NCBI RefSeq assembly: GCF_030295385.1
Contig: NZ_AP027079.1
Coordinates: 2,294,001-2,358,000, forward strand
DNA length: 64,000 nucleotides
Source of the DNA: Geothrix oryzae
Lineage (GTDB): Bacteria; Acidobacteriota; Holophagae; Holophagales; Holophagaceae
Reading direction: 5' to 3'
Position numbers and translations under genes: made by a program. The notes under the pieces are model-generated. The model did not search any database. It saw only the letters and a list, made by a program, of their open reading frames with translations, and was not told the DNA's origin. Within the stretch, counting starts at the first letter, position 1. Each line of letters begins with the position of its first letter. Positions 1 through 64,000 of the stretch are shown piece by piece.

Positions 1-231
1 GGCGCCTCTCCGGCCCGCCCGGCCCCTCCGGCCGCGAGCGCCGACCTCATCCACAGCCGGACCCACAGCCAGACCGTCCCGCGCCTGGAGACCTACCAGA
101 CCCGCGCCCTGGTGCTGGGCCTCATCCGGCTCTTCCAGCGGCGGGGCATCATTGGCCAGGACGAGCTCCAGCGGCTTCTCGCCAACCTGATCGAGTCCGG
201 CGAGATCAAGGACGACGACCGGGTCGGCTAG
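1..231 (+). CDS. C-terminal end of an unrecognised protein (partial)
   Basis: The frame is open from base 1 and stops with TAG at 229-231, so only the last 76 residues are inside the window. The visible part starts with an Ala/Pro-rich linker (about 14 residues) followed by a helical, charged stretch containing ETYQTRALVLGLIRLFQRRG, then IIGQDELQRLLANLIESG and a short acidic tail. Third codon positions are GC-rich as in the neighbouring real genes, which supports coding. I do not recognise the family. It converges on lepA, with the decayed duplicate of the lepA 3' end lying between them. Confidence 0.6.
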   Translation, partial: GASPARPAPPAASADLIHSRTHSQTVPRLETYQTRALVLGLIRLFQRRGIIGQDELQRLLANLIESGEIKDDDRVG

Positions 232-243
232 CCGTTCGGATTG

Positions 244-377
244 CCTAGTTGTCGACCTTGAGGATGGCCAGGAAGCTTCGCCTCGCTGGGTGCCCGGCTC
301 GGAGCAGGGCATTCAGCCCTGCCCACTCGCCACCCAGCTGAGGCTCGGCCTGCGGGATGTCCACATTGCCGATGGAC
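244..377 (-). repeat. decayed partial duplicate of the lepA 3' end
   Basis: Bases 244-275 match the true lepA end (491-522), and bases 353-377 match lepA bases 531-555, both in lepA orientation. Read on the minus strand the copy encodes [10 protein letters not shown], then about 25 unrelated residues, then [10 protein letters not shown] and a stop. The lepA end encodes [21 protein letters not shown] without the interruption. The copy has therefore acquired about 77 bp in place of 8 bp. It has no start of its own and is not a gene. Confidence 0.8.
304..322. other. hairpin within the lepA-end duplicate
   Basis: GCAGGGC (304-310) and GCCCTGC (316-322) form a perfect 7-bp stem with loop ATTCA. 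It lies inside the insertion that interrupts the duplicated lepA end. There is no T-run, so it is not a classical terminator. Confidence 0.55.
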
Positions 378-381
378 CTGA

Positions 382-403
382 CGCGGCCCTTCCATGGGCC
401 GCG
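382..403. other. GC-rich hairpin downstream of lepA
   Basis: CGCGGCCC (382-389) and GGGCCGCG (396-403) make a perfect 8-bp stem with a 6-base loop, about 90 bases past the lepA stop on the lepA strand. It may be a transcription end or part of a REP-like intergenic element. No U-tract follows. Confidence 0.5.
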
Positions 404-491
404 CCCTTCGGGCTTCGCCTGCGGCAAAGTCGCCCTACGCTCCTGCTTCGGGCTCATCACATAAGGCGGTCCATCGGGGCCGTTCGAGTTC

Positions 492-2309
492 CTAGTTGTC
501 GACCTTGAGGATGGCCAGGAAGGCCTCCTGGGGGATGTCCACATTGCCGATGGACTTCATCCGCTTCTTGCCCTCTTTCTGCTTGTTGAGGAGCTTCTTC
601 TTGCGGCTGACATCGCCGCCGTAGCACTTGGCGAGCACATCCTTGCGGCGGGCCTTCACATTGGTGCGGGCGATGATCTTGCTCCCGATGGCGGCCTGGA
701 TGGCCACATCGAACATCTGCTGGTGGATGACTTCCTTCATCTTCTGGCAGAGGGCGAGGCCCAGGGCCTGGCTCTTGCTGCGGTGCACCAGGATGGACAG
801 CGCATCCACCGGCTCGGCGTTCACCAGGATGTCCATCTTCACGAGGTCGGACTCGGTGTAGTGCTTCATGTGGTAGTCGAAGCTGGCGTAGCCCTTGGAG
901 ATGGACTTGAGCTTGTCGTAGAAGTCCATCACCACTTCGTTCAGGGGCAGTTCGTAGACGAGCATCACGCGGTCCTGGCTCAGGTACTCCAGCTTCTGCT
1001 GGAAGCCGCGGCGCTCCTCGCAGAGCTTGATCAGGCCGCCCACGAAATCCGTGCGGGTGAGGATGGTGGCCTCGATGATGGGCTCCTCGATCTTGGCGAT
1101 CTTCTGGAGCGGAGGCAGCTTCGAGGGGTTGTCCACCGAGGTCTCGGTGCCGTCGGTCAGGTGCACATGGTACCGCACGCTGGGAGCCGTGGTGATGAGG
1201 TCCAGGTCGAACTCGCGCTCCAGGCGCTCCTGCACGATCTCCATGTGGAGCAGGCCCAGGAAGCCGCAGCGGAAGCCGAACCCCAGCGCGGTGGAGGTCT
1301 CGGGCTCGTAGGTGAAGCTGCTGTCGTTGAGGCGCAGCTTGTCCATGGCGTTGCGGAGGTTCTCGTAGTCGTCGCTGGAGGTGGGGAAGATCCCCGCGAA
1401 GACCACGGGCTGGATCTCCTTGAAGCCCTTCAGCATCTCGGTGGCGGGCTTGGTCGTGAGCGTGACCGCGTGGGTCACCGTGTCGCCGACCTTCACATCC
1501 ACCAGCTGGCGGATGTTGGCCACCAGGTAGCCCACCTCGCCCACGGACAGCGAGTCCTGCTTGTCCATCTTGGGGTCGAAGATGCCGATCTCATCCACCC
1601 GGTGCTCGCTGCCCGTGGACATGAAGCGGATCTGGTCCCCCGCCTTCAGCGTGCCGTTCACGACGCGGATGAGGTTCACCACGCCGCGGTAGGCGTCGTA
1701 GTAGCAGTCGAAGACCAGCGCCTGGAGCGGCGCGGCCGGATCGCCCTGGGGCGCGGGAATGCACTTCACGATCTGCTCGAGCACCTGTTCGCAGTTCTCG
1801 CCGGTCTTGGCGCTCACATTCACGGCGTGGGCGGTGTCCACCAGGCCGATGACCGTGTCGATCTGCTGCAGCACGCGCTCGGGATCCGCACTGGGCAGGT
1901 CGGTCTTGTTCAGCACCGGGAACACTTCCAGGCCGTTCTCCAGGGCCAGGTAGGTATTGGCCAGGGTCTGGGCCTCCACGCCCTGGGTGGCGTCCACCAC
2001 CAGGATGGCGCCCTCGCAGGCGGCGAGGCTGCGGCTCACCTCGTAGGTGAAGTCCACATGGCCCGGCGTGTCGATGAGGTTGAGCGTGTAGGTCTGGCCA
2101 TCCTGGGCCAGGTACTTCAGCGTCACCGCGTGGGCCTTGATGGTGATGCCGCGCTCGCGCTCCAGATCCATGTCGTCGAGGATCTGGGCCTGCATGTCGC
2201 GGCCGGCCACGGTCTTGGTCAGCTCCAGCAGGCGGTCTGCCAGGGTGGACTTGCCGTGGTCGATATGCGCGACGATGGAAAAATTGCGGATGAGACTGGG
2301 ATGCGCCAC
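492..2309 (-). CDS. lepA: elongation factor 4 (LepA), back-translocating GTPase
   Basis: Ribosome-associated translational GTPase, 605 residues, the normal length for LepA. All G motifs are visible: AHIDHGKST (G1, about residues 14-22), RERGITI (G2), DTPGH (G3) and NKTD (G4). The LepA-specific C-terminal domain is present, ending with [17 protein letters not shown] and a short tail. The start codon is GTG with GAGG about 8 bases upstream. It stands alone, divergent from the response-regulator gene across 137 bp. The cytoplasmic role is modulation of elongation under stress. The 3' end is partly duplicated downstream at 244-377. Identification is very secure. Confidence 0.98.
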
Positions 2310-2446
2310 TGCGGAACCTCGAACTGGCCATTGTACCGTTGGAAACCCTTGGTGTCTGCGGAGTTTTACCAGGTTCCATCTTCATCCAGCGGTTGATTGG
2401 AACCGATAGGCCCTTTAACCTCGAGTTACGAGAGTAAGGAGCCAGC

Positions 2447-3256
2447 TTGACCCAGTTCGCGTCCCCCATGACCATCCTGATGGTGGAGGACAATGCCCTT
2501 CAGAGGCGCCAGATCGAGGCGCAGCTGCAGTCCCTGGGCCACCGCCTCGTGACGGCCGCCAACGGCCAGGAGGCACTGGATCGCGTGAGGGAGGGCTCGC
2601 CGGACCTGGTGATCATGGACGCCGTCATGCCCTCCATGGACGGGTTCAAGGCCTGCGAGGCCATCAAGGCCGACCCCGCCACGGCGGGCATCCCGGTCCT
2701 GGTCCTGACGGCCCTGAGCCGCGACGCCAAGGACCGCAGCTACGCCGCCGGAGCCGACGACTTCCTCCGCAAGCCCGCCAACACCATGCTGCTCCAGGTG
2801 CGCGTGCAGACCCACCTGCGGATCCGGGCCCTGACCCGCCGCGGCGTGGTCCCGGCCCCGGCCCGGCCCAAGGTGCTGGTGGTCTCCGCCAGTTCGCTCG
2901 TGCGGTCGCAGGTGCAGAACCACTTCGGCAAGGACCAGGCCACCTTCCTCGAGGCCCAGGGCGAAGGCCAGGCCCGCGCCCAGATCCTCGCCCACCGGCC
3001 CGATGTGCTGGTGCTGGACACGGACCTGCTCGAAGGCAGCGCGCAGACGCTGGCCCTGGCCGTGCACCAGTCCGAGGAGCTGAAGGACCTGCCCATCCTG
3101 CTGCTGTACAGCCCCGGCGAGCTGGAGACCTGGTCCCGGTTCCAGGAGCCCGTGGCCGACGCGCTGGAGAAGCCCCTGGTGGCGCCGGAAACCCGCCGCC
3201 GCGTCGCCCTCCTGGCGAAGCTGGCCCACCTCCAGAAGCTCGTCGGCGAGGCATGA
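2447..3256 (+). CDS. response regulator with two receiver domains and no output domain
   Basis: 269 residues. The first REC domain (about 8-125) has the acidic pair in MVEDN, the phosphoacceptor Asp in VIMDAVMPSMDG, the conserved Thr in LVLTALS and Lys in LRKPA. The second (about 140-255) keeps the fold (VLVLDTDL, LPILLLYS, EKPLV), but its first strand reads VLVVSASS where the acidic pair should be, so it is probably not phosphorylated. There is no DNA-binding, GGDEF or HD-GYP domain, so it probably signals by protein contact. The start is TTG at 2447, chosen because AAGGAG lies 5 bases upstream; an in-frame ATG at 2468 lacks a ribosome site. It overlaps the next gene by ATGA, so the two are co-translated. 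Confidence 0.88.
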   Translation: MTQFASPMTILMVEDNALQRRQIEAQLQSLGHRLVTAANGQEALDRVREGSPDLVIMDAVMPSMDGFKACEAIKADPATAGIPVLVLTALSRDAKDRSYAAGADDFLRKPANTMLLQVRVQTHLRIRALTRRGVVPAPARPKVLVVSASSLVRSQVQNHFGKDQATFLEAQGEGQARAQILAHRPDVLVLDTDLLEGSAQTLALAVHQSEELKDLPILLLYSPGELETWSRFQEPVADALEKPLVAPETRRRVALLAKLAHLQKLVGEA

Positions 3257-4752
3257 GCCGGACGCTCAGGGCCGCCGCCCTCGGCCTTCTCGCCTCCAGT
3301 CTCGGATCCAGTCTCGGCGCCGCGGCCCTGAAGGGCCGCATCACGGACGGCCACCGCGGCCTGGCGGGCGTGCGGGTCTATCCGGACCGCCAGCCGCGCA
3401 TCTCCCCCGCCGGGGATCCCCCCCTCGCCCTCACGGACGCGGACGGTTCCTTCCGTCTGGAGCTGGATCCCGGCGACCGCGTGCTGGCGGTGGAAAAGGA
3501 CGGCTGGCGCCGGGACCTCGTGCCGGCCTCCGAATGGAACCGCGAGGTGGTGCTGACGCCCGAACCAGGACACCGAGCGGAATCGGTGTTCATCGTGCGG
3601 CTGGATTTCACGGACGAGCCCTCGAAGCTGCCGGACGGGGCCCTGCGCGAGCTGATCTTCTCCCGTCGCCCCGGCGTGGCCAGCGCCGCCAACTACCTCT
3701 ACGAAGTCAGCAAGGGCGCCCTCTCCCTCGTGGAGGGCCGCTTCCTCAAGCTGCGCAGCGCCGACTTCCCCGCCCCCCGCACGGACGCCCACAAGGCCGC
3801 CATGGCCGAATGGGTGCTGGAGCGGCTCCGCGGGGAGGAACTCGGCGACTGCGACCGCATCGACAACCGCACCGGCGCCTTGAAGCCCGATGGCAAGCCC
3901 GACCACCTCTGGATCATCACGCCCGGCGCCCCCCAGTCCCTCACGGCCGACGAATCCCACCTCAAGGCGGTGAGCCTGCTGCTACCACTGCCCTGGGAGC
4001 GCTCCCGGCGCTGGCCCCTGCTCTTCATGACCGAGGAAGTGCCCCTGGGCAACATCGTCCACGAAACCTTCCACGGCATGGGCGAGCATCGCGTGGACGA
4101 CCTCTACCTGGGCTGCGAGGATCCCCTCACCGCCGGCATCTGGGATCTCATGGACGCGGGCCAGTACCGCGGCTGGGACCGCTCACACCCCGGGGAAGGC
4201 CCCTGGGTGGAGGACACAGGCTACAGCCCCTCCCATCCCATGGCCTGGGTGCGCTCGGAGCTCTGGTACCGGGGCCGGTTCCGCAGCGCCATCGCCCGCC
4301 ACGCCGTGAAGGGCCGAGCCTGGGAGGGCTGGATCGCCCCCGCCAGCCGCGCCCCCGGCGCCGATCCCCAGTGGGTCACCCTGCCCGATCCCCGCAAGAA
4401 GGGCCGCTTCTTCAGCCTCGAGGTGCGCCGCCCCTGGGGCTTCGAGCGGGGCCGCGTGGGCGGCCGCTTCGGCCCCGGCCACGAAGGCCTGATCGTCGCC
4501 CGCATCGATCCCTACCTCCTCAGTCCCGACGATCCCAAGGGCCCGGTGCGCGTGGTGGATGCCCATCCCGGCAGCCCCGAGCCCCCCAAGCCCCGCTTCC
4601 CCTGCGGACGCTGGGAACTGGACGACGCGGCCTTCAACCTGGGTCCCGGCGAGAACCCCAAGGGCCGCAGCGGGCCCCTCTCCTGGGAAGTGCTCGAGAC
4701 CGACGCCAGCGGCCGCATGCGGGTCAGGGTGGCGCTGGACCGTCCCCGCTGA
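3253..4752 (+). CDS. secreted M6-like zinc metalloprotease with N-terminal carboxypeptidase-regulatory-like domain
   Basis: 499 residues. An N-terminal signal peptide (about 1-24) precedes a small beta-sandwich of the carboxypeptidase-regulatory type (ALKGRITDGHRGLAGVRVYP, then DADGSFRLELDPG). The central part resembles the M6 (immune-inhibitor A) protease family: zinc motif HETFHGMGEHRVDDLY, followed by GIWDLMDAGQ and a HPMAWVRSELW segment, which parallel the HExxHxxGxxD, WDLM and P-W-K blocks of M6. The spacing after HExxH differs from the usual M6 arrangement, so the third zinc ligand could be the His or one of the Asp residues. It overlaps the response-regulator gene by 4 bases. The fold assignment is by motif only. 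Confidence 0.7.
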   Translation: MSRTLRAAALGLLASSLGSSLGAAALKGRITDGHRGLAGVRVYPDRQPRISPAGDPPLALTDADGSFRLELDPGDRVLAVEKDGWRRDLVPASEWNREVVLTPEPGHRAESVFIVRLDFTDEPSKLPDGALRELIFSRRPGVASAANYLYEVSKGALSLVEGRFLKLRSADFPAPRTDAHKAAMAEWVLERLRGEELGDCDRIDNRTGALKPDGKPDHLWIITPGAPQSLTADESHLKAVSLLLPLPWERSRRWPLLFMTEEVPLGNIVHETFHGMGEHRVDDLYLGCEDPLTAGIWDLMDAGQYRGWDRSHPGEGPWVEDTGYSPSHPMAWVRSELWYRGRFRSAIARHAVKGRAWEGWIAPASRAPGADPQWVTLPDPRKKGRFFSLEVRRPWGFERGRVGGRFGPGHEGLIVARIDPYLLSPDDPKGPVRVVDAHPGSPEPPKPRFPCGRWELDDAAFNLGPGENPKGRSGPLSWEVLETDASGRMRVRVALDRPR

Positions 4753-4776
4753 CACCGCCTTCCGCCGGAGTTCCCC

Positions 4777-5256
4777 GTGCGCCTTGCCCTGATCCCAGTC
4801 CTGATGCTCTGCCCTCCCCTTGTCCTTTCGGCGCAGTCGCCCACCGAAAAGGCCGTGGCGACCGTGCTGGACGACTGGCACCTGGCGGCGGCCCAGGCCG
4901 ATGAGGCCCGCTATTTCAGCCATCTCGCCGAGGGCGCCGTGTTCCTGGGCACGGACGCCACCGAGCGCTGGCCCAAGGCCGCCTTCCAGGCCTGGGCCCA
5001 CCCGATCTTCCTGCGCGGCAAGGCCTGGAGCTTCCGCGCCACGCGGCGGGCGATCACCCTGTCGAAGGACGGCCTCAGCGCCTGGTTCGACGAGGATCTC
5101 GACACCCCGAACCTGGGGCCCGCCCGGGGCGCCGGTGTGCTGACGCGGGAGCAGGACCGCTGGCTGATCCAGCAGTACAACCTCAGCGTGCCCATTCCCA
5201 ACGCCTTGATGAAGGCCGTGAGGGCTCAGATCGAAGAGCTGGCAAAAAAACCCTGA
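4777..5256 (+). CDS. secreted SnoaL/NTF2-like protein
   Basis: 159 residues with a signal peptide (MRLALIPVLMLCPPLVLSAQ). The rest looks like a SnoaL_3/NTF2-like cone fold: a helical start (VLDDWHLAAAQADEARYFSH), then FLGTDATERW, AFQAWAHP and a strand-rich end with GAGVLTREQDRWLIQQYNLS, which is typical of the family. Proteins of this type are often scored as ketosteroid-isomerase-like, but no catalytic residue can be assigned. The start is GTG at 4777 with CCGGAG 6 bases upstream. It lies 24 bases after the protease gene and 29 before the M28 peptidase, so it may share their transcript. Confidence 0.75.
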   Translation: MRLALIPVLMLCPPLVLSAQSPTEKAVATVLDDWHLAAAQADEARYFSHLAEGAVFLGTDATERWPKAAFQAWAHPIFLRGKAWSFRATRRAITLSKDGLSAWFDEDLDTPNLGPARGAGVLTREQDRWLIQQYNLSVPIPNALMKAVRAQIEELAKKP

Positions 5257-5274
5257 TTTATCGACTCTACCAAG

Positions 5275-5280
5275 TAAGAT
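5275..5280 (+). promoter_or_regulatory. TAAGAT box 5 bases before the ATG of the M28 peptidase
   Basis: TAAGAT followed by GAGGC and ATG (5286). It resembles a -10 element placed so that transcription would begin at or next to the start codon. GAGG within the gap could equally act as a ribosome site. No clear -35 is visible. It is one of five such arrangements in this window. Confidence 0.35.
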
Positions 5281-5285
5281 GAGGC

Positions 5286-6653
5286 ATGAACCTGACCCGA
5301 TGCCTCCTCCTCGTGACCGCGACAGCCCTCGGCGCGCAAACCTCCCCTGAGGCGCTGCGCGCCACCGCCGAGCGGCTTAGGACCGAAGCCTTCCGCACCC
5401 ACGGCGCCTACGAGGACCTGGCCTGGCTGTGCGACCGCATCGGCCACCGGCTGTCCGGCTCGCCCCAGCTCGACCAGGCCATCGCCTGGGCCCAGGACCG
5501 CATGAAGGCCGCCGGGTTGACCCAGGTCCACGCCGAACCCGTCATGGTGCCCCACTGGGTGCGGGGACAGGAGCGGGCTGAGATGCTGGCGCCCCTGCCC
5601 CAGCCGCTCCACATCCTGGGCCTGGGGGGCAGCGTGGGCACGCCCGAAGGCGGACTGACCGCGGAGGTGGTCGTGGTGGGCTCCTTCGACGAGCTGGATC
5701 GTCTGGGCGAAGCCGTGAAGGGGAAGATCGTCCTCTTCGATGTGCCCTACAAGGGCTACGGACACACGGTGGTCTACCGTCACGACGGCGCGCCCAAGGC
5801 CGCGAAGTACGGCGCCGTGGCCGCCCTGGTGCGGTCCGTGGGCCCCGTGAGCCTCGACACGCCCCACACCGGCGTCATGGACTACGATCCCGCCTTCCCG
5901 AAGATCCCCACGGCGTCCGTGACCCTCGAGGCCTCCACCCAGATGCGGCGCATGCAGGCGCGGGGCGAGCGCATCCGCGTGCACCTCGAGATGGGCGCGA
6001 AGACCCTGCCGGATGCGCCCTCGGCCAATGTGGTGGGCGAGATCCGCGGCACGGAGAAACCCGATGAAGTGGTGATCCTCAGCGGCCACCTGGACAGCTG
6101 GGATGTGGGCCAGGGCGCCCAGGACGACGGGGCCGGCACGGTCATCGCCCTGGAGGCCGCGCGGCTCATCCAGCGCCTCGGCCTGAAGCCCCGCCGGACC
6201 CTCCGCGTGGTGCTCTGGACCAATGAAGAGAACGGACTGCGCGGCGGCAAGGCCTACCGCGACGCCCACCTGGCCGAGTTCCCCCGCATCGTCGCCGCCT
6301 TTGAATCCGATTCGGGCAGCGAGCGCATCAAGGCGTTCAGCCTCGACCTCCGCAAGGCTGCGCCCGAGGCCAAGGCCGCCGCACTGGCCACTTTGAAGGG
6401 CCTGGGAGAAGCGCTCGGCTCCTTCGGCGCCGTGGACCTCCGCCTCGGCGGCTCCGGCGCGGATGTGAGCCCCATGGTCGCCGAGGGCGTGCCCGGCATC
6501 GGCGTGAGCCACGCGGCCACCCACTACTTCGACATCCACCACACCCACGCCGATACCTTCGACAAGGTGGAGAAGGATGACCTGGCCCACAACGCCGCGG
6601 TCCTGGCCGCCTTCGCCTACGCGCTCGCCCAGTCCGAAGCCCGGTTCAATTAG
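5286..6653 (+). CDS. secreted M28-family aminopeptidase (carboxypeptidase Q-like)
   Basis: 455 residues with a signal peptide (MNLTRCLLLVTATALGA). A PA-type domain is inserted at about residues 110-240 (KGKIVLFDVPY, AKYGAVAALVRS). The catalytic M28 domain follows with zinc-binding motifs SGHLDSWDVGQGAQDDGAG (His and Asp ligands), WTNEENGLRGG (catalytic Glu pair), FESDSGS (Asp ligand) and HTHADTFDKV (final His). The length and order fit the PA-M28 carboxypeptidase Q/glutamate carboxypeptidase group, exported enzymes that release amino acids from peptides. Its last 8 bases overlap the convergent FKBP gene. The start is ATG with GAGG just upstream. Confidence 0.9.
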   Translation: MNLTRCLLLVTATALGAQTSPEALRATAERLRTEAFRTHGAYEDLAWLCDRIGHRLSGSPQLDQAIAWAQDRMKAAGLTQVHAEPVMVPHWVRGQERAEMLAPLPQPLHILGLGGSVGTPEGGLTAEVVVVGSFDELDRLGEAVKGKIVLFDVPYKGYGHTVVYRHDGAPKAAKYGAVAALVRSVGPVSLDTPHTGVMDYDPAFPKIPTASVTLEASTQMRRMQARGERIRVHLEMGAKTLPDAPSANVVGEIRGTEKPDEVVILSGHLDSWDVGQGAQDDGAGTVIALEAARLIQRLGLKPRRTLRVVLWTNEENGLRGGKAYRDAHLAEFPRIVAAFESDSGSERIKAFSLDLRKAAPEAKAAALATLKGLGEALGSFGAVDLRLGGSGADVSPMVAEGVPGIGVSHAATHYFDIHHTHADTFDKVEKDDLAHNAAVLAAFAYALAQSEARFN

Positions 6654-7440
6654 GCGCGATCCCCATCAGCTCCACATCGAAGACCAGCATCCCCTGCGGC
6701 ATGCCGGAGGCGCCGCGGTAGGCCAGCTTCTCGGGAATCCAGAAGCGCCGCCGCTCCCCCACCACCATGAGCGGGAGCCCCTCGATCCAGCCTTCGATGG
6801 TGCCCTTCACCTGGAGCGGCACCGAGGTGCCCTTCTTCAGCGAGCTGTCGAACAGCTTCCCGTCGGTGGTCCACCCCGAGTAGTGGACCGAGATCCAGCT
6901 GGGACGGGCCGGATGGGCCGTCCCTGAACCCGGTTTGAGGACCCGGAAGGCCAGGCCGGACCGCAGGGTCGTCGCGTCCGGGGGTGGCGCCGCCACATCC
7001 GGGGGTGCCTGGCTCGGATCGGGAACGCTGTCCAGCAGTTCCAGGTCCATCACCACGGTCCCGGCGGGCCGCCCCTTGGCTCCTGCGAAGGCCAGGGCCT
7101 CGGGCACCCAGATGCGCCGCTGTTCGCCCGGGACCATGGCCTGCAGGCTCTCCCGCAGCCCCGGCATCAGGCGCTCCAGGCTCAGGTAGGGCGCCTCGTC
7201 CAGGCTCCTCGTGTGGATGAAGGTCGCCCCGTCCGGGCCCCAGCCCGTGAGGTGCGCCCGGACGAAGTCCCTCGGGCCGGGTGAAGTGCCGCCCCGCCCC
7301 GCCTGGATCACGCGATAGGTCACCCCGCCCGGGGTGCGCAGGGCCTCGGCGGGAGGCACCAGCAGGTCGGGGGGAGCCCCCTGAGCCAAGGTGGCCAAGG
7401 CGGCGAGGGAGAGGCAAAGCGCGGTACGCAGGCGCATCAT
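6646..7440 (-). CDS. exported tandem FKBP-type peptidyl-prolyl isomerase
   Basis: 264 residues with a signal peptide (about 1-21). It has two FKBP domains. The first (about 38-138) is diverged: VRAHLTGWGPDGATF in place of the usual VHYTG..DG..FDSS, but it keeps GLRESLQAMVPGEQRRIWVPEALAF. The second (about 155-262) is canonical: ISVHYSGWTTDGKLFDSS, EGWIEGLPLMVVGERRRFWIPEKLAY, LVFDVELMGI. This suggests that the second domain is catalytic and the first is a binding or chaperone unit. It probably folds proteins in the periplasm. It converges on the M28 peptidase with an 8-base overlap and is apparently monocistronic. Confidence 0.9.
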   Translation of the reverse strand: MMRLRTALCLSLAALATLAQGAPPDLLVPPAEALRTPGGVTYRVIQAGRGGTSPGPRDFVRAHLTGWGPDGATFIHTRSLDEAPYLSLERLMPGLRESLQAMVPGEQRRIWVPEALAFAGAKGRPAGTVVMDLELLDSVPDPSQAPPDVAAPPPDATTLRSGLAFRVLKPGSGTAHPARPSWISVHYSGWTTDGKLFDSSLKKGTSVPLQVKGTIEGWIEGLPLMVVGERRRFWIPEKLAYRGASGMPQGMLVFDVELMGIAPN

Positions 7441-7518
7441 TCCGGATTCCAGGGCGGCCGAGGAACCGGCCTGGATCCAGGATAGAGGGGAATCCGGGCC
7501 CTGTCCGTCAGCGCCCAG

Positions 7519-8208
7519 TCAGCGCTCGGCCACCCGCTGGAACCGGAAGACCACGCGACGCTGGAGGGCGCGGCCCTCGGGCGTCCCCCCATCGCCCTCG
7601 GGCTGGCTGTCGCCCCGGGCCTCGGAGGTCAGCCGGGCGGGGGGGAGCCCCAGTCCGGCCAGGTAGCGCTGGGCCACGAGGGCCCGCTGCGAGCTGAGCT
7701 CCAGGGCATCGGCCCCGCCACGGCCGCGTTCGCGCGGCGCCGCATGCCCCTCGCAGACCAGCGTGAAGCCCTGGTAGCGCGTGGCCAGCTCGGACAGTCG
7801 CACCAGCAGCACATCACTGCCCGCCGTCAGCGTGGCGCTCCCCTCGTCGAAGATCAGGGCCCCCCGGAAGGTCACGAAGCGCAGGCGGCTACCCACATCC
7901 GGCCCCTCAGTGGCCTGGACGGCGCTGAGGAGCTTCTCCAGATCCGCGGCCTTGGAAGGATCCAGTCCCGTGGACCCGGGGAGGATCCCATCCCCGGCCG
8001 AGGGGGCCCCGGCGGGGTTCTGGACGCCCAGCGCCTTCTGGATGGAGGTGACGGCCTGCTGGAGCTTGACCTGGTCGTGGACCGAAAACGAATAGAGCAG
8101 CGCGAAGAAGGCCATCAGCTGGATCATCAGATCCGCGAAAGTCACCAGCCAGAGCGATTCCAAGTCCGCTTTGCGGCGCGCGAAGCGGACCGGAGCCTGG
8201 TTACCCAC
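7519..8208 (-). CDS. motB: flagellar stator protein MotB
   Basis: About 229 residues. One N-terminal membrane helix holds the proton-channel Asp in FADLMIQLMAFFALLYSF. A periplasmic linker follows, then an OmpA/MotB peptidoglycan-binding domain (FDEGSATLTAGSDVLL, VCEGHAAP, LSSQRALVAQRYLAGLGL, GDSQP). I chose GTG at 8208, which overlaps the motA stop by 8 bases and leaves a normal short cytoplasmic tail (QAPVRFARRKADLESLW). The longer ATG at 8253 has no ribosome site and would overlap motA by 53 bases. With MotA it forms the torque-generating stator. No other flagellar gene is nearby. Confidence 0.92.
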   Translation of the reverse strand: MGNQAPVRFARRKADLESLWLVTFADLMIQLMAFFALLYSFSVHDQVKLQQAVTSIQKALGVQNPAGAPSAGDGILPGSTGLDPSKAADLEKLLSAVQATEGPDVGSRLRFVTFRGALIFDEGSATLTAGSDVLLVRLSELATRYQGFTLVCEGHAAPRERGRGGADALELSSQRALVAQRYLAGLGLPPARLTSEARGDSQPEGDGGTPEGRALQRRVVFRFQRVAER

Positions 8209-8968
8209 GCGACCGCCGATCGGCGTTCCGTTCCTTCGGCGCCAGGAAGGCATTCAGCTGGGCTTCGAGGACCGTGGGGTGCATCTCCGCCTCGATCCCC
8301 AGCACGCCCTCCATCATGATCTGCTTGAGCTGCAGCTCTTCCTTGCTGCGCAGTTCCAGCTTCCCGGCGATGGGAATGGCCAGCAGGTAGGCGATGATGG
8401 CGCCGTAGAGCGTGGACAGCAGCGACAGCGCCATGGCCCCACCGATGTTCGAGGGGTCCTTGATGCCGGCGAAGAGCTGCACCATGCCGATGAGCGTGCC
8501 CACCATGCCGAAGGAGGGGGCACTGAGGGCGATGAAGCGGAAGATCTCCTGCCCCTGGTGGTGCCGCTCCTGGGTGGCCCGCAGTTCCTGGGCCAGCACG
8601 GCCTGGATGTGGCTCCGTTCGGCCCGGTCCACCACCATGCGGAGGCCCTTGGCCAGGAAGCCTTCCACATCCATGTTCTTTTCCATGTTCAGCAGGCCTT
8701 CGCGCCGCGCCCGCTGCGAGAGGCCCACGATCTGGCCCACCAGATCCTCCGTCCCCGGAGTCCGGGTGAAGAAGGCCCGCGAGGCGATGGAAAACGCGTA
8801 GCTCACATGCTCGAGGGTGAAGCGGATCAGCGTCGCGGCGATCACCCCGCCCACCACCACGATGGCGCTGGCCGGGTGGAAGAAGATCCGCGGATTGGGA
8901 CCCAGCCCGATGGCCACAGCCAGCAGCGCGAACCCCAGCAGCACGCCCAGAAAACTTCCTCGATCCAT
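8201..8968 (-). CDS. motA: flagellar stator protein MotA (PomA type)
   Basis: About 255 residues, the length of short PomA-type MotA proteins, with four membrane helices. The start MDRGSFLGVLLGFALLAVAI is typical of this type. The conserved third-helix motif is seen in LSAPSFGMVGTLIGMVQLF, and the fourth helix in LYGAIIAYLLAIPIAGKL. The cytoplasmic loop carries the conserved charged residues (GLRMVVDRAE). I chose ATG 8968, with GAGG about 9 bases upstream, over the longer frame from 9010. It forms a two-gene operon with motB, with a flagellar-type promoter candidate just upstream. Confidence 0.94.
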   Translation of the reverse strand: MDRGSFLGVLLGFALLAVAIGLGPNPRIFFHPASAIVVVGGVIAATLIRFTLEHVSYAFSIASRAFFTRTPGTEDLVGQIVGLSQRARREGLLNMEKNMDVEGFLAKGLRMVVDRAERSHIQAVLAQELRATQERHHQGQEIFRFIALSAPSFGMVGTLIGMVQLFAGIKDPSNIGGAMALSLLSTLYGAIIAYLLAIPIAGKLELRSKEELQLKQIMMEGVLGIEAEMHPTVLEAQLNAFLAPKERNADRRSRG

Positions 8969-8988
8969 GGTTTCGACCTCAAACCCCA

Positions 8989-9016
8989 TTATCGGGAGGG
9001 AAGGCCGCAAATCCTA
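8989..9016 (-). promoter_or_regulatory. candidate sigma-28 (flagellar) promoter for motAB
   Basis: On the minus strand, CCGATAA (8989-8995) matches the -10 core of sigma-28 promoters (GCCGATAA), and TAGGAT (9011-9016) lies in the -35 region with a 15-base spacing after it. The -35 only partly resembles TAAA. The -10 is about 20 bases before the motA ATG, so the leader would be very short. Confidence 0.4.
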
Positions 9017-9086
9017 GAAATGGGCCGTGGCCGTGAACCGGGGGCGGACCTACCCTTGGGACTGTCGTCCCCAAAAAGGGGGTCCC

Positions 9087-10844
9087 TTGGGCATCAGAGC
9101 GCTGTTGGTCTACCCGGAAATGCCGCCGACCTACTGGAGCATGCGCTACGCCCTCCCCTTCCTGGGCCGCAAGGCCGCCCTGCCGCCCCTGGGCCTGCTC
9201 ACGGTGGCCGCCATGCTCCCCCCGGACTGGGAGCTGAGGCTGCTCGACCTGAATGTGGAGCCGATCACGCGCCAGGCTGTCGAGGCCTCGGACCTAGTCC
9301 TCACCTCCTCCATGCTCGTCCAGCGCCCCTCCCTCGAGCGGGTGATCGCCCTCTGCCGGGAGGTGGGCCGGCCGGTGGTGGCCGGGGGCCCCTACCCGAC
9401 CAGCTGCCGAGATCAGATCGCCGGCGTGGACCATTTCATCCTCGGCGAGGCGGAGGTCAACCTCCCGCCCTTCCTGGAGAACTTCGCGCGCGGCTGCGCG
9501 AAGGGCTGCTACGGCGACCGGGCGCATCCCGACCTCGCCCGTACGCCCGCCCCCCGGTTCGACCTCCTGAACCGGAAACGCTACGCCGGGGCGGCCCTGC
9601 AGTATTCCCGCGGATGCCCCCACCACTGCGAATTCTGCGACATCGTCGAGCTCTTCGGCCACCGGCCCCGAACCAAGTCCCCCGCCCAGTTCCTGACGGA
9701 GCTGGACCTGCTGTTCGAGGGCGGCTGGCGGGGATCCCTGTTCGTGGTGGACGACAACTTCATCGGCAATCGCAGCGAAGTCCGCCGCCTCCTGCCCGAG
9801 CTGGCCCGCTGGCAGGCGCAGCGGCGGTACCCCTTTTCCCTCTACACGGAAGCCAGCCTCGATCTCGCGGCGGACGAGCCCCTGATGGACGAGATGGTGC
9901 AGGCGGGCTTCAACATGGTGTTCGTCGGCATCGAGACGCCCGACCAGGCCACCCTCGATGCCATCGGGAAGCGGCAGAACAGCCGATCCGACCTCCTGGC
10001 CAGCGTCCGGGCCATCCAGGCCCGGGGACTGGAGGTGTCGGGCGGCTTCATCGTGGGCTTCGACGGGGACCGGGAGGACATCTTCGATCGCCAGATCCGC
10101 TTCATCGGCGAAGCGGCCATCCCCACGGCCATGGTGGGCCTCCTGACGGCGCTGCCCCAGACCCGGCTGCATGCCCGCCTGACCTCGGAAGGACGCATCC
10201 TCACCCAATCGGTCGGGGGGAACAACACCCACGACCTCGAGCTGAATTTCGTGCCCCACATGGATGTGCACGCGCTGCGCGCGGGCTACAAGCGGGTGCT
10301 TGAGGATGTGTACCGCCCCAGCCGCTACTTCGCCCGCTGCCTGGGCCTGCTTCGCCGGATGAAGCGCCGGCGGGCCTCCTGCCGCAGGGTCCGGCTGCCG
10401 GAGCTGCGGGCCTTCGTCCATTCCCTCATCCGGCAGACCTTCTCCCGGTACGCCGTCGCCTACTGGGCCTACCTGCTGCGGGCCTTCTCCCTGCGACCCC
10501 TCATGGCGGCCGAGATCGTGACCATGGCCGTGAAGGGGCACCACTTCATCCTCATCACCCGGAACCTGCTGGAACTGGAGCGGTTCAAGGAGCGGTTGGG
10601 CCGCTCCCGCCAGGACCTGGAGGATCGCCTGCGGCAGGCCCTGGCGGGCAATGCCCGAAGCCTCGCGGCCTGGAAATCCCGCCGGGCGCGGCTGGTGGAA
10701 CGGGCCCGGGCGCGCTGCAACCGCCTCAACCCCGACATCAAGGGCAGCGCCCTCGCGGCCTTCGAGGAGTTCAGGGCCGCGGCGGAGCGGCTGCTGGCCC
10801 CGGGCGCCCTGGGCCCGTCCAGTGCCGCGTCCCCGCCTTCCTGA
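9087..10844 (+). CDS. B12-binding-domain radical SAM protein (DUF4070 type)
   Basis: About 585 residues. The N-terminal cobalamin-binding-like Rossmann domain (about 1-135) starts with IRALLVYPEMPPTYWSM and includes PPLGLLTVAAMLP and LLDLNV. The radical SAM core follows with the 4Fe-4S motif CPHHCEFCDI, then VVDDNFIG, FVGIETPD and GGFIVGFDGD. The C-terminal half has the DUF4070-like helical region. Relatives include the hopanoid C-2 methylase HpnP, but no hopanoid gene is nearby, so the substrate cannot be named. I prefer TTG 9087, preceded by AAGGGGG, over an in-frame GTG at 9027. It diverges from motA. Confidence 0.85.
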   Translation: MGIRALLVYPEMPPTYWSMRYALPFLGRKAALPPLGLLTVAAMLPPDWELRLLDLNVEPITRQAVEASDLVLTSSMLVQRPSLERVIALCREVGRPVVAGGPYPTSCRDQIAGVDHFILGEAEVNLPPFLENFARGCAKGCYGDRAHPDLARTPAPRFDLLNRKRYAGAALQYSRGCPHHCEFCDIVELFGHRPRTKSPAQFLTELDLLFEGGWRGSLFVVDDNFIGNRSEVRRLLPELARWQAQRRYPFSLYTEASLDLAADEPLMDEMVQAGFNMVFVGIETPDQATLDAIGKRQNSRSDLLASVRAIQARGLEVSGGFIVGFDGDREDIFDRQIRFIGEAAIPTAMVGLLTALPQTRLHARLTSEGRILTQSVGGNNTHDLELNFVPHMDVHALRAGYKRVLEDVYRPSRYFARCLGLLRRMKRRRASCRRVRLPELRAFVHSLIRQTFSRYAVAYWAYLLRAFSLRPLMAAEIVTMAVKGHHFILITRNLLELERFKERLGRSRQDLEDRLRQALAGNARSLAAWKSRRARLVERARARCNRLNPDIKGSALAAFEEFRAAAERLLAPGALGPSSAASPPS

Positions 10845-10853
10845 ACCACGCCC

Positions 10854-10892
10854 CTGAGCCCCAATCCTGAGCCTCAATCCTGAGCCTCGACC
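10854..10892. repeat. three tandem copies of a 13-bp repeat
   Basis: CTGAGCCCCAATC (10854-10866), CTGAGCCTCAATC (10867-10879) and CTGAGCCTCGACC (10880-10892) lie head to tail in the gap between the radical SAM gene and the convergent methyltransferase gene. It is probably a slippage-prone microrepeat. It does not form a hairpin with a T-run. Confidence 0.8.
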
Positions 10893-10894
10893 CG

Positions 10895-11755
10895 TCAGAG
10901 CCCCGGGGGGAAGCCCACGGCCAGCCTCACCCTCGCGATGGCCGGATCCACGCTGCCGTCGGCGCGGCGGATGAGGACGGGTGCTTCGACTTCGGGGCAC
11001 TGGGCCCGGACCTCGAAGTCCTCGGGCAGATCCTGGCGGCGCGCAGCGGCGAAGACATCCAGGCCGTAGGGCTCCCCTTCCTTGAAGACGATCTCCCGGC
11101 GGTGGAGGCACAGCAACCCCGCCTCGCGGAGGGCCGCCAGGGCCCGGTCCCGCTGATCGTTCGGGAAGACACAGGCGAACAGCCCGCCCGGCGCGAGGAG
11201 GCGGGCCGCGGCCTGGGCGTAATCAGCGATGCTGCCGCGCACCTCCAGGCGCGCAGGCACGGATTGAGGGTGGGCGGCGGGCAGCCGGTGGCCCTCGGGC
11301 CAGTAGGGCGGCGTGCCCAGGATCAGGTCGAAGGGAGCCTCGTCCGCGAACAGGGTGGGGTCGCGGAGGTCCCCCAGCCGGGGGAAGATCCGGCCCTCCT
11401 GCCCGTTGTAGCGGATGCTCTTGAGAGCCAGGCGCAGGCTCTGCTCCTGGGCCTCCACCGTGTGGACCACGGCGCCCGGGCAGCGCCAGGCGGCCACGAG
11501 GGCCACGCTGCCGATGCCCGAGCCCAGGTCCGCGATGCGGCCCGGGCTGGGGCACCAGGTGGTGCCGTACCAGGCGGTCACCAGGTCATCCACGCTGAAG
11601 CGGTTGCCCTTCTGCAACTGGAAGATGCGCCAGCGCCCGCTGAGACCGTCCAGCGTCTCGCCGGGCTCCACCTCCACGCCGCCCGGCGGCACGGGGCCAG
11701 GGCGCGTCCAGCCCTTGTAGGCGGGGGTATCGTCGGAGGTGGAGGGGCGCGGCAT
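10895..11755 (-). CDS. TrmN6/YfiC-like N6-adenine methyltransferase
   Basis: About 286 residues. An N-terminal substrate segment (ETLDGLSGRWRIFQLQKGNRF), then SVDDLVTAW, leads into a Rossmann-type SAM domain with motif I IADLGSGIGSVAL. Motif IV is LILGTPPYW. Overall it matches the tRNA1(Val) A37 N6-methyltransferase family. The (N/D)PPY motif that holds the target amino group has Thr in place of Asn/Asp (TPPY), so activity or substrate may differ. I chose ATG 11755; the longer frame runs backwards through the divergent rel gene. AAGGA abuts the ATG directly, which is an unusually short spacing. Confidence 0.75.
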   Translation of the reverse strand: MPRPSTSDDTPAYKGWTRPGPVPPGGVEVEPGETLDGLSGRWRIFQLQKGNRFSVDDLVTAWYGTTWCPSPGRIADLGSGIGSVALVAAWRCPGAVVHTVEAQEQSLRLALKSIRYNGQEGRIFPRLGDLRDPTLFADEAPFDLILGTPPYWPEGHRLPAAHPQSVPARLEVRGSIADYAQAAARLLAPGGLFACVFPNDQRDRALAALREAGLLCLHRREIVFKEGEPYGLDVFAAARRQDLPEDFEVRAQCPEVEAPVLIRRADGSVDPAIARVRLAVGFPPGL

Positions 11756-11758
11756 TCC

Positions 11759-11811
11759 TTGAGTGTCGGATAAACCGCCTGGATTCAGAAGAGCGGCTGC
11801 GCGACACTCAA
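11759..11811. promoter_or_regulatory. 10-bp inverted repeat between the TrmN6-like gene and rel
   Basis: TTGAGTGTCG (11759-11768) and CGACACTCAA (11802-11811) are perfect inverted copies 43 bp apart centre to centre. They fill almost the whole 58-bp divergent intergenic space if rel starts at 11814. The arrangement fits an operator pair about four helical turns apart, but no regulator can be named. Confidence 0.55.
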
Positions 11812-11813
11812 CC

Positions 11814-14039
11814 ATGGTCGTGTCTGGGAAAGCCCCGGAACCTATCCTCCGCGAGGGGGAAGGGTCGGCCTGCGAAGGCGATGCCTGTCTGACCCTGGAC
11901 GGGGCCTTCGACCGGGTGAAGGCGGCCTTCCTGCAGCACCACCCCAAGGGTGATGTGGCGCTGCTCCGCCGGGCCTTCACCATCGGCCGGGACATGCACG
12001 CCACCCAGCTCCGCAAGAGCGGCGAACCCTACTTCTTCCACCCCCTGGCCGTGGCCCAGAGCCTGGCGGACTGGCGGCTGGATGCGGCCAGCGTGGCCTG
12101 CGGCCTGCTGCACGATGTGGTGGAAGACACCCTGATGACGCTGCCCCAGGTCAAGGCCCAGTTCGGGGATGAGATCGGCGAGATCGTGGACGGCCTCACG
12201 AAGATGAGCAAGCTGGCCTTCACAGACAAGCACCTGCTCAACGCCGAGAATGTCCGCAAGCTCCTGGTGGCCATGGGCAAGGATGTGCGCGTGCTGCTGG
12301 TGAAGCTGGCGGACCGCCTCCACAACATGAAGACCCTGGGCGTGATGGAGGAGGAGAAGCGCCGCCGGATCTCGCGGGAGACCCTGGAGCTCTACGCCCC
12401 CCTCGCCAACCGCCTCGGCATGGGCCTCGTTCGCCTGGAGCTGGAGGACCTGGCCTTCCGGCAGCTGGAGCCGGAGCAGTACGCCGAGCTTCGCTCCGCC
12501 GTGGAGTCCCGGCGCGCCAAGCTGTCGGCCACCATCCAGGAGATCCAGGGTTCCCTGGAGGCCATCCTCCGCCAGCAGGGCATCAACGCCCTGGTCACCG
12601 GCCGCATCAAGCACCTCTATGGCATCTGGAAGAAGATGGGCGCCCAGGCCAAGGGCTTCGACGACATCCACGACTGGCTGGCCTACCGCATCATCTGCCC
12701 CGACCGCGCCAGCTGCTACACGGCCCTGGGCCTCGTACACGGCCTCTACCGGCCGGTGCCGGGCAAGTTCAAGGACTACATCAGCCTCCCCAAGGAGAAC
12801 GGCTACCAGAGCATCCACACCACGGTGCTGATGGGCTCCGGGGACATCTTCGAGGTGCAGATCCGCACGGAGGAAATGCACCTGCACGCCGAGGCCGGCA
12901 TCGCCAGCCACTGGACCTACAAGGACGGCCGCATCGCCAACCGCTCCGAGATCAATCAGGTGGCCTTCCTCCGCCGCATGGTCGAGCTTCACCAGGATGC
13001 CCAGGACAGCCGGGACCTGGTGGCCAACCTGCGCGGCGAGCTGACCTTCAACCGCATCCAGGTGTTCACGCCCAAGGGCGACCTGCGCAGCCTCGTGGAA
13101 GGCAGCACCCCCGTGGATTTCGCCTACGCCATCCACACCCAGGTGGGCCACCGCTGCGTGGGCGCCAAGGTGAACGGGCGGATGGTGCCGCTCAAGCACA
13201 CGCTCCAGAACGGCGACCGCGTGGAGATCCTCACCCGGCCCGATCACAAGCCCAGCCGCGACTGGCTGGGCTTCGTGAAATCCGCGGGTGCCAAGAGCCG
13301 CATCCAGGCCTTCATCCGCGAGGAGGAGCGCGCCCACGCCATCACCCTGGGCCGCGAGCGGCTGGAGCGCGAGGCCCGCGCCATGGGCGTGCGCCTGGAT
13401 GATGCCGAATCCCAGGCCAAGCTCGATGCCCGCCTCGTGGAGCTGAAGCTGGCCAACTGGGACGCCGCCTACGCGTCCCTGGGCTTCGGCCGCCTCACCG
13501 TCCACAAGCTCATCGAGCCTCTGGTGCCCGAGCCCGAGCGCGCCAAGCCCAAGGAGAACACCTCGAATCTCCTGGATTCGGTCGTGGTGGGCGACACCGC
13601 GGGCATCCTCTACGCCCTGGCCGCCTGCTGCAAGCCCATCTGGGGCGACGAGGTGGTGGGCTACATCACCCGCACCCGCGGCACCGCCATCCACCGCGCC
13701 GACTGCCCCCAGCTCACCATGGGGACCATGCATCCCGAGCGGCGCGTGAATGTGGCCTGGGGCAAGCACGGCACGGAGCTCTACGACACCGAGATCGCCC
13801 TCACCACCGAGGATCGCCCGGGCATGGTGGCCGCCGTCTCCGAAGGCATCCAGCGGGTGGGCATCAATGTCCAGCGCTTCCACGGCTCGGCCACCGAAGA
13901 GGGCGCGGGCCTCTTCCACATCGCCTTGCGCGTGCGCGACCGCTCCCACCTCGTGGAACTCATGGCCGGCCTTCGCAGGATCCGCGGCGTCTACACCGTG
14001 GAGCGAGTGAAGGGGTCGGTGTTCGGGAAGGTGAAGTAG
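11814..14039 (+). CDS. rel: bifunctional (p)ppGpp synthetase/hydrolase RelA/SpoT
   Basis: About 741 residues, the usual length of long RSH enzymes. The HD hydrolase domain keeps its metal residues (HPLAVAQSLADW, GLLHDVVEDT with HDxxED). The synthetase domain has FDDIHDWLAYRII, GLVHGLYRPVPGKFKDYI, the substrate-binding PKENGYQSIHTTV and EVQIRTEEMH. The TGS domain (IQVFTPKGDL), a Cys-containing ZFD segment (AACCKPIWGDEVVGYITR) and a C-terminal ACT domain (IALTTEDRPGMVAAVSEGI) follow. It makes and degrades the stringent-response alarmone. The start is uncertain: ATG 11814 leaves room for the operator-like repeat, while GTG 11763 would add 17 residues. Neither has a good ribosome site. Confidence 0.96.
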   Translation: MVVSGKAPEPILREGEGSACEGDACLTLDGAFDRVKAAFLQHHPKGDVALLRRAFTIGRDMHATQLRKSGEPYFFHPLAVAQSLADWRLDAASVACGLLHDVVEDTLMTLPQVKAQFGDEIGEIVDGLTKMSKLAFTDKHLLNAENVRKLLVAMGKDVRVLLVKLADRLHNMKTLGVMEEEKRRRISRETLELYAPLANRLGMGLVRLELEDLAFRQLEPEQYAELRSAVESRRAKLSATIQEIQGSLEAILRQQGINALVTGRIKHLYGIWKKMGAQAKGFDDIHDWLAYRIICPDRASCYTALGLVHGLYRPVPGKFKDYISLPKENGYQSIHTTVLMGSGDIFEVQIRTEEMHLHAEAGIASHWTYKDGRIANRSEINQVAFLRRMVELHQDAQDSRDLVANLRGELTFNRIQVFTPKGDLRSLVEGSTPVDFAYAIHTQVGHRCVGAKVNGRMVPLKHTLQNGDRVEILTRPDHKPSRDWLGFVKSAGAKSRIQAFIREEERAHAITLGRERLEREARAMGVRLDDAESQAKLDARLVELKLANWDAAYASLGFGRLTVHKLIEPLVPEPERAKPKENTSNLLDSVVVGDTAGILYALAACCKPIWGDEVVGYITRTRGTAIHRADCPQLTMGTMHPERRVNVAWGKHGTELYDTEIALTTEDRPGMVAAVSEGIQRVGINVQRFHGSATEEGAGLFHIALRVRDRSHLVELMAGLRRIRGVYTVERVKGSVFGKVK

Positions 14040-14068
14040 GCCGCTCCCATCCCAGGCATCAAGGAGCT

Positions 14069-14186
14069 CCACGAAGGACACGGAATAAGATGGAAGGTCA
14101 CGAAGAGAGCATCAGTGGACAGCACGCTCCATCTCTGAGCCGGGGCGGCTCTTCGTGCCCTTTGGAGTCCTTCGTGACCTTCGTGG
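14069..14186. repeat. imperfect inverted array of ACGAAGG-type units
   Basis: The gap between rel and the Nudix gene holds CCACGAAGG (14069-14077) and AAGGTCACGAA (14094-14104), repeated in inverse as TTCGTGACCTT (14171-14181) and CCTTCGTGG (14178-14186). The 11-bp pair is perfect. The layout looks like a dispersed intergenic repeat and could fold into a long stem in RNA. No gene is visible here. Confidence 0.65.
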
Positions 14187-14211
14187 CGGTCTTTTCTGGG
14201 AGGGCCGGAGC

Positions 14212-14832
14212 ATGACCTCCTGGCGCCCCCCCGATGACGCCCCCCCGATCCCCTGGCCCCGGATTGCGGAGAGCCTCCGCCGGCCTCAGCTCGGCCCGAA
14301 TCCCCACAAGCTCAGCGCCCGCTTTCCCGAGGACCCCCGCCGGGCGGCGGTGGGCGTGATCCTCTGGGGCGATGCGGCCGGCGCCCGCAAGATCGTGCTG
14401 GCCCAGCGCGGCTTCGGGGCCCCCCACCACCCCGGCGAGATCGCCTTCCCCGGCGGCATGGTGGAACCCCGGGACCGCGACCTGCCCGCCACGGCCCGCC
14501 GCGAGGTGGCGGAAGAGATCGGCCTGACCGAGGGGCTGTGGGAGCTGGGCTGCTTCCCCGATGGCGTGGCCAAGGCCCGGGTGCGCTTCACGCCCGTGTT
14601 CTTCCGGTGGGAGCAGCCGGAGCCCCGGTTCCAGCGCCTCGACCGGGAGCTGGAGCAGGTCCTCATGCTGCCCCTGGTCCCGCTCCTGAAGGCCCCCTGG
14701 ACCATCGAGCGCCTGGAGCGCCATGGCCTGGCCATCGATGTGCCGCGGCTTGAGCTGCCCCAGGCTCCGCTGTGGGGAGCCACGGCCTTCATCCTGAAAG
14801 CCTGGTTGGATGTCCTGGACGCCTGCCCCTGA
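14212..14832 (+). CDS. CoA pyrophosphatase-type Nudix hydrolase
   Basis: 206 residues. The Nudix box is seen as FPGGMVEP...ARREVAEEIGL (about residues 80-110). It is preceded by AQRGFGAPHHPGEIA, the segment that in the NudL/YeaB (UPF0035) family forms the CoA-recognition motif. The enzyme would split CoA and derivatives into phosphopantetheine and 3',5'-ADP in the cytoplasm. I chose ATG 14212 with GGAG at 14207-14210; a longer frame from 14155 runs through the intergenic repeat. It seems monocistronic. Confidence 0.87.
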   Translation: MTSWRPPDDAPPIPWPRIAESLRRPQLGPNPHKLSARFPEDPRRAAVGVILWGDAAGARKIVLAQRGFGAPHHPGEIAFPGGMVEPRDRDLPATARREVAEEIGLTEGLWELGCFPDGVAKARVRFTPVFFRWEQPEPRFQRLDRELEQVLMLPLVPLLKAPWTIERLERHGLAIDVPRLELPQAPLWGATAFILKAWLDVLDACP

Positions 14833-14876
14833 GGCGGCGGCCGGAAGCCGCCACCTCTGAGCCCAAGGGTTCCGCC

Positions 14877-16553
14877 CTACTTCACATTCACGGCCAGCCA
14901 GGCCTGGTTCACGGTCGCGTATTCCGCGGAACTGGCGCCGAAGAGATCCGCGGCGGCGTTCAGCGTCGCGACGCGGGCCCCGGCGTAGTCCGTGCGCTTG
15001 GTCATGTAGGCCGTGAGGGCCCGGTACCAGATGCGGCCGGCGCGGTCGTTGCCAATGCCCGTGATGCTGGTGACGCCGTTGGCCATGGGCGAGGCGACCC
15101 CATCGCTGAGGGGGTCCACCTGGCTGCCGTGGGCCAGCAGGAAGAAGAAGTGGTTGGCCACCCCCGAGCTGTAGTGCACATCCAGGCGCCCGAGCCGGGA
15201 GTCATAGAAGTCCGGGCTGCGGCCGTCGAGGCTGGGCTGGTACATCCAACGCAGGGCGTTGTTCGGGTAGGCGTGGCCCCAGCTGTTTTCGAACAGCCGG
15301 TAGTTCGCCGTGACGGGGCCGGGACCGGCGGTGCTGGGGATGACGCTGCCGGTGCCCCCATTCAGGGTGTAGAACTCCACCAGGGTGCCGAGGATGTCGG
15401 AGTTGGCCTCGTTGAGGCCGCCCGATTCCTTGCGGTAGACCAGGTTGGCCGTGGCGGCGCAGACGCCGTGGCTCATCTCGTGGCCCGCGGTGTCCAGGTC
15501 CGCCTCGCCCACGGAGCCGCCCACCTGGCCGTCCCCGTAGGTCATGCAGAAGCAGCTGTCGGACCAGAACGCGTTGTCGTACTGGCTGCTGTAGTGCATC
15601 CGGCTGTAGGTGGCCTTGCCCGCATCATCGATGCCGTTCCGGCCGAAGGCATTCAGGTAGAAGTCCCAGGTGGCCTGCATCCCGCGGTGCCCGTCCACGC
15701 CGGCGGTCTGGGCGTTGGCGCCGGTGCCGGCCACGCCGTCGTACTGGAGCCCATCTCCCCAGACATCGTCGCCGTCGGTGAAGATCGCGCCGGTCCCCGT
15801 GGTCTTGTTCAGCAGGTTGGTGGTCACATTGTTCCCGAAAGTGCCGCCGCTGCCCCGGGTCGTGTCCCGCAGCTCGTAGCCGGAGCCCGTGCTGTTGGTG
15901 CTGAGGGAGACCTGGCCGTACCACTGGGACTGGCCGGTGCCGGTGGTGCCCGCCGTCCGCAGCGTGTCCCAGGACTCGAGGACCGCGCCCGTGTGGGCGT
16001 CCACCAGGAAGTCCGTATGTTTCGTCTCCTGGGCGCCGTTCTCGAGTTCCGTATGGACATGGTAGGCCAGGGTCTGGCGGGTGGCGGCCCGGCCCTGTCC
16101 CCCGGTGTCGATACCGGCGATCACGAGTTCCACCGTGGGTTCGTGCGCGTAGCTGCCCCGCGGGGCCAGGGCGGCGTGGGCCGAGGCCAGGGCCTCGGAC
16201 CGCCCCAGGGCCGGCTCCACGCTGAGGCCCAGCCCGCGCACCAGGTCGTCGGTGACCGCGCGCACCCGGCCGTTCCGGAAGTGGAGGATGGCCTCCCCCT
16301 CGAACACCGGAACGCCCCGGTGGGTCTGGTGGAGCCGCACATGGTCTTCGCCGAGGGCATCGGCCACATGGTTCTTGAAGGTGAACCCGGCCTGGGGGCC
16401 GAGGCCCATCTGGAACGCTCGTGCGGCCAGGTGGCCCCGCGCCTCCCGGAAGAGGGCCTCACTGCGGACCTGATCCGGCGGAGCCGCCAGCAGGACCATG
16501 GGAAGGAGGGCGGAGAGAAGGGCAGGAGCGAAAAGGGAAGCCGCCACGCGCAC
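14877..16553 (-). CDS. secreted thermolysin-family (M4) metalloprotease
   Basis: About 558 residues. A signal peptide (RVAASLFAPALLSALLPMVLLAA) is followed by an FTP/PepSY-type propeptide (VRLHQTHRGVPVFEGEAILHF) and the M4 catalytic domain. The zinc site HEMSHG is near residue 358, with third ligand Glu in GGLNEANSD. The second-lobe motif HYSSGVANHFFFLLAHG carries the catalytic His region. NSWGHAYPNNALRWMYQPS is also typical of M4. It is synthesised as a zymogen and exported. I chose GTG 16553, which has GGAGG 6 bases upstream and starts exactly at the signal peptide; the longer TTG frame from 16610 adds a non-secretory tail. Confidence 0.93.
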   Translation of the reverse strand: MRVAASLFAPALLSALLPMVLLAAPPDQVRSEALFREARGHLAARAFQMGLGPQAGFTFKNHVADALGEDHVRLHQTHRGVPVFEGEAILHFRNGRVRAVTDDLVRGLGLSVEPALGRSEALASAHAALAPRGSYAHEPTVELVIAGIDTGGQGRAATRQTLAYHVHTELENGAQETKHTDFLVDAHTGAVLESWDTLRTAGTTGTGQSQWYGQVSLSTNSTGSGYELRDTTRGSGGTFGNNVTTNLLNKTTGTGAIFTDGDDVWGDGLQYDGVAGTGANAQTAGVDGHRGMQATWDFYLNAFGRNGIDDAGKATYSRMHYSSQYDNAFWSDSCFCMTYGDGQVGGSVGEADLDTAGHEMSHGVCAATANLVYRKESGGLNEANSDILGTLVEFYTLNGGTGSVIPSTAGPGPVTANYRLFENSWGHAYPNNALRWMYQPSLDGRSPDFYDSRLGRLDVHYSSGVANHFFFLLAHGSQVDPLSDGVASPMANGVTSITGIGNDRAGRIWYRALTAYMTKRTDYAGARVATLNAAADLFGASSAEYATVNQAWLAVNVK

Positions 16554-16756
16554 AAGACACCTCCGGAGCAAGTGGGATGGGGAAACAGGAACCGACGGAT
16601 CTCGAAACAACCGCCGTGGGCATGAACAGGGGGGGATCGGGTCCAGCCTAGGGCCCCGATCCTACTCCGCGCGGTTAAGAGATGTTAATTTTTCGGCTTT
16701 CGAAATATGAAATTGCGTTCATTCCCCATTTCTTCCCACGCCCCCCTCCCGCCCAT

Positions 16757-16779
16757 GAAAACGGCTCCCGAAGGAGCCG
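16757..16779 (-). terminator. rho-independent terminator of the copper operon
   Basis: On the minus strand, CGGCTCC and GGAGCCG (16773-16779 and 16762-16768) form a perfect 7-bp stem with a TTCG loop, followed by TTTTC (16757-16761). It lies 26 bases past the stop of the last small gene of the cus operon. Confidence 0.75.
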
Positions 16780-16804
16780 CGGATCGGAGCTGAAGGATGA
16801 AGAC

Positions 16805-17047
16805 CTACTTCTTCTTCTCCGCCTTCACGGAGCCATCCTTCTCCAGGTACTTGTCGGGATCCTTCTGGAGCGAGGCCCCGCAGGACTTGCTGCATACGCG
16901 GTAGGCCTGGCCCCGCACGGTGAAGGTGGCGGACTTGGCGTCCACCGTCATCTTGCAGACAGGATCCTTGGTGTTGGTGGCCGGCTTGACCTTCTCGGCA
17001 GCGGGAGCGGCCAGGACGGCCAGGGTGAGCAGGGCGGTGTGCAGCAT
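16805..17047 (-). CDS. small secreted YHS-domain protein A
   Basis: 80 residues. A signal peptide (MLHTALLTLAVLAAPAA) precedes a YHS/TRASH metal-binding domain: DPVCKMTVDAKSATFTV, then AYRVCSKSCGASLQKDPDKY and a Lys-rich tail. Three Cys residues are placed as in YHS domains that bind soft metals. The ATG at 17047 has GGAG 6 bases upstream. It is the last gene of the cus operon and a paralogue of the protein at 17436. The likely role is a periplasmic copper/silver chaperone or sensor, inferred from domain and context. Confidence 0.8.
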   Translation of the reverse strand: MLHTALLTLAVLAAPAAEKVKPATNTKDPVCKMTVDAKSATFTVRGQAYRVCSKSCGASLQKDPDKYLEKDGSVKAEKKK

Positions 17048-17082
17048 GGAGACTCCAGGAAGAAGGTTGGACGCGCTCCGGG

Positions 17083-17340
17083 TCACCAGAGCGGTTTCGG
17101 GAACTGGGGCGCCTGGGGGTTCCCCAGGTCGGGACGCCCCGGGGAAGATGCCAGGTCGAAGAAGACCGGCGCGCCGAGCGACCGGATCCGCTCCCGCTCC
17201 GCGGAATTCCACCAGGGCAGCGGCTTCGTGGTGGCGGCCTCCACGCGGAGCGGCTGGGCCACGGCGGGCAGGCGGGGCGGAGCCAGCGTAGGACCAAGCC
17301 CCCACCCTGCGGCGAATAGGACGAGCACGGCTGCTTTCAT
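17083..17340 (-). CDS. small secreted protein of unknown function in the cus operon
   Basis: 85 residues. The signal peptide is MKAAVLVLFAAGWGLGPTLA. The mature part is short and rich in Pro and Trp (TTKPLPWWNSAERERI, GAPVFFDLASSPG), with no Cys. I do not recognise a family. It lies between the two YHS paralogues, 35 bases before protein A, on the same strand, which supports operon membership. The ATG has only a weak GGGGTGG ribosome site. Confidence 0.55.
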   Translation of the reverse strand: MKAAVLVLFAAGWGLGPTLAPPRLPAVAQPLRVEAATTKPLPWWNSAERERIRSLGAPVFFDLASSPGRPDLGNPQAPQFPKPLW

Positions 17341-17387
17341 GGGCCACCCCGGATCGATGCCCCAGCATACCCCTTCCCCGGACGCAG

Positions 17388-17411
17388 CGGCGGCTCCCGG
17401 AGGAGCCGCCG
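17388..17411 (-). terminator. strong hairpin after YHS protein B
   Basis: CGGCGGCTCC (17388-17397) and GGAGCCGCCG (17402-17411) make a perfect 10-bp stem with a 4-base loop, 25 bases past the stop of the gene at 17436. There is no T-run, so it may stabilise or attenuate the operon mRNA rather than end it. Confidence 0.55.
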
Positions 17412-17435
17412 TTCAGGGGGGAGCCCGGAGGGTCC

Positions 17436-17672
17436 CTACTTCTTCTTCGCGTTCTTCGGCGTGCCGTCCTTCTCCAGGTACTTGTCCGGGTCCTTGAGCA
17501 GCTTGGTGTCGCAGCCGGCGCAGCAGAGGCGGTACTCGCGACCGCGGACGGCCACGGTCTTGGACTTCTCCGCCACTTTGCCGCCCAGCACGGGGCAGGT
17601 GGCGTTGGTGGCGGGGGCCGGCTTGTCGCCGGGCGCCGCCAGCAGAGCGAGGGTCAGCAGGGGGGTGAGCAT
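17436..17672 (-). CDS. small secreted YHS-domain protein B
   Basis: 78 residues with a signal peptide (MLTPLLTLALLAAPGD). The domain has ATCPVLGGKVAEKSKTVAV and REYRLCCAGCDTKLLKDPDKY, then a Lys-rich tail. It is closely similar in layout to YHS protein A, including the shared LLKDPDKYLEKDGT-type ending, so the two arose by duplication. It has an extra Cys (LCCAGC), giving four potential metal ligands. A soft-metal-binding role in the periplasm is inferred from the adjacent cusCBA genes. Confidence 0.8.
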   Translation of the reverse strand: MLTPLLTLALLAAPGDKPAPATNATCPVLGGKVAEKSKTVAVRGREYRLCCAGCDTKLLKDPDKYLEKDGTPKNAKKK

Positions 17673-17826
17673 GGGGACTCCTTGGAGGTCCGGGTTGGCC
17701 GAGATCAGATCGGCTCAGGTCAAGAGGGGTGAAGGGTGAAGGGCGAGCAGGGCTGCGGGCCCGCTCCCATCTGCACCCGCCGTCCGGCGAAGGCGCGGAG
17801 GCGGGCGGAGAGGGGCGGCGCGGGGA

Positions 17827-18090
17827 TCAGTCCAGGTAGGTCGTGAAGGTCGGCGCGACCCTGGCGGCGGGTTTCGGAGCCGTCCCCTTTCCCGGGGCTT
17901 GGGCCGAATCGCCCGCCGTCGTGGCCACGCATCCGTCGCAGCAGGACTGAGGCGCCTGTTCAGTGGTCTCCCGGCGCCCGGCATCCGAGCCGCGCCCAGG
18001 GGCCGGGCAAACGGCGGCGGGGGTAGCCCGGAGGCTGGGGGCGGCCGGTGGGTTGGAGGTGGCGGTCAGGGCCAGAAGCAGGGTGAGCAT
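17827..18090 (-). CDS. small secreted Cys-containing protein downstream of cusA
   Basis: 87 residues. The signal peptide is MLTLLLALTATSNPPAA. The mature part is low-complexity with one compact Cys cluster (PQSCCDGCVATTAGD) plus AVCPAPG, and ends VAPTFTTYLD. There is no recognised domain. The ATG at 18090 has a perfect AAGGAG ribosome site 6 bases upstream, which supports a real gene. It is the first of the four small secreted proteins that follow cusA. Metal binding by the CCxxC cluster is inferred. Confidence 0.65.
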   Translation of the reverse strand: MLTLLLALTATSNPPAAPSLRATPAAVCPAPGRGSDAGRRETTEQAPQSCCDGCVATTAGDSAQAPGKGTAPKPAARVAPTFTTYLD

Positions 18091-18168
18091 GATGTCTCCT
18101 TGAGGATCACGGCCTAAGGATGAGGATGGATGGAACCCAGGCCGTGCATGGGGCCACCGCGGTGGAGG

Positions 18169-21100
18169 TCAGGCCGGTTCCGGCACGGGGAGCGATGGGG
18201 CCGGCACGGGGAGGGGCGTGGCCGGGCCTTCCACCACCTCCTTGCGCTTCCAGAGGTAGTAGATGGCGGGATAGACCAGCAGCTCCAGCAGGAAGCTGGT
18301 GGCGAGGCCCCCCACCATGGGCGCGGCGATGCGTTTCATGACATCGGCGCCCGTGCCCGTGCTCCACATGATGGGGAGCAGACCCATGAAGGCCGCGAAG
18401 ACCGTCATGGCCTTGGGCCGGACGCGCTTCACGGCGCCGTGGATGATGGCTTCGATCAGGTCGCCATCGGTCTTCAGCCGCCCTTCCCGTTTGGCCTCGT
18501 CATGGCTGAGGTCCAGGAACAGCAGCATGAAGACGCCCGTTTCGGCGTCCAGGCCCATCAGGGCGATGAGGCCCACCCACACGGCGATGCTCATGTTGTA
18601 GCCCAGGGCCCAGAGCAGCCAGAAGGCGCCGATGGCGCTGAAGGGCACCGCCAGCATGACGACGGAGGCCTTGAAGGCGCTCTTGGTGTTGGCGTAGAGC
18701 AGGCCGAAGATCAGCACCAGGGTGATGGGCAGGATGATCTTCAGCCGTTCCTTCACGCGGATCATGTTTTCGTACTGGCCCGACCAGGTGAGGCTGTAGC
18801 CCGGGGGCAGCTTGAGCTCCTTCTCCACGGCCGCCTTGGCGTGCTGGACATAGGAGCCCACATCGATCTTCGAGGTATCGAAGTCGACGAGCACATAGCC
18901 GTTCATCTGGCCGTTCTCGTCGCGGATCATGGCGGGACCGTTGGCCCATTTCAGGTCGGCGATCTCCTCCATGGGAATCAGGGCCCCGCCCGGCGTGGGG
19001 ATGAGCACCCGGTTCAGGGCACCGGGGTTCTCCCGGTAGTCCCGGGCGTAGCGCACATTCACGGGGTAGCGGGCCCGGCCATCGTAGACCGTGCTCTGGT
19101 TGTCGCCGCCGATGGCGGTCATCACCAGCATGTTGGCCTGCTCCACGCTGAGCCCGTAGCGGGCCAGCTGCTCCCGCTTCAGCACGAAGTCCAGGAAATA
19201 GCCCTGGGCCGTGCGTTCGGCGAAGGCGCTGCGGGTGCCCGGGACACCCGACAGGATGCGCTCCGCTTCCACGGCGACCTTCTGGATGGTGTCCAGGTCG
19301 GCGCCGTTGATCTTGAGGCCGATGGGGGTGCGAATGCCGGTGCTGAGCATGTCCTGCCGCGCCTTGATGGGCATGGTCCAGGCGTTGGGAATGGCCGGGA
19401 GCCGCACCACGCGGTCCAGTTCGGCGACGATCTCCTCCTCGGTGATCCGATCCCGCCAGATGGGCCTGAGGGCGGCTTTCAGGAAGTCCGGCGCCCAGGA
19501 GCTGAACCACCGGGGCTTCTCGCGCCACTGGTCCTCGGGCTTGAGGACGATCACCGTCTCCATCATGGAGAAGGGAGCGGGATCCGTGGCGGTGTCAGCA
19601 CGGCCCGCCTTGCCGAAGACGCTCCCGACCTCGGGCACGGTGCGAATGAGGCGGTCCTGCACCTGCAGGATGCGCTGGGCCTCGGTCTGGCTGAGGCCCG
19701 GCAGCGTGGAGGGCATGTAGAGCAGCGTGCCCTCGTTCAGGGGCGGCATGAACTCGCTGCCCAGGGAGACGAAGGCCGGGATGGTGGCCAGCACCAGCAG
19801 CACGGCCACGGCGATGGTCGCCTTGGCGTGCTTCACCACGAAGCGGCAGGGGCCTTCGTAGATCCGGTGGAGGAAGACGCTGATGGGGTGCTTCTCCTCC
19901 GCGTAGTACTTCCCGACGACAAACTGGGTGAAGGTCCAGGCCAGCCACTTGGGCTTGAACTGGAAGGGCTCCACCCGCGCGAAGAGCATGCGCATGGCCG
20001 GGTCCAGGGTCAGCGCCAGGAGCGCGGCGATGCCCATGGCGAAGTTCTTGGAGAAGGCCAGGGGTTTGAAGAGCCGTCCTTCCTGGTCCAGCAGGGTGAA
20101 GATGGGCAGGAAGCTCACCGCCACCACCAGGAGGGAGAAGAAGACGCTGGGGCCGACCTCCATCAGGGCCTCGAGCCGCACCTGGTAGAAGCTTCCCGGT
20201 TTGCCCGCCTCGATCCATTTCTCGATCTTCTTGTAGGCGTTCTCCACCTCCACGATGGCCCCGTCCACCAGCACGCCGATGGAGATGGCGATGCCGGCAA
20301 GGCTCATGAGGTTGGCGTTCTGGCCGATGCCGTACATCGGGATGAAGGCCAGCGCGACGCTCACGGGGATCGTGATGATGGGCACGATGGCCGAGGGAAT
20401 GTGCCACAGGAAGATCAGGATGATGATCGAGACGACGATCATCTCCTCGATGAGCTTGTGCTTCACCGTCTTGATGGCGTTGTCGATCAGCTCGGAGCGG
20501 TCGTAGACCGTGACCACTTCCACGCCTTCTGGAAGGCCCTGCTTCAGGTTGTTGATCTTCGCCTTGACGCGGTCGATCACATTCAAGGCGTTCTCACCCT
20601 GCCGCATCACCACGATGCCGCCGACCACATCCCCCTGGCCGTCCAGGTCCGCCAGGCCCCGGCGCATCTCGGGTCCCAGGGTCACCGTGGCCACATCGCC
20701 CAGACGCACCGGCGTGCCGTTCTCCGCCTTGAGGACCGCTTGTTCAAGGTCCTTGGTCGTCTTTACATAGCCCCGGCCCCGGACCATGTACTCGCGCCCG
20801 CTGTATTCCACGAGGCGCCCGCCGACCTCCGAGTTGGCCCCCTTCACGGCGCCGATGACGGCTTCGATGGGGATCTTGTAGGCCGCCATCTTGTTGGGAT
20901 CGACCTGGACCTGGAACTGCCGGGCCTGGCCGCCCACGGTGGCGACTTCGGCGACGCCGGGCGTGCTCTGGATGGCATACCGGAGGAACCAGTCCTGCAG
21001 CGATCGCAGTTCATCCGTGCTGTGCTTCCCGCTGCGGTCCACCAGGGCGTACTGATAGACCCAGCCCACGGAGGTCGCATCGGGACCGATGACCGGCGTG

Positions 21101-21510
21101 ACGCCCGGGGGCAGGCTGGAGGTGATCTTGCTGAGGTACTCCAAGGTCCGGGATCGGGCCCAGTAGATGTCCGTGCCGTCCTCGTAGATCACATAGACAT
21201 AGGAGAAACCGAAGTCGGAAAGGGCCCGCACCGCCTTCACCTTCGGGGCTCCGAGCAGCGCGGTGACGATGGGGTAGGTCACCTGGTCCTCGACGATGTC
21301 GGGGCTCCGGTCCCACTTGCTGTAGACGATCACCTGGGTATCGCTGAGATCCGGCAGCGCATCCAGGGGGATGTGGCGCATGGTCCAGAAGGACATGGCA
21401 ATCAGCACCACGGAGGCGGCCATCACCAGCCAGCGGTTCTCCGCCGAAAAGCGGATGATCCGCTGGAGGAAGGTCGGGTGTTCGGGGTCGTAGCCGACAG
21501 GTGCGCTCAT
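18169..21510 (-). CDS. cusA: copper/silver RND efflux pump CusA
   Basis: 1113 residues, an inner-membrane heavy-metal RND transporter with 12 predicted membrane helices. All three methionine positions that carry Cu(I)/Ag(I) in E. coli CusA are kept in their motifs: LLYMPSTLPG, PFSMMETVIVLKPEDQW and RQDMLSTGIRTPIG. The proton-relay helix reads SIGVLVDGAIVEVENAYKK. Substrate is therefore predicted as Cu(I)/Ag(I). It works with the CusB adaptor (10 bases upstream) and the CusC outer-membrane channel. The start is ATG with GAGGGGGG upstream. The long open frame opposite this gene is a GC-bias shadow. Confidence 0.95.
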   Translation of the reverse strand: MSAPVGYDPEHPTFLQRIIRFSAENRWLVMAASVVLIAMSFWTMRHIPLDALPDLSDTQVIVYSKWDRSPDIVEDQVTYPIVTALLGAPKVKAVRALSDFGFSYVYVIYEDGTDIYWARSRTLEYLSKITSSLPPGVTPVIGPDATSVGWVYQYALVDRSGKHSTDELRSLQDWFLRYAIQSTPGVAEVATVGGQARQFQVQVDPNKMAAYKIPIEAVIGAVKGANSEVGGRLVEYSGREYMVRGRGYVKTTKDLEQAVLKAENGTPVRLGDVATVTLGPEMRRGLADLDGQGDVVGGIVVMRQGENALNVIDRVKAKINNLKQGLPEGVEVVTVYDRSELIDNAIKTVKHKLIEEMIVVSIIILIFLWHIPSAIVPIITIPVSVALAFIPMYGIGQNANLMSLAGIAISIGVLVDGAIVEVENAYKKIEKWIEAGKPGSFYQVRLEALMEVGPSVFFSLLVVAVSFLPIFTLLDQEGRLFKPLAFSKNFAMGIAALLALTLDPAMRMLFARVEPFQFKPKWLAWTFTQFVVGKYYAEEKHPISVFLHRIYEGPCRFVVKHAKATIAVAVLLVLATIPAFVSLGSEFMPPLNEGTLLYMPSTLPGLSQTEAQRILQVQDRLIRTVPEVGSVFGKAGRADTATDPAPFSMMETVIVLKPEDQWREKPRWFSSWAPDFLKAALRPIWRDRITEEEIVAELDRVVRLPAIPNAWTMPIKARQDMLSTGIRTPIGLKINGADLDTIQKVAVEAERILSGVPGTRSAFAERTAQGYFLDFVLKREQLARYGLSVEQANMLVMTAIGGDNQSTVYDGRARYPVNVRYARDYRENPGALNRVLIPTPGGALIPMEEIADLKWANGPAMIRDENGQMNGYVLVDFDTSKIDVGSYVQHAKAAVEKELKLPPGYSLTWSGQYENMIRVKERLKIILPITLVLIFGLLYANTKSAFKASVVMLAVPFSAIGAFWLLWALGYNMSIAVWVGLIALMGLDAETGVFMLLFLDLSHDEAKREGRLKTDGDLIEAIIHGAVKRVRPKAMTVFAAFMGLLPIMWSTGTGADVMKRIAAPMVGGLATSFLLELLVYPAIYYLWKRKEVVEGPATPLPVPAPSLPVPEPA

Positions 21511-21520
21511 CTCGCCCCCC

Positions 21521-22897
21521 TCAATGCTGGTGGCCGGACGGCGCCGGCTGGGAAGGAGCGGCCTTGGCGCCCTCGGTGCTGGCGCCCTTCTGGCTCAGGT
21601 GGGCCAGGGCGGCCTTCAGGCGGGATTCGGAATCCACCAGGAAGTTGGCGCGGACGACGACTTCCTCGCCGGCTTCCAGGCCCGAGCGGATCTCCACCTT
21701 CTCGCCGACGGTGGTGCCCGTCGTGACTTCCCGGGGCTCGAACTTGCCGTTCCCCAGCGCCACGAAGGCCACCTTCATGGTGCCGGCGTCCAGCACCGCA
21801 TCCAGGGGGACGATCAGGCCCTTGCGCCCCTGCCCCTTCAGCACGACTTCTCCGAACATCTCGGGCTTCAGCTCGCCGGCGGGATTCGGGAATTCCACGC
21901 GGGCCTTGGCGGTGCGGGTCTTGGGATCCATGACCGGATCCACGAAGGCGATGCGCCCCTTGATGACCTTCCCGGGCGAGGCCTGGACCGTCAGTTCGGC
22001 GGGCATGCCCACCTTGACGCGACCCAGTTCGGCCTCGTAGATGTCCACCAGCACCCAGACCCGGCTGAGGTCCGTGATCTCGAAGGGGATGTCCGCCGGG
22101 GTGAGCCGGGCGCCCTCCACCACGCTCTTCACCGTCACCACGCCCGAGATGGGGCTGCGCAGCGTGAGCGACTTCAGGACCTCGCCGGTCTTCTCCAGAT
22201 GGTCGATGGCCGAGGGCGGCACATCCCAGAGCGTGAGGCGGCGCCGGGCGGAGTCCAGCAGGTCGCCGCCGCTGGCCTGCAGCGACCCGCCCGACAGGGC
22301 CTTCTGCGTCTTGAGGGCCAGGAGGAACTCCCGCTGGGCGCTGACGAACTCGGGGCTGTAGAAGCTGAAGAGGGGCTGGCCCTTCGCGACGGGCTTGCCG
22401 ACGAAGTCCACGAAGAGCTTCTCCACGAAGCCCTCCACCTTCACATTGACCTTGCGGACGCGCGTCTCGTCGACGGCCACCCGGCCCAGGGCGCGGAGTT
22501 CCCCGCTCACCGTCCCCTCGGCCACCTTCTCGGTGCGCAGGCCGATGAGCTGCTGGCGTTCGTGGTCGATGGTGACGGCCGCATGGTCCTCGAGGCCGGC
22601 GACGGTCGTCCCCTGGCCATCCATGGGCACGAGGTCCATGCCGCAGATGGGGCAGGTGCCCGCGTGGTCCTGGATGATCTGCGGGTGCATGGGGCACTGG
22701 AACATCTGCTTCTTGGGGGTGGGGGCGCTGGCGGCTTCGTGGTCGTGCTTGGGGGCCGGACGCAGGAGCAGCGTGCCGCCGACGCCGGCGACCAGGCCCA
22801 GGGCCACCAGGCCGAGGGTGCGCAGGCGCGGGGCGCGGCTGGGAGCCGGGCCGGGGGTCAAGCTGGGGGGATCGAAGGTGGGTTGATCAAGGCTCAT
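21521..22897 (-). CDS. cusB: CusB-like periplasmic adaptor with N-terminal heavy-metal-binding domain
   Basis: 458 residues. One membrane anchor (LGLVALGLVAGVGGTLLL) is followed by a heavy-metal-binding domain (FQCPMHPQI, CPICGMDLVPM). The membrane-fusion protein then shows a lipoyl/barrel-sandwich region (VNVKVEGFVEKLFVDFVGKPV), a helical hairpin and beta-barrel domains, and it ends in GHQH. Adaptors of this group pass metal to the RND pump. It sits between cusC and cusA with gaps of 10 bases on both sides, a compact operon. Confidence 0.93.
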   Translation of the reverse strand: MSLDQPTFDPPSLTPGPAPSRAPRLRTLGLVALGLVAGVGGTLLLRPAPKHDHEAASAPTPKKQMFQCPMHPQIIQDHAGTCPICGMDLVPMDGQGTTVAGLEDHAAVTIDHERQQLIGLRTEKVAEGTVSGELRALGRVAVDETRVRKVNVKVEGFVEKLFVDFVGKPVAKGQPLFSFYSPEFVSAQREFLLALKTQKALSGGSLQASGGDLLDSARRRLTLWDVPPSAIDHLEKTGEVLKSLTLRSPISGVVTVKSVVEGARLTPADIPFEITDLSRVWVLVDIYEAELGRVKVGMPAELTVQASPGKVIKGRIAFVDPVMDPKTRTAKARVEFPNPAGELKPEMFGEVVLKGQGRKGLIVPLDAVLDAGTMKVAFVALGNGKFEPREVTTGTTVGEKVEIRSGLEAGEEVVVRANFLVDSESRLKAALAHLSQKGASTEGAKAAPSQPAPSGHQH

Positions 22898-22907
22898 GGG
22901 GAATCTC

Positions 22908-24308
22908 CTACATCTTCATGGAGGCGGGGCCGCTGTCCTGGGCCTTGCCCGGGGCCTTGGCGGTGGATGGGGAGGCGGAGGGCGCGGCCGCGGCGCCGGC
23001 TGAGAGGCTGGCGGACGCCAGCGACCCGCCGTTGATGGGGACCGTGGCGCCGAGGGCCGCCTCGCGCAGGGCGATGTGCTGGGCCTGCAGCTGGGCCAGG
23101 GTCTGCAGGTAGGCGCCCTGGTCGCCCACCCAGCCGTTCAGCGCCTCGAGGGCGCCGAGGAAGGAGGCGCGGCCGGCCTCGTACTGGGACAGCACGGCCT
23201 TGAAGGTCGCCTCGCTCTGCACCAGCAGGCCCGCCTGGTAGAGATCCCGGGTGCGGCGCAGGGTCTGGATCTGGATGCTTCGCTCCTCCGTGCGCTGACG
23301 GAGCAGGGTGCGGACGGATTCCACCTCGGCGCCCTGGCCCCGGCGGTGGTGCTCATGCTCGGCCACGGCGCGCTGCTGCTTGTGGCGGCCGTAGATGGGC
23401 AGTGAGATGCTCACGCCCACCTGCCACATGGGCTCCAGGCTGCCGCGGGGCATGATGCCGGCCGTCACGGCGAAATCCGGACGGCGGTCCAGCTTCGCCA
23501 GGTCCACCAGCTTCTCGGTCTGCCGCACGCTGGCGCGGGCGCCGGCCAGCTCGGGACTCGCGGCTTCGACCTCCTCCGGGGCCAGGGGCGCGGGTTCGGG
23601 CAGATCCGCCAGCGCCGCGGTCGTGGGGATGGGATCGGCCGGGTCATGCTGGCGCAGGCGGTTCAGGCCCGCGAGCACGGACCGTTCCTCGGCCTCCAGG
23701 GACCAGGCCGCCTGCTTCAGCCGCGTGAGCTCCAGCTGGGCCCGCAGCAGATCGCCCTGGTTGCCCTGCCCCACCTCGTACCGGGTGCGGGCCAGCCGTT
23801 CGGACTGTTCGAGGAAGACGGCCTGCTGCGCCAGCAGCTGCTGCTGCCCCCGGACGAGGAGCAGGGCCGCGTAGCCCCGCCGGACATCGGCCTCCAGGCT
23901 CATCTGCACGCGGGAGCGCGCGGCCTGGGACACATCCACGCCCAGGGCGGCCGCCTCCTTGCGGAGGCCCCGCTTGCCCGGCCAGGGGAAGGGCTGCGTG
24001 AAGGCGACGCTGTAGTAGCTCGTCTCCATCTTGCCGATCATGAGTTCCTTGAAGCCGTCGTTCTGCAGACCCAGCGACAGCGAGGGATCCGGCAGCACAC
24101 CCGCCTGCGGGATGCGCTCTCGGTCCATGCGCACGGCGGCATCGGCCCTCTCGAGGTCGGGATGTTTCCCGAGGGCCTCGGCCAGCAGGGCCGCCAGGAC
24201 GGGGTCGGCCTCGGCCGAAGGCGTGGAGGGAGGGGTGGGAGGAGGGATCTGGGCCAGGCCCGATGCGGCGAGCACCAGGGCCGGGGCCAGACGCAGCAGC
24301 GTGCGCAT
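22908..24308 (-). CDS. cusC: TolC-family outer-membrane channel CusC
   Basis: About 466 residues. The signal peptide is MRTLLRLAPALVLAASGLA. The two TolC repeats appear as long amphipathic helices (RVQMSLEADVRRGYAALLL, LRAQLELTRLKQAAWSLEAE, SVRTLLRQRTEERSIQIQTL) separated by strands such as SYYSVAFTQPFPWPGKRG. It forms the outer-membrane duct of the tripartite pump. I chose ATG 24308 with GGAG 6 bases upstream; the longer frame from 24350 adds a non-signal extension. The C-terminus is Ala/Pro-rich. Confidence 0.9.
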   Translation of the reverse strand: MRTLLRLAPALVLAASGLAQIPPPTPPSTPSAEADPVLAALLAEALGKHPDLERADAAVRMDRERIPQAGVLPDPSLSLGLQNDGFKELMIGKMETSYYSVAFTQPFPWPGKRGLRKEAAALGVDVSQAARSRVQMSLEADVRRGYAALLLVRGQQQLLAQQAVFLEQSERLARTRYEVGQGNQGDLLRAQLELTRLKQAAWSLEAEERSVLAGLNRLRQHDPADPIPTTAALADLPEPAPLAPEEVEAASPELAGARASVRQTEKLVDLAKLDRRPDFAVTAGIMPRGSLEPMWQVGVSISLPIYGRHKQQRAVAEHEHHRRGQGAEVESVRTLLRQRTEERSIQIQTLRRTRDLYQAGLLVQSEATFKAVLSQYEAGRASFLGALEALNGWVGDQGAYLQTLAQLQAQHIALREAALGATVPINGGSLASASLSAGAAAAPSASPSTAKAPGKAQDSGPASMKM

Positions 24309-24377
24309 GGAGGACTCCGAAAAGGGAAAGAGACGGCGGCCTGCTCGCAAGCAGGCAGGGCTTCGCTCAGTCCCGGA

Positions 24378-24785
24378 TCAGATCCGGAGCGCGTTCAGTC
24401 TCGCGAGGTGCCGACCCAGATCGGGATCGCGGCCCTCCGCGGTGGGGAAGGAGTCGGTGCGTTCAGGGGAAGGAGTCGCCTGGGCCCAGGTGGCCGGGGC
24501 GGGGCGGGGCTCGGTGCGGCGCTCGCCCTGGGCCCGACGGACGGTCGGGGCGGCGACGGCGGCCGCGCGCTCCGTGCAGGCGGACGGGGCGGGCCCCCGG
24601 TTGCCTTCGGGCTTCGGGCAGGGGCAGCTGTCCTGCATGCCGGCCCCGAGGCCAGGCTGGGAGCCGGTCGGAGCGCCGCAGCAGCAGGACTCATGCGACT
24701 CGTGCGCCTGCACCGGCGCCCAGATCCCGGCCCCGCTGCCCAGGAGCAGCACGACGGTCAGGATGGCGCGCAGGATCAACCGCAC
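24378..24785 (-). CDS. Cys/His-containing small secreted protein heading the cus operon
   Basis: 135 residues. The signal peptide (LILRAILTVVLLLGSGAGIWA) is followed by HESHESCCCGAP and DSCPCPKPEG, then an Arg/Pro/Ala-rich low-complexity region. The start is GTG with GGAGG 7 bases upstream. The six Cys and two His residues near the N-terminus of the mature protein suggest soft-metal binding. As the first gene of the operon, it may be a periplasmic copper-binding or sensing protein; that role is inferred. No family is recognised. Confidence 0.6.
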   Translation of the reverse strand: MRLILRAILTVVLLLGSGAGIWAPVQAHESHESCCCGAPTGSQPGLGAGMQDSCPCPKPEGNRGPAPSACTERAAAVAAPTVRRAQGERRTEPRPAPATWAQATPSPERTDSFPTAEGRDPDLGRHLARLNALRI

Positions 24786-24808
24786 GGAGAAACCTCCGGA
24801 TGCTTCCC

Positions 24809-24835
24809 ATCATAGGCCTTCCACCCATGTGGCAA
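24809..24835 (-). promoter_or_regulatory. candidate promoter of the cus operon
   Basis: On the minus strand, TTGCCA (24830-24835) and TATGAT (24809-24814) are separated by 15 bases, slightly short for sigma-70. They lie 24 bases or more before the GTG of the first cus gene. No copper-regulator operator could be identified with confidence. Confidence 0.35.
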
Positions 24836-24911
24836 CACGGAATCCTTGACCAAGGTCACAGGGGACGGGGGCCGGCCCGGCCCCGGACGCGGCTCCCGCA
24901 GGCAGCGGCGC

Positions 24912-24917
24912 TAGGAT
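24912..24917 (+). promoter_or_regulatory. TAGGAT box 6 bases before an ATG
   Basis: TAGGAT, 6 bases (GGAGGC), then ATG at 24924. It fits a -10 element whose start point would be the A of the ATG (leaderless mRNA), although GGAGG inside the gap could also serve as a ribosome site. Confidence 0.4.
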
Positions 24918-24923
24918 GGAGGC

Positions 24924-26003
24924 ATGGGCACGGTTGACACGGCAGAGGTTGCGATCATCGGCGGCGGCATCGCGGGGCTCAGCCTCGCCTTCCACCTCGC
25001 CCGCGCCGGCCAGCGGGGAATCGTCCTGCTGGAGCGCGAGGACCAGGCCGGCACCTACGCCAGCGGCCACAACGCCGCCGTGGCCCGCTCCCTGACGGGC
25101 CGCGACGAGCACACGGCCCTGGCGGTGGAGGGGCGGCGGCGTCTGGCCGAGGCGGGCCTGATGACCGCGGGGGGCGGCCTGCTCGTCAGCGTGGAACGCG
25201 GCCCCCTCGACGCCTTCGAGGCCGAGGCGGCCCGCCACGGCGTGGAAGTCCACCGCGGCGAGGGCATCCCCCTGCCGGGCCTGAAGGCCACCGAGCACCT
25301 GGCCATTCCCGGCGACGGGGTCATCGACATCGCCGGTCTGGTGCGCGCCTGCGCCGAGGGCGCCCGGGCCGGCGGCGCCGACCTGCGGTTCGGCTGCGCC
25401 CTGCGGGGCCTGCGCCCCACCCAACCGCATGCGGAGGCCGGCTTCGACCTGGACACGGACCGAGGGCCCCTGCGCGCGAAGACGCTCGCCATCGCAGCCG
25501 GGGCCTGGGCCGGGGACCTGGGCCGCCAGGCGGGCTCCCAGATCGCCTTCACGCCCCTGCGCCGCTCCCTGGTGTGGAGCGGCGCGCCCCATCCTCAGCG
25601 GGATCCCTGGGCCTGGTGGGTGGACCGCCCCTTCTACCTGCGCCCCGAAAGCGGCGGCCTGCTCATGTGCCCCTGCGAGGAGGTCGCCGTGCCCCTCCCG
25701 CCCCGCGGGCGGCAGCCGGAGGTGGATCCCGCCGTGCTCGAGGGTCTCTTCACCAGCCTGCGGGAGCTGGCGCCGGACCTGGCGGAGCGCCCCGTCACGC
25801 GCTACTGGACGGGCCTGCGCACCTTCGCGCCGGACCGCCGGTTCGTCCTGGGCTGGGATCCCTGGAACCCCCGCCTGTTCTGGTCGGCGGGCCTGGGCGG
25901 CCACGGCATGACCAGCGGCTTGGCCGTGGGCCAGCTCGCCGCCGACTGCTTCCTGCGCAAGGCCACCGCCGGGCCGCTCGATCCAGCCAGGTTCAAGGGC
26001 TGA
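24924..26003 (+). CDS. FAD-dependent amino-acid oxidoreductase (DAO family)
   Basis: 359 residues. The FAD Rossmann motif is at the N-terminus (VAIIGGGIAGLSLAFHLA), followed by an acidic residue for the ribose (LLEREDQAG). The DAO-type substrate domain includes RPFYLRPESGGLLMCP, RYWTGLRTFAPDRRFVLGWDP and the C-terminal flavin loop FWSAGLGGHGMTSGLA. It resembles D-amino-acid dehydrogenase/glycine-oxidase-like enzymes that oxidise amines to imino acids; the exact substrate is unknown. The nitrilase-family gene starts 20 bases downstream, but with its own promoter-like box. Confidence 0.85.
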   Translation: MGTVDTAEVAIIGGGIAGLSLAFHLARAGQRGIVLLEREDQAGTYASGHNAAVARSLTGRDEHTALAVEGRRRLAEAGLMTAGGGLLVSVERGPLDAFEAEAARHGVEVHRGEGIPLPGLKATEHLAIPGDGVIDIAGLVRACAEGARAGGADLRFGCALRGLRPTQPHAEAGFDLDTDRGPLRAKTLAIAAGAWAGDLGRQAGSQIAFTPLRRSLVWSGAPHPQRDPWAWWVDRPFYLRPESGGLLMCPCEEVAVPLPPRGRQPEVDPAVLEGLFTSLRELAPDLAERPVTRYWTGLRTFAPDRRFVLGWDPWNPRLFWSAGLGGHGMTSGLAVGQLAADCFLRKATAGPLDPARFKG

Positions 26004-26011
26004 GAAGCCTC

Positions 26012-26017
26012 TAGAAT
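26012..26017 (+). promoter_or_regulatory. TAGAAT box 6 bases before an ATG
   Basis: TAGAAT, then CTCCCC, then ATG at 26024. The gap contains no ribosome-binding sequence, which makes leaderless translation the simplest reading here. No good -35 is visible. Confidence 0.5.
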
Positions 26018-26023
26018 CTCCCC

Positions 26024-26854
26024 ATGACCACGCTCCGCGTCGCCCTCATCCAGCAGGACACGGTCTGGCAGGACCCGGCGGCGAACCTGGCCCGGGCGCG
26101 GGGCTTCGCGGAAGCGGCGGCCCGGGCGGGGGCGCGGGTGGCGGTATTCCCGGAGCTGTTCACCCTCGGCTTCACCATGGCGCCCGAACCCTACGCCGAG
26201 CCCCTGCCCGGCCCCACCACGGAGGCCGTGGCAGCACTGTCCCGCGAATTCGGCCTCTACCTGGTGGGCTCCGCCGTGGAGGCCCACGCGCCCCACCCGC
26301 ACAACGCCGCCTTCGTCACCGCGCCAGACGGTTCCCTGGAGGCCGCCTACCGCAAGATCCACCCCTTCTCCTACGGTGAGGAGCACCAGCACTACACCGG
26401 CGGCGGGGACTGCCCCCTGTTCGAGATCGACGGCATCCCCTGCGGTCTGCAGATCTGCTACGACCTGCGCTTCCCCGAGCCCTTCCGCACCCTGGCGGCC
26501 CGGGGCGCCGAAGTGGTGTTCGTGCCCGCCAACTGGCCCGCGCGGCGCATCGCCGCCTGGTCCACGCTGCTGGCCGCCCGCGCCCTCGAGAATCAGATGG
26601 CCCTCTGCGGCGCCAACCGCGTGGGGCGCGATGCCCTGGGCCTCGACTACCCCGGCGCGTCCGCGATCCACGATGCCTACGGCGAAGTCGTCGCCCAGGG
26701 GGATGCCACCGAGGGGCTGGTGGTGGGCGACATCGACCTCTCGGCCCTGAGGGCCTGGCGCGAGCGCTTCCCGGCACTCAGGGACCGGCGGCCGGAAGTT
26801 TATTCGGCGCTGGCGCGGAAAGAGGGAACACCGATGAGCACAGATAAGAATTGA
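26024..26854 (+). CDS. nitrilase-superfamily amidase (omega-amidase/Nit-like)
   Basis: 276 residues. The Glu-Lys-Cys triad is visible: Glu in FPELFTLGF, Lys in YRKIHPF and Cys in LQICYDLRFPE. NWPARRIAAWSTLLAARALENQ is typical of the carbon-nitrogen hydrolase fold. The CYDLRFPE signature points to the omega-amidase/deaminated-glutathione-amidase group, which hydrolyses alpha-ketoglutaramate-type amides. The last 11 residues (KEGTPMSTDKN) are encoded by an intergenic repeat, so the native C-terminus was probably replaced or extended. There is no ribosome site; a TAGAAT box precedes the ATG. Confidence 0.88.
   Translation: MTTLRVALIQQDTVWQDPAANLARARGFAEAAARAGARVAVFPELFTLGFTMAPEPYAEPLPGPTTEAVAALSREFGLYLVGSAVEAHAPHPHNAAFVTAPDGSLEAAYRKIHPFSYGEEHQHYTGGGDCPLFEIDGIPCGLQICYDLRFPEPFRTLAARGAEVVFVPANWPARRIAAWSTLLAARALENQMALCGANRVGRDALGLDYPGASAIHDAYGEVVAQGDATEGLVVGDIDLSALRAWRERFPALRDRRPEVYSALARKEGTPMSTDKN
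26824..26844 (+). repeat. ACCGATGA-type intergenic repeat, left copy
   Basis: GGAACACCGATGAGCACAGAT on the plus strand matches the unit at 28287-28327 read on the minus strand (GGAACCACCGATGAACACCGAT). It overlaps the 3' end of the nitrilase gene. With the right copy it bounds the low-GC block of small genes in inverted orientation. Confidence 0.7.
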
Positions 26855-26896
26855 TCCGAAAGCCTGGAGGGCGACGCCCGGGCCCGGACGGAGCGA

Positions 26897-27316
26897 TCAG
26901 GCGCCTCGGCCGGAACCTGTCCGAGCCCCGCTGGCTCCGGGGCGCTCGTAGATGGGTTCGAGCGAAATGCCGTAGTTCTTTTCGGAGGGATCTGGATGCC
27001 TGCGGATCCTCTGCATTCGGGTTTCGTAGATGAAGGGCTCTCCGCAGCCGTCCACCTCCCAGCGCACGACCGAGGTCGAGACATAATCCTCCGAGTCGTT
27101 CTTCGCCAGGATGGTGCGGTAGCCGACGAGATGCAGCGACTCGGGCTGCGCCGGACACCCGGCATGGGAGGCGTTGTGGGCCTTGAGGACGAGGGCCCTC
27201 GTCTCATTCTGGATCTCGGCCGAGCAGGAGGCTTGAAACGAGGCGAGCGGTGTCGTCTCGACCGTTCGGCACGCCCCCAGACTCGCCATCAGCGCCGCCA
27301 CAACTACCAGCCTCAT
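26897..27316 (-). CDS. putative lipoprotein of unknown function
   Basis: 139 residues. The N-terminus MRLVVVAALMASLGAC has a lipobox (LGAC) with the acylated Cys at residue 16. The mature part has three further Cys (ASCSAE, AGCPAQ, DGCGEP), which could form disulfides, and ends in a Gly/Arg-rich tail. The segment LVGYRTILAKNDSEDYVSTS and EPFIYETRMQRI look like beta strands. No family is recognised. It lies in a block with visibly more A and T than its surroundings. Confidence 0.65.
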   Translation of the reverse strand: MRLVVVAALMASLGACRTVETTPLASFQASCSAEIQNETRALVLKAHNASHAGCPAQPESLHLVGYRTILAKNDSEDYVSTSVVRWEVDGCGEPFIYETRMQRIRRHPDPSEKNYGISLEPIYERPGASGARTGSGRGA

Positions 27317-27412
27317 CGTTGCCCCCGTTTGGTTGTGACCTTGGACCCGGAATCCTTCGAGCGGGTTGAGAACGAACGAAGGCCCTGCGGCCGGCCTCCC
27401 GATTAGGAAAGG

Positions 27413-27754
27413 TCAGACCACCGATGGGTCGCCAGGTCTTGAGGTTCCGCAGTTCCAGCACTCGGAGAACTGGGATTCCAGGATTTCGTGGCACTTCGGG
27501 CAGGTCCAGGAGGGGCCTGCTTCTTCGGGAAGGGGCTCACCGGACGAAAAGTCGCGAATCAGGTCAAAGGCCGCCTCGGCTTGATCCGAGTTCAAGATCC
27601 ACACCTCGGGGGAAGTGCCCGGGATGACCAGCGATCCCGGAACCGTATTCAGCAGCACATCCCCCACCACATGCGCCTGGATGCCGTTCGACCGAAGGAG
27701 GTCTTCCACGAGGTGTGCCTCAGCCTGATGTTGTGCCGTGAATACCTTCAGCAT
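27413..27754 (-). CDS. DUF2007 domain protein with C-terminal zinc ribbon
   Basis: 113 residues. The N-terminal 65 residues match the DUF2007 pattern (MLKVFTAQHQAEAHLVEDLL, SNGIQAHVVGD, EVWILNSDQAEAA), described as a putative signal-transducing domain with a ferredoxin-like fold. The C-terminus is a two-knuckle zinc ribbon (WTCPKCHEI, ECWNCGTSRPG). I chose ATG 27754 with GGAG 6 bases upstream; the longer frame from 27805 has no such site. Cytoplasmic. The biochemical role is unknown. Confidence 0.78.
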   Translation of the reverse strand: MLKVFTAQHQAEAHLVEDLLRSNGIQAHVVGDVLLNTVPGSLVIPGTSPEVWILNSDQAEAAFDLIRDFSSGEPLPEEAGPSWTCPKCHEILESQFSECWNCGTSRPGDPSVV

Positions 27755-27894
27755 GGCGGACTCCAGGTGCGGCCTCATGGTGGTGCCAACCGGCCCTGCC
27801 TGCAACCAAGTGCTGAAGGAAACTCAGGAAGCGAATCCTGCAAGAGCGGAAGGCCGTGCAGTTGTAATCCGACTTGAGCGGAGGGTTCGGGCGA

Positions 27895-28182
27895 TCATCG
27901 GAACAGAGCGGCCTTGATGATGCAAAGAACGAAGCCGACGAACCCGACCATGAGCCAGAAACGACCGGAGAAGAGAAACGGAGCTTCGTCGTGCTGGAAG
28001 GTCGTGTGGCGGCTACTTGGCTGGCCCAACGCCGGGCCACCAAGAATGCTCATCCATGAGGGGGTGCCAATCGTGGGCGGCGGTTGAGTTGAGTCGTCTT
28101 GAAGGGTGACCAACTTCTCCTCTTGGGCCAGAGTGCTCTTCCCTTTCATCGCCTCAGGATCAATTTGGTAGGGGTTGGTCAT
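27895..28182 (-). CDS. small tail-anchored membrane protein of unknown function
   Basis: 95 residues. The N-terminal part is polar and disordered-looking (NPYQIDPEAMKGKSTLAQEE, QPPPTIGTPSW). One C-terminal membrane helix (FWLMVGFVGFVLCIIKAAL) ends two residues before the stop. I chose ATG 28182, although the ribosome site is weak; ATG 28215 would add 11 residues. Codon use is less GC-rich than in the flanking genes. No family is recognised. Confidence 0.5.
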   Translation of the reverse strand: MTNPYQIDPEAMKGKSTLAQEEKLVTLQDDSTQPPPTIGTPSWMSILGGPALGQPSSRHTTFQHDEAPFLFSGRFWLMVGFVGFVLCIIKAALFR

Positions 28183-28286
28183 CGGGAGTCCCAACTTAAA
28201 ATGAGGCGACCTCATTGACGAAAGCCCATGGCTTGTTTGCTTCGGATTCCTGCTCAGAACGACCAGGCCGATTCACCCTTCATCCC

Positions 28287-28327
28287 GATCGGTGTTCATC
28301 AGCTTTGATCGGTGTTCATCGGTGGTT
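28287..28327 (-). repeat. ACCGATGA-type intergenic repeat, right copy with tandem 14-mers
   Basis: GATCGGTGTTCATC occurs at 28287-28300 and again at 28307-28320, then GGTGGTT. On the minus strand this reads AACCACCGATGAACACCGAT. It is the inverted partner of the copy at 26824 and sits just past the aldo/keto reductase stop. Confidence 0.75.
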
Positions 28328-28334
28328 CCTTTTT

Positions 28335-29426
28335 TCATTTTCCAGGGTTCGCCGGTGCATCCCGCTTGTACCACGACGCCTGCCCGTAGACAGGCTTCAC
28401 CTTCTGCTCCAACGATTCCAGCTGCGTGGCGTTCAGGGGCAGGAAGTCCCGCGCGATGCGGATGTTCTCTTCGAGCTGGGCGATGTTGTCCACGCCGATG
28501 ATGACGGTGCTCACGGGGTGGCTGAGGGTGTAGCGCATGGCCTCCTTCATGGTGAGGGTGCCGGGCCGGTCGTGCTTGGCGGTGCCCCGCTGCTGGGCGG
28601 GGGGCGGCGGCTGGACACCTTCGAGGATGCGCCCACGGGCCGGGATCTTCATGCCGATGATGCCCATCTCCTTTTCCACGGCCAAGGGCAGCAGCGTCTT
28701 CTTGAAGGGCAGGTGCCAGGTGTCGGCGGCGTTGAAGGCCATGAGCACGCAGTCGAAGGGGAAGCGCCGGATGGCCTCTGCCAGCACTTCGGGATCCGTG
28801 TGACCGCTGAGGCCCAGGAAGCGCACCAGCTTCTGGTCCCGGGCTTTCTGGAAGGCCTCCAGCGCCCCGCCCTTGGCGCAGACGCGATCCACATCGTCCA
28901 GGGTGCTCATGGCGTGCAGCTGCCAGAGGTCCACATGGTCCGTCTGCAGGAGCTTCAGCGAGGTCTCCAGAATGCGCAGGGAGCCGTCCGCGGTGCGGTC
29001 GTGGGTCTTGGTGGCGAGGAAGGCCTCCCGGCGCCGCCGCTTCATCACCTGTCCGAAATACTGCTCGCTCCAGCGGGCCTCGCCGCCGTAGCGGGCCGAG
29101 GTGTCCAGGTAGTTCACGCCCAGGTCCAGGGCCCGTTCGATGAGGGGCACGGCCACCTGCTCGTTGTTCGGCTTCTCGATGGCCGCTTGACCACCCAGGC
29201 TGAAGAGGCCCACATGGTGTCCCGTGCGCCCGAGGTTGCGGGTCGGCATGGCCATGGCCGTGGCGGCATTGAAGGGCGCCTTGGGGGAGGGCTTCAGGGC
29301 CACGGGCTCCACGGCGCCGAGGGCATCCAGGGTATCCATCGCCCCGAGCCGCGTGGCGACCAGACCGGCCGCGGTGGCGGCCCCGAGCTTGAAGAGGTCC
29401 CGACGGGTGGTACCGGCGCCGCTCAT
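28335..29426 (-). CDS. Tat-exported aldo/keto reductase
   Basis: 363 residues. A twin-arginine signal (TTRRDLFKLGAATAAGLVAT) suggests folded export with a bound cofactor. The AKR barrel shows the catalytic tetrad: Asp in NYLDTSARYG, the Tyr of the same motif, Lys in FLATKTHD and His in DLWQLHAMS. The NADPH-binding end is seen as TVIIGVDNIAQLEENIRI. The substrate is not predictable. I chose ATG 29426 with GGAGG 5 bases upstream, exactly at the Tat signal. Its stop lies next to the inverted intergenic repeat. Confidence 0.88.
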   Translation of the reverse strand: MSGAGTTRRDLFKLGAATAAGLVATRLGAMDTLDALGAVEPVALKPSPKAPFNAATAMAMPTRNLGRTGHHVGLFSLGGQAAIEKPNNEQVAVPLIERALDLGVNYLDTSARYGGEARWSEQYFGQVMKRRRREAFLATKTHDRTADGSLRILETSLKLLQTDHVDLWQLHAMSTLDDVDRVCAKGGALEAFQKARDQKLVRFLGLSGHTDPEVLAEAIRRFPFDCVLMAFNAADTWHLPFKKTLLPLAVEKEMGIIGMKIPARGRILEGVQPPPPAQQRGTAKHDRPGTLTMKEAMRYTLSHPVSTVIIGVDNIAQLEENIRIARDFLPLNATQLESLEQKVKPVYGQASWYKRDAPANPGK

Positions 29427-29542
29427 GGCGTCCTCCTGATGGAAGCGATCCGCCATTATCGCCCCAATACCGGACCGTGGGATCCCCATCGACCGGAGAA
29501 CGGATAGGATCGGCACAGGCATCCGCCCGAAGGGACCCCGCC

Positions 29543-30184
29543 GTGGCCGTCTTCCTGAACACCATGCTGTTCGCCTTCCTGGCGCTCTTCCCCATCCTGA
29601 ACCCGCCGGCCATGGCCCCGGTCTTCCTGCAGCTGACCGGCGGCGTGAAGGAGGCCCAGCGCAACCACCTGGCGGCGCTCATCGGCTTCTACACCTGGGC
29701 CTTCCTCTCTTCGCTGCTCATCATCGGGGGCTGGACGCTCAAGCTCCTGGGCATCTCCATCCCCGTCATCGCCATCGCGGGCGGACTGCTGCTCTTCCAC
29801 AGCGCCTGGCGCATGCTCAACCGGGATCCCAAGCTGAGCGAATCCGACAAGGAGCAGCTGAAGACCTACCTGCTCGACAAGGCCTTCTTCCCTCTCACCA
29901 TGCCCCTGACCGCCGGGCCGGGCGCCATCGCCGTGACCCTCAGCCTGGTGCCGCGGGGCCCCTCATGGCATCCGAAGACCCTGGCCAGCTTCCTCGCCAC
30001 CAGCTGCGGCATCGCGCTGGCGGCCCTCACGGTCTTCCTGTTCTACCGCTACGGCACCAAGGCCATCCGCAAGCTGGGGCCTACCGGCGAGGCGACCCTG
30101 TCCCAGCTGTCGGCCTTCGTCCTGCTGGCCATCGGAGTCCAGATCGTCTGGAGCGGCCTGAGCGAGCTGATCCGCGGCCTATAG
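29543..30184 (+). CDS. MarC family (UPF0056) integral membrane protein
   Basis: 213 residues with six predicted membrane helices. Family features include NTMLFAFLALFPILNPPAMAPVF at the N-terminus, IAIAGGLLLFHSAWRML, the conserved PLTMPLTAGPGAIAVT loop and the final LLAIGVQIVWSGL helix. MarC proteins were once linked to multiple antibiotic resistance, but their transport role is not established. I chose GTG 29543 with GAAGGGA upstream. It converges on the nucleotide hydrolase gene with a 12-base gap. Confidence 0.87.
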   Translation: MAVFLNTMLFAFLALFPILNPPAMAPVFLQLTGGVKEAQRNHLAALIGFYTWAFLSSLLIIGGWTLKLLGISIPVIAIAGGLLLFHSAWRMLNRDPKLSESDKEQLKTYLLDKAFFPLTMPLTAGPGAIAVTLSLVPRGPSWHPKTLASFLATSCGIALAALTVFLFYRYGTKAIRKLGPTGEATLSQLSAFVLLAIGVQIVWSGLSELIRGL

Positions 30185-30196
30185 CTCCCGCGGGCC

Positions 30197-30619
30197 TCAG
30201 CGCCCGGGCTCGGCCAGGAAGCCGCCCACCCGGGTCAGGGCCTCCTCCAGCGTCGCGTAGGGCTGGAAGCTGAAGCCCGAACGGCGGATCCCCGTGAGCA
30301 TCTTGCTGACGCGGACGCCCTCCCGGGCCAGGCAGAGCACCGGCTTGCCGCGCTCCAGGGCGTAGGCGATCTCGAAGCCCACGCCATGGGAGGGCGTGCT
30401 GACCTCCGCGATGACCGCGTCACAGCCGCGCAGCCAGGCGGTGTCCCGCTCGAAGACGGCCTCGGGCGCCAGTCCCCCGTCCGCGGCGGCCACCGACTCC
30501 GACGCGAGGTGCGCCGTCAGCACGCAGTGGCCCAGGGCCTGCAGGTGCGCCACCAGCGCCGCGTAGGCGGGCTGGTCCCGGCGACCGCCGGTCAGGGAAC
30601 AGGAGAAGTAGAGGTCCAC
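30197..30619 (-). CDS. DNPH1/Rcl-like deoxynucleoside 5'-monophosphate N-glycosidase
   Basis: 140 residues. It has the short nucleoside 2-deoxyribosyltransferase fold: DLYFSCSLTGGRRDQPAY (phosphate and sugar binding), ERDTAWLRGCDAVIAEVSTP with the catalytic Glu in AEVSTPS, and HGVGFEIAYALERGKPVLCL. These motifs match DNPH1 (Rcl), which splits deoxynucleoside monophosphates to base and deoxyribose 5-phosphate. The start is GTG, 4 bases after the S46 peptidase stop on the same strand, so it is probably translated from the same message although functionally unrelated. Confidence 0.83.
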   Translation of the reverse strand: MDLYFSCSLTGGRRDQPAYAALVAHLQALGHCVLTAHLASESVAAADGGLAPEAVFERDTAWLRGCDAVIAEVSTPSHGVGFEIAYALERGKPVLCLAREGVRVSKMLTGIRRSGFSFQPYATLEEALTRVGGFLAEPGR

Positions 30620-30623
30620 GGCG

Positions 30624-32696
30624 CTACTTCCCGGTCAGCTCTTGGACGAGATGCCCCGCATCCATGATCTTCTTCAGGGCCTCGAGGATGGCGCGGGCAT
30701 CGGTGGCCACGGCGCGCTTGGTGTCGGCGTCGTAGATGTAGTAGCCGCCCTGCCCTTCGAACACGCTGTCGAAGTTGATGCCGACGAACTCGCCCTTGGC
30801 GTTCACCACGGGGCTGCCGCTGTTGCCGCCCACGGTGTCGCAGGCGTAGATGAAGTTGAAGGGGGTCGCGAGGTCCAGCTTCGACTGCCGCTTGAGCCAG
30901 CGCGGCGGCAGGGTCCAGGCACCCTCCTCGGCGGCCGCGGCGTTGCCGCCCCAGCCCAGATGCCGGTCATACATGCCCATATAGGTGGTGAAGGGCTGGG
31001 CCTTGGTGCCGGTCCCGTTGGCGTAGGTGGCCACGGGCCCGTAGCCCAGCCGCAGGGTGAAGGTGGCATCCGGGTAGAGCGTCTTCCCGAAGACCTTGAA
31101 CCGGGCCTCGGCGATGCGCCCGCCGTGCTCGGTGAACACGCTGGTGACCTCGTCCTCCATCTGCTTGCGGACGGCGCGGTTGAAGGGATCCAGCCGCTTC
31201 GCCAGCAGGATCATGGGGTCGGTGCTGGCCTCGAGCGCGGCCTTGCCGCCTTCCGCGAGCTGCTTCCGCACGGCGGGATCCTCCAGCTTCGTACCTTCCA
31301 CCGCGGCCTTGGCCACGGCCTCCGGGGTCTGGCCGCCCAGCATCGCCTTCACGAAGGGGTGCTCCGCACCGAGTTCCCGCGCGGCCTCCTGGAGGCCCGC
31401 GGCCAGCAGGGTCGCGTCGATGGGCTTCTGCACGGGGCGCGGCGACAGGAGCCGCGCCTTGGTGGCCTTGAGGTTGCCCTCGGTGAACTCGTTGAGGCGC
31501 TGGGCCGAGGGCTTGGCTTCCTCGTCGGCCAGCCGCACCAGCGTGAGCGCGTGGCCCAGCAGGGCCACCCGGCGGGCGTCGATGTAGGCGACCTCCTTGA
31601 GCAGGGCTTTCTGGCGGTCCACGGCCTGGGCGACGCGATCCCAACTGCCGCCCGCACGGGCCTGCAGCTCGGCGTCCTTCGCCACAGCCGCCTTCAGGGA
31701 GGCCTCGGCGTCTTCCACCTTGCGGAGGTTCTCGGCCTTGGCGAGGCCCAGCAGCTGGCCGCTGAGACGCTTGTAGCCATTCTCGATGCCGTAGATCGCT
31801 TCGGCGGCGAGGCGGTGCGCCTCGGGCGAAGTGGCCGAGAAGGCCTGCAGGGCCTTCTTCTGGCGCTCCAGGGTCCGGAGCTGGAAGGGGATGCCCGTGT
31901 CCCGCGCGTAGATCATCTGGGCGTGGGTCTGCTGGCGGAAGGTGGTGCCGGGGTGGCCCGAGATGAAGGTCAGCTCGCCCATGGCGGTGCCCTTCGCGCT
32001 GAAGGGCAGGATGGCCTCGGGCCGGTAGGGCCGCCCGTCCTCGTAGACGCGGAAGAGGGCGAAATCGAGGTTGTGGCGGGGGTAGGTGTAGTTGTCCGGA
32101 TCCCCGCCGAAGGCCGCCACCTGCAGCTCGGGCGCGGCGACGAGACGCACATCGCTGAACTTCTTGTAGCGGTAGATCCAGTACTCGCCGCCCTGGTAGA
32201 GGGTGACGGGCTCGCAGGTGAAGCCGGTCTTCGCTTCCTCGGTCTTGCGGATCTCGCCCAGGGCGTTCCGCCGGGCCGTGAGGGCATCCTTGTCCGCCAT
32301 GCCGGGTTTCACGGCGCCGTTCACCCGGGCCGTCACATCCCTCATGGAGACCAGCATCATCAGCTCGAGGCCCGGCACCTTGATCTCGTCGGCCCGGCGG
32401 GCGGCGGTGAAGCCGTCCTTCACCAGGTCGGCCTTCGCGTTCGACACCTGGGCGATGGCGCCCCGGCCCACATGGTGGTTCGTCACCACCAGACCGTCCT
32501 TGCTCACGAAGGCGCCTGTGCCCCCGGGGAAGCGCACCGTCGCCAGCTGCAGGTTCTTCAGCCAGGCGGCGTCCAGGTCCACGCCGTACTTCGCCTTGAT
32601 CTTCTGGGTCGGGATGTTGTCGAAGGTCCACATGCCTTCGTCCGCGCGCAGGGCGGGCAGGGTGGCAAGGAGCAGGACGAGGGCGGAGAGGCGCAT
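30624..32696 (-). CDS. S46-family dipeptidyl-peptidase (DPP7/DPP11-like), paralogue 1
   Basis: 690 residues, normal for S46, with a signal peptide (MRLSALVLLLATLPALRA). Chymotrypsin-like triad residues are in TNHHVGRG (His), RHNLDFALFRV (Asp) and GGNSGSPVVN (Ser). The mature start EGMWTFDNIPTQKI is typical of the family. The large alpha-helical cap lies at about 260-550. These enzymes sit in the periplasm and remove dipeptides from oligopeptides. It follows a close paralogue (32753-34834) on the same strand, separated by a terminator hairpin. The ATG has GGAG upstream. Confidence 0.94.
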   Translation of the reverse strand: MRLSALVLLLATLPALRADEGMWTFDNIPTQKIKAKYGVDLDAAWLKNLQLATVRFPGGTGAFVSKDGLVVTNHHVGRGAIAQVSNAKADLVKDGFTAARRADEIKVPGLELMMLVSMRDVTARVNGAVKPGMADKDALTARRNALGEIRKTEEAKTGFTCEPVTLYQGGEYWIYRYKKFSDVRLVAAPELQVAAFGGDPDNYTYPRHNLDFALFRVYEDGRPYRPEAILPFSAKGTAMGELTFISGHPGTTFRQQTHAQMIYARDTGIPFQLRTLERQKKALQAFSATSPEAHRLAAEAIYGIENGYKRLSGQLLGLAKAENLRKVEDAEASLKAAVAKDAELQARAGGSWDRVAQAVDRQKALLKEVAYIDARRVALLGHALTLVRLADEEAKPSAQRLNEFTEGNLKATKARLLSPRPVQKPIDATLLAAGLQEAARELGAEHPFVKAMLGGQTPEAVAKAAVEGTKLEDPAVRKQLAEGGKAALEASTDPMILLAKRLDPFNRAVRKQMEDEVTSVFTEHGGRIAEARFKVFGKTLYPDATFTLRLGYGPVATYANGTGTKAQPFTTYMGMYDRHLGWGGNAAAAEEGAWTLPPRWLKRQSKLDLATPFNFIYACDTVGGNSGSPVVNAKGEFVGINFDSVFEGQGGYYIYDADTKRAVATDARAILEALKKIMDAGHLVQELTGK

Positions 32697-32705
32697 GGAG
32701 ACTCC

Positions 32706-32734
32706 GAAAAAGGGGGCCCCGGGCGGGGCCCCCT
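32706..32734 (-). terminator. intrinsic terminator between the two S46 peptidase genes
   Basis: On the minus strand, a perfect 10-bp GC-rich stem (arms 32725-32734 and 32711-32720, loop of 4) is followed by TTTTC. It is 19 bases past the stop of paralogue 2 and only 15 bases before the start of paralogue 1. It may therefore end the first message and limit read-through into the second gene. Confidence 0.8.
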
Positions 32735-32752
32735 GGCCTTCAGATCATCAGG

Positions 32753-34834
32753 TTACTTGCCGGTGAGCTCGGCCACGAGGCCCGTGGCGCCGTAGACCTT
32801 GTCCAGGGCGTGGACGATGGCGCGGGCATCCACAGACACGCCGCGGTTTACGGCCTCGTCGTAGAAGTAGTTGCCGGGCAGGCTCTCGATGTTGCCGTCG
32901 AAGATGAGGCCGACCAGCTCGCCCTTCTTGTCGATCACGGGGGAACCGGAGTTGCCGCCGATGATGTCGACCTTGTGGGCGAAGTTGAAGGGCAGCGAGG
33001 GGTTCAGCTCGCCGCGCTTGTCCACCCAGCGCTGGGGCAGGGTCCAGGCGCCTTCGTGCGCCTTGGCCGCATTGCCGCCCCAGCCATCGTAGCGGTCGAA
33101 GAGGCCGCCGAAGGTGGTGAAGGGCTGGATCAGCGTGCCGTTGCCCTTGTACTCCGCCACCGCGCCGTAGGAGAGACGCAGGGTGAAGGTCGCGTCGGGG
33201 TAGGTGTTCTTGCCGTAGGCGGCGAAGCGGGCCTTGGCGAGGCGGGTGCCGTGCTCGGTGATCACGCTCTGGACCTGCTCCTCCGCCTTCTTGCGCAGGC
33301 TCCGGGTCATGGGATCCAGCTTCTTCGCCAGGGCGATCATCGGATCCTGGCTCTCGGCGATGGCCTTCTTGCCGCCGGCCAGCAGGGCCTTGCGGGCCTC
33401 GGGATCGCTGAGCTTGGAGCCCTCCACCGCAGCCTTGGCCACCTCGGCGGCGGCCTTGCCGCCCAGCATGGCCTTCACATAGGGATGCTGGGCGCCCAGT
33501 TCTTTGGCGGCGTCCTCCAGTCCCTTGGTGAACATGAAGATCTCCTGCTCCTTGTAGAAGGGCGCGGGAACGCCGAGGCGGGCCTTGGCGGTCTTCAGGT
33601 TGGCGTCGCTGTACTCGGGCAGGCGCTTCTCGCTGGGCAGGGCCTCCTCGTCGGCGATGCGCACCAGGGTCAGGGCCTGGGCCAGCAGGGTGGAATTCGC
33701 CGTGCCGACATTCAGGGTCTCCTTGGCCAGCCCCTTGGCGATCTTGGTGGCCTGCTCGATCTTGGCCCAGCTCTGGCCCGCGTCGGCGGTGAGCTTGGCG
33801 TCCTTGGCCACCTTGGCGCGCAGGTCCTTCTCGGCGGCCTCGATGCGGGCCATGGCCTCCTTGTCCTTCAGGCCGGACCAGTAGCCCGTGGTGGCCTTGA
33901 TGCTGTTCTCGATGCCGAAGATCTGGGTGTTGACCTGCCGCGCAGCTTCAGGCGAGGTCTTGGCGTACTCCACCATGGCGGCCTTGCGGCGCTCCATGGC
34001 CTTGAGGCGCATGGGGATGGCGAAGTCGCGGGAGTAGAGCATCTGGGCCAGGGTGTCCTGGCGGTTGGTGCGGCCCGGGTGGCCCGTCACGAAGGTGAGG
34101 TCGCCCGCCTTGAGGCCCTTTTCGGTCCACTTCAGGAAGTGGGAGGGGGCGTAGGGCTTGCCGTTCTCGTAGACGCGGAAGATGGAGAAGTCGAGGTTGT
34201 GGCGGGGGAAGGTGAAGTTGTCGGGATCGCCGCCGAAGAAGGCGATCTGCTGCTCGGGCGCGAAGACCAGACGGACATCCGTGTGCTTCTTGTAGCTGTA
34301 GATCCAGTGCTCGCCGCCCTGGTAGAGCGTCACATGCTCGCAGGTGAGGCCGCTCTTCTCCTGCATCTCCTTCTTGATCTTCTCGATCTCGGTCTCGCGG
34401 AGCTTCAGGGCCTGCTTCTCGGGCGTGCCCGCCTTCACCGTCTTGGCCAGCCGGTCGGTGATGTTGTCCATGGCCATGAGCGTCATCAGCTCCAGGCCCG
34501 GCACCTTGATCTCCTGCTCGCGGGAGGCGGCCGCGAAGCCGTTCTTCACATAGTCGGCCTCCTTGCTGCTCACGCGCTGGATCCAGCCGCGGCCCACATG
34601 GTGGTTGGTGAGCACCAGGCCGTCCTTGCTCACGAAGGAGCCGGAGCCGCCGGGAAAACGCAGGGACGAAAGGCGAACATGGTCCAGCCAGGCCTGGTCC
34701 GGGGCCCAGCCGTACTTCTCCGAGATCTTCTTGCTCGGCAGGTTGTCGAAGGTCCACATGCCTTCTTCGGCCCGGAGGGAAGAACCGGCCAGGGTGAGGG
34801 CCAGGAGGGTGAGGGCCAGGGAACGCGGATTCAT
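32753..34834 (-). CDS. S46-family dipeptidyl-peptidase, paralogue 2
   Basis: 693 residues with a signal peptide (PRSLALTLLALTLAGSSLRA). Triad motifs are LTNHHVGRG, RHNLDFSIFRV and GGNSGSPVID. It shares EGMWTFDN, GLELM, CEHVTLYQGGEHWIYSYKK and the order of all domains with paralogue 1, so a tandem duplication is clear. S1 specificity residues cannot be assigned by eye. I chose ATG 34834 with GGGAG 5-6 bases upstream rather than the longer 34846 frame. It is the first gene of the pair on the minus strand. Confidence 0.94.
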   Translation of the reverse strand: MNPRSLALTLLALTLAGSSLRAEEGMWTFDNLPSKKISEKYGWAPDQAWLDHVRLSSLRFPGGSGSFVSKDGLVLTNHHVGRGWIQRVSSKEADYVKNGFAAASREQEIKVPGLELMTLMAMDNITDRLAKTVKAGTPEKQALKLRETEIEKIKKEMQEKSGLTCEHVTLYQGGEHWIYSYKKHTDVRLVFAPEQQIAFFGGDPDNFTFPRHNLDFSIFRVYENGKPYAPSHFLKWTEKGLKAGDLTFVTGHPGRTNRQDTLAQMLYSRDFAIPMRLKAMERRKAAMVEYAKTSPEAARQVNTQIFGIENSIKATTGYWSGLKDKEAMARIEAAEKDLRAKVAKDAKLTADAGQSWAKIEQATKIAKGLAKETLNVGTANSTLLAQALTLVRIADEEALPSEKRLPEYSDANLKTAKARLGVPAPFYKEQEIFMFTKGLEDAAKELGAQHPYVKAMLGGKAAAEVAKAAVEGSKLSDPEARKALLAGGKKAIAESQDPMIALAKKLDPMTRSLRKKAEEQVQSVITEHGTRLAKARFAAYGKNTYPDATFTLRLSYGAVAEYKGNGTLIQPFTTFGGLFDRYDGWGGNAAKAHEGAWTLPQRWVDKRGELNPSLPFNFAHKVDIIGGNSGSPVIDKKGELVGLIFDGNIESLPGNYFYDEAVNRGVSVDARAIVHALDKVYGATGLVAELTGK

Positions 34835-34870
34835 GGGATCTCCCAAGTGCTGATGGAATGAGCCACCATC

Positions 34871-34887
34871 GTATCACTAAGTATCAC
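34871..34887. promoter_or_regulatory. GTATCAC direct repeat, 10-bp period
   Basis: GTATCAC at 34871-34877 and again at 34881-34887, one helical turn apart, lie in the divergent region between the S46 gene and the czc-type operon, 37 bases from the S46 ATG. The spacing suits a dimeric regulator. The regulator is unknown. Confidence 0.45.
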
Positions 34888-34898
34888 CCGCCCCGCCT

Positions 34899-34925
34899 TT
34901 GACGACCTCACGGGCAAGTTACAAT
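34899..34925 (+). promoter_or_regulatory. candidate sigma-70 promoter of the czc-type operon
   Basis: TTGACG (34899-34904) and TACAAT (34920-34925) are spaced 15 bases apart, directed at the small Cys/His gene at 35004. This would give a leader of about 70 bases. Both hexamers are good matches; the spacing is short. Confidence 0.55.
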
Positions 34926-35003
34926 TTATCAACCCCTGTGTGTCCAGTAAGTTCCACTGCCATCTCTGGCCTAATTCCGTCATACTTGTGCCCTGGACAT
35001 TCA

Positions 35004-35363
35004 ATGACCCTCGCCCTGAACCGGATCCTCAAGCGCGCCTCGGCCGGCCTGATGCTGGCCTTGGCCCTGGTGTATCTGCTTCATTCGGCCGCGCATACTG
35101 CCGCCGCGGAAGTGGCGATCCCCGCCAACGGCGCGGCCGTGGTCCTGGAACTGGATCCCTTCGTCCTGGCCCAGGCCCAGAGCGGCGACGGCGTGGCCGG
35201 CTGCCACTTCTTCTGCAACCACGGCTGCCCGGTACCGCCCCTGCCCGACCAGCCCCGGCTGGCCGAGCCCAATTCCTCCCGCACCTACGCCCTGGCCCGG
35301 ATCAGCCCGGCGCGTGGCGCCCACCTGCAGCCCCTCGAGGCTCCGCCCCGGATGCTCGCCTGA
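35004..35363 (+). CDS. small membrane-anchored or secreted Cys/His protein heading the czc-type operon
   Basis: 119 residues. A hydrophobic N-terminal segment (SAGLMLALALVYLLHSAA) acts as an anchor or signal. The centre has a compact CHFFCNHGCP cluster (three Cys, two His), which could bind a transition metal. The remainder is Pro/Ala-rich. No family is recognised. I chose ATG 35004 because the hydrophobic segment then sits at the N-terminus; the ribosome site is weak. It parallels the Cys-rich protein that heads the cus operon at 24378. Confidence 0.55.
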   Translation: MTLALNRILKRASAGLMLALALVYLLHSAAHTAAAEVAIPANGAAVVLELDPFVLAQAQSGDGVAGCHFFCNHGCPVPPLPDQPRLAEPNSSRTYALARISPARGAHLQPLEAPPRMLA

Positions 35364-35481
35364 CGCTCCGCTGATCGCCTTCCGCGAGGTCGACCGCTTC
35401 CTGCGGTGTCGGCCTTCCGGCGCGATCCCACCCCACCGGGCCCTGGTCCGGTGGCCTTCCGCGACGCCTGACGAGGAACCC

Positions 35482-36675
35482 ATGATCCGTGCCCTGCTTT
35501 CGGGGGCCCTGGCCTGCACGCTGACCGCGCAGACCCAGGGGCCCGCATCCACCCCTCCCCTGACTTGGGAAACCCTGCTGGCCCGAGCCACCTCCGATCC
35601 CTCCCAGCTTCGCCTGGAGGCGGACCTGGCGGCCCGGCAGCGACAGCTGGCCGCCACCGGGGGTCTGCTGCGGGAGGGCCCCACCCTCACGGCCGAAACC
35701 GGCCGCCGCAGCGGCCCCGGCACCACCAGCACCGACAAGGTGGCCCAGGTGGACGCCCCCCTGCTGTTGGCCCCGACCCTTCGCGCCGGCGCCCGGGACA
35801 CCCTCGTCCGCGCCGAGGGCTCCCTCCCGGCCCTGGCCCGGGCCGAAGCCCGGCATCGGCTGCGGCTGGCCTACCTCGACGCCTGGCTCGCGGAGGCCCA
35901 GCTGCGCCTCCGCCGGTCGCAGCTGAACCTCACGGAGACCTGGGTGCGGGTGGCCCAGGCCCGGGTGGATTCGGGGTCGGATCCCGCCTACCAGGCCGAC
36001 CTGGTGCGTGGCGACCTGCTGCGACTCCGCGCCGAGCTGGGCGAAGCCCAGCGCCGGGCCAGCGAAGCCTGGGGCGCCCTGAGGGTCCTCGCCGACCTGC
36101 CGGCGGAGCCCTTGCCCCTGGCCGATCCCGGCATCCCGGCCCTGCCTGCCCCTGAAGGCTTGAGCGAGGCCTTCCAGCACAGCCTGGTGCGACGCGCCCA
36201 GGCGGACCGGACCGCGGCGGATCGCTCCGCCTTCGACCTGCAGCAAGCCCTCAAGGGCTCCCGCTGGAGCCTGCGGGGCAGCCACGCGTCCGAGGGCGAG
36301 GAGCGCATCACGCGCGTGGGCGTGGCCTTCCGCCTGCCCCGCCCCGGCGAACTCAGTGCCCAGAAGCGGGAGACCTCCGCGGGCCGCGGAGCCCTCGCCC
36401 GGGAGGCCGAAGCTGCCGCCTTCCAGCTGGAATCCCGCTTCCAGACCGCCCTGCTCCGCCTCCGCGCTTTCGGCGGGATCCTGCCGCCCCAAGGCTTCGA
36501 CGCCGCCCTCCGGGCCGTGGATCTGCGGCTCCAGGAAGGCAAGGAGCGCCCCTCGGATGCCCTGCTGCTGCGGCGCCAGCTGCTGGAGGCCGACAGCGCC
36601 TCGCTGCAGCGCCTGCGGGATGGCCATGCCCTCGCCGCCGAACTCGACCTGCTGACCCTTGGAGATGCCCGATGA
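35482..36675 (+). CDS. czcC: TolC/CzcC-family outer-membrane efflux protein
   Basis: 397 residues with a short signal (MIRALLSGALACTLTAQTQ). Long alpha-helical repeats (EADLAARQRQLAATGGLL, RAEARHRLRLAYLDAWLAEA, VRGDLLRLRAELGEAQRRA) and two short strand segments (VAQVDAPLLLAP, RVGVAFRLPRPGE) fit the TolC fold. It is the outer-membrane duct of the following RND pump. I chose ATG 35482 with GAGG upstream. It overlaps the adaptor gene by ATGA, so translation is coupled. Confidence 0.85.
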   Translation: MIRALLSGALACTLTAQTQGPASTPPLTWETLLARATSDPSQLRLEADLAARQRQLAATGGLLREGPTLTAETGRRSGPGTTSTDKVAQVDAPLLLAPTLRAGARDTLVRAEGSLPALARAEARHRLRLAYLDAWLAEAQLRLRRSQLNLTETWVRVAQARVDSGSDPAYQADLVRGDLLRLRAELGEAQRRASEAWGALRVLADLPAEPLPLADPGIPALPAPEGLSEAFQHSLVRRAQADRTAADRSAFDLQQALKGSRWSLRGSHASEGEERITRVGVAFRLPRPGELSAQKRETSAGRGALAREAEAAAFQLESRFQTALLRLRAFGGILPPQGFDAALRAVDLRLQEGKERPSDALLLRRQLLEADSASLQRLRDGHALAAELDLLTLGDAR

Positions 36676-37799
36676 CCGCCTTCCATCCGACCACCCGCCT
36701 CTTGCCCGTCCTGCTCACGGCGGGTGTCCTCCTGGGTCTCCAGGCCTGCAAGCCCAAGGCACCTGCCGAGGGAACCCCGCCCCAGTCCCAGGCGCCGGAG
36801 ACCGACGCCGTGCCGTTGAAAAGCATCCAGGAAGGACTGCGCGTGGCGGAGGTCCCGGCCCCGTCCGTGCTGCAGGCGTGGTTTCCCGCGGAAGCCACCG
36901 GAGATGAGTCCGCCCGGGCCGTCCTCACCGCCCCGGTGAGCGGCATCGTGGCCTCGGCTCCGGCCGCGCCGGGGCGTCCCGTGGCCAAGGGGGCGCCCCT
37001 GGTGACCCTGCGCAGCCCGGAACTGGCCGAATTGAAATCCAAGTGGCTCATCGCCCAGGCCCGGCTGCGTCGAGCCCAGGCTGAGCTGGCCCGGGAGCAG
37101 CGCCTCGCCGCCGCCCAGGCCGGTGCGCGACGCGATCTGGACAACGCGGAAGCCGAACACGCCAGCGCCAGCGCCGAGGCGGAATCCGCCCGCATCGCCT
37201 TGCAGGCCCGGGGCGTCACCCCCGAACGGGCGGACGGCACCTTCGTCCTGCGCGCTCCCAGCGCCGGTACCGTATCAGCCTGGAAAGCCCAGCTGGGCCA
37301 GGGGGTGTCTGCCAACGAAGAACTCGGGACCTTCCAGTCAGCTTCGGCCTCGCTGGCGGTGGTGGAATTGCCGCCCCCGGCCCCCGGAGCTTGGAAGCTG
37401 GGCAGCCGCGCGGTCATCCGCGATGACCATCGGACCTGGCAGGGCGAAGTGGTGGGCCTGCCTTCCAGCATGGGCGACATGACCCACCGCCTGACCTACC
37501 GCCTGCGCCTCTCCGGCGCTCCCCTGCCGCTGCCCGGGACGCCCCTGGAAATCCAGGTGCCGTTGGGTCAGGGTGTGCTGCTCCCGTCCTTGGCCCTCCA
37601 GCAGGTGGAAGGCGTCTGGGGCGTGTTCCTCCAGGAGGGCGACCTGGCCCGCTTCCGCCCGGTGAAGCGCGGGCCCGATGCGGGCCGGGAGACCCTGGTT
37701 CTCGATGCCCTTCCCACCGGCGCCAAGGTCTTCACCGACGGGGCCTATCTGCTCAAGTCCAAGCTGATGCGCACCAAGTCTGGGGGCGGCGATGAGTAA
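36672..37799 (+). CDS. czcB: CzcB-like periplasmic adaptor lipoprotein
   Basis: 375 residues. The N-terminus has a lipobox (GLQAC, Cys near residue 27), so the adaptor is probably lipid-anchored. The barrel-sandwich hybrid halves (VLTAPVSGIVASAPAAPGRP and FVLRAPSAGTVSAWKAQLGQ) flank a helical hairpin (IAQARLRRAQAELAREQRLA). The beta-barrel and membrane-proximal domains follow. Unlike CusB here, it lacks a heavy-metal-binding domain. It overlaps czcC by 4 bases and czcA by 8. Confidence 0.86.
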   Translation: MTAFHPTTRLLPVLLTAGVLLGLQACKPKAPAEGTPPQSQAPETDAVPLKSIQEGLRVAEVPAPSVLQAWFPAEATGDESARAVLTAPVSGIVASAPAAPGRPVAKGAPLVTLRSPELAELKSKWLIAQARLRRAQAELAREQRLAAAQAGARRDLDNAEAEHASASAEAESARIALQARGVTPERADGTFVLRAPSAGTVSAWKAQLGQGVSANEELGTFQSASASLAVVELPPPAPGAWKLGSRAVIRDDHRTWQGEVVGLPSSMGDMTHRLTYRLRLSGAPLPLPGTPLEIQVPLGQGVLLPSLALQQVEGVWGVFLQEGDLARFRPVKRGPDAGRETLVLDALPTGAKVFTDGAYLLKSKLMRTKSGGGDE

Positions 37800-40700
37800 G
37801 AATCCCCACACCCTTCTCACCCGCTGGTTCGCCTGGCTGCTGCCCAAGCAGGGCCTGGTCTACGGCGCCACGCTGCTGCTGGCCTGCACGGGCATCCTCA
37901 CCTTCTTCAACCTCAAGCGCGACCTCATCCCCGATCTCTCCCTGCCCTCACTCCAGCTGCTCATCCAGAGCCCAGGGCGCGCCGCGGCGGAGCTGGAGCT
38001 CACCGTGGCCCAGCCCGTGGAACAGGCCGTGGGCGGCCTGCCCGGCGTGCGGCGGGTGGTCAGCACCGTGCAGGCGGGCCTGGTGCAGGTGGTCATCGCC
38101 TTTGAGGGCGACACGGATCCCTGGCGGTCCCGGCAGCTGGTGGGCGAGCGCATCTCCTCGCTCATGGGTGGTTTCCCGCCCGGCACCCTGCCGCCGCTGG
38201 TGACCAGCGCGGCGGGCCGCCTGCAGGAGATCCAGGAGCTGGTGCTCACGGGCCCCGGCGTGGGGCCCATGGCCCTGCGCGACCACGCCGTGAAGGGGAT
38301 CGTCCCGCGGCTCCAGGCCGTTCCCGGAGTCGCGCGCGTGGAGGCCCTGGGCGGCGAAGCGAAGCAGATCCAGGTGCTATTGCGGCCCGACCGCATGCGG
38401 CTGCAGGGCGTGCCGCTGGGCAAGGCCATGGAGGCCCTCGAGGGCAGTGACCAGGACGGCGGGGCCGGCATCCTGGAGCTGCAGGACAAGGGCTGGTTCG
38501 TCACCCTGGGCAGCGCCGCGCCCAGCCCCGACGAGCTCCGGAGGCTGCCCATCCAGACCCAGCGCGGCACCGTGTACCTGGGTGAAGTGGCCGACATCCA
38601 GGTGGGCGCCGCCTTCCGCCGGGGACTCTCCACCTACCGCGGCGTCGAGGCCGTGTCCCTGCGCGTGGTCAAGCAACCCACGGCTGAGGCCCTGAGCACG
38701 GCGCAATCCGTGCGCGAGGCCCTGCCGGAGTTGCGCAAGGGCCTGCCCGAAGGCATGAAGCTGGAGATGTTCTATGACCAGGGCGAGTTCGTGCGCCATG
38801 CCCTCAGCGGCGTCACCCTGGCGCTGATGCTGGGCGGCGGCTTCGTGGGCCTGGTGCTCGTGGTGCTGCTGGGCAACTTCCGGGGCGCCCTGGTGGTGAT
38901 CATCCTCCTGCCCCTCGCGACCCTCGGCGCGGCCCTGCCCCTCATGTGGATGGGCCTCGGCTTGAACGCCCTCACCCTCGGCGGGCTCGCCATCTCCGTG
39001 GGTCTGCTGGTGGACGCGGGGGTCATCATGGTCGAGAACCTCACCCACCGGCTGCACCAGGCTCATGCCGACAATCCGGCCAGCCGCCGGGCCACGCTGG
39101 TGGTGGCGGCCTCGGAGGTGGGGATCCCCATCCTCATCGCCGTGCTGGTGATCCTGGCGGTGTTCATCCCGCTGCTGGCCATCGGCGGCGTGGCCGGAAA
39201 GCTCTACGCCCCGCTCGCCGTGGCCGTGGGTTCCGCCATGACCCTCAGCCTCATCCTCAGCTTCACGCTGGTGCCCACGCTGGTGGAGCGCTTCCTGCCG
39301 CCGGGCACGGTGCTGGAGGAGCCGCGCTTCGTCACGCGGCTGAAGGAGGTCTACCGGCCGGCGCTGACCTGGGCCCTGAGCCACGGCGCCAAGCTGCTGG
39401 CCGTGGCGGGCACCTTGACCGCCGCGAGCATCGTGCTGGCCCTGGGTCTCGGCAGCAACTTCCTGCCGAGCCTCGATGAGGGCGCCTTCATCCTCACGCC
39501 GAACTTCCCAGCGGAAACCAGCCTGGAGGCCGTGGACCAGGGCAACCAGATGCTGGGCCGGCGCATCCGTCAGGTGCCCGGCGTGAAGGACTACTACCGG
39601 CGCACGGGTCGCGGCGATGTCACGGAGGACCCCATGCCGCACTACTCCAGCGACATCCTGGTGCTGCTCCAGTCCGGCGCGGATCCGAAGAAGGTCGAGG
39701 CCGCCCTCGGCGCCCTGGCCGAGGAGATGCCTTATCCCGTGGAACTCACCACGCCCATGAACATGAAGATCTCCGAAGGCCTTGGCGGCACTCCCGCCGA
39801 TCTGCAGGTGAAGCTCTTCAACCCGGACATGGCGGCCCTGGAGGCCGCGGTGCCGGACCTGCGCAAGAAACTGGCGGAGCTGCCCGGGGTGAAATCCGTG
39901 GCCCCCGATACCGGCGGCCCCCTGCCCAAATGGCAGGTGAAGATCGATGACCGCGATCTGCGCCACCTCGGCGTGCCGCGGCCCCTGCTGCTCCAGACCC
40001 TGCAGGCCGCTCTCCAGGGCCTGGAGGCCGCGCCCCGCTACGACGGCCCCCAGCGCATCGGCCGCGTGGTGAGGTTCCAGATCCACGGAGATGTCACGCC
40101 GGAGCGGCTCCAGCGCCTGCCCCTGGTACTGGACGATGGGCGCGTGCTGGAGCTGGGCCAGGTGGTGACCTTCACGGAATCCACCACGCCGAGCATGATC
40201 CGTCGCGAATCCAGCCAGCGTCGACTCGCCCTGAACCTGCGAACCGAAGGCGACCTGGGCGGCGCGGCCAAGCGCGTGGACGCCCTGCTGGCTTCCCATC
40301 CGCTGCCCAAGGGCACGGTGGTGAAGCTGGGCGGGCGCATCGAGGAGGCCCGGGAAACCCAGCGCCGTCTGCTCATCGCCGTCGTCGTGGCGCTGGGCAT
40401 CGTGGTGGGCCTCCTGTATGTGGCCCTCGGCCGCTGGTGGGAGGTGACCGTCGTGCTGGCCACCCTGCCCAACGCCTTTGCCGGAGGGCTCTTCAGCCTC
40501 TGGCTGGCGGGAGAGACCTGGAATGTCAGCTCCATCGTCGGCATGATCGGCCTCTTCGGCGTGGCCGTGCAGAACAGCCTGGTGCTGATCACCCAGACCA
40601 AGGATCTGTACGCCTCGGGGCTCTCCCTGCGCCAGTCGGTGCTGGAGGCCAGCCTGGGCCGCGTGCGGCCCAAGCTCATGACCGCCGGGGCGGCCATCCT

Positions 40701-40869
40701 CGGCCTGCTGCCCATGCTGCTGGGCTTCGGGGGCAGCGAACTGGAGCGGCCGCTCGCCATCGTGATGGTGGGGGGCCTCGTGACCTCCACCCTGTTCACG
40801 CTGCTGGTCCTTCCCGGCTTCTACGAGTGGATGGGCAAGCGCCGGGGACTGGAGGCCGCCCGGAACTAG
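37792..40869 (+). CDS. czcA: heavy-metal RND pump (CzcA-like), substrate uncertain
   Basis: 1025 residues with the RND layout of two sets of helices and two periplasmic loops. Family motifs include FFNLKRDLIPDLSLPSLQ, GGLAISVGLLVDAGVIMVEN (helix 4) and the C-terminal GRVRPKLMTAGAAILGLLP. In helix 4 the CzcA-type first acidic residue (DFG) is Ser-Val-Gly here, leaving only Asp and Glu of the VDAGVIMVEN motif. The CusA methionine triad is absent (LDEGAFILTPNFPAE at the first site). Neither Cu/Ag nor classical Co/Zn/Cd export can be concluded. It is the third gene of a translationally coupled operon. Confidence 0.85.
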   Translation: MSKNPHTLLTRWFAWLLPKQGLVYGATLLLACTGILTFFNLKRDLIPDLSLPSLQLLIQSPGRAAAELELTVAQPVEQAVGGLPGVRRVVSTVQAGLVQVVIAFEGDTDPWRSRQLVGERISSLMGGFPPGTLPPLVTSAAGRLQEIQELVLTGPGVGPMALRDHAVKGIVPRLQAVPGVARVEALGGEAKQIQVLLRPDRMRLQGVPLGKAMEALEGSDQDGGAGILELQDKGWFVTLGSAAPSPDELRRLPIQTQRGTVYLGEVADIQVGAAFRRGLSTYRGVEAVSLRVVKQPTAEALSTAQSVREALPELRKGLPEGMKLEMFYDQGEFVRHALSGVTLALMLGGGFVGLVLVVLLGNFRGALVVIILLPLATLGAALPLMWMGLGLNALTLGGLAISVGLLVDAGVIMVENLTHRLHQAHADNPASRRATLVVAASEVGIPILIAVLVILAVFIPLLAIGGVAGKLYAPLAVAVGSAMTLSLILSFTLVPTLVERFLPPGTVLEEPRFVTRLKEVYRPALTWALSHGAKLLAVAGTLTAASIVLALGLGSNFLPSLDEGAFILTPNFPAETSLEAVDQGNQMLGRRIRQVPGVKDYYRRTGRGDVTEDPMPHYSSDILVLLQSGADPKKVEAALGALAEEMPYPVELTTPMNMKISEGLGGTPADLQVKLFNPDMAALEAAVPDLRKKLAELPGVKSVAPDTGGPLPKWQVKIDDRDLRHLGVPRPLLLQTLQAALQGLEAAPRYDGPQRIGRVVRFQIHGDVTPERLQRLPLVLDDGRVLELGQVVTFTESTTPSMIRRESSQRRLALNLRTEGDLGGAAKRVDALLASHPLPKGTVVKLGGRIEEARETQRRLLIAVVVALGIVVGLLYVALGRWWEVTVVLATLPNAFAGGLFSLWLAGETWNVSSIVGMIGLFGVAVQNSLVLITQTKDLYASGLSLRQSVLEASLGRVRPKLMTAGAAILGLLPMLLGFGGSELERPLAIVMVGGLVTSTLFTLLVLPGFYEWMGKRRGLEAARN

Positions 40870-40893
40870 GCAAGGGGTGTCCAAGGCACACTC

Positions 40894-40921
40894 TTGCATC
40901 AACTTGCCTTTGAAAAATAAA
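40894..40921 (+). promoter_or_regulatory. candidate promoter for the porin-cytochrome operon
   Basis: TTGCAT (40894-40899), 16 bases, AATAAA (40916-40921) in an AT-rich patch between czcA and the porin gene. The leader would be about 35-40 bases. The hexamers match the consensus only moderately. Confidence 0.35.
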
Positions 40922-40962
40922 GCCGCAAGACGAGGGCGCCGAGATGGACATAGAGGTCACCT

Positions 40963-42090
40963 ATGCCCTCCCGGCGCCCTTGGCACATGCTCGTCTGCGT
41001 AGCGATCTCGGTCGCCGCCTCGGCCGCGGAAGCCCAGGCGACCCCGAGCCTGCCCGTCGAACCCGCCAGGCCCCCGACCTGGCGGGAATCCCTGGATGCC
41101 GGCCGGGACCGCCTCGCCGAACGCCTGTCCGGCCTCAAGCTCTCAGCCTTCGGGGATGCGCTCGCGGCCCCCGACGACCAGGGGCGGCGCAGGCTGGAGG
41201 CGGGCGCCTTCGAACTGGACTTCGCCGGAGAGTTCCACGAGAGGGTGGACGCGGCTGCCGCCGTGGTCACCACCCGCGAGGCCACCAAGCTCCCGGTGGC
41301 CTTCCTGGACTTCCATCCCTTCGGCGGCACCATCGCGCCCCGCGGCCGACTCTGGGTGGAGAGGGGCTTCCACATCCAGGCCGGGCGCTTCGATGTGCCC
41401 TTCGGCAACGACTGGCAGTTCTTCGCCAGCAAGGACAGCGTGTCCATCTCGCGTCCGCTGACCACGGACGGCATCATGGATGGCGGCTACAACGACATCG
41501 GTCTGCGCGTCCTCGGCAACGACGGCACGGCCAACTTCAACGCCTTCATCCTGCGCGGCTTCGGCGATGGCCGGCTGGCGGGCGGCCGCCTGGGTTTCAC
41601 GCCCTTCGGGAACCCCTTCTCCCTCCGGGCCGTGCGGGATCCCAAGTCCCTCGAGTTCGGGGTCTCCTGCCTCTATGACACCGGCGCCGACCGGAGGAAG
41701 CGGGAGATGGCCTGGGCGGCGGATGCGGAAGGCCGGGTGGGGCCCTGGTATCTGCGGGGCGAATATCTCCTCCGGCGCCAGGAGCCCGATGGGGGCAGCG
41801 AACGGATCACCCGCCGGGGCTGGCACCTGACGCAGGAATTCGTCTTCGCGGACCTGCCCGCGCCCACCACCCTGTTCCTGCGCTACGAGCGCATGGGCCA
41901 GCTGCCGGCGGATGGCCAGCCCGGTAGCGACCACGATGTGCGCGCCGCCGCGGGACTTTCCCTCACCCTCGCCGGCATCTTCCAGCTGAAGGCCGAGTGG
42001 CAGCACTTCCTCGAGGCCACCACGGCCACCCGGGACACCCCTGCCTTCAGCCCCAATGTCTGGCTGGCCCAGCTGGTGGTGGTGTTCTGA
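40963..42090 (+). CDS. porin-like outer-membrane beta-barrel protein
   Basis: 375 residues. A signal peptide (HMLVCVAISVAASAAEA) is followed by a short helical linker and repeating amphipathic strands (LEAGAFELDFAGEFHERVDA, ERGFHIQAGRFDVPFGNDWQ, GLRVLGNDGTANFNAFILRG), ending in LAQLVVVF with a C-terminal Phe for barrel insertion. It resembles porins of the phosphate-selective/OprO type in general design, but the family is not certain. Its stop overlaps the start of the tetraheme cytochrome gene (TGATG), so the two are coupled. AGAGGT precedes the ATG. Confidence 0.72.
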   Translation: MPSRRPWHMLVCVAISVAASAAEAQATPSLPVEPARPPTWRESLDAGRDRLAERLSGLKLSAFGDALAAPDDQGRRRLEAGAFELDFAGEFHERVDAAAAVVTTREATKLPVAFLDFHPFGGTIAPRGRLWVERGFHIQAGRFDVPFGNDWQFFASKDSVSISRPLTTDGIMDGGYNDIGLRVLGNDGTANFNAFILRGFGDGRLAGGRLGFTPFGNPFSLRAVRDPKSLEFGVSCLYDTGADRRKREMAWAADAEGRVGPWYLRGEYLLRRQEPDGGSERITRRGWHLTQEFVFADLPAPTTLFLRYERMGQLPADGQPGSDHDVRAAAGLSLTLAGIFQLKAEWQHFLEATTATRDTPAFSPNVWLAQLVVVF

Positions 42091-42533
42091 TGCGTGGCCT
42101 CCGGCTGTCCGCCCTCCTCTGGAGCGTGGCCATCTTCGCCCAGGCGCCGGACGACATGCCGGGGCGGATGGCGCTGAAGGACCCGGCCACCTGCGCGCCC
42201 TGCCATCCCGAGGACGCCGCCGCCCGGTGGACCTCCCACCGCGAGCAGCCCTGTACCGCCTACTGCCACACCTGCCACCTGGCCGCGGACATGGCCAAGC
42301 ACCACGCGGTGGACAGCCTGCTCCGCAAGTCCCTGAATGCGAAGCTGCCGCTCACCGCCGGCCACCGCACCGCCTGTTTCACCTGCCATACCCTGGCCCA
42401 GGCCCGCTACGACCGCGTCCGGTGGAAGGCCGAAAGCCTCTTCGGCCGGTTGTTCCGCCGGGAACCCCGCCAGAAAACCTACTTCCTCGTCACTCGCAAC
42501 GATCGCGGGCAGCTCTGCCGCGCCTGCCATTGA
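42090..42533 (+). CDS. exported tetraheme c-type cytochrome
   Basis: 147 residues with a signal peptide (MRGLRLSALLWSVAIFAQA). Four CxxCH heme-binding motifs are visible: CAPCH, CHTCH, CFTCH and CRACH. The last one is at the extreme C-terminus. Extra His residues (TSHREQ, AKHHAV, AGHRTA) could serve as distal ligands for bis-His hemes. It is a periplasmic or outer-membrane-associated electron carrier. I chose ATG 42090, which overlaps the porin stop and starts at the signal peptide. Confidence 0.87.
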   Translation: MRGLRLSALLWSVAIFAQAPDDMPGRMALKDPATCAPCHPEDAAARWTSHREQPCTAYCHTCHLAADMAKHHAVDSLLRKSLNAKLPLTAGHRTACFTCHTLAQARYDRVRWKAESLFGRLFRREPRQKTYFLVTRNDRGQLCRACH

Positions 42534-42541
42534 GGTCTGCC

Positions 42542-43111
42542 ATGAGCCAGGGCCGACAGCGCCGCATCATCCTCATCGACACCCGGTTCCAGCTCCGTCT
42601 GGCCGGGGCCTTCGTCCTGCTCCAGGTGGTGCTCACCGGGGCCTTCGCCTTCGGACTCTATGTCTTCATGGACAGCGAACTCCAGGCGGGCCTGGCTTCG
42701 GCCCACGCCGCCTACCGTTCCCTCGATCAGATGCTCCTGCCCCTGGTCCTCATCCTCGCGGGCTTCAGCCTGGCGCTCTCCACCACCCTGGTGACGGCCT
42801 TCGTGGTGATTCTGAGCCACCGCATCGCGGGCCCCCTCTATCGATTCCGCCTGGTCATGGAAGGCCTGGCCGAACGGCAGCTCGCGCCCCATGCCCGCAT
42901 CCGGCCCGACGACCAGCTGGGTGTCCTGTCCGAGGCCACGGGCCGCGCCCTGGAGATCCTCCGGTCCGATCTGGCGACCCTGCGGACCGGCCTCGACCAG
43001 GCCCGGCAATCGGTGGCTGCGGGCGATCTTCCCTCGGCCGCCCGGGATCTCGCCGATCTGGACGCAACGCTTTCGCGGTGGTCTCTTGGCGATTCCGGCA
43101 GCCCCGAGTGA
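42542..43111 (+). CDS. HAMP-domain membrane protein without an output domain
   Basis: 189 residues. Two membrane helices (LAGAFVLLQVVLTGAFAFGL and MLLPLVLILAGFSLALSTTL) flank a short loop of about 30 residues. They are followed by a HAMP-like region (HRIAGPLYRFRLVMEGLA, DDQLGVLSEATGRALEILR) and a terminal coiled coil. There is no kinase, methyl-accepting or cyclase domain. I chose ATG 42542 with GAGG upstream, 8 bases after the cytochrome stop. It could sense redox state or scaffold the neighbouring electron-transfer proteins; that role is inferred. Confidence 0.75.
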   Translation: MSQGRQRRIILIDTRFQLRLAGAFVLLQVVLTGAFAFGLYVFMDSELQAGLASAHAAYRSLDQMLLPLVLILAGFSLALSTTLVTAFVVILSHRIAGPLYRFRLVMEGLAERQLAPHARIRPDDQLGVLSEATGRALEILRSDLATLRTGLDQARQSVAAGDLPSAARDLADLDATLSRWSLGDSGSPE

Positions 43112-43122
43112 TCCCGATCACT
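43107..43122. promoter_or_regulatory. CRP/FNR-type palindrome
   Basis: AGTGATCCCGATCACT is a perfect palindrome around a 2-base centre. The core TGAT-N4-ATCA matches the pattern of CRP/FNR-family sites (TTGAT-N4-ATCAA for FNR/DNR). It overlaps the stop of the HAMP gene and lies 53 bases before the next ATG. Confidence 0.5.
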
Positions 43123-43149
43123 TCATGACCTTAAGGTATTGTTTTGTTC

Positions 43150-43174
43150 GATTTTGATACTCAATATCAAAATC
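43150..43174. promoter_or_regulatory. perfect 10-bp inverted repeat abutting an ATG
   Basis: GATTTTGATA (43150-43159) and TATCAAAATC (43165-43174) with a 5-base centre end exactly at the ATG of the next gene (43175). No ribosome site is visible between the repeat and the start. It could be a repressor operator or, in RNA, a hairpin that controls initiation. Confidence 0.6.
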
Positions 43175-44020
43175 ATGAAACGATCATCCTCCTCCCCCCT
43201 CGCCCTCGTCCTGCTGCTCGGCGCCTTCTTGGGCCACGCCCTCGGCGCTCAGGAGCCCTCCCGCCCCACCCCCATCCAGGACAATTCCTTCCTCCTGGAG
43301 GAGGCCTACAACCAGGAGGCGGGCGTCATCCAGCACATCCAGACCTTCTCCCGGCTCCAGCGCAGCGGAGATTGGGTCTACACCTTCACGGAGGAGTGGC
43401 CCTGGGGCGGCCAGCGCCATCAGCTGAGCCTCACGGCCCCGCTGCAGCGGCTGGCCTCGTCGCCCGACGGCGGCCGCCGCGGCATGGGCGACCTCGCCCT
43501 GAACTACCGCTATCAGGCGCTGGGGGATGGCTCGTCGGTGGTGGCCTTTGCCCCGCGTCTTTCCGTCCTGCTGCCCACGGGCAACCACAACCAGGGGCGC
43601 GGCAACGGGAATCCCGGCCTTCAGGTCAATCTGCCCCTCAGCGTGGTGCTCGGCGATCAGTTCGTGACCCACATGAACCTGGGCTACACCTACACGCCCC
43701 ACGCCAAGGACCTGCTCGGCCACCAGGCCGACATCGGCACCACGAACATCGGCCAGAGCTTCGTCTGGCTGGCCCGGCAGGATGTCAACCTGCTCCTGGA
43801 GTTCGCCTACACCAGCGGCGAGGTGGTGGCGGGCCCGGGGGTCCGCCAGCCCACCCAGAGCGCCTTCATCTCCCCCGGCATCCGCTGGGCCTACACCTTC
43901 CCCAGCGGCCTCCAGGTCGTGCCGGGCATCGCGGTGCCCATCGGCGTGGGCGCCAGTCGCGGCGAGAAGGCCATCTTCCTCTACTTGAGCTTCGAGCACC
44001 CCTTCACCAGAGGGAAATGA
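43175..44020 (+). CDS. outer-membrane beta-barrel protein of the phenol-degradation MetA family
   Basis: 281 residues. The signal peptide is SPLALVLLLGAFLGHALGA. The mature barrel starts QDNSFLLEEAYNQEAGVIQH and includes VVAFAPRLSVLLPTGNHNQG, VTHMNLGYTYTPHAKD and the terminal IFLYLSFEHPF, which match the transporter family named after the MetA protein of phenol degradation. Such barrels are found near many exporters and redox clusters. It starts right after a perfect palindrome and lies 7 bases from the convergent TonB receptor gene. Confidence 0.8.
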   Translation: MKRSSSSPLALVLLLGAFLGHALGAQEPSRPTPIQDNSFLLEEAYNQEAGVIQHIQTFSRLQRSGDWVYTFTEEWPWGGQRHQLSLTAPLQRLASSPDGGRRGMGDLALNYRYQALGDGSSVVAFAPRLSVLLPTGNHNQGRGNGNPGLQVNLPLSVVLGDQFVTHMNLGYTYTPHAKDLLGHQADIGTTNIGQSFVWLARQDVNLLLEFAYTSGEVVAGPGVRQPTQSAFISPGIRWAYTFPSGLQVVPGIAVPIGVGASRGEKAIFLYLSFEHPFTRGK

Positions 44021-44027
44021 CCCGGCC

Positions 44028-46430
44028 TCAGAATTTCCACTTCACCCGCGCCGCCAGGGTGCGGGGCGGGACGACATGGGTGCCGCCGAAGGTGCTGAGG
44101 AAGTTGTAGAGGCCCCGCTCGTCCGTGGCGTTCAGCAGGTCCAGGCCCATGGCCAGGCGCCGCCGCCCGGAGATGGCCCACTCCTTCCCCAGGCTCAGGT
44201 TCCAGGTGGTGCGCGGCTTGATCCGCCAGGTGCCCTCGGAGTCCTTCCGGACATACCCCGCGCCGAAGGCGTAGTCGGGATTCCCGTCGACCTGGACGGG
44301 ATCGCTGGCCACCAGGCCCGAGTCGTAGCGGCCGATCACCTGCGCCGTGAGCCCCTCGTGCTCGTAGGTGAGACCTGCCTGGGCGCTCAGCTTCTGGTCG
44401 TGGTCGATGAGGAAGCGCTCGCCGGCCGCGGCCTCGGGCGCCTCCAGCTGGAGTCCGCCCACCAGGGGCGCCTGGAAGATGGCCCGGGTGCGGCCCAGGC
44501 TCAGGTAGGCCGACCAGCCCTTCACGGGCACCAGGTCCAGGCGCAGGTTCATGCCCCGGAAGATCCCCCGGTCGGCGCCCACCGGGAACAGCAGGCCGGT
44601 GTTGAGGAACTGGGCGTTGTCGCCCGCGTTGCGGCTCTGCTTCTCCCAGTACTCCACCATGAGGCGGCCGGCCTTGCCCAGCTGCTGCTCCACGCCGTAG
44701 CTGTACGAATGCTGGCGTTCAGGCCGCAGGGGCTGTCGGGGCGTGCCCGCGTAGGGCCCCAGGTCCCAGGCCTGCTGGGACAGCGACAGGGCCAGGTTCT
44801 CGTGCTCCCGCAGGATCATCAGGCGGTCATAGGAGGCGCGGAAGACGGTGCCCGTGGCGTCCACGCGGTAGCTCAGCCCCAGGCGGGGCTGCAGCAGGTT
44901 GTCGGAGAGGTCGGCCACGGTGTAGGTGTCGTGGCGGAGGCCCAGCGCCAGGAAGAACGAGCCCAGGTGGATGTCGTTCTGGAGGAAGGCCGAGGTCAGC
45001 GTGGGGCGCAGGCTCGCCTCGAAGCGGAACAGGTTCCCGCCGCCGGCGGGGGTGTAGGGGTACAGGGGATCCGAGGGGCCCGCGGCCTGGGCATCCTCGG
45101 TGAGGGCAAAGCTGAACCGTTCGTGGAGGGGGAAGGCTATGCGCTGGAGCCCCACCTTCAGCAGGTTCTCCTGGCCCCACCGCTGCGTGAAGGACACCTG
45201 GACGCCCAGGTTGTCCAGGCTGCGGTCCTGCTTCGCCCAGTACGGAACATCGCGGTGGCCGCCCGCCGTGAAGCCGTCGGCCAAGTCTTCGCTGGGCTTC
45301 AGCTCCGCCCGTGAGGCCCGGAAGAACAGGGAGGCATCCAGGCTCTGGCTCGCGCTGAACAGGTGGGCCCAGGCCAGGCTCGCATTGAAGTCCGAGGTGG
45401 CGGCGCGCTGATCCTGGCCCCGCAGTTGCTGGGAAGCCAGGTTGACCACCTCGCGGTCCGTCCGGCCCCCGGACAGCGAGAACCGCAGGGTGTCCCGGCT
45501 GCCGAGGATCCAGTCGAAGCGCGAGAAGAGCCGCCCGGTCTTCCCGTGGTTGTGCAGGTTCTCGAAGTTGACGGGGTCGAGGAACCGGTCGCTTTCGCTG
45601 GCGGCGGCACTCACGAACCAGCCGAAGGCGGCCTTCCCGCCCCGCCCATTGAACCCGGCTTCGGAAGTGTTGAAGCGCGAGACGCCGAAGGAGGCCTCAC
45701 CCTCGAACCCATCCGGAGTGCCGAGCCCCGACTTGGTGGTGAGGTTCACCACCACCACGGGCTTGCCGCCGTACTCCGCCGAAATGCCGCCCGTGATGAC
45801 CTCCATGCTCTCCACCTGGGAGGGATCCAGGCTGTTGCTGAAGGAGGCGTGCATCTGATCCGAGACGGGAATGCCGTCCACCACATAGGTCATCTGCCCG
45901 TGGCTGCCCCGGAAGTGGAAGCGGCCGTTCTCGTCGGCGATGAAGCCCGGGGTGGTGAGCAGGATGCTCTCCATGGCCCGGCTCTGCACGGCCGCCGGGG
46001 TGCGCTCGATGGTCGTCTTGTCGATGTCGATGTGGGTGCTGGGGTGATCCTCCACCAGCCGCAGGTTCTCCTCCACCACCACCACGGCGCCTTCGGGCTT
46101 GAGGCTCACGGTCACCTGGAGGGGCAGCTGGCTGTGGATGTCCACATCGAGGTGGCTGGGCATCAGACCCGTGGCCTGGGTGTCCAGGTGGTAGGTGTTG
46201 AAGGGCACATTCTGGAAGACGAAGGCCCCCCGGGCATCGCTACGCACCCGCTGCCGGTAGCCCGACACGGGATTGGCGAGGGTCAGGCTGGCCCCGGCCA
46301 CGGCCCGGCCCTGGTCATCGGCCACCCGGCCCGACAGCTGGCCGCTGGTGGCCGCAGCGGCGAAAGCCGGTCCAGCGGCGAGAAGGGCGAGGAGGGCGGG
46401 GCCGAAGCAGCGGTGCGACACGAAGGGCAT
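44028..46430 (-). CDS. TonB-dependent receptor with N-terminal carboxypeptidase-regulatory domain
   Basis: 800 residues. A signal peptide (GPALLALLAAGPAFAAAA) leads into a carboxypeptidase-regulatory-like domain (GQLSGRVADDQGRAVAGASL), then the plug (MESILLTTPGFIADENGRFH, YVVDGIPVSD, EVITGGISAEYGG) and a 22-strand barrel ending LAARVKWKF. This design is common in Acidobacteriota and Bacteroidota for uptake of large ligands; the ligand is unknown. The ATG at 46430 directly follows AGGAG, so GTG 46421 could be the true start. It diverges from the adaptor/permease operon. Confidence 0.88.
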   Translation of the reverse strand: MPFVSHRCFGPALLALLAAGPAFAAAATSGQLSGRVADDQGRAVAGASLTLANPVSGYRQRVRSDARGAFVFQNVPFNTYHLDTQATGLMPSHLDVDIHSQLPLQVTVSLKPEGAVVVVEENLRLVEDHPSTHIDIDKTTIERTPAAVQSRAMESILLTTPGFIADENGRFHFRGSHGQMTYVVDGIPVSDQMHASFSNSLDPSQVESMEVITGGISAEYGGKPVVVVNLTTKSGLGTPDGFEGEASFGVSRFNTSEAGFNGRGGKAAFGWFVSAAASESDRFLDPVNFENLHNHGKTGRLFSRFDWILGSRDTLRFSLSGGRTDREVVNLASQQLRGQDQRAATSDFNASLAWAHLFSASQSLDASLFFRASRAELKPSEDLADGFTAGGHRDVPYWAKQDRSLDNLGVQVSFTQRWGQENLLKVGLQRIAFPLHERFSFALTEDAQAAGPSDPLYPYTPAGGGNLFRFEASLRPTLTSAFLQNDIHLGSFFLALGLRHDTYTVADLSDNLLQPRLGLSYRVDATGTVFRASYDRLMILREHENLALSLSQQAWDLGPYAGTPRQPLRPERQHSYSYGVEQQLGKAGRLMVEYWEKQSRNAGDNAQFLNTGLLFPVGADRGIFRGMNLRLDLVPVKGWSAYLSLGRTRAIFQAPLVGGLQLEAPEAAAGERFLIDHDQKLSAQAGLTYEHEGLTAQVIGRYDSGLVASDPVQVDGNPDYAFGAGYVRKDSEGTWRIKPRTTWNLSLGKEWAISGRRRLAMGLDLLNATDERGLYNFLSTFGGTHVVPPRTLAARVKWKF

Positions 46431-46447
46431 CTCCTAGATGAAATTAT

Positions 46448-46475
46448 TTTCTAATTGAAGTCCGTGCGCCGTCAA
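46448..46475 (-). promoter_or_regulatory. candidate promoter of the TonB receptor gene
   Basis: On the minus strand, TTGACG (46470-46475), 16 bases, TAGAAA (46448-46453) in an AT-rich patch. The leader to the ATG at 46430 would be about 12 bases. Confidence 0.4.
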
Positions 46476-46492
46476 TGAAAGTTTTTTTCATT
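46474..46492. promoter_or_regulatory. AT-rich inverted repeat in the TonB/adaptor divergent region
   Basis: AATGAAA (46474-46480) and TTTCATT (46486-46492) form a perfect 7-bp inverted repeat with centre GTTTT. It abuts the -35 of the TonB-receptor promoter candidate, so a repressor bound here could control both directions. Confidence 0.45.
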
Positions 46493-46573
46493 TATAGATC
46501 TAGACCCGCACTAAACCCCGGAGAATTAGGCGCGAAGATTAGATGCGTTCAGCCCCTTGGGGAGGCCTTTGAC

Positions 46574-47794
46574 ATGAAGCGGAAAAAGCTGTGGATCCTC
46601 GGTGGAGGTCTGGCGGTCGTCCTGATCGGCGGCCTGAGCCTCGCCGGCATGAGGGACAAGGGCATCGGCGTGCAGGTCGCCACCGTGGGCCGGGAGAACC
46701 TCCAGTCGAAGGTCAGCGCCAACGGCAAGGTCCAGGCCGTGACCAAGGCCGACATCTCCGCGAATGTCATGGGCCAAGTCACGCGACTCGCCGTCAAGGA
46801 GGGCGACCGGGTCAGCAAGGGCCAGTTCCTCATGGAAATCGACCCCCGCAGCGCCCGGGCCAATGCGGACGCCATGCAGGCCAACCTCCAGGCCACCCAG
46901 TCGGACCTGATCTCCACCACGGCGAACCTCGCCCAGGCCCGCTCGGATTTCGAGCGGGCGAAGGCCAATCGCACGGCGGGCATCATCTCGGCCGCCGACT
47001 TCGAGCGCGCCAAGACGGCCTTCGAGACCGCCCAGGCGGCCCAGGAGACCTCGCGCCGCCGCGCGGACCAGGCGAAGGCCAATGTGAACCAGTCCCATGT
47101 GGGCCTGGGGTATTCCACCATCTCCTCGCCTATGGACGGCGTGGTGACCGCCCGCCGGATCGAGCTGGGGGAGACCGCCGTCCCCGGCATCCAGAATCAG
47201 GCCGGCACCGTGCTGCTCACCGTCTCCGACATGAGCAAGGTCGAAGCGGAGATGGAAGTGGACGAAGCCTCCATCCCCAGCGTGAAGCTCGGCGAAGAGG
47301 CCCAGGTTCGCATCGACGCCTATCCCAACCAGACCTTCCAGGGCCAGGTCACGGAAGTGGGTGGCAGCCCCATCCTCAAGACCAGCACCAACGAGGCCAC
47401 CAAGTTCAAGGTGAAGGTCTGGATCAAGAACCCCCCCCTCACCATCAAGCCCGGCCTCTCCGCCCAGGCCGACATCTTCACGGGCAGCCGCGAGCAGGCC
47501 CTGACCATCCCCTTCCAGGCCCTGGTCATGCGCGAGATCAAGCTCAAGCCCGGCGAGACCCACAAGCCCGGCGCCCCCAGGGAGGAGGAAGGCGTCTTCC
47601 TACAGGAAGGCGGCAAGGCCAAGTTCGTCCCCGTGAAGACGGGCCTCATGGGCGACCTGTCCGTGGAAGTGCTCTCCGGCCTCAAGGGCGGCGAGACGCT
47701 CATCACGGGGCCCAACCGCGCCCTCCGCGACCTGAAGGGCGGCGAGGCCGTCCGCGTGGAGAAGGCGAAGAAGAAGGAAGAGCCGAAGGCCTGA
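46574..47794 (+). CDS. MacA-like periplasmic adaptor protein
   Basis: 406 residues. One N-terminal membrane anchor (LWILGGGLAVVLIGGLSLAG) is followed by barrel-sandwich halves (VSANGKVQAVTKADISANVM, TISSPMDGVVTARRIELGET). The long helical hairpin contains ANADAMQANLQATQSDLIS and ETAQAAQETSRRRADQAKA. A beta-barrel and membrane-proximal domain follow, ending in a Lys-rich tail. It is typical of adaptors that pair with MacB-type ABC permeases. I chose ATG 46574 with GGAGG 9 bases upstream. Two such permease genes follow. Confidence 0.87.
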   Translation: MKRKKLWILGGGLAVVLIGGLSLAGMRDKGIGVQVATVGRENLQSKVSANGKVQAVTKADISANVMGQVTRLAVKEGDRVSKGQFLMEIDPRSARANADAMQANLQATQSDLISTTANLAQARSDFERAKANRTAGIISAADFERAKTAFETAQAAQETSRRRADQAKANVNQSHVGLGYSTISSPMDGVVTARRIELGETAVPGIQNQAGTVLLTVSDMSKVEAEMEVDEASIPSVKLGEEAQVRIDAYPNQTFQGQVTEVGGSPILKTSTNEATKFKVKVWIKNPPLTIKPGLSAQADIFTGSREQALTIPFQALVMREIKLKPGETHKPGAPREEEGVFLQEGGKAKFVPVKTGLMGDLSVEVLSGLKGGETLITGPNRALRDLKGGEAVRVEKAKKKEEPKA

Positions 47795-47800
47795 ACATGA

Positions 47801-47836
47801 TCCGGGGGGGCCGCCTGCTCGCGATGTCCCCCCGGA
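47801..47836 (+). other. hairpin between the adaptor and first permease genes
   Basis: TCCGGGGGG (47801-47809) and CCCCCCGGA (47828-47836) form a perfect 9-bp stem with an 18-base loop in the 94-base gap. There is no T-run after it, so mRNA processing or partial attenuation is more likely than termination. Confidence 0.5.
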
Positions 47837-47888
47837 CCCCCACCTTCTGGTCGGGCAGAGCCCGCCCATCGGTCTGACGGGACCATTC

Positions 47889-49115
47889 ATGAACCTCACC
47901 GAACTCCTACGCTCCTCGCTGAGGGCGATCCGGGCGCACACCCTGCGCAGCTTCCTCACGCTGCTGGGCGTCATCATCGGCGTGGCCACCATCGTCGCCG
48001 TGGTGGGCGTGATCTCCGGCCTGAACACCTATGTGAAGGAGAAGATCATCGTCCTGGCGCCGGATGTGTTCATCGTGCAGAAGTTCGGCATCATCCGAAG
48101 CCGGAAGGAATTCCTGGACGCGGTCAAGCGCCCGCCCATCACCTGGGCGGAATACGAGAGGCTCTCCAGCGGCATGCTCAAGGAGGCCACCCAGGTCTCC
48201 GCCGCCACGGGCAACGCCATGCCCGTGAACTACGGCGAAAAGCGCCTGCCCGATGTCATCGTGATCGGCGCCACCGCCAACTTCGGCATCCTCTTCAACC
48301 TGGAGATGGAATCCGGCCGCTACTTCAGCGAGAGCGAGAACCAGGCGGCGCAGGCCGTGGCCGTCATCGGCGCGAACACCAAAGAAGAGCTGTTCCCCCA
48401 CCTGGATCCCATCGGGCGCACGATCCTCATCCGCGGCCTCCCCTTCCGCATCATCGGCGTGATGCCCAAGCAGGGGCGCAGCATCGGCTTCAACCAGGAC
48501 GGCCGCATCTACCTCCCGCTCCAGGTCTACCGGAAGAACTTCATGGCGGCCAACGAGACCCTGGAGCTGCACATCAAGGCCCGGGGCGGCGTGGAGGGGC
48601 TGGACGCCTCCATGGATGAAGTCCGGGCCATGTTCCGCGCCATGCGGCACACCAGCTTCCGCAACCCGGATCCCTTCGGCATCATCACCCAGGAGAGCCT
48701 GCAGCAGCTGTGGAAGACCATCAGCAGCGCCGCCTTCCTGTTGCTCATGCTCATCTCCAGCGTCAGCCTCGGCGTCGGCGGCATCGTGATCATGAACATC
48801 ATGCTGGTGAGCGTGGTCGAGCGCACTCAGGAGATCGGCGTGCGCATGGCCCTGGGGGCCAGGAAGAAGGACATCCGCCGCCAGTTCCTGCTGGAGGCCG
48901 CGCTGCTGTCGGCGGCGGGAGGCGTCATCGGCGTGCTGGTGGGCGCCGCGGGTGCCTTCACCGTCCGGGCGCTGGCGGATTTCCCGGCCCAGATCACGCC
49001 GGGCATCGTCCTGACGGGCATCCTCCTCAGCACCCTGGTGGGCCTGGCTGCGGGCTTCCTGCCCGCCTACCGCGCCTCCAACCTCGTCGTCATCGACGCC
49101 ATCCGCGCGGAGTAG
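47889..49115 (+). CDS. MacB/FtsX-like ABC transporter permease 1
   Basis: 408 residues. The N-terminal helix (FLTLLGVIIGVATIVAVVGV) is followed by a periplasmic MacB core domain (FIVQKFGIIRSRKEFLDAVK, VIVIGATANFGILF). Three C-terminal FtsX helices follow: LLLMLISSVSLGVGGIVIMN with IMLVSVVERTQEIGVRMALG, then LLSAAGGVIGVLVGAAGAF and VLTGILLSTLVGLAAGFLPA. The coupling motif after the second helix (ERTQEIGVRMALGA) is the classic contact to an ATPase. No ATP-binding domain is fused or adjacent. The next permease starts 3 bases downstream. Confidence 0.88.
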   Translation: MNLTELLRSSLRAIRAHTLRSFLTLLGVIIGVATIVAVVGVISGLNTYVKEKIIVLAPDVFIVQKFGIIRSRKEFLDAVKRPPITWAEYERLSSGMLKEATQVSAATGNAMPVNYGEKRLPDVIVIGATANFGILFNLEMESGRYFSESENQAAQAVAVIGANTKEELFPHLDPIGRTILIRGLPFRIIGVMPKQGRSIGFNQDGRIYLPLQVYRKNFMAANETLELHIKARGGVEGLDASMDEVRAMFRAMRHTSFRNPDPFGIITQESLQQLWKTISSAAFLLLMLISSVSLGVGGIVIMNIMLVSVVERTQEIGVRMALGARKKDIRRQFLLEAALLSAAGGVIGVLVGAAGAFTVRALADFPAQITPGIVLTGILLSTLVGLAAGFLPAYRASNLVVIDAIRAE

Positions 49116-49117
49116 CC

Positions 49118-50404
49118 ATGAACAGGCGGAAGGCGGGATTCAGGGGCATCGGCACCGAGAACATGCGGTTCGCCCTCCGCGCCATGCTCTCCCAGAAGCT
49201 GCGCAGCTTCCTCACGCTGCTGGGCATCGTGGCGGGCGTGGCCACGGTCATCGCCATGGTGAGCTTCGTCTCGGGCTTCAACGCCGCCGTCACCGACAGC
49301 TTCAGCAGCTTCGGCACCACCCTGGTGCAGTTCCAGAAATACGAGCAGCGCTTTGGCGGCGGGGGCCCCCTGCCCGAGGACCAAAAGCGGCGGCGGAACC
49401 TGACCATCGAGGACGCCGAGGCCCTCAAGCTCACGGCCACCCTGGCGGCGGCGGTCTCCCAGGAACGCTACCTCTTCGGCCCCGCGGGCGCCGCGCTCAC
49501 CATCAAGACGCCCGAGGGCACCGAGGCCAACGGCCCCACCTTCGTGGGTACCAACCCCGACTATGCACCCGCCAACAACAGCTTCGTCCAGGACGGCCGC
49601 TTCCTCGTGGATGCGGATGTGTCGCACGCGTCCCGCACCTGCGTGCTGGGCCCGGAAACCGCCTCCGCCCTCTTCGGGCGCAAGGATCCCATCGGCCGCA
49701 CCGTCCTCGTGAACGGCACTGCCTTCAGCGTCGTGGGCCTGCTGGAGAAGAAGGGCAGCTTCCTGGGCGGCGACGCGGACAACATCCTGATCATCCCCAT
49801 CAGCACCTTCGACGACATGTTCCCCCAGATCAAGAATGGCACCGGCGACACCATCCACATCGCCACCGTACCCAAGGATCCGAAGCGCATGTACGACATG
49901 ATGGACCAGGAAGTGGCCATCCTGCGGGTCCGCCGCGGGCTGAGGGCCAACCAGCCCAACGACTTCGCCATCTTCACCAGCGAGGCGCAGCTGAAGACCT
50001 TCCAGCAGATCACCGGGGGCATCGCCGGGGCCATGATCGTCATCGCCGCCATCGCCCTGTTGGTGGGGGGCGTGGGCGTCATGAACATCATGCTCGTGAG
50101 CGTCACCGAGCGCACCCGGGAGATCGGCGTCCGCAAGGCCCTGGGCGCCACCCGCCGCGACATCGCCATGCAGTTCCTGGTGGAGGCCATCAGCCTCACG
50201 GGCGTGGGCGGGGCCGTGGGCATCGCCGCGGGGCTGGGCATCGCCATGCTCGTGCGCCTCGTCTTCGAGTTCCCCGCCGCCGCCCCCCTCTGGAGCATCG
50301 TCCTCGGCTTCGGCGTCAGCACGGCCATCGGGCTGATCTTCGGGCTGTGGCCCGCCCTCAAGGCTGCGAAGCAGGATCCCATCGAGGCCCTCCGCTACGA
50401 ATAG
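49118..50404 (+). CDS. MacB/FtsX-like ABC transporter permease 2
   Basis: 428 residues, same architecture as permease 1 (RSFLTLLGIVAGVATVIAMV, then a periplasmic core, then VGGVGVMNIMLVSVTERTRE). The coupling motif reads ERTREIGVRKALGATRRDI. Its periplasmic domain differs in sequence and length from permease 1, so the two probably form a heterodimer. GGAG precedes ATG 49118. An alternative start is ATG 49163 (MRFALRAML). The substrate is unknown; macrolide, lipoprotein or peptide export are all possible for this superfamily. Confidence 0.88.
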   Translation: MNRRKAGFRGIGTENMRFALRAMLSQKLRSFLTLLGIVAGVATVIAMVSFVSGFNAAVTDSFSSFGTTLVQFQKYEQRFGGGGPLPEDQKRRRNLTIEDAEALKLTATLAAAVSQERYLFGPAGAALTIKTPEGTEANGPTFVGTNPDYAPANNSFVQDGRFLVDADVSHASRTCVLGPETASALFGRKDPIGRTVLVNGTAFSVVGLLEKKGSFLGGDADNILIIPISTFDDMFPQIKNGTGDTIHIATVPKDPKRMYDMMDQEVAILRVRRGLRANQPNDFAIFTSEAQLKTFQQITGGIAGAMIVIAAIALLVGGVGVMNIMLVSVTERTREIGVRKALGATRRDIAMQFLVEAISLTGVGGAVGIAAGLGIAMLVRLVFEFPAAAPLWSIVLGFGVSTAIGLIFGLWPALKAAKQDPIEALRYE

Positions 50405-50475
50405 GCCACCCCCTCGCCCGGGGGCCAACGCCTGATCGCTCGACTTTGTCTCACGCACGGCGATCCCGATCCGGC

Positions 50476-50481
50476 CAGAAT
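50476..50481 (+). promoter_or_regulatory. CAGAAT box 6 bases before an ATG
   Basis: CAGAAT, then GGGGGC, then ATG at 50488. It shows the same geometry as the boxes at 24912, 26012 and 59861, though the first base departs from TAnnAT. The G-run could weakly bind the ribosome. Confidence 0.3.
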
Positions 50482-50487
50482 GGGGGC

Positions 50488-51903
50488 ATGGACGCCCAAG
50501 AATTCCGCCGCCTCGGTTATCAGCTCGTGGACTGGATCGCGGACTACCGCGAAGGCCTGGAGCGCCTGCCGGTCATGAGCCAGGTGAAGCCCGGCGAGAT
50601 CCGGGCCGCCTTCCCGGATCACCCGCCCCAGCATGGGGGCCGCATGGCCCAGGCCCTGGCGGCCCTGGACCGGGATGTGATGCCGGGCATCACCCACTGG
50701 AACCATCCCTCCTTCTTCGCCTACTTCCCCAGCAACACCAGCTACAGCTCGATCCTCGGCGACCTCGCGGCGTCGGGCATCGGCGCCCAGGGCATGAGCT
50801 GGCAGACCAGTCCCGCGGCCACCGAGGTCGAAGAGGTCGTCATGGACTGGCTGCGTCAGATGGTGGGGCTGGGCCCCGATTTCACCGGCGTCATCCACGA
50901 CACCGCCAGCACCGCCACCTTCACCGCCCTGCTCTGCGCCCGGGAGAAAGCCTCGGACTACGCCCAGGACACCGAGGGGCTGCAGAGCGGCGAATCGCCC
51001 CTGGTGATCTACGCCACCGACCAGGGCCACAGCTCCATCGAAAAGGCCGCCCTGCTCGCCGGCTTCGGCCGCAGCTTCCTGCGTCTCATCCCCACCGACG
51101 ACCAGCACGCCATCCGCATGGACTTGCTGCAGGCCGCCATCGAGAAGGATCTGGAGATCGGCCTGCGGCCTTGCGCCCTCGTCGCGGCGGTCGGCACCAC
51201 GGGCACCACGGCCCTTGATCCGGTGGTGGCCATGGCGGACCTCGCCGAGAAGCACGGCCTGTGGCTCCATGTGGACGCGGCCCTGGCGGGCACGGCCATG
51301 GTGCTGCCCGAATGCCGCTGGATGTGGGCGGGCATCGAGCGGGCCGACAGCCTGGTGTTCAACCCCCACAAGTGGATGGGCGTGGGCTTCGACCTCAGCG
51401 CCTACTTCGTGCGCGATCCCCAGCACCTCATCCGCGTGATGAGCACCAACCCCAGCTACCTGCGCACGGCCCAGGACGGCCAGGTGAGCAACTTCCGGGA
51501 TTGGCACATCCAGCTCGGCCGCCGCTTCCGGGCTCTCAAGCTCTGGTTCTACCTCATGGATGTGGGCGTGGAGGGCCTGCAGGCCCGCCTGCGACGCGAC
51601 CTCGAGAATGCCCAGTGGCTGAAGGCGCAGGTGGACGCAGCCCCGGACTGGGAGCGCCTGGCACCCGTGCCCCTGCAGACCGTCTGCGTCCGCCACCTCA
51701 AGCCTGGGCTCGATGAACCCGGTCTCGCCGCCCACAACCTCGACATCGCCCGCCGCATCAACGATGGCGGCAAGGCCTATCTCACGCCCTCCCTGCTCAA
51801 GGGAACGCAGATCCTCCGCGTGAGCATCGGCGCCGAAACCACCGAACGGCGGCATGTCGAGGCCCTGTGGGAGGCCTTGAGGCACGCGGCGCTGGAGGCC
51901 TGA
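50488..51903 (+). CDS. PLP-dependent group II amino-acid decarboxylase (aromatic L-amino-acid decarboxylase-like)
   Basis: 471 residues. Family motifs: THWNHPSFFAYFPSNTSYSS near the N-terminus, SWQTSPAATEVEEVVMDWL, IHDTASTATFTAL, WLHVDAALAGTAM (PLP Asp) and the Schiff-base Lys in FNPHKWMGVGFD. The closest known family is the aromatic-L-amino-acid/tryptophan decarboxylases. It would produce an amine plus CO2 in the cytoplasm. I chose ATG 50488. A 212-bp gap containing a terminator separates it from the aminotransferase gene. Confidence 0.9.
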   Translation: MDAQEFRRLGYQLVDWIADYREGLERLPVMSQVKPGEIRAAFPDHPPQHGGRMAQALAALDRDVMPGITHWNHPSFFAYFPSNTSYSSILGDLAASGIGAQGMSWQTSPAATEVEEVVMDWLRQMVGLGPDFTGVIHDTASTATFTALLCAREKASDYAQDTEGLQSGESPLVIYATDQGHSSIEKAALLAGFGRSFLRLIPTDDQHAIRMDLLQAAIEKDLEIGLRPCALVAAVGTTGTTALDPVVAMADLAEKHGLWLHVDAALAGTAMVLPECRWMWAGIERADSLVFNPHKWMGVGFDLSAYFVRDPQHLIRVMSTNPSYLRTAQDGQVSNFRDWHIQLGRRFRALKLWFYLMDVGVEGLQARLRRDLENAQWLKAQVDAAPDWERLAPVPLQTVCVRHLKPGLDEPGLAAHNLDIARRINDGGKAYLTPSLLKGTQILRVSIGAETTERRHVEALWEALRHAALEA

Positions 51904-52046
51904 ACCCAACGGGGAAGGCCCATCGCCAAAGTGATGCAAACATCGGCAACCTAGACGAACCGTCAAAATTCGAACCTTTTCGATTGCCTTTGCGACATTT
52001 GCCGTTCTCAGCCGTCCGAGTGAACTGTTATCCTTGAAGAAAGCTT

Positions 52047-52079
52047 GTCGTCCTTGCGATTCCGCGAGGACGACCTTTT
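52047..52079 (+). terminator. intrinsic terminator or attenuator before the aminotransferase gene
   Basis: A 12-bp stem with one G-U pair (52047-52058 and 52063-52074, loop ATTC) is followed by CTTTTC. It lies 143 bases past the decarboxylase stop and 37 bases before the aminotransferase GTG. It could end the upstream transcript or, if the promoter is upstream of it, act as an attenuator. Confidence 0.65.
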
Positions 52080-52115
52080 CGTATCGGCCTGCCTGCATTC
52101 CGCCCTGGAGGTCCC

Positions 52116-53429
52116 GTGTCCGTGCCCCTGCTCTCTCCCGAGAAGCCTGCCTTCGCTGTACCTGAAGGGAACCTCGTCCCCGTGAGCGACCACCTGGGGC
52201 GGCTGCTGGCCATTCCACCTTCCCGCATGTTCCTCATCAACAAGTCGCTGAAGGTGTTCCAGGAGAAGCAGCCCGGCGTGCCGGTCTTCGACGCCAGCCA
52301 GGGCGACGGCGGGTCCTCCCTGCCGGGCGTGCCCGAAGCCCTGCTGGATCGCGCCTTCGAGCTGCAGAAGCAGCACGGCACGGCCTACGACATGCCCTTC
52401 GGCACCGAGGCGTACCGCAAGAGCGTGGCCGAGGCCTACTGGAAGCTGGCGCCGGACACAGGGTGGGGTCCGGCCAATGTCATCGGCACGCAGGGCGGCC
52501 GCGACGGCCTGCAGAAGGCCTACCAGGCCATGCTGGCCCTGGGCCACGGCCGCCAGGGCGATGTGGTCGTGGTGAGCCGCGTGCCCTGGATCAGCTACAA
52601 CTGGGGGCCGTACGGCATCGGCGCCAATGTCATGTGGGCCCCGGGCCGCGCCGAGGAGGGCTGGGCCTACTCGGAAGAAGGCCTCCGCGCCTGTGTGACG
52701 GAAGCGGCTGCGCAGGGCCGCAAGGTGGCGGGCCTGGTCATCACCAGCCCTGACAATCCCACTGGACAGACCCTCACGCTGGCGCGCCAGATCGAGCTGG
52801 CCCGCGCGGCGCTGGAAGCGGGCGTGGCCTTCGTGCTCTTCGACTGGATGTACCACGCCGTGGGCGACGGCGAGCCCTACGATGTGAATGTGCTGTTGCG
52901 GGCCTTCGAGCCCGCGCTCCGCAAGCGGCTCATGGTGCTGGACGGCATCACCAAGAGCCTGGGCGGTTCGAACATCCGCAACTGCCATCTGCTGGCGGAC
53001 GCCGAGGTGGTGAAGACCATCGTGGCCCAGGCCTCGCACACGGTGATCCCCTCCTTCTTCAGTCTGGCAGTGGCCATGGCCGCCTACGAGAAGGGCTTTG
53101 CCGCCGCCAGCGCGCCCATCGCCGGTCCCACCCGCGCCAGCCGCGCCTGGCTGCGCGAGTTCCTGAAGGCCCAAGGGCTCACCCACATCATCGGGCAGGG
53201 CTATTACGCCTTCATCAAGGTGGCCGAGGTTCTGAAGGCCAGAGGCTGGGCCGATTCGGAACCCATGGGCCAGCACCTCGCCGAGAACCATGGCGTGGCC
53301 GTTGTGCCCGGGGCCTTCTTCAGCCCCTACGGCGCCGAGTGGATCCGCTTCTCCTACGCCACGCCCCCCGAACGCACCCAGGGCGCCGCCGAGCGGCTCG
53401 TCGCGGCCCTCAAGTCCCTTCAGAGCTGA
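52116..53429 (+). CDS. PLP-dependent class I/II aminotransferase
   Basis: 437 residues. Fold-type I motifs are visible: DASQGDGGSSLPGVPEALL, GTEAYRKSVAEAYW, VITSPDNPTGQTLT (PLP Asn), FVLFDWMYHAVG (PLP Asp/Tyr) and the Schiff-base Lys in LDGITKSLGGSNIRN. The C-terminal Arg region is IRFSYATPPE. Substrate specificity cannot be read by eye. The start is GTG with GGAGG upstream. It is 60 bases before the ligase-hydrolase fusion gene on the same strand, so a shared transcript is likely. Confidence 0.88.
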   Translation: MSVPLLSPEKPAFAVPEGNLVPVSDHLGRLLAIPPSRMFLINKSLKVFQEKQPGVPVFDASQGDGGSSLPGVPEALLDRAFELQKQHGTAYDMPFGTEAYRKSVAEAYWKLAPDTGWGPANVIGTQGGRDGLQKAYQAMLALGHGRQGDVVVVSRVPWISYNWGPYGIGANVMWAPGRAEEGWAYSEEGLRACVTEAAAQGRKVAGLVITSPDNPTGQTLTLARQIELARAALEAGVAFVLFDWMYHAVGDGEPYDVNVLLRAFEPALRKRLMVLDGITKSLGGSNIRNCHLLADAEVVKTIVAQASHTVIPSFFSLAVAMAAYEKGFAAASAPIAGPTRASRAWLREFLKAQGLTHIIGQGYYAFIKVAEVLKARGWADSEPMGQHLAENHGVAVVPGAFFSPYGAEWIRFSYATPPERTQGAAERLVAALKSLQS

Positions 53430-53489
53430 ATCCATTCACCGCCAAGGCACCAGGAACTGACTTCTCTGGCTGATTGATCTGGAGCACCT

Positions 53490-56297
53490 GTGTTCGACCT
53501 GAACGCCTTCGTCGAGAAGTTCCAGCTGGCCCGGCAGACGGCGCTGGAGACCCGCCCCACCGGCGGGCTCTGCGGCCTGGAGCTGGAGTGGAACCTGGTC
53601 GATCCCCAGTTCCGTCCGCTGCTCACCGTGGGCACCGGTCCCGACCGCATGTCCTTCGTGGACCACCTTCGCACGAAGGTGCTGTCGCCCTGGACGGAGG
53701 AGTATCACCAGCTGGAGGTCTTCCACTGGATGATCGAGTGGGTGACCCGGCCCTACCACACGCCCAAGGGCGCCGTGTACGAAGGCCGCCTTCTGGAGGC
53801 CGCCCTCATCAACGCCCTGGCCAAGGCGGGCCGGACCTTCGGTGAGCCCCTCCACTACTGGCACGGCAACCTGCTCGTGCTGCCCGAGATCGGCCCCGAC
53901 TGCGTGCCCATGTCCTGGCACCTGGCCAAGCGCCGCTACCTCCAGCGGTGCGTCGAGCTGTACGGCACCGAGCTGGCCACGGCGGGCACCCACTCCAACC
54001 TGAGCCTGCCCGAGCCCATGCTGGCCTGGGACTTCATGCACCTGCCCGCCTCCGAGCGCGGCGACCGCCACCTGGACGACTACAAGAACCAGGTCTACAT
54101 CACTGGCACCCGCCTCATGCGGGCCTTCGCCGCGCTCTTCATCGCCGCCAGCGCCAGCACGCCGCTGCAGGCTTCATTGGAGGACGGCAAGCCCGTGGTG
54201 CGGCTCACGCCCTTCGAATCCGTGCGCAACCTGACCTTCCCGAATCCGCCCGCCCTGGATGTGCCGGATCTCAACCGCAGCCACTCCGACTACCTGCGCC
54301 TGTCCTACGACCTGGTGCGGCGCGGCGTGCGTTTCGGCAACAACAACTGGATCCCCGTGCGCGCCCGCTCGCAGGCCGAGCCCGTGGAGCGCCTCATCCA
54401 GGTCACCAGCGACCAGCTGCACGACATCTACGCCCGCGGCCTCTTCGCCGCCGGGGAAACGAGGAATGTGGAGGACATGGCGGCCCAGATCGAACGCCAG
54501 AACCTCTTCGCCCGCATCGACCTGCCCATGGCCCGCGTGGAGGTACGCACGGACGACCCCGGCCATGAGCTGGCCCTGGATGTGGCCAACCTCACCCTGA
54601 AGCACCTGCTGCTGCTCCGCTTCTACGCGGATCCCGACTTCGCCCGCGGCTTCCGCTACGACGCGGAGGACATCAAGCGGGCCCGCCGCAACGAGGAGCT
54701 GGCCGCCCGGGAGGGCCTCCGCGCGGTCATCGAGGATCCCCTCACGGCCAAGCCCATCGCCCTGCACGCCTTCCTGGACTGGACGCTGCAGCAGCTGCGG
54801 CCCATGGCCGAAGCCCTGGGCATGTGGGGCGACCTCCAGCCCCTGCGCGACCTGGCCGCCGGCGCGCCCAGCACCGCCGAGAAGATCCGCCAGCGGCTGA
54901 AGGCGAAGCTGGGCGGCTCGGACATCGTGCCGCCCTCACTGCTCGTGGAGCTGGCCGAGGCCCGGAAGACCCAGGTGCACGACGATGTGGAGACCATCAC
55001 CGCCCACATCGCCGACCTGGGCGGCGAGGAAGGGAAGCTCCGGGACTTCCTGGAACGGGCCCGCGACGAGGTGCACCTCGATCCCCAGGCGCCCGTGCGC
55101 TTCCGGCCCCGGCGCGAAACCCTGATCGATGCGGACTATCCCGACAAGGCGACGGAGGTCCTGGCCCTGTCCCAGCGCCTGGTGCGCATCCCCAGCGTCA
55201 CGGCCTGTCCCGAGGAGCGGCTCCCGGAAGTCCACCGCGCCGCCACCTTCATCTACGACTACCTGCAGAACCATGGCGTGCCCGTGCGCACCTTCGACCA
55301 GGGGCCCTTCCCCGCCATCCTGGCCCACTTCCCCGGGGGCGAGCAGGCCCCGGCCATGCTGTGCGGCCACTTCGATGTGGTGGAGCCGGAACCCGACGAC
55401 AGCCAGTTCGAGCCCCGCATCGAAGGCGACTACCTCTGGGGTCGCGGCGCGGCGGACATGAAGACCGTGGTGTCCACCTACCTCGTGTGGATGAAGGACA
55501 CCCTCAAGAAGGGCGCCCCCTACCCGCCCGTGAACCTGCTGCTGGTGGGCAACGAGGAGAACGGCGAGCTGGAGCCCATGGGCACGCCCCATGTGCTGAA
55601 GCTGCTGAAGGAGGAATCGGGCTATGAACCGGCCTTCTTCGTGGCGGGCGAGCGCACCGGCGAGAAGGGCACCGAACTGTGGGGCGAGGTCTGCACCCAG
55701 AACCGCGGGGTTCTGCGCTTCGAGCTCATCGCCCACGGCACCCGCGGTCACAGCGGCTTGGCGGGGGGGAGCGACCTCACGGAGCGCCTGCTGGGCGCCC
55801 GCGAAGCCCTGCGCGAGCTGTTCGCGAAGCACCTGACGCTGAAGTCGGCCGACGGTTGGCAGTCCCTCGCCCGCTTCGCCTACATCCAGGTGGGCACGCC
55901 CGGCATCTACAACATCACGCCGGACCGCGGCTCGCTCGGCGCGGAGATCCGCCCCATCCCGCAGGACGATGTGTCCCGGCTGCGCGCCGACATCGAGGCC
56001 CTGGCCGCCGACCTGCAGCTGGAGTTCCTGCCCTCGGCCTGGGAGCCCGGCATGGCCTGCCACCCCGAGAATCCCCACCTGAAGGCACTGCTGGCGGGCA
56101 TCACAGCGGCGGGTGGTGAGGTGCGCCTGGGCCGCAAGGGCGCAGGGACCTCCGCCCGCTTCGCCCCCGGCGGTCAGGGCGTGGTTTGGGGGCAGACCGG
56201 CATCGGTCCCCACGCCGCCGGCGAGCGCCACTACATCCCCAGCATCGACCCCTACTACCGCGCGCTGGAGGCTTTCGCGGCGCAGCTGAAGGCCTGA
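53490..56297 (+). CDS. fusion of a glutamate-cysteine-ligase-like (GCS2) domain to an M20 metallohydrolase
   Basis: 935 residues in one uninterrupted frame. Residues 1 to about 530 resemble the GCS2 carboxylate-amine ligase family: GLELEW at 29-34, EVFHWMIEWVTRP, GTHSNLSLPEP at 166, and ARIDLPMARVEVRTDD. Residues 545-935 are an M20 (ArgE/DapE/carnosinase-like) domain with its dizinc ligands: CGHFDVVEP (His627, Asp629), GRGAADMKT (Asp656), NEENGE (catalytic Glu near 689), GERTGE (Glu721) and ERHYIPS (His914). Both halves look catalytically intact. The product would be a ligase and an amide hydrolase in one chain. The start is GTG with GGAG upstream. It follows a PLP aminotransferase gene. Confidence 0.85.
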   Translation: MFDLNAFVEKFQLARQTALETRPTGGLCGLELEWNLVDPQFRPLLTVGTGPDRMSFVDHLRTKVLSPWTEEYHQLEVFHWMIEWVTRPYHTPKGAVYEGRLLEAALINALAKAGRTFGEPLHYWHGNLLVLPEIGPDCVPMSWHLAKRRYLQRCVELYGTELATAGTHSNLSLPEPMLAWDFMHLPASERGDRHLDDYKNQVYITGTRLMRAFAALFIAASASTPLQASLEDGKPVVRLTPFESVRNLTFPNPPALDVPDLNRSHSDYLRLSYDLVRRGVRFGNNNWIPVRARSQAEPVERLIQVTSDQLHDIYARGLFAAGETRNVEDMAAQIERQNLFARIDLPMARVEVRTDDPGHELALDVANLTLKHLLLLRFYADPDFARGFRYDAEDIKRARRNEELAAREGLRAVIEDPLTAKPIALHAFLDWTLQQLRPMAEALGMWGDLQPLRDLAAGAPSTAEKIRQRLKAKLGGSDIVPPSLLVELAEARKTQVHDDVETITAHIADLGGEEGKLRDFLERARDEVHLDPQAPVRFRPRRETLIDADYPDKATEVLALSQRLVRIPSVTACPEERLPEVHRAATFIYDYLQNHGVPVRTFDQGPFPAILAHFPGGEQAPAMLCGHFDVVEPEPDDSQFEPRIEGDYLWGRGAADMKTVVSTYLVWMKDTLKKGAPYPPVNLLLVGNEENGELEPMGTPHVLKLLKEESGYEPAFFVAGERTGEKGTELWGEVCTQNRGVLRFELIAHGTRGHSGLAGGSDLTERLLGAREALRELFAKHLTLKSADGWQSLARFAYIQVGTPGIYNITPDRGSLGAEIRPIPQDDVSRLRADIEALAADLQLEFLPSAWEPGMACHPENPHLKALLAGITAAGGEVRLGRKGAGTSARFAPGGQGVVWGQTGIGPHAAGERHYIPSIDPYYRALEAFAAQLKA

Positions 56298-56419
56298 CCC
56301 GAGGTAGATCCTGGGATCGTGCCGAAAATCACTGTCAAAACACCTTCATGGGTCCACCATTAGGACTGGGCTTCAGGACTGAACGATCCTGATCATCCGG
56401 AGCCCTGGAGAGCCCTCCG

Positions 56420-56719
56420 ATGAGTCACAGCATGAGCCAGCCGGCGGCTGCCCGTACGGGTCTGAAGCCCGGCGGAGATGCCCGGAGCTTGCCGGCGCGA
56501 CGCCCGGCGGCGGCCCGCCTCGCGGAGCTGCGCTCCCGCGACGGCCTGGTTCCGGTATGCAGCTGGTGCCGGAAGGCCCGGACCGGCGCGGGCATCTGGA
56601 CCCCGGTGGAGCCGAGCCTCCTGGAAGGGGCGGGCGTCGCCCTCACCCATGGCGTGTGCCCGGACTGCGCCCAGGAGCTCCTCGCGCAGACGCACGAGCC
56701 TCCCCACGAGGCCGCATAG
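56420..56719 (+). CDS. small protein with a CxxC...CxxC module
   Basis: 99 residues. The N-terminal 40 residues are basic and Ala-rich. The C-terminal half has GLVPVCSWCRKARTGAGIW, then ALTHGVCPDCAQELLAQ. This four-Cys module is the same as the C-terminal one of the next gene (LLPICSWCKKIRDDAGLW, FTHGMCPECARDHF). Similar modules end many bacterial sensor proteins; zinc binding is inferred. ATG 56420 has GGAG about 11 bases upstream, and ATG 56432 is a possible alternative. Confidence 0.65.
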   Translation: MSHSMSQPAAARTGLKPGGDARSLPARRPAAARLAELRSRDGLVPVCSWCRKARTGAGIWTPVEPSLLEGAGVALTHGVCPDCAQELLAQTHEPPHEAA

Positions 56720-56862
56720 GCATCGTTTGCCCCTGAAAAGGGTCGAGATGGAAGCGGAATCCGTGTCCCGCATCACGGAGGCCGGGGCAGGCTCCCGGGG
56801 ATAATCCCCAGGAATATCGATGCCACGGTCCCGTTCCTCGCACCACTCCCGGGGGTACTGCC

Positions 56863-57659
56863 ATGATGCGCAGGTTGAGCCAGTTCTGGCCGCGGCTGAT
56901 CCCCTGGGATGACCAGGCCACCCTGGAAATCCGCCTGTACCGAAGGCCTGCCTCGTGTCGGCCTGCCTGGCGCTGTTCGTCATCCTCCCGACGAACCTGC
57001 TCCAGGAGCTTCCCCTCAGCCTGAACCTCGCGATCTCGGCCTTCGGTGCCCTCGCCTATGCCCTGTACCGGGCCTCCCTGCGCGGCGTGCATGCCATGAA
57101 GGCCTTCTGCGGATGCCTGGGCCTGCTGCTCAACTTCAGCTGGTTCATGAATGCCGGCTCCGAGGGGAGCATCAGCATGTTCATGTTCGCCGGGGTCCTG
57201 GTCCTGAACATCTTCTTCCGGGGCCGGACCCGGTGGCTGTTCCTGGCCATCTTCCTCGTGAACGGGCTGGGACTCCTGTGGGCGGAGCGCGCCTTCCCGA
57301 ATCTCGTCGTGCCCTACGCCCATGCCGGGGACCGTCCGTGGGACCTCATGGCCGGTTTCGTCGTGAGCACCTTCGCCTGCGTCCTCGTGCTGCGGGTGGT
57401 GCTGACCGCCTACGATCGCGAGCGGGAGCGGCTCGGCGCCATGAATGCGCGGCTGGAGCAGACCCTGGCCGAGATCCGGACTCTCCAGGGATTGTTGCCG
57501 ATCTGCAGCTGGTGCAAGAAGATCCGGGACGACGCGGGACTGTGGACCCAGGTGGAACAGTACCTGGTCCAGCACGCGGATGTGGCCTTCACCCACGGCA
57601 TGTGCCCCGAGTGCGCGCGGGACCATTTCTCCAAAGAACAGGACCGGGCGCCCGAGTAG
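56863..57659 (+). CDS. membrane protein with C-terminal Cys4 module, apparently frameshifted
   Basis: The intact frame 56955-57659 (234 residues, GTG) has about six membrane helices (SACLALFVILPTNLLQEL through MAGFVVSTFACVLVLRVVL). A coiled coil (ERERLGAMNARLEQTLAEIR) and the Cys4 module LLPICSWCKKIRDD...FTHGMCPECARD follow. Upstream, another frame starts at ATG 56863 (MMRRLSQFWPRLIPWDDQAT, LEIRLYR) and joins smoothly if one base is added near 56941-56944, giving LYRKACLVSACLAL. The gene therefore seems to carry a one-base deletion or a sequencing error. It is like a sensor that has lost its kinase domain. No family name is assigned. Confidence 0.65.
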
Positions 57660-57693
57660 TCGGGGGCTGAGCAGGGGTAGGCCGGTTCCGTCC

Positions 57694-59568
57694 TCAGAAG
57701 TCCTGATTCTCCGTCATCCGGGTGCCGTCCTTCTCGAAGGCCTCGAGGAACCGCGCGATGCGGGCCTCGGCCACGGCCAGCTCCTCCACGCCGAGGTTGA
57801 GGTTCAGGAGGTCCACATACCAGGGGGCCTTCGTGTCGCTCTGGACATAGGTCCGGACGATGGCCCTCGCGATGGGCAGCGTGGTCCCCTTGGAATCGTC
57901 GTGGACATCGCGGTTGCCGGCCTGGCGGAGCTTGGCGTATTCCTCGTCGAGCAGGCGGGCGAACAGGGCGGGCGTGAAGGCGTCCCCGGCGGCCGTGCCG
58001 GTGGCGGCGTCCGCCTCCGTGAAGGTGGCCCCCTTGTGGAGCCACTCCCAGAGGATGGACAGCCGGATCTCGCCTGTGGCCATGTCCTCCATGAGGTAGA
58101 GCACATCGTCATTGCCGAAGAAGTCGGCGGGCTTCAGGGCCGCGGCCTGGAAGCCGCGGAGGAAGGCGTTGCCGTACTGCAGGGCCACCGACAGCAGGTC
58201 GCGGGCCCCGGCGATGGTGCGCGGCGCATCCTCCAGCCGGGTCAGGCCCGCGGCATCCTCGGGGCCGTAGGTCAGGGCCGGGAAGGCCCGCCCCGCCTGG
58301 TTGTCCTGGCCCGCGCGCTCCCATACGGGCCGCACGATGTGCACCATCTTCCAGTGGGCCACCCACTTGCCGGAAGCGCCCTCACGCTGCTCGCGCTCGG
58401 CGCCGGCCACGGCCCGCTTCATGCTGGCGGCCACGCCGGCTTCGGAGCCCACGGGGATGTTGGGCTCCATGCCGCCCTGCCACAGGGCGAAGCGGCCATT
58501 CCGGTCCGGCGTGTTCATGGCGCGCCGCACCCGGTCCTCGTAGGTCCGCATGTAGCCGTAGGTCATGGTGATGGACTGGATGTTGGGGTTCACGAAGGCC
58601 CGATCCCAAGCCAGGGCATCCGAGACGCTGTTGATGTAGTCCCAGCGGCCCGTGTTGAAGCCCACGAAATGCGGCGAGAGGGCCGCCCGGATCTCCATGA
58701 GCTGGAAGCACTGCTCGATCTGCTCCACCAGCACATAGGCCTTGAGGGTGCCCGTCGGCAGGCCCAGGTGGCCCTCCAGGGCCAGCAGCAGGCTGTTCCA
58801 GAAGGCGGCCTCCTCGGCGGTCTGGATCTTGGGCAGGTAGAGGACGACGCTGCGGCCGGCCGCCCGCAGCCGCTCGTGGTTGTTCGCCACATAGAGCGCC
58901 AGGTCCGCGATGGAGGCGGAGAAGCCGTGGCCCTGCAGGCGGATGTGCCGGTCGTCCAGGTGCAGCCCCCGGGCCCGGTAGAGCACCGTGGTGAAGTCCA
59001 GCTGCCCGCGCCAGTCGGCGATGATGGGATGGCCGAAGAAGCCTTCCGCCCAGCGGTTCATCTCCGAAGCGACCTCCTCGGCCACTTCCAGGAAGAGCGG
59101 ATCCCGCGCGATGGCAAGCTTCAGGTTGCGGTGGTTGTCCAGCGACATCGTGTCCACCTGGCCAAGCGCGTCCTCGCCGTCGAACATCCAGCCATCGGCG
59201 CCGGAGAGCAGCGCATAGGCCACATTGCGGATGCCGGAGCGAACATCGGAGCGCGGCTTGGTGGCCGGTCCCGTGCCCTGGATCCACTGGCGCGTGAGAT
59301 CGGGCGGAATCACCGCCCCGTCGAAGTTCCCCGCCCGGGCATCGGCCACGGTGATCTGGGTGCCCGGAATCAGCGCGGCGGGATCGAGGAAGGTGATCCG
59401 TTCACCCTGCTCGGCGCGGCGCTTCCGGCGCGCGGTCCGCTGCGCCATCAGTTCCCGTCGGCGCTGATCGAGGGGCGCCAGGGCCTCCAGGGCGCGGAGG
59501 GCCTCCGGCGTGTAGACATCCTCGTACCGGGCGAGGATCCCTGCGCGGAATTCGAGAGAATGGGTCAT
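57694..59568 (-). CDS. aceB: malate synthase (long divergent form)
   Basis: 624 residues, about 90 longer than typical AceB. Malate synthase A features: LYLPKIQTAEEAAFWNSLL, the signature FNTGRWDYINSVSDAL, QGGMEPNIPVGSE and the catalytic Asp segment MEDMATGEIRLSILWEWLH. The N-terminal part has FDGEDALGQVDTMSLDNHRN where the family usually has a DFEDS motif. It condenses glyoxylate with acetyl-CoA to malate. SD sequence GGAGG precedes the ATG. It diverges from a LysR regulator and lies near glycerate kinase and a lactate/glycolate permease, which suits glycolate/glyoxylate use. No isocitrate lyase gene is in the window. Confidence 0.85.
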   Translation of the reverse strand: MTHSLEFRAGILARYEDVYTPEALRALEALAPLDQRRRELMAQRTARRKRRAEQGERITFLDPAALIPGTQITVADARAGNFDGAVIPPDLTRQWIQGTGPATKPRSDVRSGIRNVAYALLSGADGWMFDGEDALGQVDTMSLDNHRNLKLAIARDPLFLEVAEEVASEMNRWAEGFFGHPIIADWRGQLDFTTVLYRARGLHLDDRHIRLQGHGFSASIADLALYVANNHERLRAAGRSVVLYLPKIQTAEEAAFWNSLLLALEGHLGLPTGTLKAYVLVEQIEQCFQLMEIRAALSPHFVGFNTGRWDYINSVSDALAWDRAFVNPNIQSITMTYGYMRTYEDRVRRAMNTPDRNGRFALWQGGMEPNIPVGSEAGVAASMKRAVAGAEREQREGASGKWVAHWKMVHIVRPVWERAGQDNQAGRAFPALTYGPEDAAGLTRLEDAPRTIAGARDLLSVALQYGNAFLRGFQAAALKPADFFGNDDVLYLMEDMATGEIRLSILWEWLHKGATFTEADAATGTAAGDAFTPALFARLLDEEYAKLRQAGNRDVHDDSKGTTLPIARAIVRTYVQSDTKAPWYVDLLNLNLGVEELAVAEARIARFLEAFEKDGTRMTENQDF

Positions 59569-59872
59569 CGAAACCTCCGGTGGCGGCCCCCAGGGGCCGG
59601 GCCCTTGGGTATTCCAGGTGGGTGCGGATTGAGAAGGGCCGGTTCAAGCGCCCATGAAGCCGGTGCGTACCACGGCGTTGCTTCATGCCCGTGCGGTTGC
59701 CTGCCTAGACATTTAATTTCAGGTCATCGCGCTCCGGAAACCAGAGAATCTTTTCGATCCCTGGAATCGAAATCACCGATCGAGGGGCCGGTGTGATCCG
59801 CGAGGGGGTGTTGCGACCGCTCAGACTCAAGGGCCTTCCTGGTGACATGAGGGACGCCGGTACAATGGCCCC
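59569..59872. promoter_or_regulatory. divergent malate synthase/LysR regulatory region
   Basis: This 304-bp gap has no gene. It contains a perfect 8-bp inverted repeat CATGAAGC/GCTTCATG (59653-59660 and 59680-59687) near the malate synthase start. A 21-bp dyad TTTCGAT-N7-ATCGAAA (59752-59772) includes a T-N11-A LysR-type core, and a palindrome CGATCG follows at 59778-59783. The dyad sits between both genes, where an autoregulating LysR protein would be expected to bind. Confidence 0.55.
59861..59866 (+). promoter_or_regulatory. TACAAT box 6 bases before the LysR ATG
   Basis: TACAAT, then GGCCCC, then ATG at 59873. No ribosome site is visible. This fits a leaderless transcript starting at the A of the ATG. 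The -35 is not evident. Confidence 0.5.
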
Positions 59873-60763
59873 ATGGATGTCCGAACCCTGTCCACCTTCA
59901 CCGTGGCCGCCCGCACCCTGAACTTCACGAACGCCGCGCTGTCCCTGGGCTACGCCCAGTCGAGCGTGACGGCCCAGATCAAGAGCCTGGAAGAGGATCT
60001 CGGTTCGGCGCTCTTCAACCGCGTGGGCAACCGGCTCGAGCTCACCGAACCCGGCGAGCGCTTCCTGATCTACGCCGAGCGGATCCTCGCCCTGACCCAC
60101 GAGGCCAAGGCCTCCCTGCAGGATGAAGCCGGGGTCGGGACCCTCCGGTTCACGGCGCCGGAAACCGTCTGCACCTATCTGCTTCCGCCCGTGCTGAAGG
60201 CCTTCAAGGAAGCGTTCCCGCGGGTCCACCTGCAGTTCCTTCCGGGCTTCGTGCGCGATTTCAAGCGGCAGGTGCTGGAAGGCATCGTGGATTTCGCCTT
60301 CATCCTGGAGGAGCCCTTCCCCTCCAAGACCCTCGCCGTGGAGAAGATCCGGGACGAGGAAATCCTGATCGTCGCGTCAGCCTCGCATCGGTTCGCCGGG
60401 TCCCGCGGGATTTCCGCCCAGGACCTCATCGGGGAGGATGTGCTGCTGAAGGCGCTCGGCTGCAGCTACCGCAACCAGTTCGAGCGGCAGCTGATCAACG
60501 CCGGGGCGCACCCGGGGCGCTTCCTCGAGTTCCAGGGCGTCGAAACGATCAAGCGCTGCGTGGAAGTGGGCCTGGGCATCGCGCCCCTGCCCCGGATGGC
60601 CGTGGAGGCGGAGCTCCGCTCCGGGCAGCTGGTGGCCGTGCCCTGGGAGGGTCCCGAGATCCAGATCTCGACTTACCTCGTATGGAATCCCGAGCGGCAC
60701 CTGGGATCCGCCGAAAAGGCCTTCCTCCAGCATGTCCGGGACGCCCTGCTGCCGACGGTCTAG
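59873..60763 (+). CDS. LysR-family transcriptional regulator
   Basis: 296 residues. The N-terminal winged helix-turn-helix (LSTFTVAARTLNFTNAALSL, QSSVTAQIKSLEEDLGSALF) is followed by a linker helix and the periplasmic-binding-like effector domain (GTLRFTAPETVCTYLLPPVL, LEGIVDFAFILEEPFPS). It is placed divergently from malate synthase, the usual LysR arrangement for control of the divergent gene. The effector may be glyoxylate, glycolate or a related acid; that is inferred from neighbours only. Confidence 0.92.
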   Translation: MDVRTLSTFTVAARTLNFTNAALSLGYAQSSVTAQIKSLEEDLGSALFNRVGNRLELTEPGERFLIYAERILALTHEAKASLQDEAGVGTLRFTAPETVCTYLLPPVLKAFKEAFPRVHLQFLPGFVRDFKRQVLEGIVDFAFILEEPFPSKTLAVEKIRDEEILIVASASHRFAGSRGISAQDLIGEDVLLKALGCSYRNQFERQLINAGAHPGRFLEFQGVETIKRCVEVGLGIAPLPRMAVEAELRSGQLVAVPWEGPEIQISTYLVWNPERHLGSAEKAFLQHVRDALLPTV

Positions 60764-60798
60764 ATCCCTGCTGCCGGCGGCCTAGACGCCGTCCGGAC

Positions 60799-61944
60799 TC
60801 ACCGACCCAGCGACCTGCCCACGCGCAGCATCCGGCAGACGCCCGCCACGGCGGTCTCCACGAGGGATCCGCCCTGCCCCATGCAGGCCTCCAGGCTCAT
60901 GGGCTGGGGCACGATGGAGGCCAGGGCATCGATGCCGTGGGCCAGCACCTCCTCGGCGCCGTCGCCCAACCCGCCCGCGATGCAGACCACGGGCACGCCG
61001 TGGCGCTTGGCCACCGCCGCCACGCCCACGGGGGCCTTGCCCATGGCCGTCTGGAAGTCGGTGCGGCCTTCGCCGGTGATGACGAGGTCCGTGCCCTGGA
61101 TCAGGGTCTCGAAATGGGTCGTTTCCAGCACGATGGATACGCCGGGCCGGAGGCTGGCCGGGGTGAAGTAAAGCAGGCCCGCGCCCAGGCCCCCGGCGGC
61201 GCCGGCGCCGGGCAGCAGGGCGATGTCGCGCCCCGTGGCCGCGGCCGCCACCGTGGCGAAGGCGCCCAGGGCGGCATCGAGCTCGGCCACCATCTCCGGA
61301 TTGGCGCCTTTCTGGGGGCCATAGACGGCGGAGGCCCCCCGCGGGCCGCAGAGGGGATTGTCCACATCGCAGGCCACGAGGACCGAAGCCTCCGCAAGGC
61401 GGGGATCCAGGCCCGACAGGTCGATGCGGGCCAGGCGCGCCAGCGCCGCGCCGCCTTCGGGCAGGTCGCGGCCCCCGGCATCCAGGAAGCGCGCGCCCAG
61501 GGCCCGGGCCATGCCCGTGCCACCGTCATTGGTGGCGCTGCCGCCGATGCCGATGACGAGCTTGCGCAACCCCGCGTCCAGGGCGGCCTTCATGAGCTCC
61601 CCGGTGCCGAAGGTGCTGGTGATCCTCGGATCCCGCCGCTCCTTCGGCACCAGGGGCAGGCCCGAGGCCGCGGCCATCTCCAGGAAGGCCGTGGTGCCGT
61701 CGCCGGAGACACCCCAGTGGGCCCGCACGGGCTCACCCAGGGGCCCCCGCACGGTCGCGTGCATAAGGCGCCCATGAGTGGCGGCCACCAGGGCCTCGAC
61801 GGTGCCTTCGCCTCCATCGGCAATGGGCACCTTGAGGATGTCCGCCTCCGGGAACACCGCCCGGATGCCGCGCTCCATGGCTTCGGCCACTCCCAGGGCG
61901 GACAGGCTGCCTTTGAACGAATCCGGAGCCACGATGATGCGCAT
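60799..61944 (-). CDS. glxK: glycerate 2-kinase (GlxK/GarK family)
   Basis: 381 residues. Family motifs: MRIIVAPDSFKGSLSALGVA, PIADGGEGTVEAL, GIGGSATNDGGTGMARALGA, LVACDVDNPLCGPRGAS and DLVITGEGRTDFQTAMGKAP. It phosphorylates D-glycerate to 2-phosphoglycerate, the exit step of the glyoxylate-to-glycerate route. I chose ATG 61944 with GAGGTG upstream; the frame from 61986 lacks support. It lies downstream of the permease gene on the same strand, beyond a terminator. Confidence 0.94.
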   Translation of the reverse strand: MRIIVAPDSFKGSLSALGVAEAMERGIRAVFPEADILKVPIADGGEGTVEALVAATHGRLMHATVRGPLGEPVRAHWGVSGDGTTAFLEMAAASGLPLVPKERRDPRITSTFGTGELMKAALDAGLRKLVIGIGGSATNDGGTGMARALGARFLDAGGRDLPEGGAALARLARIDLSGLDPRLAEASVLVACDVDNPLCGPRGASAVYGPQKGANPEMVAELDAALGAFATVAAAATGRDIALLPGAGAAGGLGAGLLYFTPASLRPGVSIVLETTHFETLIQGTDLVITGEGRTDFQTAMGKAPVGVAAVAKRHGVPVVCIAGGLGDGAEEVLAHGIDALASIVPQPMSLEACMGQGGSLVETAVAGVCRMLRVGRSLGR

Positions 61945-61970
61945 GAAACCCACCTCGAGTGCAGTCAGGG

Positions 61971-62008
61971 ATAAAACTACCGCCAAGACGCTCGCGCGTC
62001 TTGGCGGT
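61971..62008 (-). terminator. intrinsic terminator after the lactate/glycolate permease gene
   Basis: A perfect 12-bp stem (ACCGCCAAGACG at 61979-61990 with CGTCTTGGCGGT at 61997-62008, 6-base loop), followed on the minus strand by AGTTTTAT. It lies 15 bases past the permease stop, so glxK expression probably needs read-through or its own promoter. Confidence 0.88.
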
Positions 62009-62022
62009 CATGTTTCGTCAGA

Positions 62023-63648
62023 TCAGGGGACGAGGCCCGGGAACAGGAACGCGAAGCCCCAGACCATGAGGCCCAGGAGGATCACATAGGGAATCGTGTA
62101 CTTGATGGTCTGCCGCATGATCAGGCCTTCCTTGCCGGCCAGGCCCACGGCGGTGGCGGCGATGACGATGCTCTGGGGCGAGATCATCTTGCCGGCGGAG
62201 GCGCCCGCGCTGCCGGCGGAGGCCATGAGGATGTCGGAGAGGCCCATGCCCTGGGCGGTGAGCTTCTGCAGGTTGCCGAAGAGGGCGTTGGCGGAGGTGT
62301 TGCTGCCCGTGAGGAACACGCCGATGGTGCCGAAGAGCGGGCTCAGCAGCGGATAGATGTGCTTGCTCACCAGGGCGACGATGCCGTTGGCCATGGTGGC
62401 CACCATCGAGATCTGCTTGGTGGCGAGGTCGCCCACGACGGCCAGCTTGGTCTTGGGATCGATGATGGGCAGGGCCAGGTTCATCACCTCGGCGATGGAC
62501 AGGATGCAGGCCACGGCGATGAAGGAGGGGATCATCTGCTTGAAGGTCTTGCCGAACTGCTCGCCCATCACCGAGTACTTGATGCCCATGAAGGGGAAGG
62601 CGATGAGGCCGGCGATGAGCATGATGGTGCCGGGGCTCTGCAGCCAGGTGAAGGAGTAGAGCTTGCCGGGGTTGTAGATCTGGGCCTTGAGGAGCACCCA
62701 GTTCCAGCCCGCGGCGCTGCCGTTGAAGAGGGGCTTGGTCTTGGGCAGGTTCACGGCGATAACCAGCACGGCCAGCAGCAGGTAGGGCAGCCAGGAGAGG
62801 AACAGCTCCTTGAAGTGGAATTCCTTGGGCGCGTTGTCGGCCGGGGCGTCACCCTCGAACAGCCAGGGCTGGGCGTGCTTCTGGACCTTCAGGTAGATGG
62901 CCACGGCCACGAGGCAGGCGAGACCCGCCAGCACAGAGGTGAGGTCCGCGCCGATGTAGTTCGACACCAGGAACTCGGTGATGGAGAAGCTGAGACCGGC
63001 CACCAGGATGGTGCCGATGGCGCCCTTCAGGCCCTTGGACTTGGACATGGCATAGACCGTGGCGAACGCCATGATCAGGGCCAGCGGCGCCATGAAGCGG
63101 CCGGTCATCTGGGAGAGCTTCATCACATCCAGGCCCGTGGTCTTAGCCAGGGTCACGGTGGGAATGGCGAGAGAGCCGAAGGGCACGGGGCCCGTGTTGG
63201 CCACGAGGCAGACCAGGGCGGCCATCATGGGGTTGTAGCCCAGGCCGATGAGGATGCTGGCGGGAATGGCCACCGGGGCGCCGAAGCCGCAGATGCCCTC
63301 GAGGAAGGCGCCGAAGCCGAAGGCGATGAGCAGGGCCTGGGCGCGGCGGTCCACCGTGAGGTTCGCCATGGCGCCCTGCATCTTGTCCATCCAGCCCGTG
63401 GCTTTCAGCACGTTGTAGACCACCAGCGCGCCGAAGGGGATGTACATGATCGGGAAGATGCCCGTGAGGCCGCCCTGCAGGGCCGCCAGGAGCGTGGTCT
63501 TGGCCGGGAAGTGGAAGACGAAGATGGCCGTGAGCACGGTCACCAGCCACGCCACGGGCGCCACCTTGGCGGCGGGCTTCATCAGCAGGGGAATGCCGAT
63601 GAGCAGGACGATGAGCGGCAATGTGGCCGCGAGGGCGCCGAGCAACAT
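62023..63648 (-). CDS. lctP: L-lactate/glycolate permease (LctP family)
   Basis: 541 residues, about 12-13 membrane helices. Family motifs: IMYIPFGALVVYNVLKATGW, AFGFGAFLEGICGFGAPVAI, NTGPVPFGSLAIPTVTLAK, FPFMGIKYSVMG and GVFLTGSNTSANALFGNLQ. LctP proteins (LldP, GlcA) import L-lactate, D-lactate or glycolate with protons. Malate synthase and glycerate kinase nearby favour glycolate, while the operator-like sites upstream resemble lactate-regulator sites. No lactate or glycolate dehydrogenase gene is in the window. GGAGG lies upstream of the ATG. Confidence 0.93.
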   Translation of the reverse strand: MLLGALAATLPLIVLLIGIPLLMKPAAKVAPVAWLVTVLTAIFVFHFPAKTTLLAALQGGLTGIFPIMYIPFGALVVYNVLKATGWMDKMQGAMANLTVDRRAQALLIAFGFGAFLEGICGFGAPVAIPASILIGLGYNPMMAALVCLVANTGPVPFGSLAIPTVTLAKTTGLDVMKLSQMTGRFMAPLALIMAFATVYAMSKSKGLKGAIGTILVAGLSFSITEFLVSNYIGADLTSVLAGLACLVAVAIYLKVQKHAQPWLFEGDAPADNAPKEFHFKELFLSWLPYLLLAVLVIAVNLPKTKPLFNGSAAGWNWVLLKAQIYNPGKLYSFTWLQSPGTIMLIAGLIAFPFMGIKYSVMGEQFGKTFKQMIPSFIAVACILSIAEVMNLALPIIDPKTKLAVVGDLATKQISMVATMANGIVALVSKHIYPLLSPLFGTIGVFLTGSNTSANALFGNLQKLTAQGMGLSDILMASAGSAGASAGKMISPQSIVIAATAVGLAGKEGLIMRQTIKYTIPYVILLGLMVWGFAFLFPGLVP

Positions 63649-63674
63649 AATCTACCTCCGGATCGATTGTTGAC

Positions 63675-63703
63675 ACGCTACCGGACAAAGGTCTGACCAC
63701 CAA
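63675..63703 (-). promoter_or_regulatory. candidate promoter of lctP
   Basis: On the minus strand, TTGGTG (63698-63703), a 17-base spacer, then TAGCGT (63675-63680). The operator-like GGTCAGACC lies inside the spacer, which would allow repression. Hexamer matches are moderate. Confidence 0.4.
63690..63698. promoter_or_regulatory. GGT-N3-ACC operator candidate, proximal
   Basis: GGTCTGACC has the GGT-N3-ACC core of PdhR/LldR (FadR-type GntR) operators. It is 42 bases before the lctP ATG. An identical core is at 63800-63808. Confidence 0.5.
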
Positions 63704-63752
63704 GCCAAAAAACCTCAAAAAACGAGGGCTCATGCCTTCCTGGCATGAGCCC
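63700..63752 (-). terminator. intrinsic terminator of the tricorn-like gene
   Basis: GGGCTCATGCC (63726-63736) and GGCATGAGCCC (63742-63752) form a perfect 11-bp stem with a 5-base loop. On the minus strand it is followed by TCGTTTTTTGAGGTTTTTTGG, with two T-runs of six. It lies 64 bases past the stop at 63816. Confidence 0.9.
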
Positions 63753-63799
63753 CTGTCCTTCCAGTCCAAGCTTAGGATTTTTTCGGTTCAATCCTTTGC

Positions 63800-63808
63800 G
63801 GTCTGACC
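63800..63808. promoter_or_regulatory. GGT-N3-ACC operator candidate, distal
   Basis: GGTCTGACC, identical to 63690-63698 and 110 bp away. It lies upstream of the terminator hairpin, just past the tricorn-like stop. Two such sites around a promoter would suit looping by a GntR regulator. Confidence 0.4.
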
Positions 63809-63815
63809 ATCAGGC

Positions 63816-64000
63816 CTACTTCGTTTTCACCGGATCCGCCGGGCGCTTCGGCAGGGCCATGGGTTTCTCGGCCATGCGCTTCAGGACCTCCTGCACGCCG
63901 CGCTCCAGCTGCCGATCATGGCCCGCCAGCAGCGAGGCGGGATCGTTCTCCACCTCGATGTCGGGGGTGACGCCCTCGCCCTCGATGATCCACTCGCCCG
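63816..64000 (-). CDS. C-terminus of a tricorn/S41-type protease (partial)
   Basis: The minus frame is open from the window edge to TAG at 63816-63818, giving 61 residues. The visible part reads [20 protein letters not shown], then a [20 protein letters not shown] helix and a Pro/Lys-rich tail. The pattern W.(I/V)EG.GV.PDIEV.NDP followed by G.D.QLER matches the C-terminal end of tricorn-like S41 proteases, which degrade oligopeptides in the cytoplasm or periplasm. The catalytic core is outside the window. A strong terminator follows the stop. Confidence 0.75.

Follow-up and report, generated by a model that had tools for sequence, protein, structure and literature searches.

We analyzed a 64,000-nucleotide stretch of the Geothrix oryzae genome (contig NZ_AP027079.1, positions 2,294,001 to 2,358,000; hereafter the window); the genome comprises 3.27 Mb in a single contig. 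Three genes follow each other closely on the + strand: a porin gene (40963..42090), an ORF of 375 residues with a signal sequence and a predicted 16-strand barrel of the OprP/OprO fold; a tetraheme c-type cytochrome gene (42090..42533), an ORF of 147 residues with an N-terminal hydrophobic, signal-like segment; and a HAMP-like gene (42542..43111), encoding a 189-residue, two-helix membrane protein that has a HAMP-like region but lacks an output domain. An earlier note on this DNA had described the tight packing of these genes, and all positions it gave were recovered: porin TGA and cytochrome ATG overlap as TGATG, and 8 bases separate the cytochrome from the HAMP-like gene. It had likewise reported four CxxCH motifs within the 147 residues of the cytochrome, the last one C-terminal; we found them at residues 35, 59, 96 and 143, with the final His being the C-terminal residue itself. 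The curated cut-offs of Pfam and NCBIfam were reached by none of the three window proteins.

Upstream of the porin, also on the + strand, lies an RND efflux operon (35314..40869) consisting of an outer-membrane factor-like gene (35314-36675), an adaptor gene (36672-37799) and a CusA/CzcA-family pump gene (37792-40869), which ends 93 bases before the porin. Downstream, a gene for a Phenol_MetA_deg-type outer-membrane protein (43139..44020, + strand) starts either with TTG at 43139 or with a later ATG. A simple scan of positions 40500-44100 revealed neither a sigma-70-like promoter nor a terminator, and a comparison of inverted repeats upstream of the porins at homologous loci yielded no common motif. 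The view that the three genes are produced as one unit agrees with their order and spacing, which are conserved in several phyla, but further genes may be transcribed with them, as the end of the RND operon lies 93 bases upstream and the outer-membrane protein gene, if it starts with the TTG, 27 bases downstream.

The distance from porin stop to cytochrome start was -1 in the window, L030, L041, L042 and L047, -4 in L043 and 11 in L050, and that from cytochrome stop to HAMP-like start was 8 in the window, L030, L041 and L042, 9 in L047, 37 in L043 and 5 in L050. This repetition of order and near-identical spacing in homologous loci excludes a chance pattern of ORFs. Following the comparison of gene order that the earlier note had proposed, we found the trio contiguous in 5 of 60 relatives and in metagenome-assembled genomes (MAGs) of other groups; porin and tetraheme were each present in the same five relatives, always with the HAMP-like gene adjoining. 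Within Geothrix, 5 of 37 genomes carry the set, the host genome included, and the closest named relative of the porin, at 97% identity, is that of Geothrix sp. BP11. Searching the phylum with a porin profile gave matches in 6 of 396 genomes, one of them marginal (E 9.7e-7), and a single scan of a genome contig collection with a two-pattern filter returned 15 loci, including several contigs identical to loci already in the comparison. The full porin-tetraheme-HAMP order occurs in Holophagaceae, in G110 (L073) and in MAGs labelled Deltaproteobacteria, Methylotenera, Gallionellaceae and Spirochaetes. The trio is thus a real, rare and accessory module of patchy distribution, and it was probably spread by horizontal transfer. 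Among the open-access titles and abstract openings listed in our literature searches, none described the three-gene set, which is apparently undescribed so far.

An AlphaFold2 model of the porin, based on 13 homologs, showed 16 strands (pLDDT 78, pTM 0.75). Its best structural match was OprP (2o4v; Z 27.2, rmsd 3.2, 306 aligned residues), followed by OprO (4rjw; Z 27.1, rmsd 3.2, 306 aligned residues), with other porins reaching a Z of at most 23.7; structures were also ranked by Foldseek. Strands 5 and 6 are joined by a long loop (41395..41490, + strand, porin codons 145-176) that forms part of the family's most conserved stretch and takes the L3 position, which in classical porins is that of the constriction loop. 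Sequence comparison links the porin only faintly to Porin_O_P (E 8.3e-4, probability 24%), through a short local match around the start of the conserved loop. PF07396 (Porin_O_P) did not match the window porin at E<=1, a profile of the porins found no match among PDB sequences, and the porin holds no CxxCH motif. According to the earlier note, membership in a well-characterised, solute-specific porin family with no redox link would count against an electron conduit. The fold does resemble that of OprP and OprO (Z 27 over 306 residues), but PF07396 is absent among the matches listed for the 13 homologs, which cover 25 of 32 Pfam families, and the porin here has a cytochrome partner.

The available portion of PMC8406198 describes the porin domain of Cyc2 as a barrel of 16 strands with a structure highly homologous to those of OprO and OprP, which is the barrel class predicted here. 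Further likenesses are the single small cytochrome part per porin and the iron context found in some relatives of the window set. The two systems differ in that Cyc2 carries a monoheme cytochrome fused at the N-terminus, whereas here the tetraheme is separate and a third, HAMP-like gene is present. Aligning the porin profile by hhalign to a Cyc2-like profile, which had been built from proteins of Gallionellaceae genomes picked by a motif and labelled Cyc2-like in this analysis, indicated no sequence relation (E 0.13, probability 0.5%). Among known arrangements, one like Cyc2 comes closest in working principle, with no sequence in common. The set could also be a split, multiheme analogue of Cyc2, in which the tetraheme would oxidise Fe(II) that enters through the porin, either to gain energy or to detoxify Fe(II); one Gallionellaceae and one Methylotenera MAG with the trio would fit such a role. 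However, the only one of 399 genomes in the order of the Gallionellaceae genome to contain the tetraheme at E<=1e-12 was that genome itself, and the feo linkage of relatives described below points to reduction and uptake. Together with the missing sequence match, this makes Fe(II) oxidation quite improbable.

The adjacency of porin and multiheme cytochrome genes is shared with MtrAB, MtoAB and PioAB, and the earlier note had read it as the logic of an outer-membrane electron conduit. The conserved unit on which that reading relied was borne out, and the feo-linked pairs, the Cyc2 fold class and the 7-heme neighbours of HAMP-like relatives make a link to redox chemistry or iron likely; an MtrAB-type conduit logic was not supported. 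The barrel is predicted to have 16 strands, compared to 26 in MtrCAB (PMC8406198, available portion), and a conserved L3-position loop; the cytochrome has 4 hemes instead of 10 and only two conserved His outside its motifs; between 33 and 50 kb of the window we saw no further multiheme gene, and near the set none for a surface cytochrome. Since strand number and L3-position loop argue against it, we downgraded the candidate of a conduit sheathed by the barrel, and a wire of the MtrAB type appears unlikely from the model. Geothrix is known for Fe(III) reduction, and a minimal porin-cytochrome conduit, in which the tetraheme would sit inside the barrel and pass electrons out to extracellular acceptors, would suit this host, the direct gene adjacency and the presence of HAMP-like relatives in large multiheme clusters. 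With the barrel geometry, the few conserved distal His, the lack of a surface cytochrome gene nearby and the absence of the set from most Geothrix genomes searched all speaking against it, we regard such a conduit as unlikely.

Turning to the cytochrome, its heme motifs are CAPCH (residues 35-39, 42192..42206), CHTCH (residues 59-63, 42264..42278), CFTCH (residues 96-100, 42375..42389) and the C-terminal CRACH (residues 143-147, 42516..42530), all on the + strand. Besides the four CxxCH motifs, sixteen homologs have in common an additional Cys (Cys55, 42252..42254, + strand; invariant in 16/16 aligned homologs), which is a possible heme ligand, and one His-His pair (His71-His72, 42300..42305, + strand), whose invariant residues are the sole conserved His that could act as distal ligands; 2 of 13 proteins counted contain no other non-motif His at all. 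With only two conserved non-motif His available for four hemes, the protein itself probably cannot provide bis-His ligation for at least two of them, unlike a wire whose hemes are all bis-His. A structure model of the tetraheme (pLDDT 54) was too poor to show open hemes and was left out of the interpretation. Computed isoelectric points set basic cytochromes (pI 8.5-9.4, four members) beside acidic porins (pI 4.8-6.0, five members). The cytochrome profile matched many multiheme proteins weakly, with NrfB as the best hit (E 6.9e-5). A profile match to 7-heme proteins (E 4e-12) covers only 70 columns rich in CxxCH motifs, for which reason we did not count it as proof of kinship.

The third protein has two hydrophobic segments (residues 18-44 and 60-93) with a short conserved loop between them. 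Its identification as a HAMP protein in the earlier note received little help from Pfam, as PF00672 at E<=1 matched 3 of 10 homologs weakly (best 0.012) and left the window protein unmatched; it was supported by a profile match to chemoreceptor segments comprising TM2 and HAMP (E 4.6e-6, probability 86.5%, 68 columns). A His in the loop had been a candidate for an axial heme ligand and was dropped, since L032 has Arg at that position. A HAMP-like region without an output domain would suit a redox sensor, in which a metal admitted by the porin would charge the tetraheme and the HAMP-like protein would signal its state to chemoreceptors or kinases. Chemoreceptors with HAMP_2 domains adjoin the set in L041 (two), L043 and L073, the nearer one in L041 bearing a c-heme motif in front of its HAMP domain, and a PocR/PAS histidine kinase adjoins the trio in L073. 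A parallel exists in Shewanella, whose taxis to insoluble acceptors requires MtrBC/OmcA and an MCP, according to the available portion of PMC5789149. However, chemoreceptor genes are common, none was seen next to the window trio, and the pairs located in feo operons lack a HAMP gene, so that a sensor seems rather improbable.

The RND operon upstream of the window set recurs in the same place at L029, L038, L030 and L042. Homologs of the downstream outer-membrane protein gene occupy the same place in L029 and L038 and lie nearby on the opposite strand in L031; none was seen in L030. In L051 and L052, a porin without an adjacent cytochrome directly follows the CusA gene; the L051 genome carries the tetraheme-HAMP pair on a separate contig, and the L052 genome matches the cytochrome only weakly (E 3.2e-5) and the HAMP-like protein not at all. 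Adjacency of pump and porin, found on both sides of the porin tree, and the porins placed directly after cusA would be consistent with resistance to metals or oxyanions, the tetraheme changing the redox state of a toxic ion and the neighbouring pump removing it. We give this reading a low probability, as the window pump, with 568 bits against TIGR00914, falls short of the cut-off of 701 bits, and as we saw no RND gene next to the sets of L031, L041, L043, L046-L050 and L073. Upstream of the L073 trio are NiFe-hydrogenase subunits closest to the VhuA and VhuG models, with scores below the cut-offs.

A different neighbourhood emerged in Thermoanaerobaculia, the class of G429, where 4 of 148 genomes contain the porin. 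At all four loci (L046/L071, L048, L049 and L141), the porin-tetraheme pair comes right after an iron-dependent repressor-FeoA gene, which is followed by FeoB in L046/L071 and L141; in L048 and L049, no FeoB intervenes between repressor-FeoA and porin. A FeoB-associated, Cys-rich gene is present in L046 and L049, and Fur-family and catalase-peroxidase genes follow downstream on the same strand in L046. Just before the repressor gene, all four loci carry the palindrome GTTAGANNNNTCTAAC, with a second copy preceding the porin genes of L048 and L049; it occurred 0 times in 200 base shuffles of each locus. The HAMP profile found no match in the three genomes searched (G426, G428 and G429; G1003 lay outside the search). 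The window set thus resembles Feo operons in that homologous porin-tetraheme pairs lie in or behind them in Thermoanaerobaculia; it differs in that no feo gene or iron repressor was seen among the ORFs at 34-50 kb, and the whole window holds no copy of GTTAGANNNNTCTAAC. While the set belongs with the known pairings of a porin and a c-type cytochrome, the link to Feo is new.

In a porin tree that included the open C-terminal part of L040 and left out L141, the three iron-linked rows formed one clade (support 100/99). The four iron-linked loci are related and therefore do not represent independent events. Since the trio state is found on both sides of the midpoint root, which serves for drawing only, loss of the HAMP-like gene in the iron-linked clade is the simpler history. 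Such a loss could also be accommodated by a trans-envelope redox reporter, in which a redox-active metal let in by the porin would charge the tetraheme, and the conserved loop of the HAMP-like protein would read the heme state and relay it by HAMP-HAMP contact to HAMP-repeat chemoreceptors or kinases, Thermoanaerobaculia having lost the HAMP-like protein and turned the pair into a ferric reductase for Feo; we consider this scheme very unlikely.

Our preferred reading, to which we assign a probability of about 45%, is an iron- or metal-handling porin combined with a periplasmic multiheme reductase, the HAMP-like protein serving as a membrane-side adaptor. We favor a metal module, chiefly for iron, because the iron repressor and FeoB provide the only context that names a substrate, and the RND operons also point to metals. 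The anatomy of the set, its co-conservation, the predicted barrel and the feo and RND neighbourhoods are results of the analysis; the substrate, the direction of electron flow, the physical contacts and the role of the HAMP-like protein are inferred. The OprP-like porin would let in a metal in soluble form, possibly as an anionic complex of chelated Fe(III), which the basic tetraheme would meet at the periplasmic side and change in redox state, most likely from Fe(III) to Fe(II); reduction is the presumed direction because FeoB needs Fe(II). Two of the four hemes, having no conserved distal His, are possibly open to substrate. In Thermoanaerobaculia, the resulting Fe(II) would feed FeoB, making the pair an assimilatory ferric reductase. 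In sets of the window type, standing behind an RND metal-efflux operon, the probable role of the HAMP-like protein is to hold the cytochrome at the inner membrane or to signal its redox state.

For the metal module we counted the conserved gene order, the adjacency to feo and RND genes, the OprP/OprO-like barrel as in Cyc2 (PMC8406198, available portion) and the pairing of an acidic porin with a basic cytochrome among the members computed. Counted against it were the lack of a feo gene (34-50 kb) or GTTAGANNNNTCTAAC in the window, the relatedness of the iron-linked loci and the chemoreceptor or hydrogenase neighbours at other loci. The feo placement suggests iron handling rather than a long electron wire, and the Geothrix-like form could act in assimilation, in detoxification alongside the pump or in respiring soluble ferric chelates.

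The source of periplasmic Fe(II) for FeoB in Gram-negative bacteria is a long-standing question, and the porins and multiheme cytochromes behind iron-repressor and feo genes in Thermoanaerobaculia are candidates for supplying it. The Geothrix-like trio with its RND operon offers a second setting for testing roles in acquisition, efflux, sensing and respiration. More generally, the presence of a porin next to a multiheme cytochrome does not automatically make the two an electron conduit.

Relatives of the HAMP-like protein were present in 24 of 297 genomes searched. As only nine of these 24 have a copy beside a multiheme cytochrome (four in a trio, five with a 7-heme protein), the family is not cytochrome-specific. 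The inner-membrane proteins related to PCC3 and PCC4 have five helices and two HX13H motifs, as given in the available portion of PMC5566968, in contrast to the two hydrophobic segments of the window protein. Uet clusters comprise an undecaheme cytochrome, NHL proteins and a PPIase, according to the available portion of PMC10734462, and no genes of these three kinds were seen at 33-50 kb of the window. A likeness lies in the HAMP-like relatives carried by Uet-like clusters of other Acidobacteriota: in G037, G045 and G057, they flank 7-heme cytochromes inside larger clusters which, in our reading of the predicted proteins (a barrel, NHL-like and 10- to 13-heme proteins), appear to resemble Uet. 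At L079 and L080, cytochromes are present and are overlapped by another ORF.

The HAMP-like family, to which the third protein of the trio belongs, has a second, non-cytochrome context, because its relatives in loci L089, L093, L094 and L095 (genomes G127, G159, G306 and G102, respectively) adjoin prepilin-like genes and a gene for a putative membrane sensor. Clusters resembling the undecaheme electron transfer (Uet) type in other Acidobacteriota (L033:374-10660, L035:208-8670 and L037:2695-12874) encode cytochromes with 7, 10, 11 or 13 hemes, NHL-like proteins and a barrel, and their 7-heme protein is flanked by two HAMP-like proteins.

Upstream of the trio in genome G110 (L073:4308-14950), and on the same strand, lie genes for NiFe-hydrogenase subunits, which are VhuA/VhuG-like with model scores below the cut-off, along with a maturation protease gene and a gene for a chemoreceptor with a HAMP_2 domain; a PocR/PAS histidine kinase gene follows downstream. 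The hydrogenase, protease, chemoreceptor, trio and kinase genes possibly form a single long redox-signalling operon. At locus L041, the porin gene is preceded by a chemoreceptor gene (5078-7897) ending 73 bases upstream, whose product has the c-heme motif CLDCH N-terminal of its HAMP domain, at residue 145.

In two Thermoanaerobaculia loci, the interval between the repressor-FeoA gene and the porin gene contains no FeoB gene (L048:5996-6400, L049:6382-6790), and the palindrome there overlaps a possible remnant of the feoB start. The pattern resembles what a deletion of feoB would leave behind if the feoB operator were retained for the porin genes.

Immediately before the RND operon, the window encodes a small protein (34899-35363) with a Cys/His-rich stretch, CHFFCNHGC; its residues from 34998 on gave no match in a Pfam search. 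Relatives occupy the same position in L029, L030 and L042, which share the pump-then-porin order.

Follow-up and report, generated by a model that had tools for sequence, protein, structure and literature searches.

Why does a single protein of Geothrix oryzae combine an amide-forming ligase with an amide-cleaving hydrolase, and what does the aminotransferase encoded next to it contribute? We addressed this question by computational analysis of a 64,000-nucleotide stretch of the genome (contig NZ_AP027079.1, positions 2,294,001 to 2,358,000), here called the window, and of related loci in other bacteria. The features under consideration are as follows, with positions counted within the window:

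50488-51903: group II PLP decarboxylase gene, conserved in Holophagaceae and untied to the module
52047-52074, forward strand: terminator-like hairpin between the decarboxylase and aminotransferase genes (consensus match only)
52116-53429, forward strand: gene for a 437-aa class-I PLP aminotransferase resembling aspartate aminotransferase, 60 bp ahead of the fusion gene
53490-56297, forward strand: fusion gene, ligase and hydrolase in one protein (single open frame, 935 aa, GTG start)
53490-54989, forward strand: N-terminal half (residues 1 to about 500), a carboxylate-amine ligase of the YbdK/GCS2 type
54990-55136, forward strand: helical linker, about residues 501-549, fast evolving
55137-56294, forward strand: M20 dizinc amidohydrolase half, about residues 550-935

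The fusion gene runs from a GTG start at 53490 through an uninterrupted frame of 935 codons to the last base of the stop codon at 56297, and an AlphaFold model of the single chain, built from 38 homologues, has a mean pLDDT of 87 and a pTM of 0.73. In an initial annotation of the window it was proposed that this chain holds two apparently intact enzymes, which is borne out by the family assignments and the invariant active sites described below. Based on a profile-profile match and on superposition of the AlphaFold model, the N-terminal half is a ligase of the YbdK/GCS2 type and the C-terminal half an M20 amidohydrolase resembling DapE and ArgE.

Taken alone, the N-terminal half of the window protein has no Pfam match, which is why genome searches with the GCS2 and Glu_cys_ligase models came back empty; within the fusion family, GCS2 matches seven of 19 members (best E-value 5e-6) and Glu_cys_ligase eight of 19 (best 1.3e-3). 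Using hhalign, columns 27-461 of a ligase-half profile were aligned with columns 11-342 of YbdK-type GCS2 (probability 96.6, E 6e-10), a match that spans nearly the whole catalytic domain, and profile-profile comparison with class-I GshA gave an E-value of 5e-5. Residues 14-497 of the model superpose on the YbdK-type structure 1tt4 with a Z-score of 31.3 and on 1r8g with a Z-score of 29.9 (rmsd 2.9, 340 residues aligned). The ligase motifs are GxExE at residues 29-33, E76, E83, H168, S244-x-R246 and E351-x-R353. The concern that this half might have lost active-site residues is answered by an alignment of 137 homologues, in which G29, E31, E33, E76, E83, H168, R246 and E351 show no substitution in any of the 126-129 sequences that cover them, and R353 is kept in 128 of 129. 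These residues correspond to GhExE, which is the Mg/ATP signature of the GCS2-type ligase superfamily, and to other metal and ATP residues of that superfamily, whose members couple an activated carboxylate, usually the glutamate gamma-carboxylate, to an amine (PMC2588565). From its membership of the GCS2 family, the ligase half is predicted to transfer a gamma-glutamyl group to an amine at the expense of ATP.

The C-terminal half is matched by Pfam Peptidase_M20 above the cut-off (E 4e-16), and its nearest solved relatives are DapE, ArgE, LysK and the uncharacterised 2rb7; residues 549-935 of the model give a Z-score of 35.8 with 2rb7 and of 33-34 with DapE. None of the specific families is reached, the best DapE model of NCBIfam scoring 87.8 bits against a cut-off of 284 and the ArgE-type and LysK-type models listed for the fusion likewise remaining under their cut-offs. 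Among the 137 aligned homologues, H627, D629, D656, E689, E690 and E721 are invariant in the 134-135 covering sequences; by homology E689 is the catalytic base, position 721 is a Glu rather than an Asp, as in DapE and ArgE, and His754 sits at the position of the DapE oxyanion His. The six invariant residues had been named in the initial annotation, together with His914 as the last ligand. Alignment with E. coli DapE and ArgE instead places the C-terminal metal-ligand motif, HxxxE, at H908-x-x-x-E912, so that the ligand is His908, which is invariant in alignment A3, whereas H914 is conserved but is not the C-terminal zinc ligand.

Among Geothrix relatives, dN/dS lies between 0.07 and 0.18 in the ligase half and between 0.09 and 0.22 in the M20 half, compared with 0.16-0.50 in residues 471-550, the linker region. 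These values indicate that both halves are under purifying selection and that neither is decaying.

The fusion is not an accident of one genome, since full-length homologues with 48-99% identity are present in Holophagaceae, Anaerolineae and other Acidobacteriota/Aminicenantes. A scan of GTDB contigs returned 105 confirmed fusion loci, of which 80 were kept, with identities of 77-99% in Geothrix and other Holophagaceae, 57-67% in Anaerolineae and about 60% in one Candidatus Aminicenantes contig; whole-genome searches added further Acidobacteriota families at 48-53%. The Geothrix fusions are nearer to those of Chloroflexota than to those of these other Acidobacteriota families, which suggests horizontal transfer. 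In a profile search of 251 Chloroflexota genomes the ligase half was detected in eight, each time within an open frame of more than 930 aa and never as a stand-alone protein, and with a full-length query every ligase match in Acidobacteriota either belonged to a long frame or sat on a broken contig. A plasmid search for a stand-alone ligase half was likewise empty. In one locus (L051), positions 329-511, which lie about 1.5 kb before the fusion, resemble fusion residues 9-69 (43%) and may be the remnant of a duplicated ligase half. An apparent triple fusion of aminotransferase, ligase and M20 hydrolase (L108, 166-4323, 1385 aa) was discarded because it most likely reflects a frameshift in a draft genome; a normal aminotransferase C-terminus and stop codon are found in the +1 frame just ahead of the fusion start. 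The remark in the initial annotation that no enzyme of this architecture has been described holds within the literature searched, where we found no description of GCS2 joined to M20 with a near-obligate aminotransferase; an earlier listing may exist. Each domain is already known in kind, and the apparently new part is the ligase-M20 combination and its near-obligate partner.

This partner, the aminotransferase at 52116-53429, is matched by PF00155 (E 8e-24, 85 bits against a cut-off of 19.7) and conserves the class-I residues K280, D243, N214, Y246, R288 and R411. Its structural model most closely resembles aspartate and prephenate aminotransferases; DapC, LL-DAP aminotransferase and GntC are within range as well. 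None of its best 25 NCBIfam models reaches the cut-off, the best being GntC with 97.6 bits against 415. The initial annotation proposed that conservation of its adjacency to the fusion be checked, and in all 66 loci in which both genes were recovered in full the aminotransferase lies upstream on the same strand, with a gap of 3-340 bp in 55 loci and of 0.6-2.1 kb in eleven; where genes are inserted between the two in some Chloroflexota, they belong to no conserved family. The pairwise divergences of the ligase half, the M20 half and the aminotransferase are correlated (r 0.95-0.96). In a set of 297 Acidobacteriota genomes, and with an E-value limit of 1e-50, an orthologue is present in 32 of the 32 with the fusion or the M20 half, namely 31 with the fusion and one with the M20 half only, and in none of the 265 others; among 251 Chloroflexota genomes it is present in all eight with the fusion and in two others. 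Genomes of one lineage are not independent, and the association is seen in several separate lineages. The aminotransferase is therefore a real, near-obligate partner of the fusion. Chloroflexota orthologues (56-67%) that adjoin neither fusion half were seen at 4722-5999 (+) in L187 and at 4635-5945 (+) in L188.

It had been suggested that the decarboxylase at 50488 could supply an amine; it is found in Geothrix/Holophagaceae loci only and in none of the Chloroflexota loci, its distance to the aminotransferase in Holophagaceae is usually about 2.5 kb or more, and its nearest NCBIfam model, L-2,4-diaminobutyrate decarboxylase, is far under cut-off. On its conservation pattern, we rejected it as part of the module. 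The terminator said to separate it from the module does have a counterpart in the hairpin at 52047-52074, but this region is not enriched in hairpins of that kind relative to shuffled sequences. Genes beside the module in L032, L038 and L072 that had been considered as a peptide transporter encode a phosphomutase, a TatD nuclease and a polyprenyl synthetase, and this candidate was dropped. When neighbours were clustered, and some of the nearest scanned, no kinase, reductase or carrier protein gene was seen with the module. In two distant Chloroflexota genomes, a gene for a LysE/RhtC-type amino-acid exporter follows the fusion directly on the same strand (L032, 10832-11473; L072, 10861-11493).

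The reading that we favour, with a probability of about 0.36, is that the two genes form a metabolic module working by protection, transamination and release, the blocking group probably being free glutamate. According to this proposal, the ligase half would attach glutamate, the donor expected of the GCS2 family, as a blocking group; the adjacent class-I aminotransferase would then act on the blocked intermediate; and the M20 half would finally hydrolyse the amide to give glutamate and a new amino acid. Both the order of these steps and the blocked intermediate belong to the proposal. The computed support consists of the conserved, intact ligase and hydrolase sites, the fusion itself and the near-obligate aminotransferase, and the LysE-type exporter after the fusion in two distant genomes also counts in its favour. 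It has been reported that DapC/DapE, LysJ/LysK and ArgD/ArgE catalyse homologous aminotransferase and hydrolase steps in amino-blocked pathways, that DapE, ArgE and LysK each strip the blocking group once the aminotransferase has acted, and that LysX joins an amino group to the gamma-carboxyl of Glu (PMC10433800). With M20 relatives that deblock after transamination, a conserved aminotransferase/M20 pair and the chemistry of GCS2 ligases, protection, transamination and release is an economical proposal. Against it, class-I aminotransferases commonly use free amino acids, no linked kinase or reductase was seen, and the aminotransferase is present without the ligase half in two Chloroflexota.

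The invariance of both active sites and the exporter gene would also be consistent with a synthetase-amidase switch, in which the ligase half converts an amino acid into a gamma-glutamyl amide for masking or storage, the M20 half sets it free on demand and the aminotransferase uses up or supplies the free amino acid. Trypanothione synthetase-amidase provides a precedent for opposing synthetase and amidase activities in one chain (PMC2784880). We consider such a switch unlikely; it does not need the strict tie to one aminotransferase, and loss of the ligase would deprive the hydrolase of its own substrate.

Such a loss seems to have taken place. In one Acidobacteriota family, three genomes (G294, G635 and G636) lack the ligase half at the locus, and directly after the aminotransferase comes a free-standing M20 enzyme, whose length is about 400 aa in the two genomes in which it could be delimited:

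L111, 5142-4015, reverse strand: free-standing M20 beside the same aminotransferase, apparently derived from the fusion by ligase loss
L189, 2120-3319, forward strand: free-standing M20 beside the same aminotransferase, of the same apparent origin
L190, 1465-2703, forward strand: free-standing M20 beside the same aminotransferase, likewise

A profile search found the ligase half nowhere in the 96% complete genome G294, and in two Chloroflexota genomes the aminotransferase is present while a ligase half of any kind is absent. In a tree of the M20 half, a quick tree with moderate supports, the free-standing enzymes belong to two different branches, both lying within the fused relatives, so that on the simplest reading the ligase half would have been lost at least twice, with the aminotransferase and the M20 hydrolase as the core pair.

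A ligase half that is dispensable in three genomes on two branches counts against our favoured reading and speaks against a simple obligatory cycle of protection and release, unless another enzyme substitutes. It would be accommodated by a forward assembly line, in which the M20 half unmasks an amine (e.g. of an N-acyl amino acid or a dipeptide), the aminotransferase makes or modifies the amino acid and the ligase half then glutamylates it, the two halves acting on different bonds and the end product being like a gamma-glutamyl dipeptide. Loss of this last step would leave a working aminotransferase and M20 enzyme, as observed; moreover, fused enzymes usually catalyse consecutive steps, and GCS2-type ligases normally yield products such as gamma-glutamylcysteine. 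We nevertheless regard this order of events as improbable, since across lineages the module is accompanied by no other conserved gene for tailoring or export. The retained core would also suit salvage or catabolism, in which an N-acyl or gamma-glutamyl amino acid is broken down by the M20 enzyme and the aminotransferase, with the ligase half providing a side or regulatory activity or making the conjugate for detoxification. This is, in our view, quite unlikely: no conserved importer or catabolic gene was seen at the loci, the ligase site does not vary in any sequence that retains this half, even within the family that has lost it elsewhere, and the ligase dN/dS of 0.07-0.18 given above argues, together with this invariance, that the half is not a relic. 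Retention of the aminotransferase and the M20 hydrolase also counts for protection, transamination and release, by analogy with DapC and DapE, which would be retained in the same manner. Since the double loss suits the assembly line and salvage at least equally well, the favoured mechanism is held at the probability given above. The idea of a protect-modify-release logic put forward in the initial annotation thus stands as regards the intact sites and the aminotransferase linkage, but without support for a role of the decarboxylase, and with the ligase losses speaking against a simple obligatory cycle.

The identity of the product was considered with regard to arginine. If the module replaced the acylated (ornithine) branch of arginine biosynthesis, the ligase would stand in for ArgA/ArgJ and the M20 half for ArgE. 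ArgJ was found in none of 15 module genomes tested compared with six of 20 others, and in L061, L070 and L074 the fusion is followed by argG and argH, though these loci represent one Anaerolineales clade with fusion identities of 70-80%. In L070 an N-acetylglutamate-synthase-like gene also adjoins argG. The window genome has a separate cluster of argD, an argF-like gene, argB, argE, argH, argG and argC (L146, 585-9689, at about 3.012-3.021 Mb of the genome), with no detectable match for ArgJ, and ArgC is missing or under cut-off in five of 12 module genomes. Owing to these ArgC gaps and to the window genome's own argD/argE cluster, we reject arginine as the general function of the module and consider it unlikely in the window genome; ornithine is an unlikely general product, and replacement of the acylated branch is very improbable.

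Returning to protection, transamination and release, the further proposal that this constitutes an undescribed biosynthetic pathway of Geothrix, Anaerolineae and Aminicenantes-type bacteria, with a bifunctional protein adding and removing free glutamate around a transamination, is tentative and somewhat doubtful. If true, glutamate would join acetyl, succinyl and LysW as a new way of blocking, and the purpose of one group of YbdK-like ligases would be explained. The module itself is a conserved pair of genes in more than 100 genomes of poorly characterised, largely anaerobic groups, in which ligase and hydrolase chemistry share one chain next to a dedicated aminotransferase and from which nature appears to have removed the ligase at least twice.

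Several known systems resemble the module in part. With the YbdK/GCS2 ligases (PF04107; 1r8g, 1tt4) the ligase half shares the fold, GxExE, the His of the catalytic region, E-x-R and the C-terminal region, whereas it is too distant for Pfam, has insertions and carries the M20 domain. The bifunctional glutathione synthetase GshF (GshAB) also has a GCS-type ligase at the N terminus of a two-enzyme chain (Z 26-27), but its second domain is another ligase and not a hydrolase. DapE, ArgE and LysK (PF01546) have in common with the M20 half all dizinc ligands, the catalytic Glu, Glu721, the His at the oxyanion position, Arg821 and Asn808, although identity is about 18-22%, NCBIfam scores are far under the cut-offs and the window enzyme is fused to a ligase. 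The Desulfovibrio M20 metallopeptidase 2rb7 is the closest solved structure (Z 35.8, 28% identity), yet is stand-alone and uncharacterised. The trypanothione/glutathionylspermidine synthetase-amidases have a ligase of the ATP-grasp type, and their domains are unrelated to those of the fusion, their amidase is a cysteine amidase and they have no aminotransferase partner. What they share with the fusion is ATP-dependent amide synthesis and hydrolysis in one chain (PMC2784880).

At the level of pathways, the likeness to putrescine (Puu) catabolism drawn in the initial annotation is a loose one, PuuA being a glutamine-synthetase-type enzyme and the Puu intermediate being oxidised, and the logic of DapC/DapE, ArgD/ArgE and LysJ/LysK would be a better analogy. 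The LysX-type ligase of the LysW/ArgW carrier pathway is an ATP-grasp enzyme, unrelated to the GCS2 type. In that pathway (LysX, LysJ, LysK), as proposed here, a block on the gamma-carboxyl of Glu is followed by transamination and release by an M20 enzyme (PMC10433800), but it employs a carrier protein, a kinase and a reductase, none of which was seen among the neighbours of the fusion module. The module would follow the same logic of protection, transamination and release as DapD/DapC/DapE and LysX/LysJ/LysK, and would differ from both in that free glutamate is the likely blocking group.
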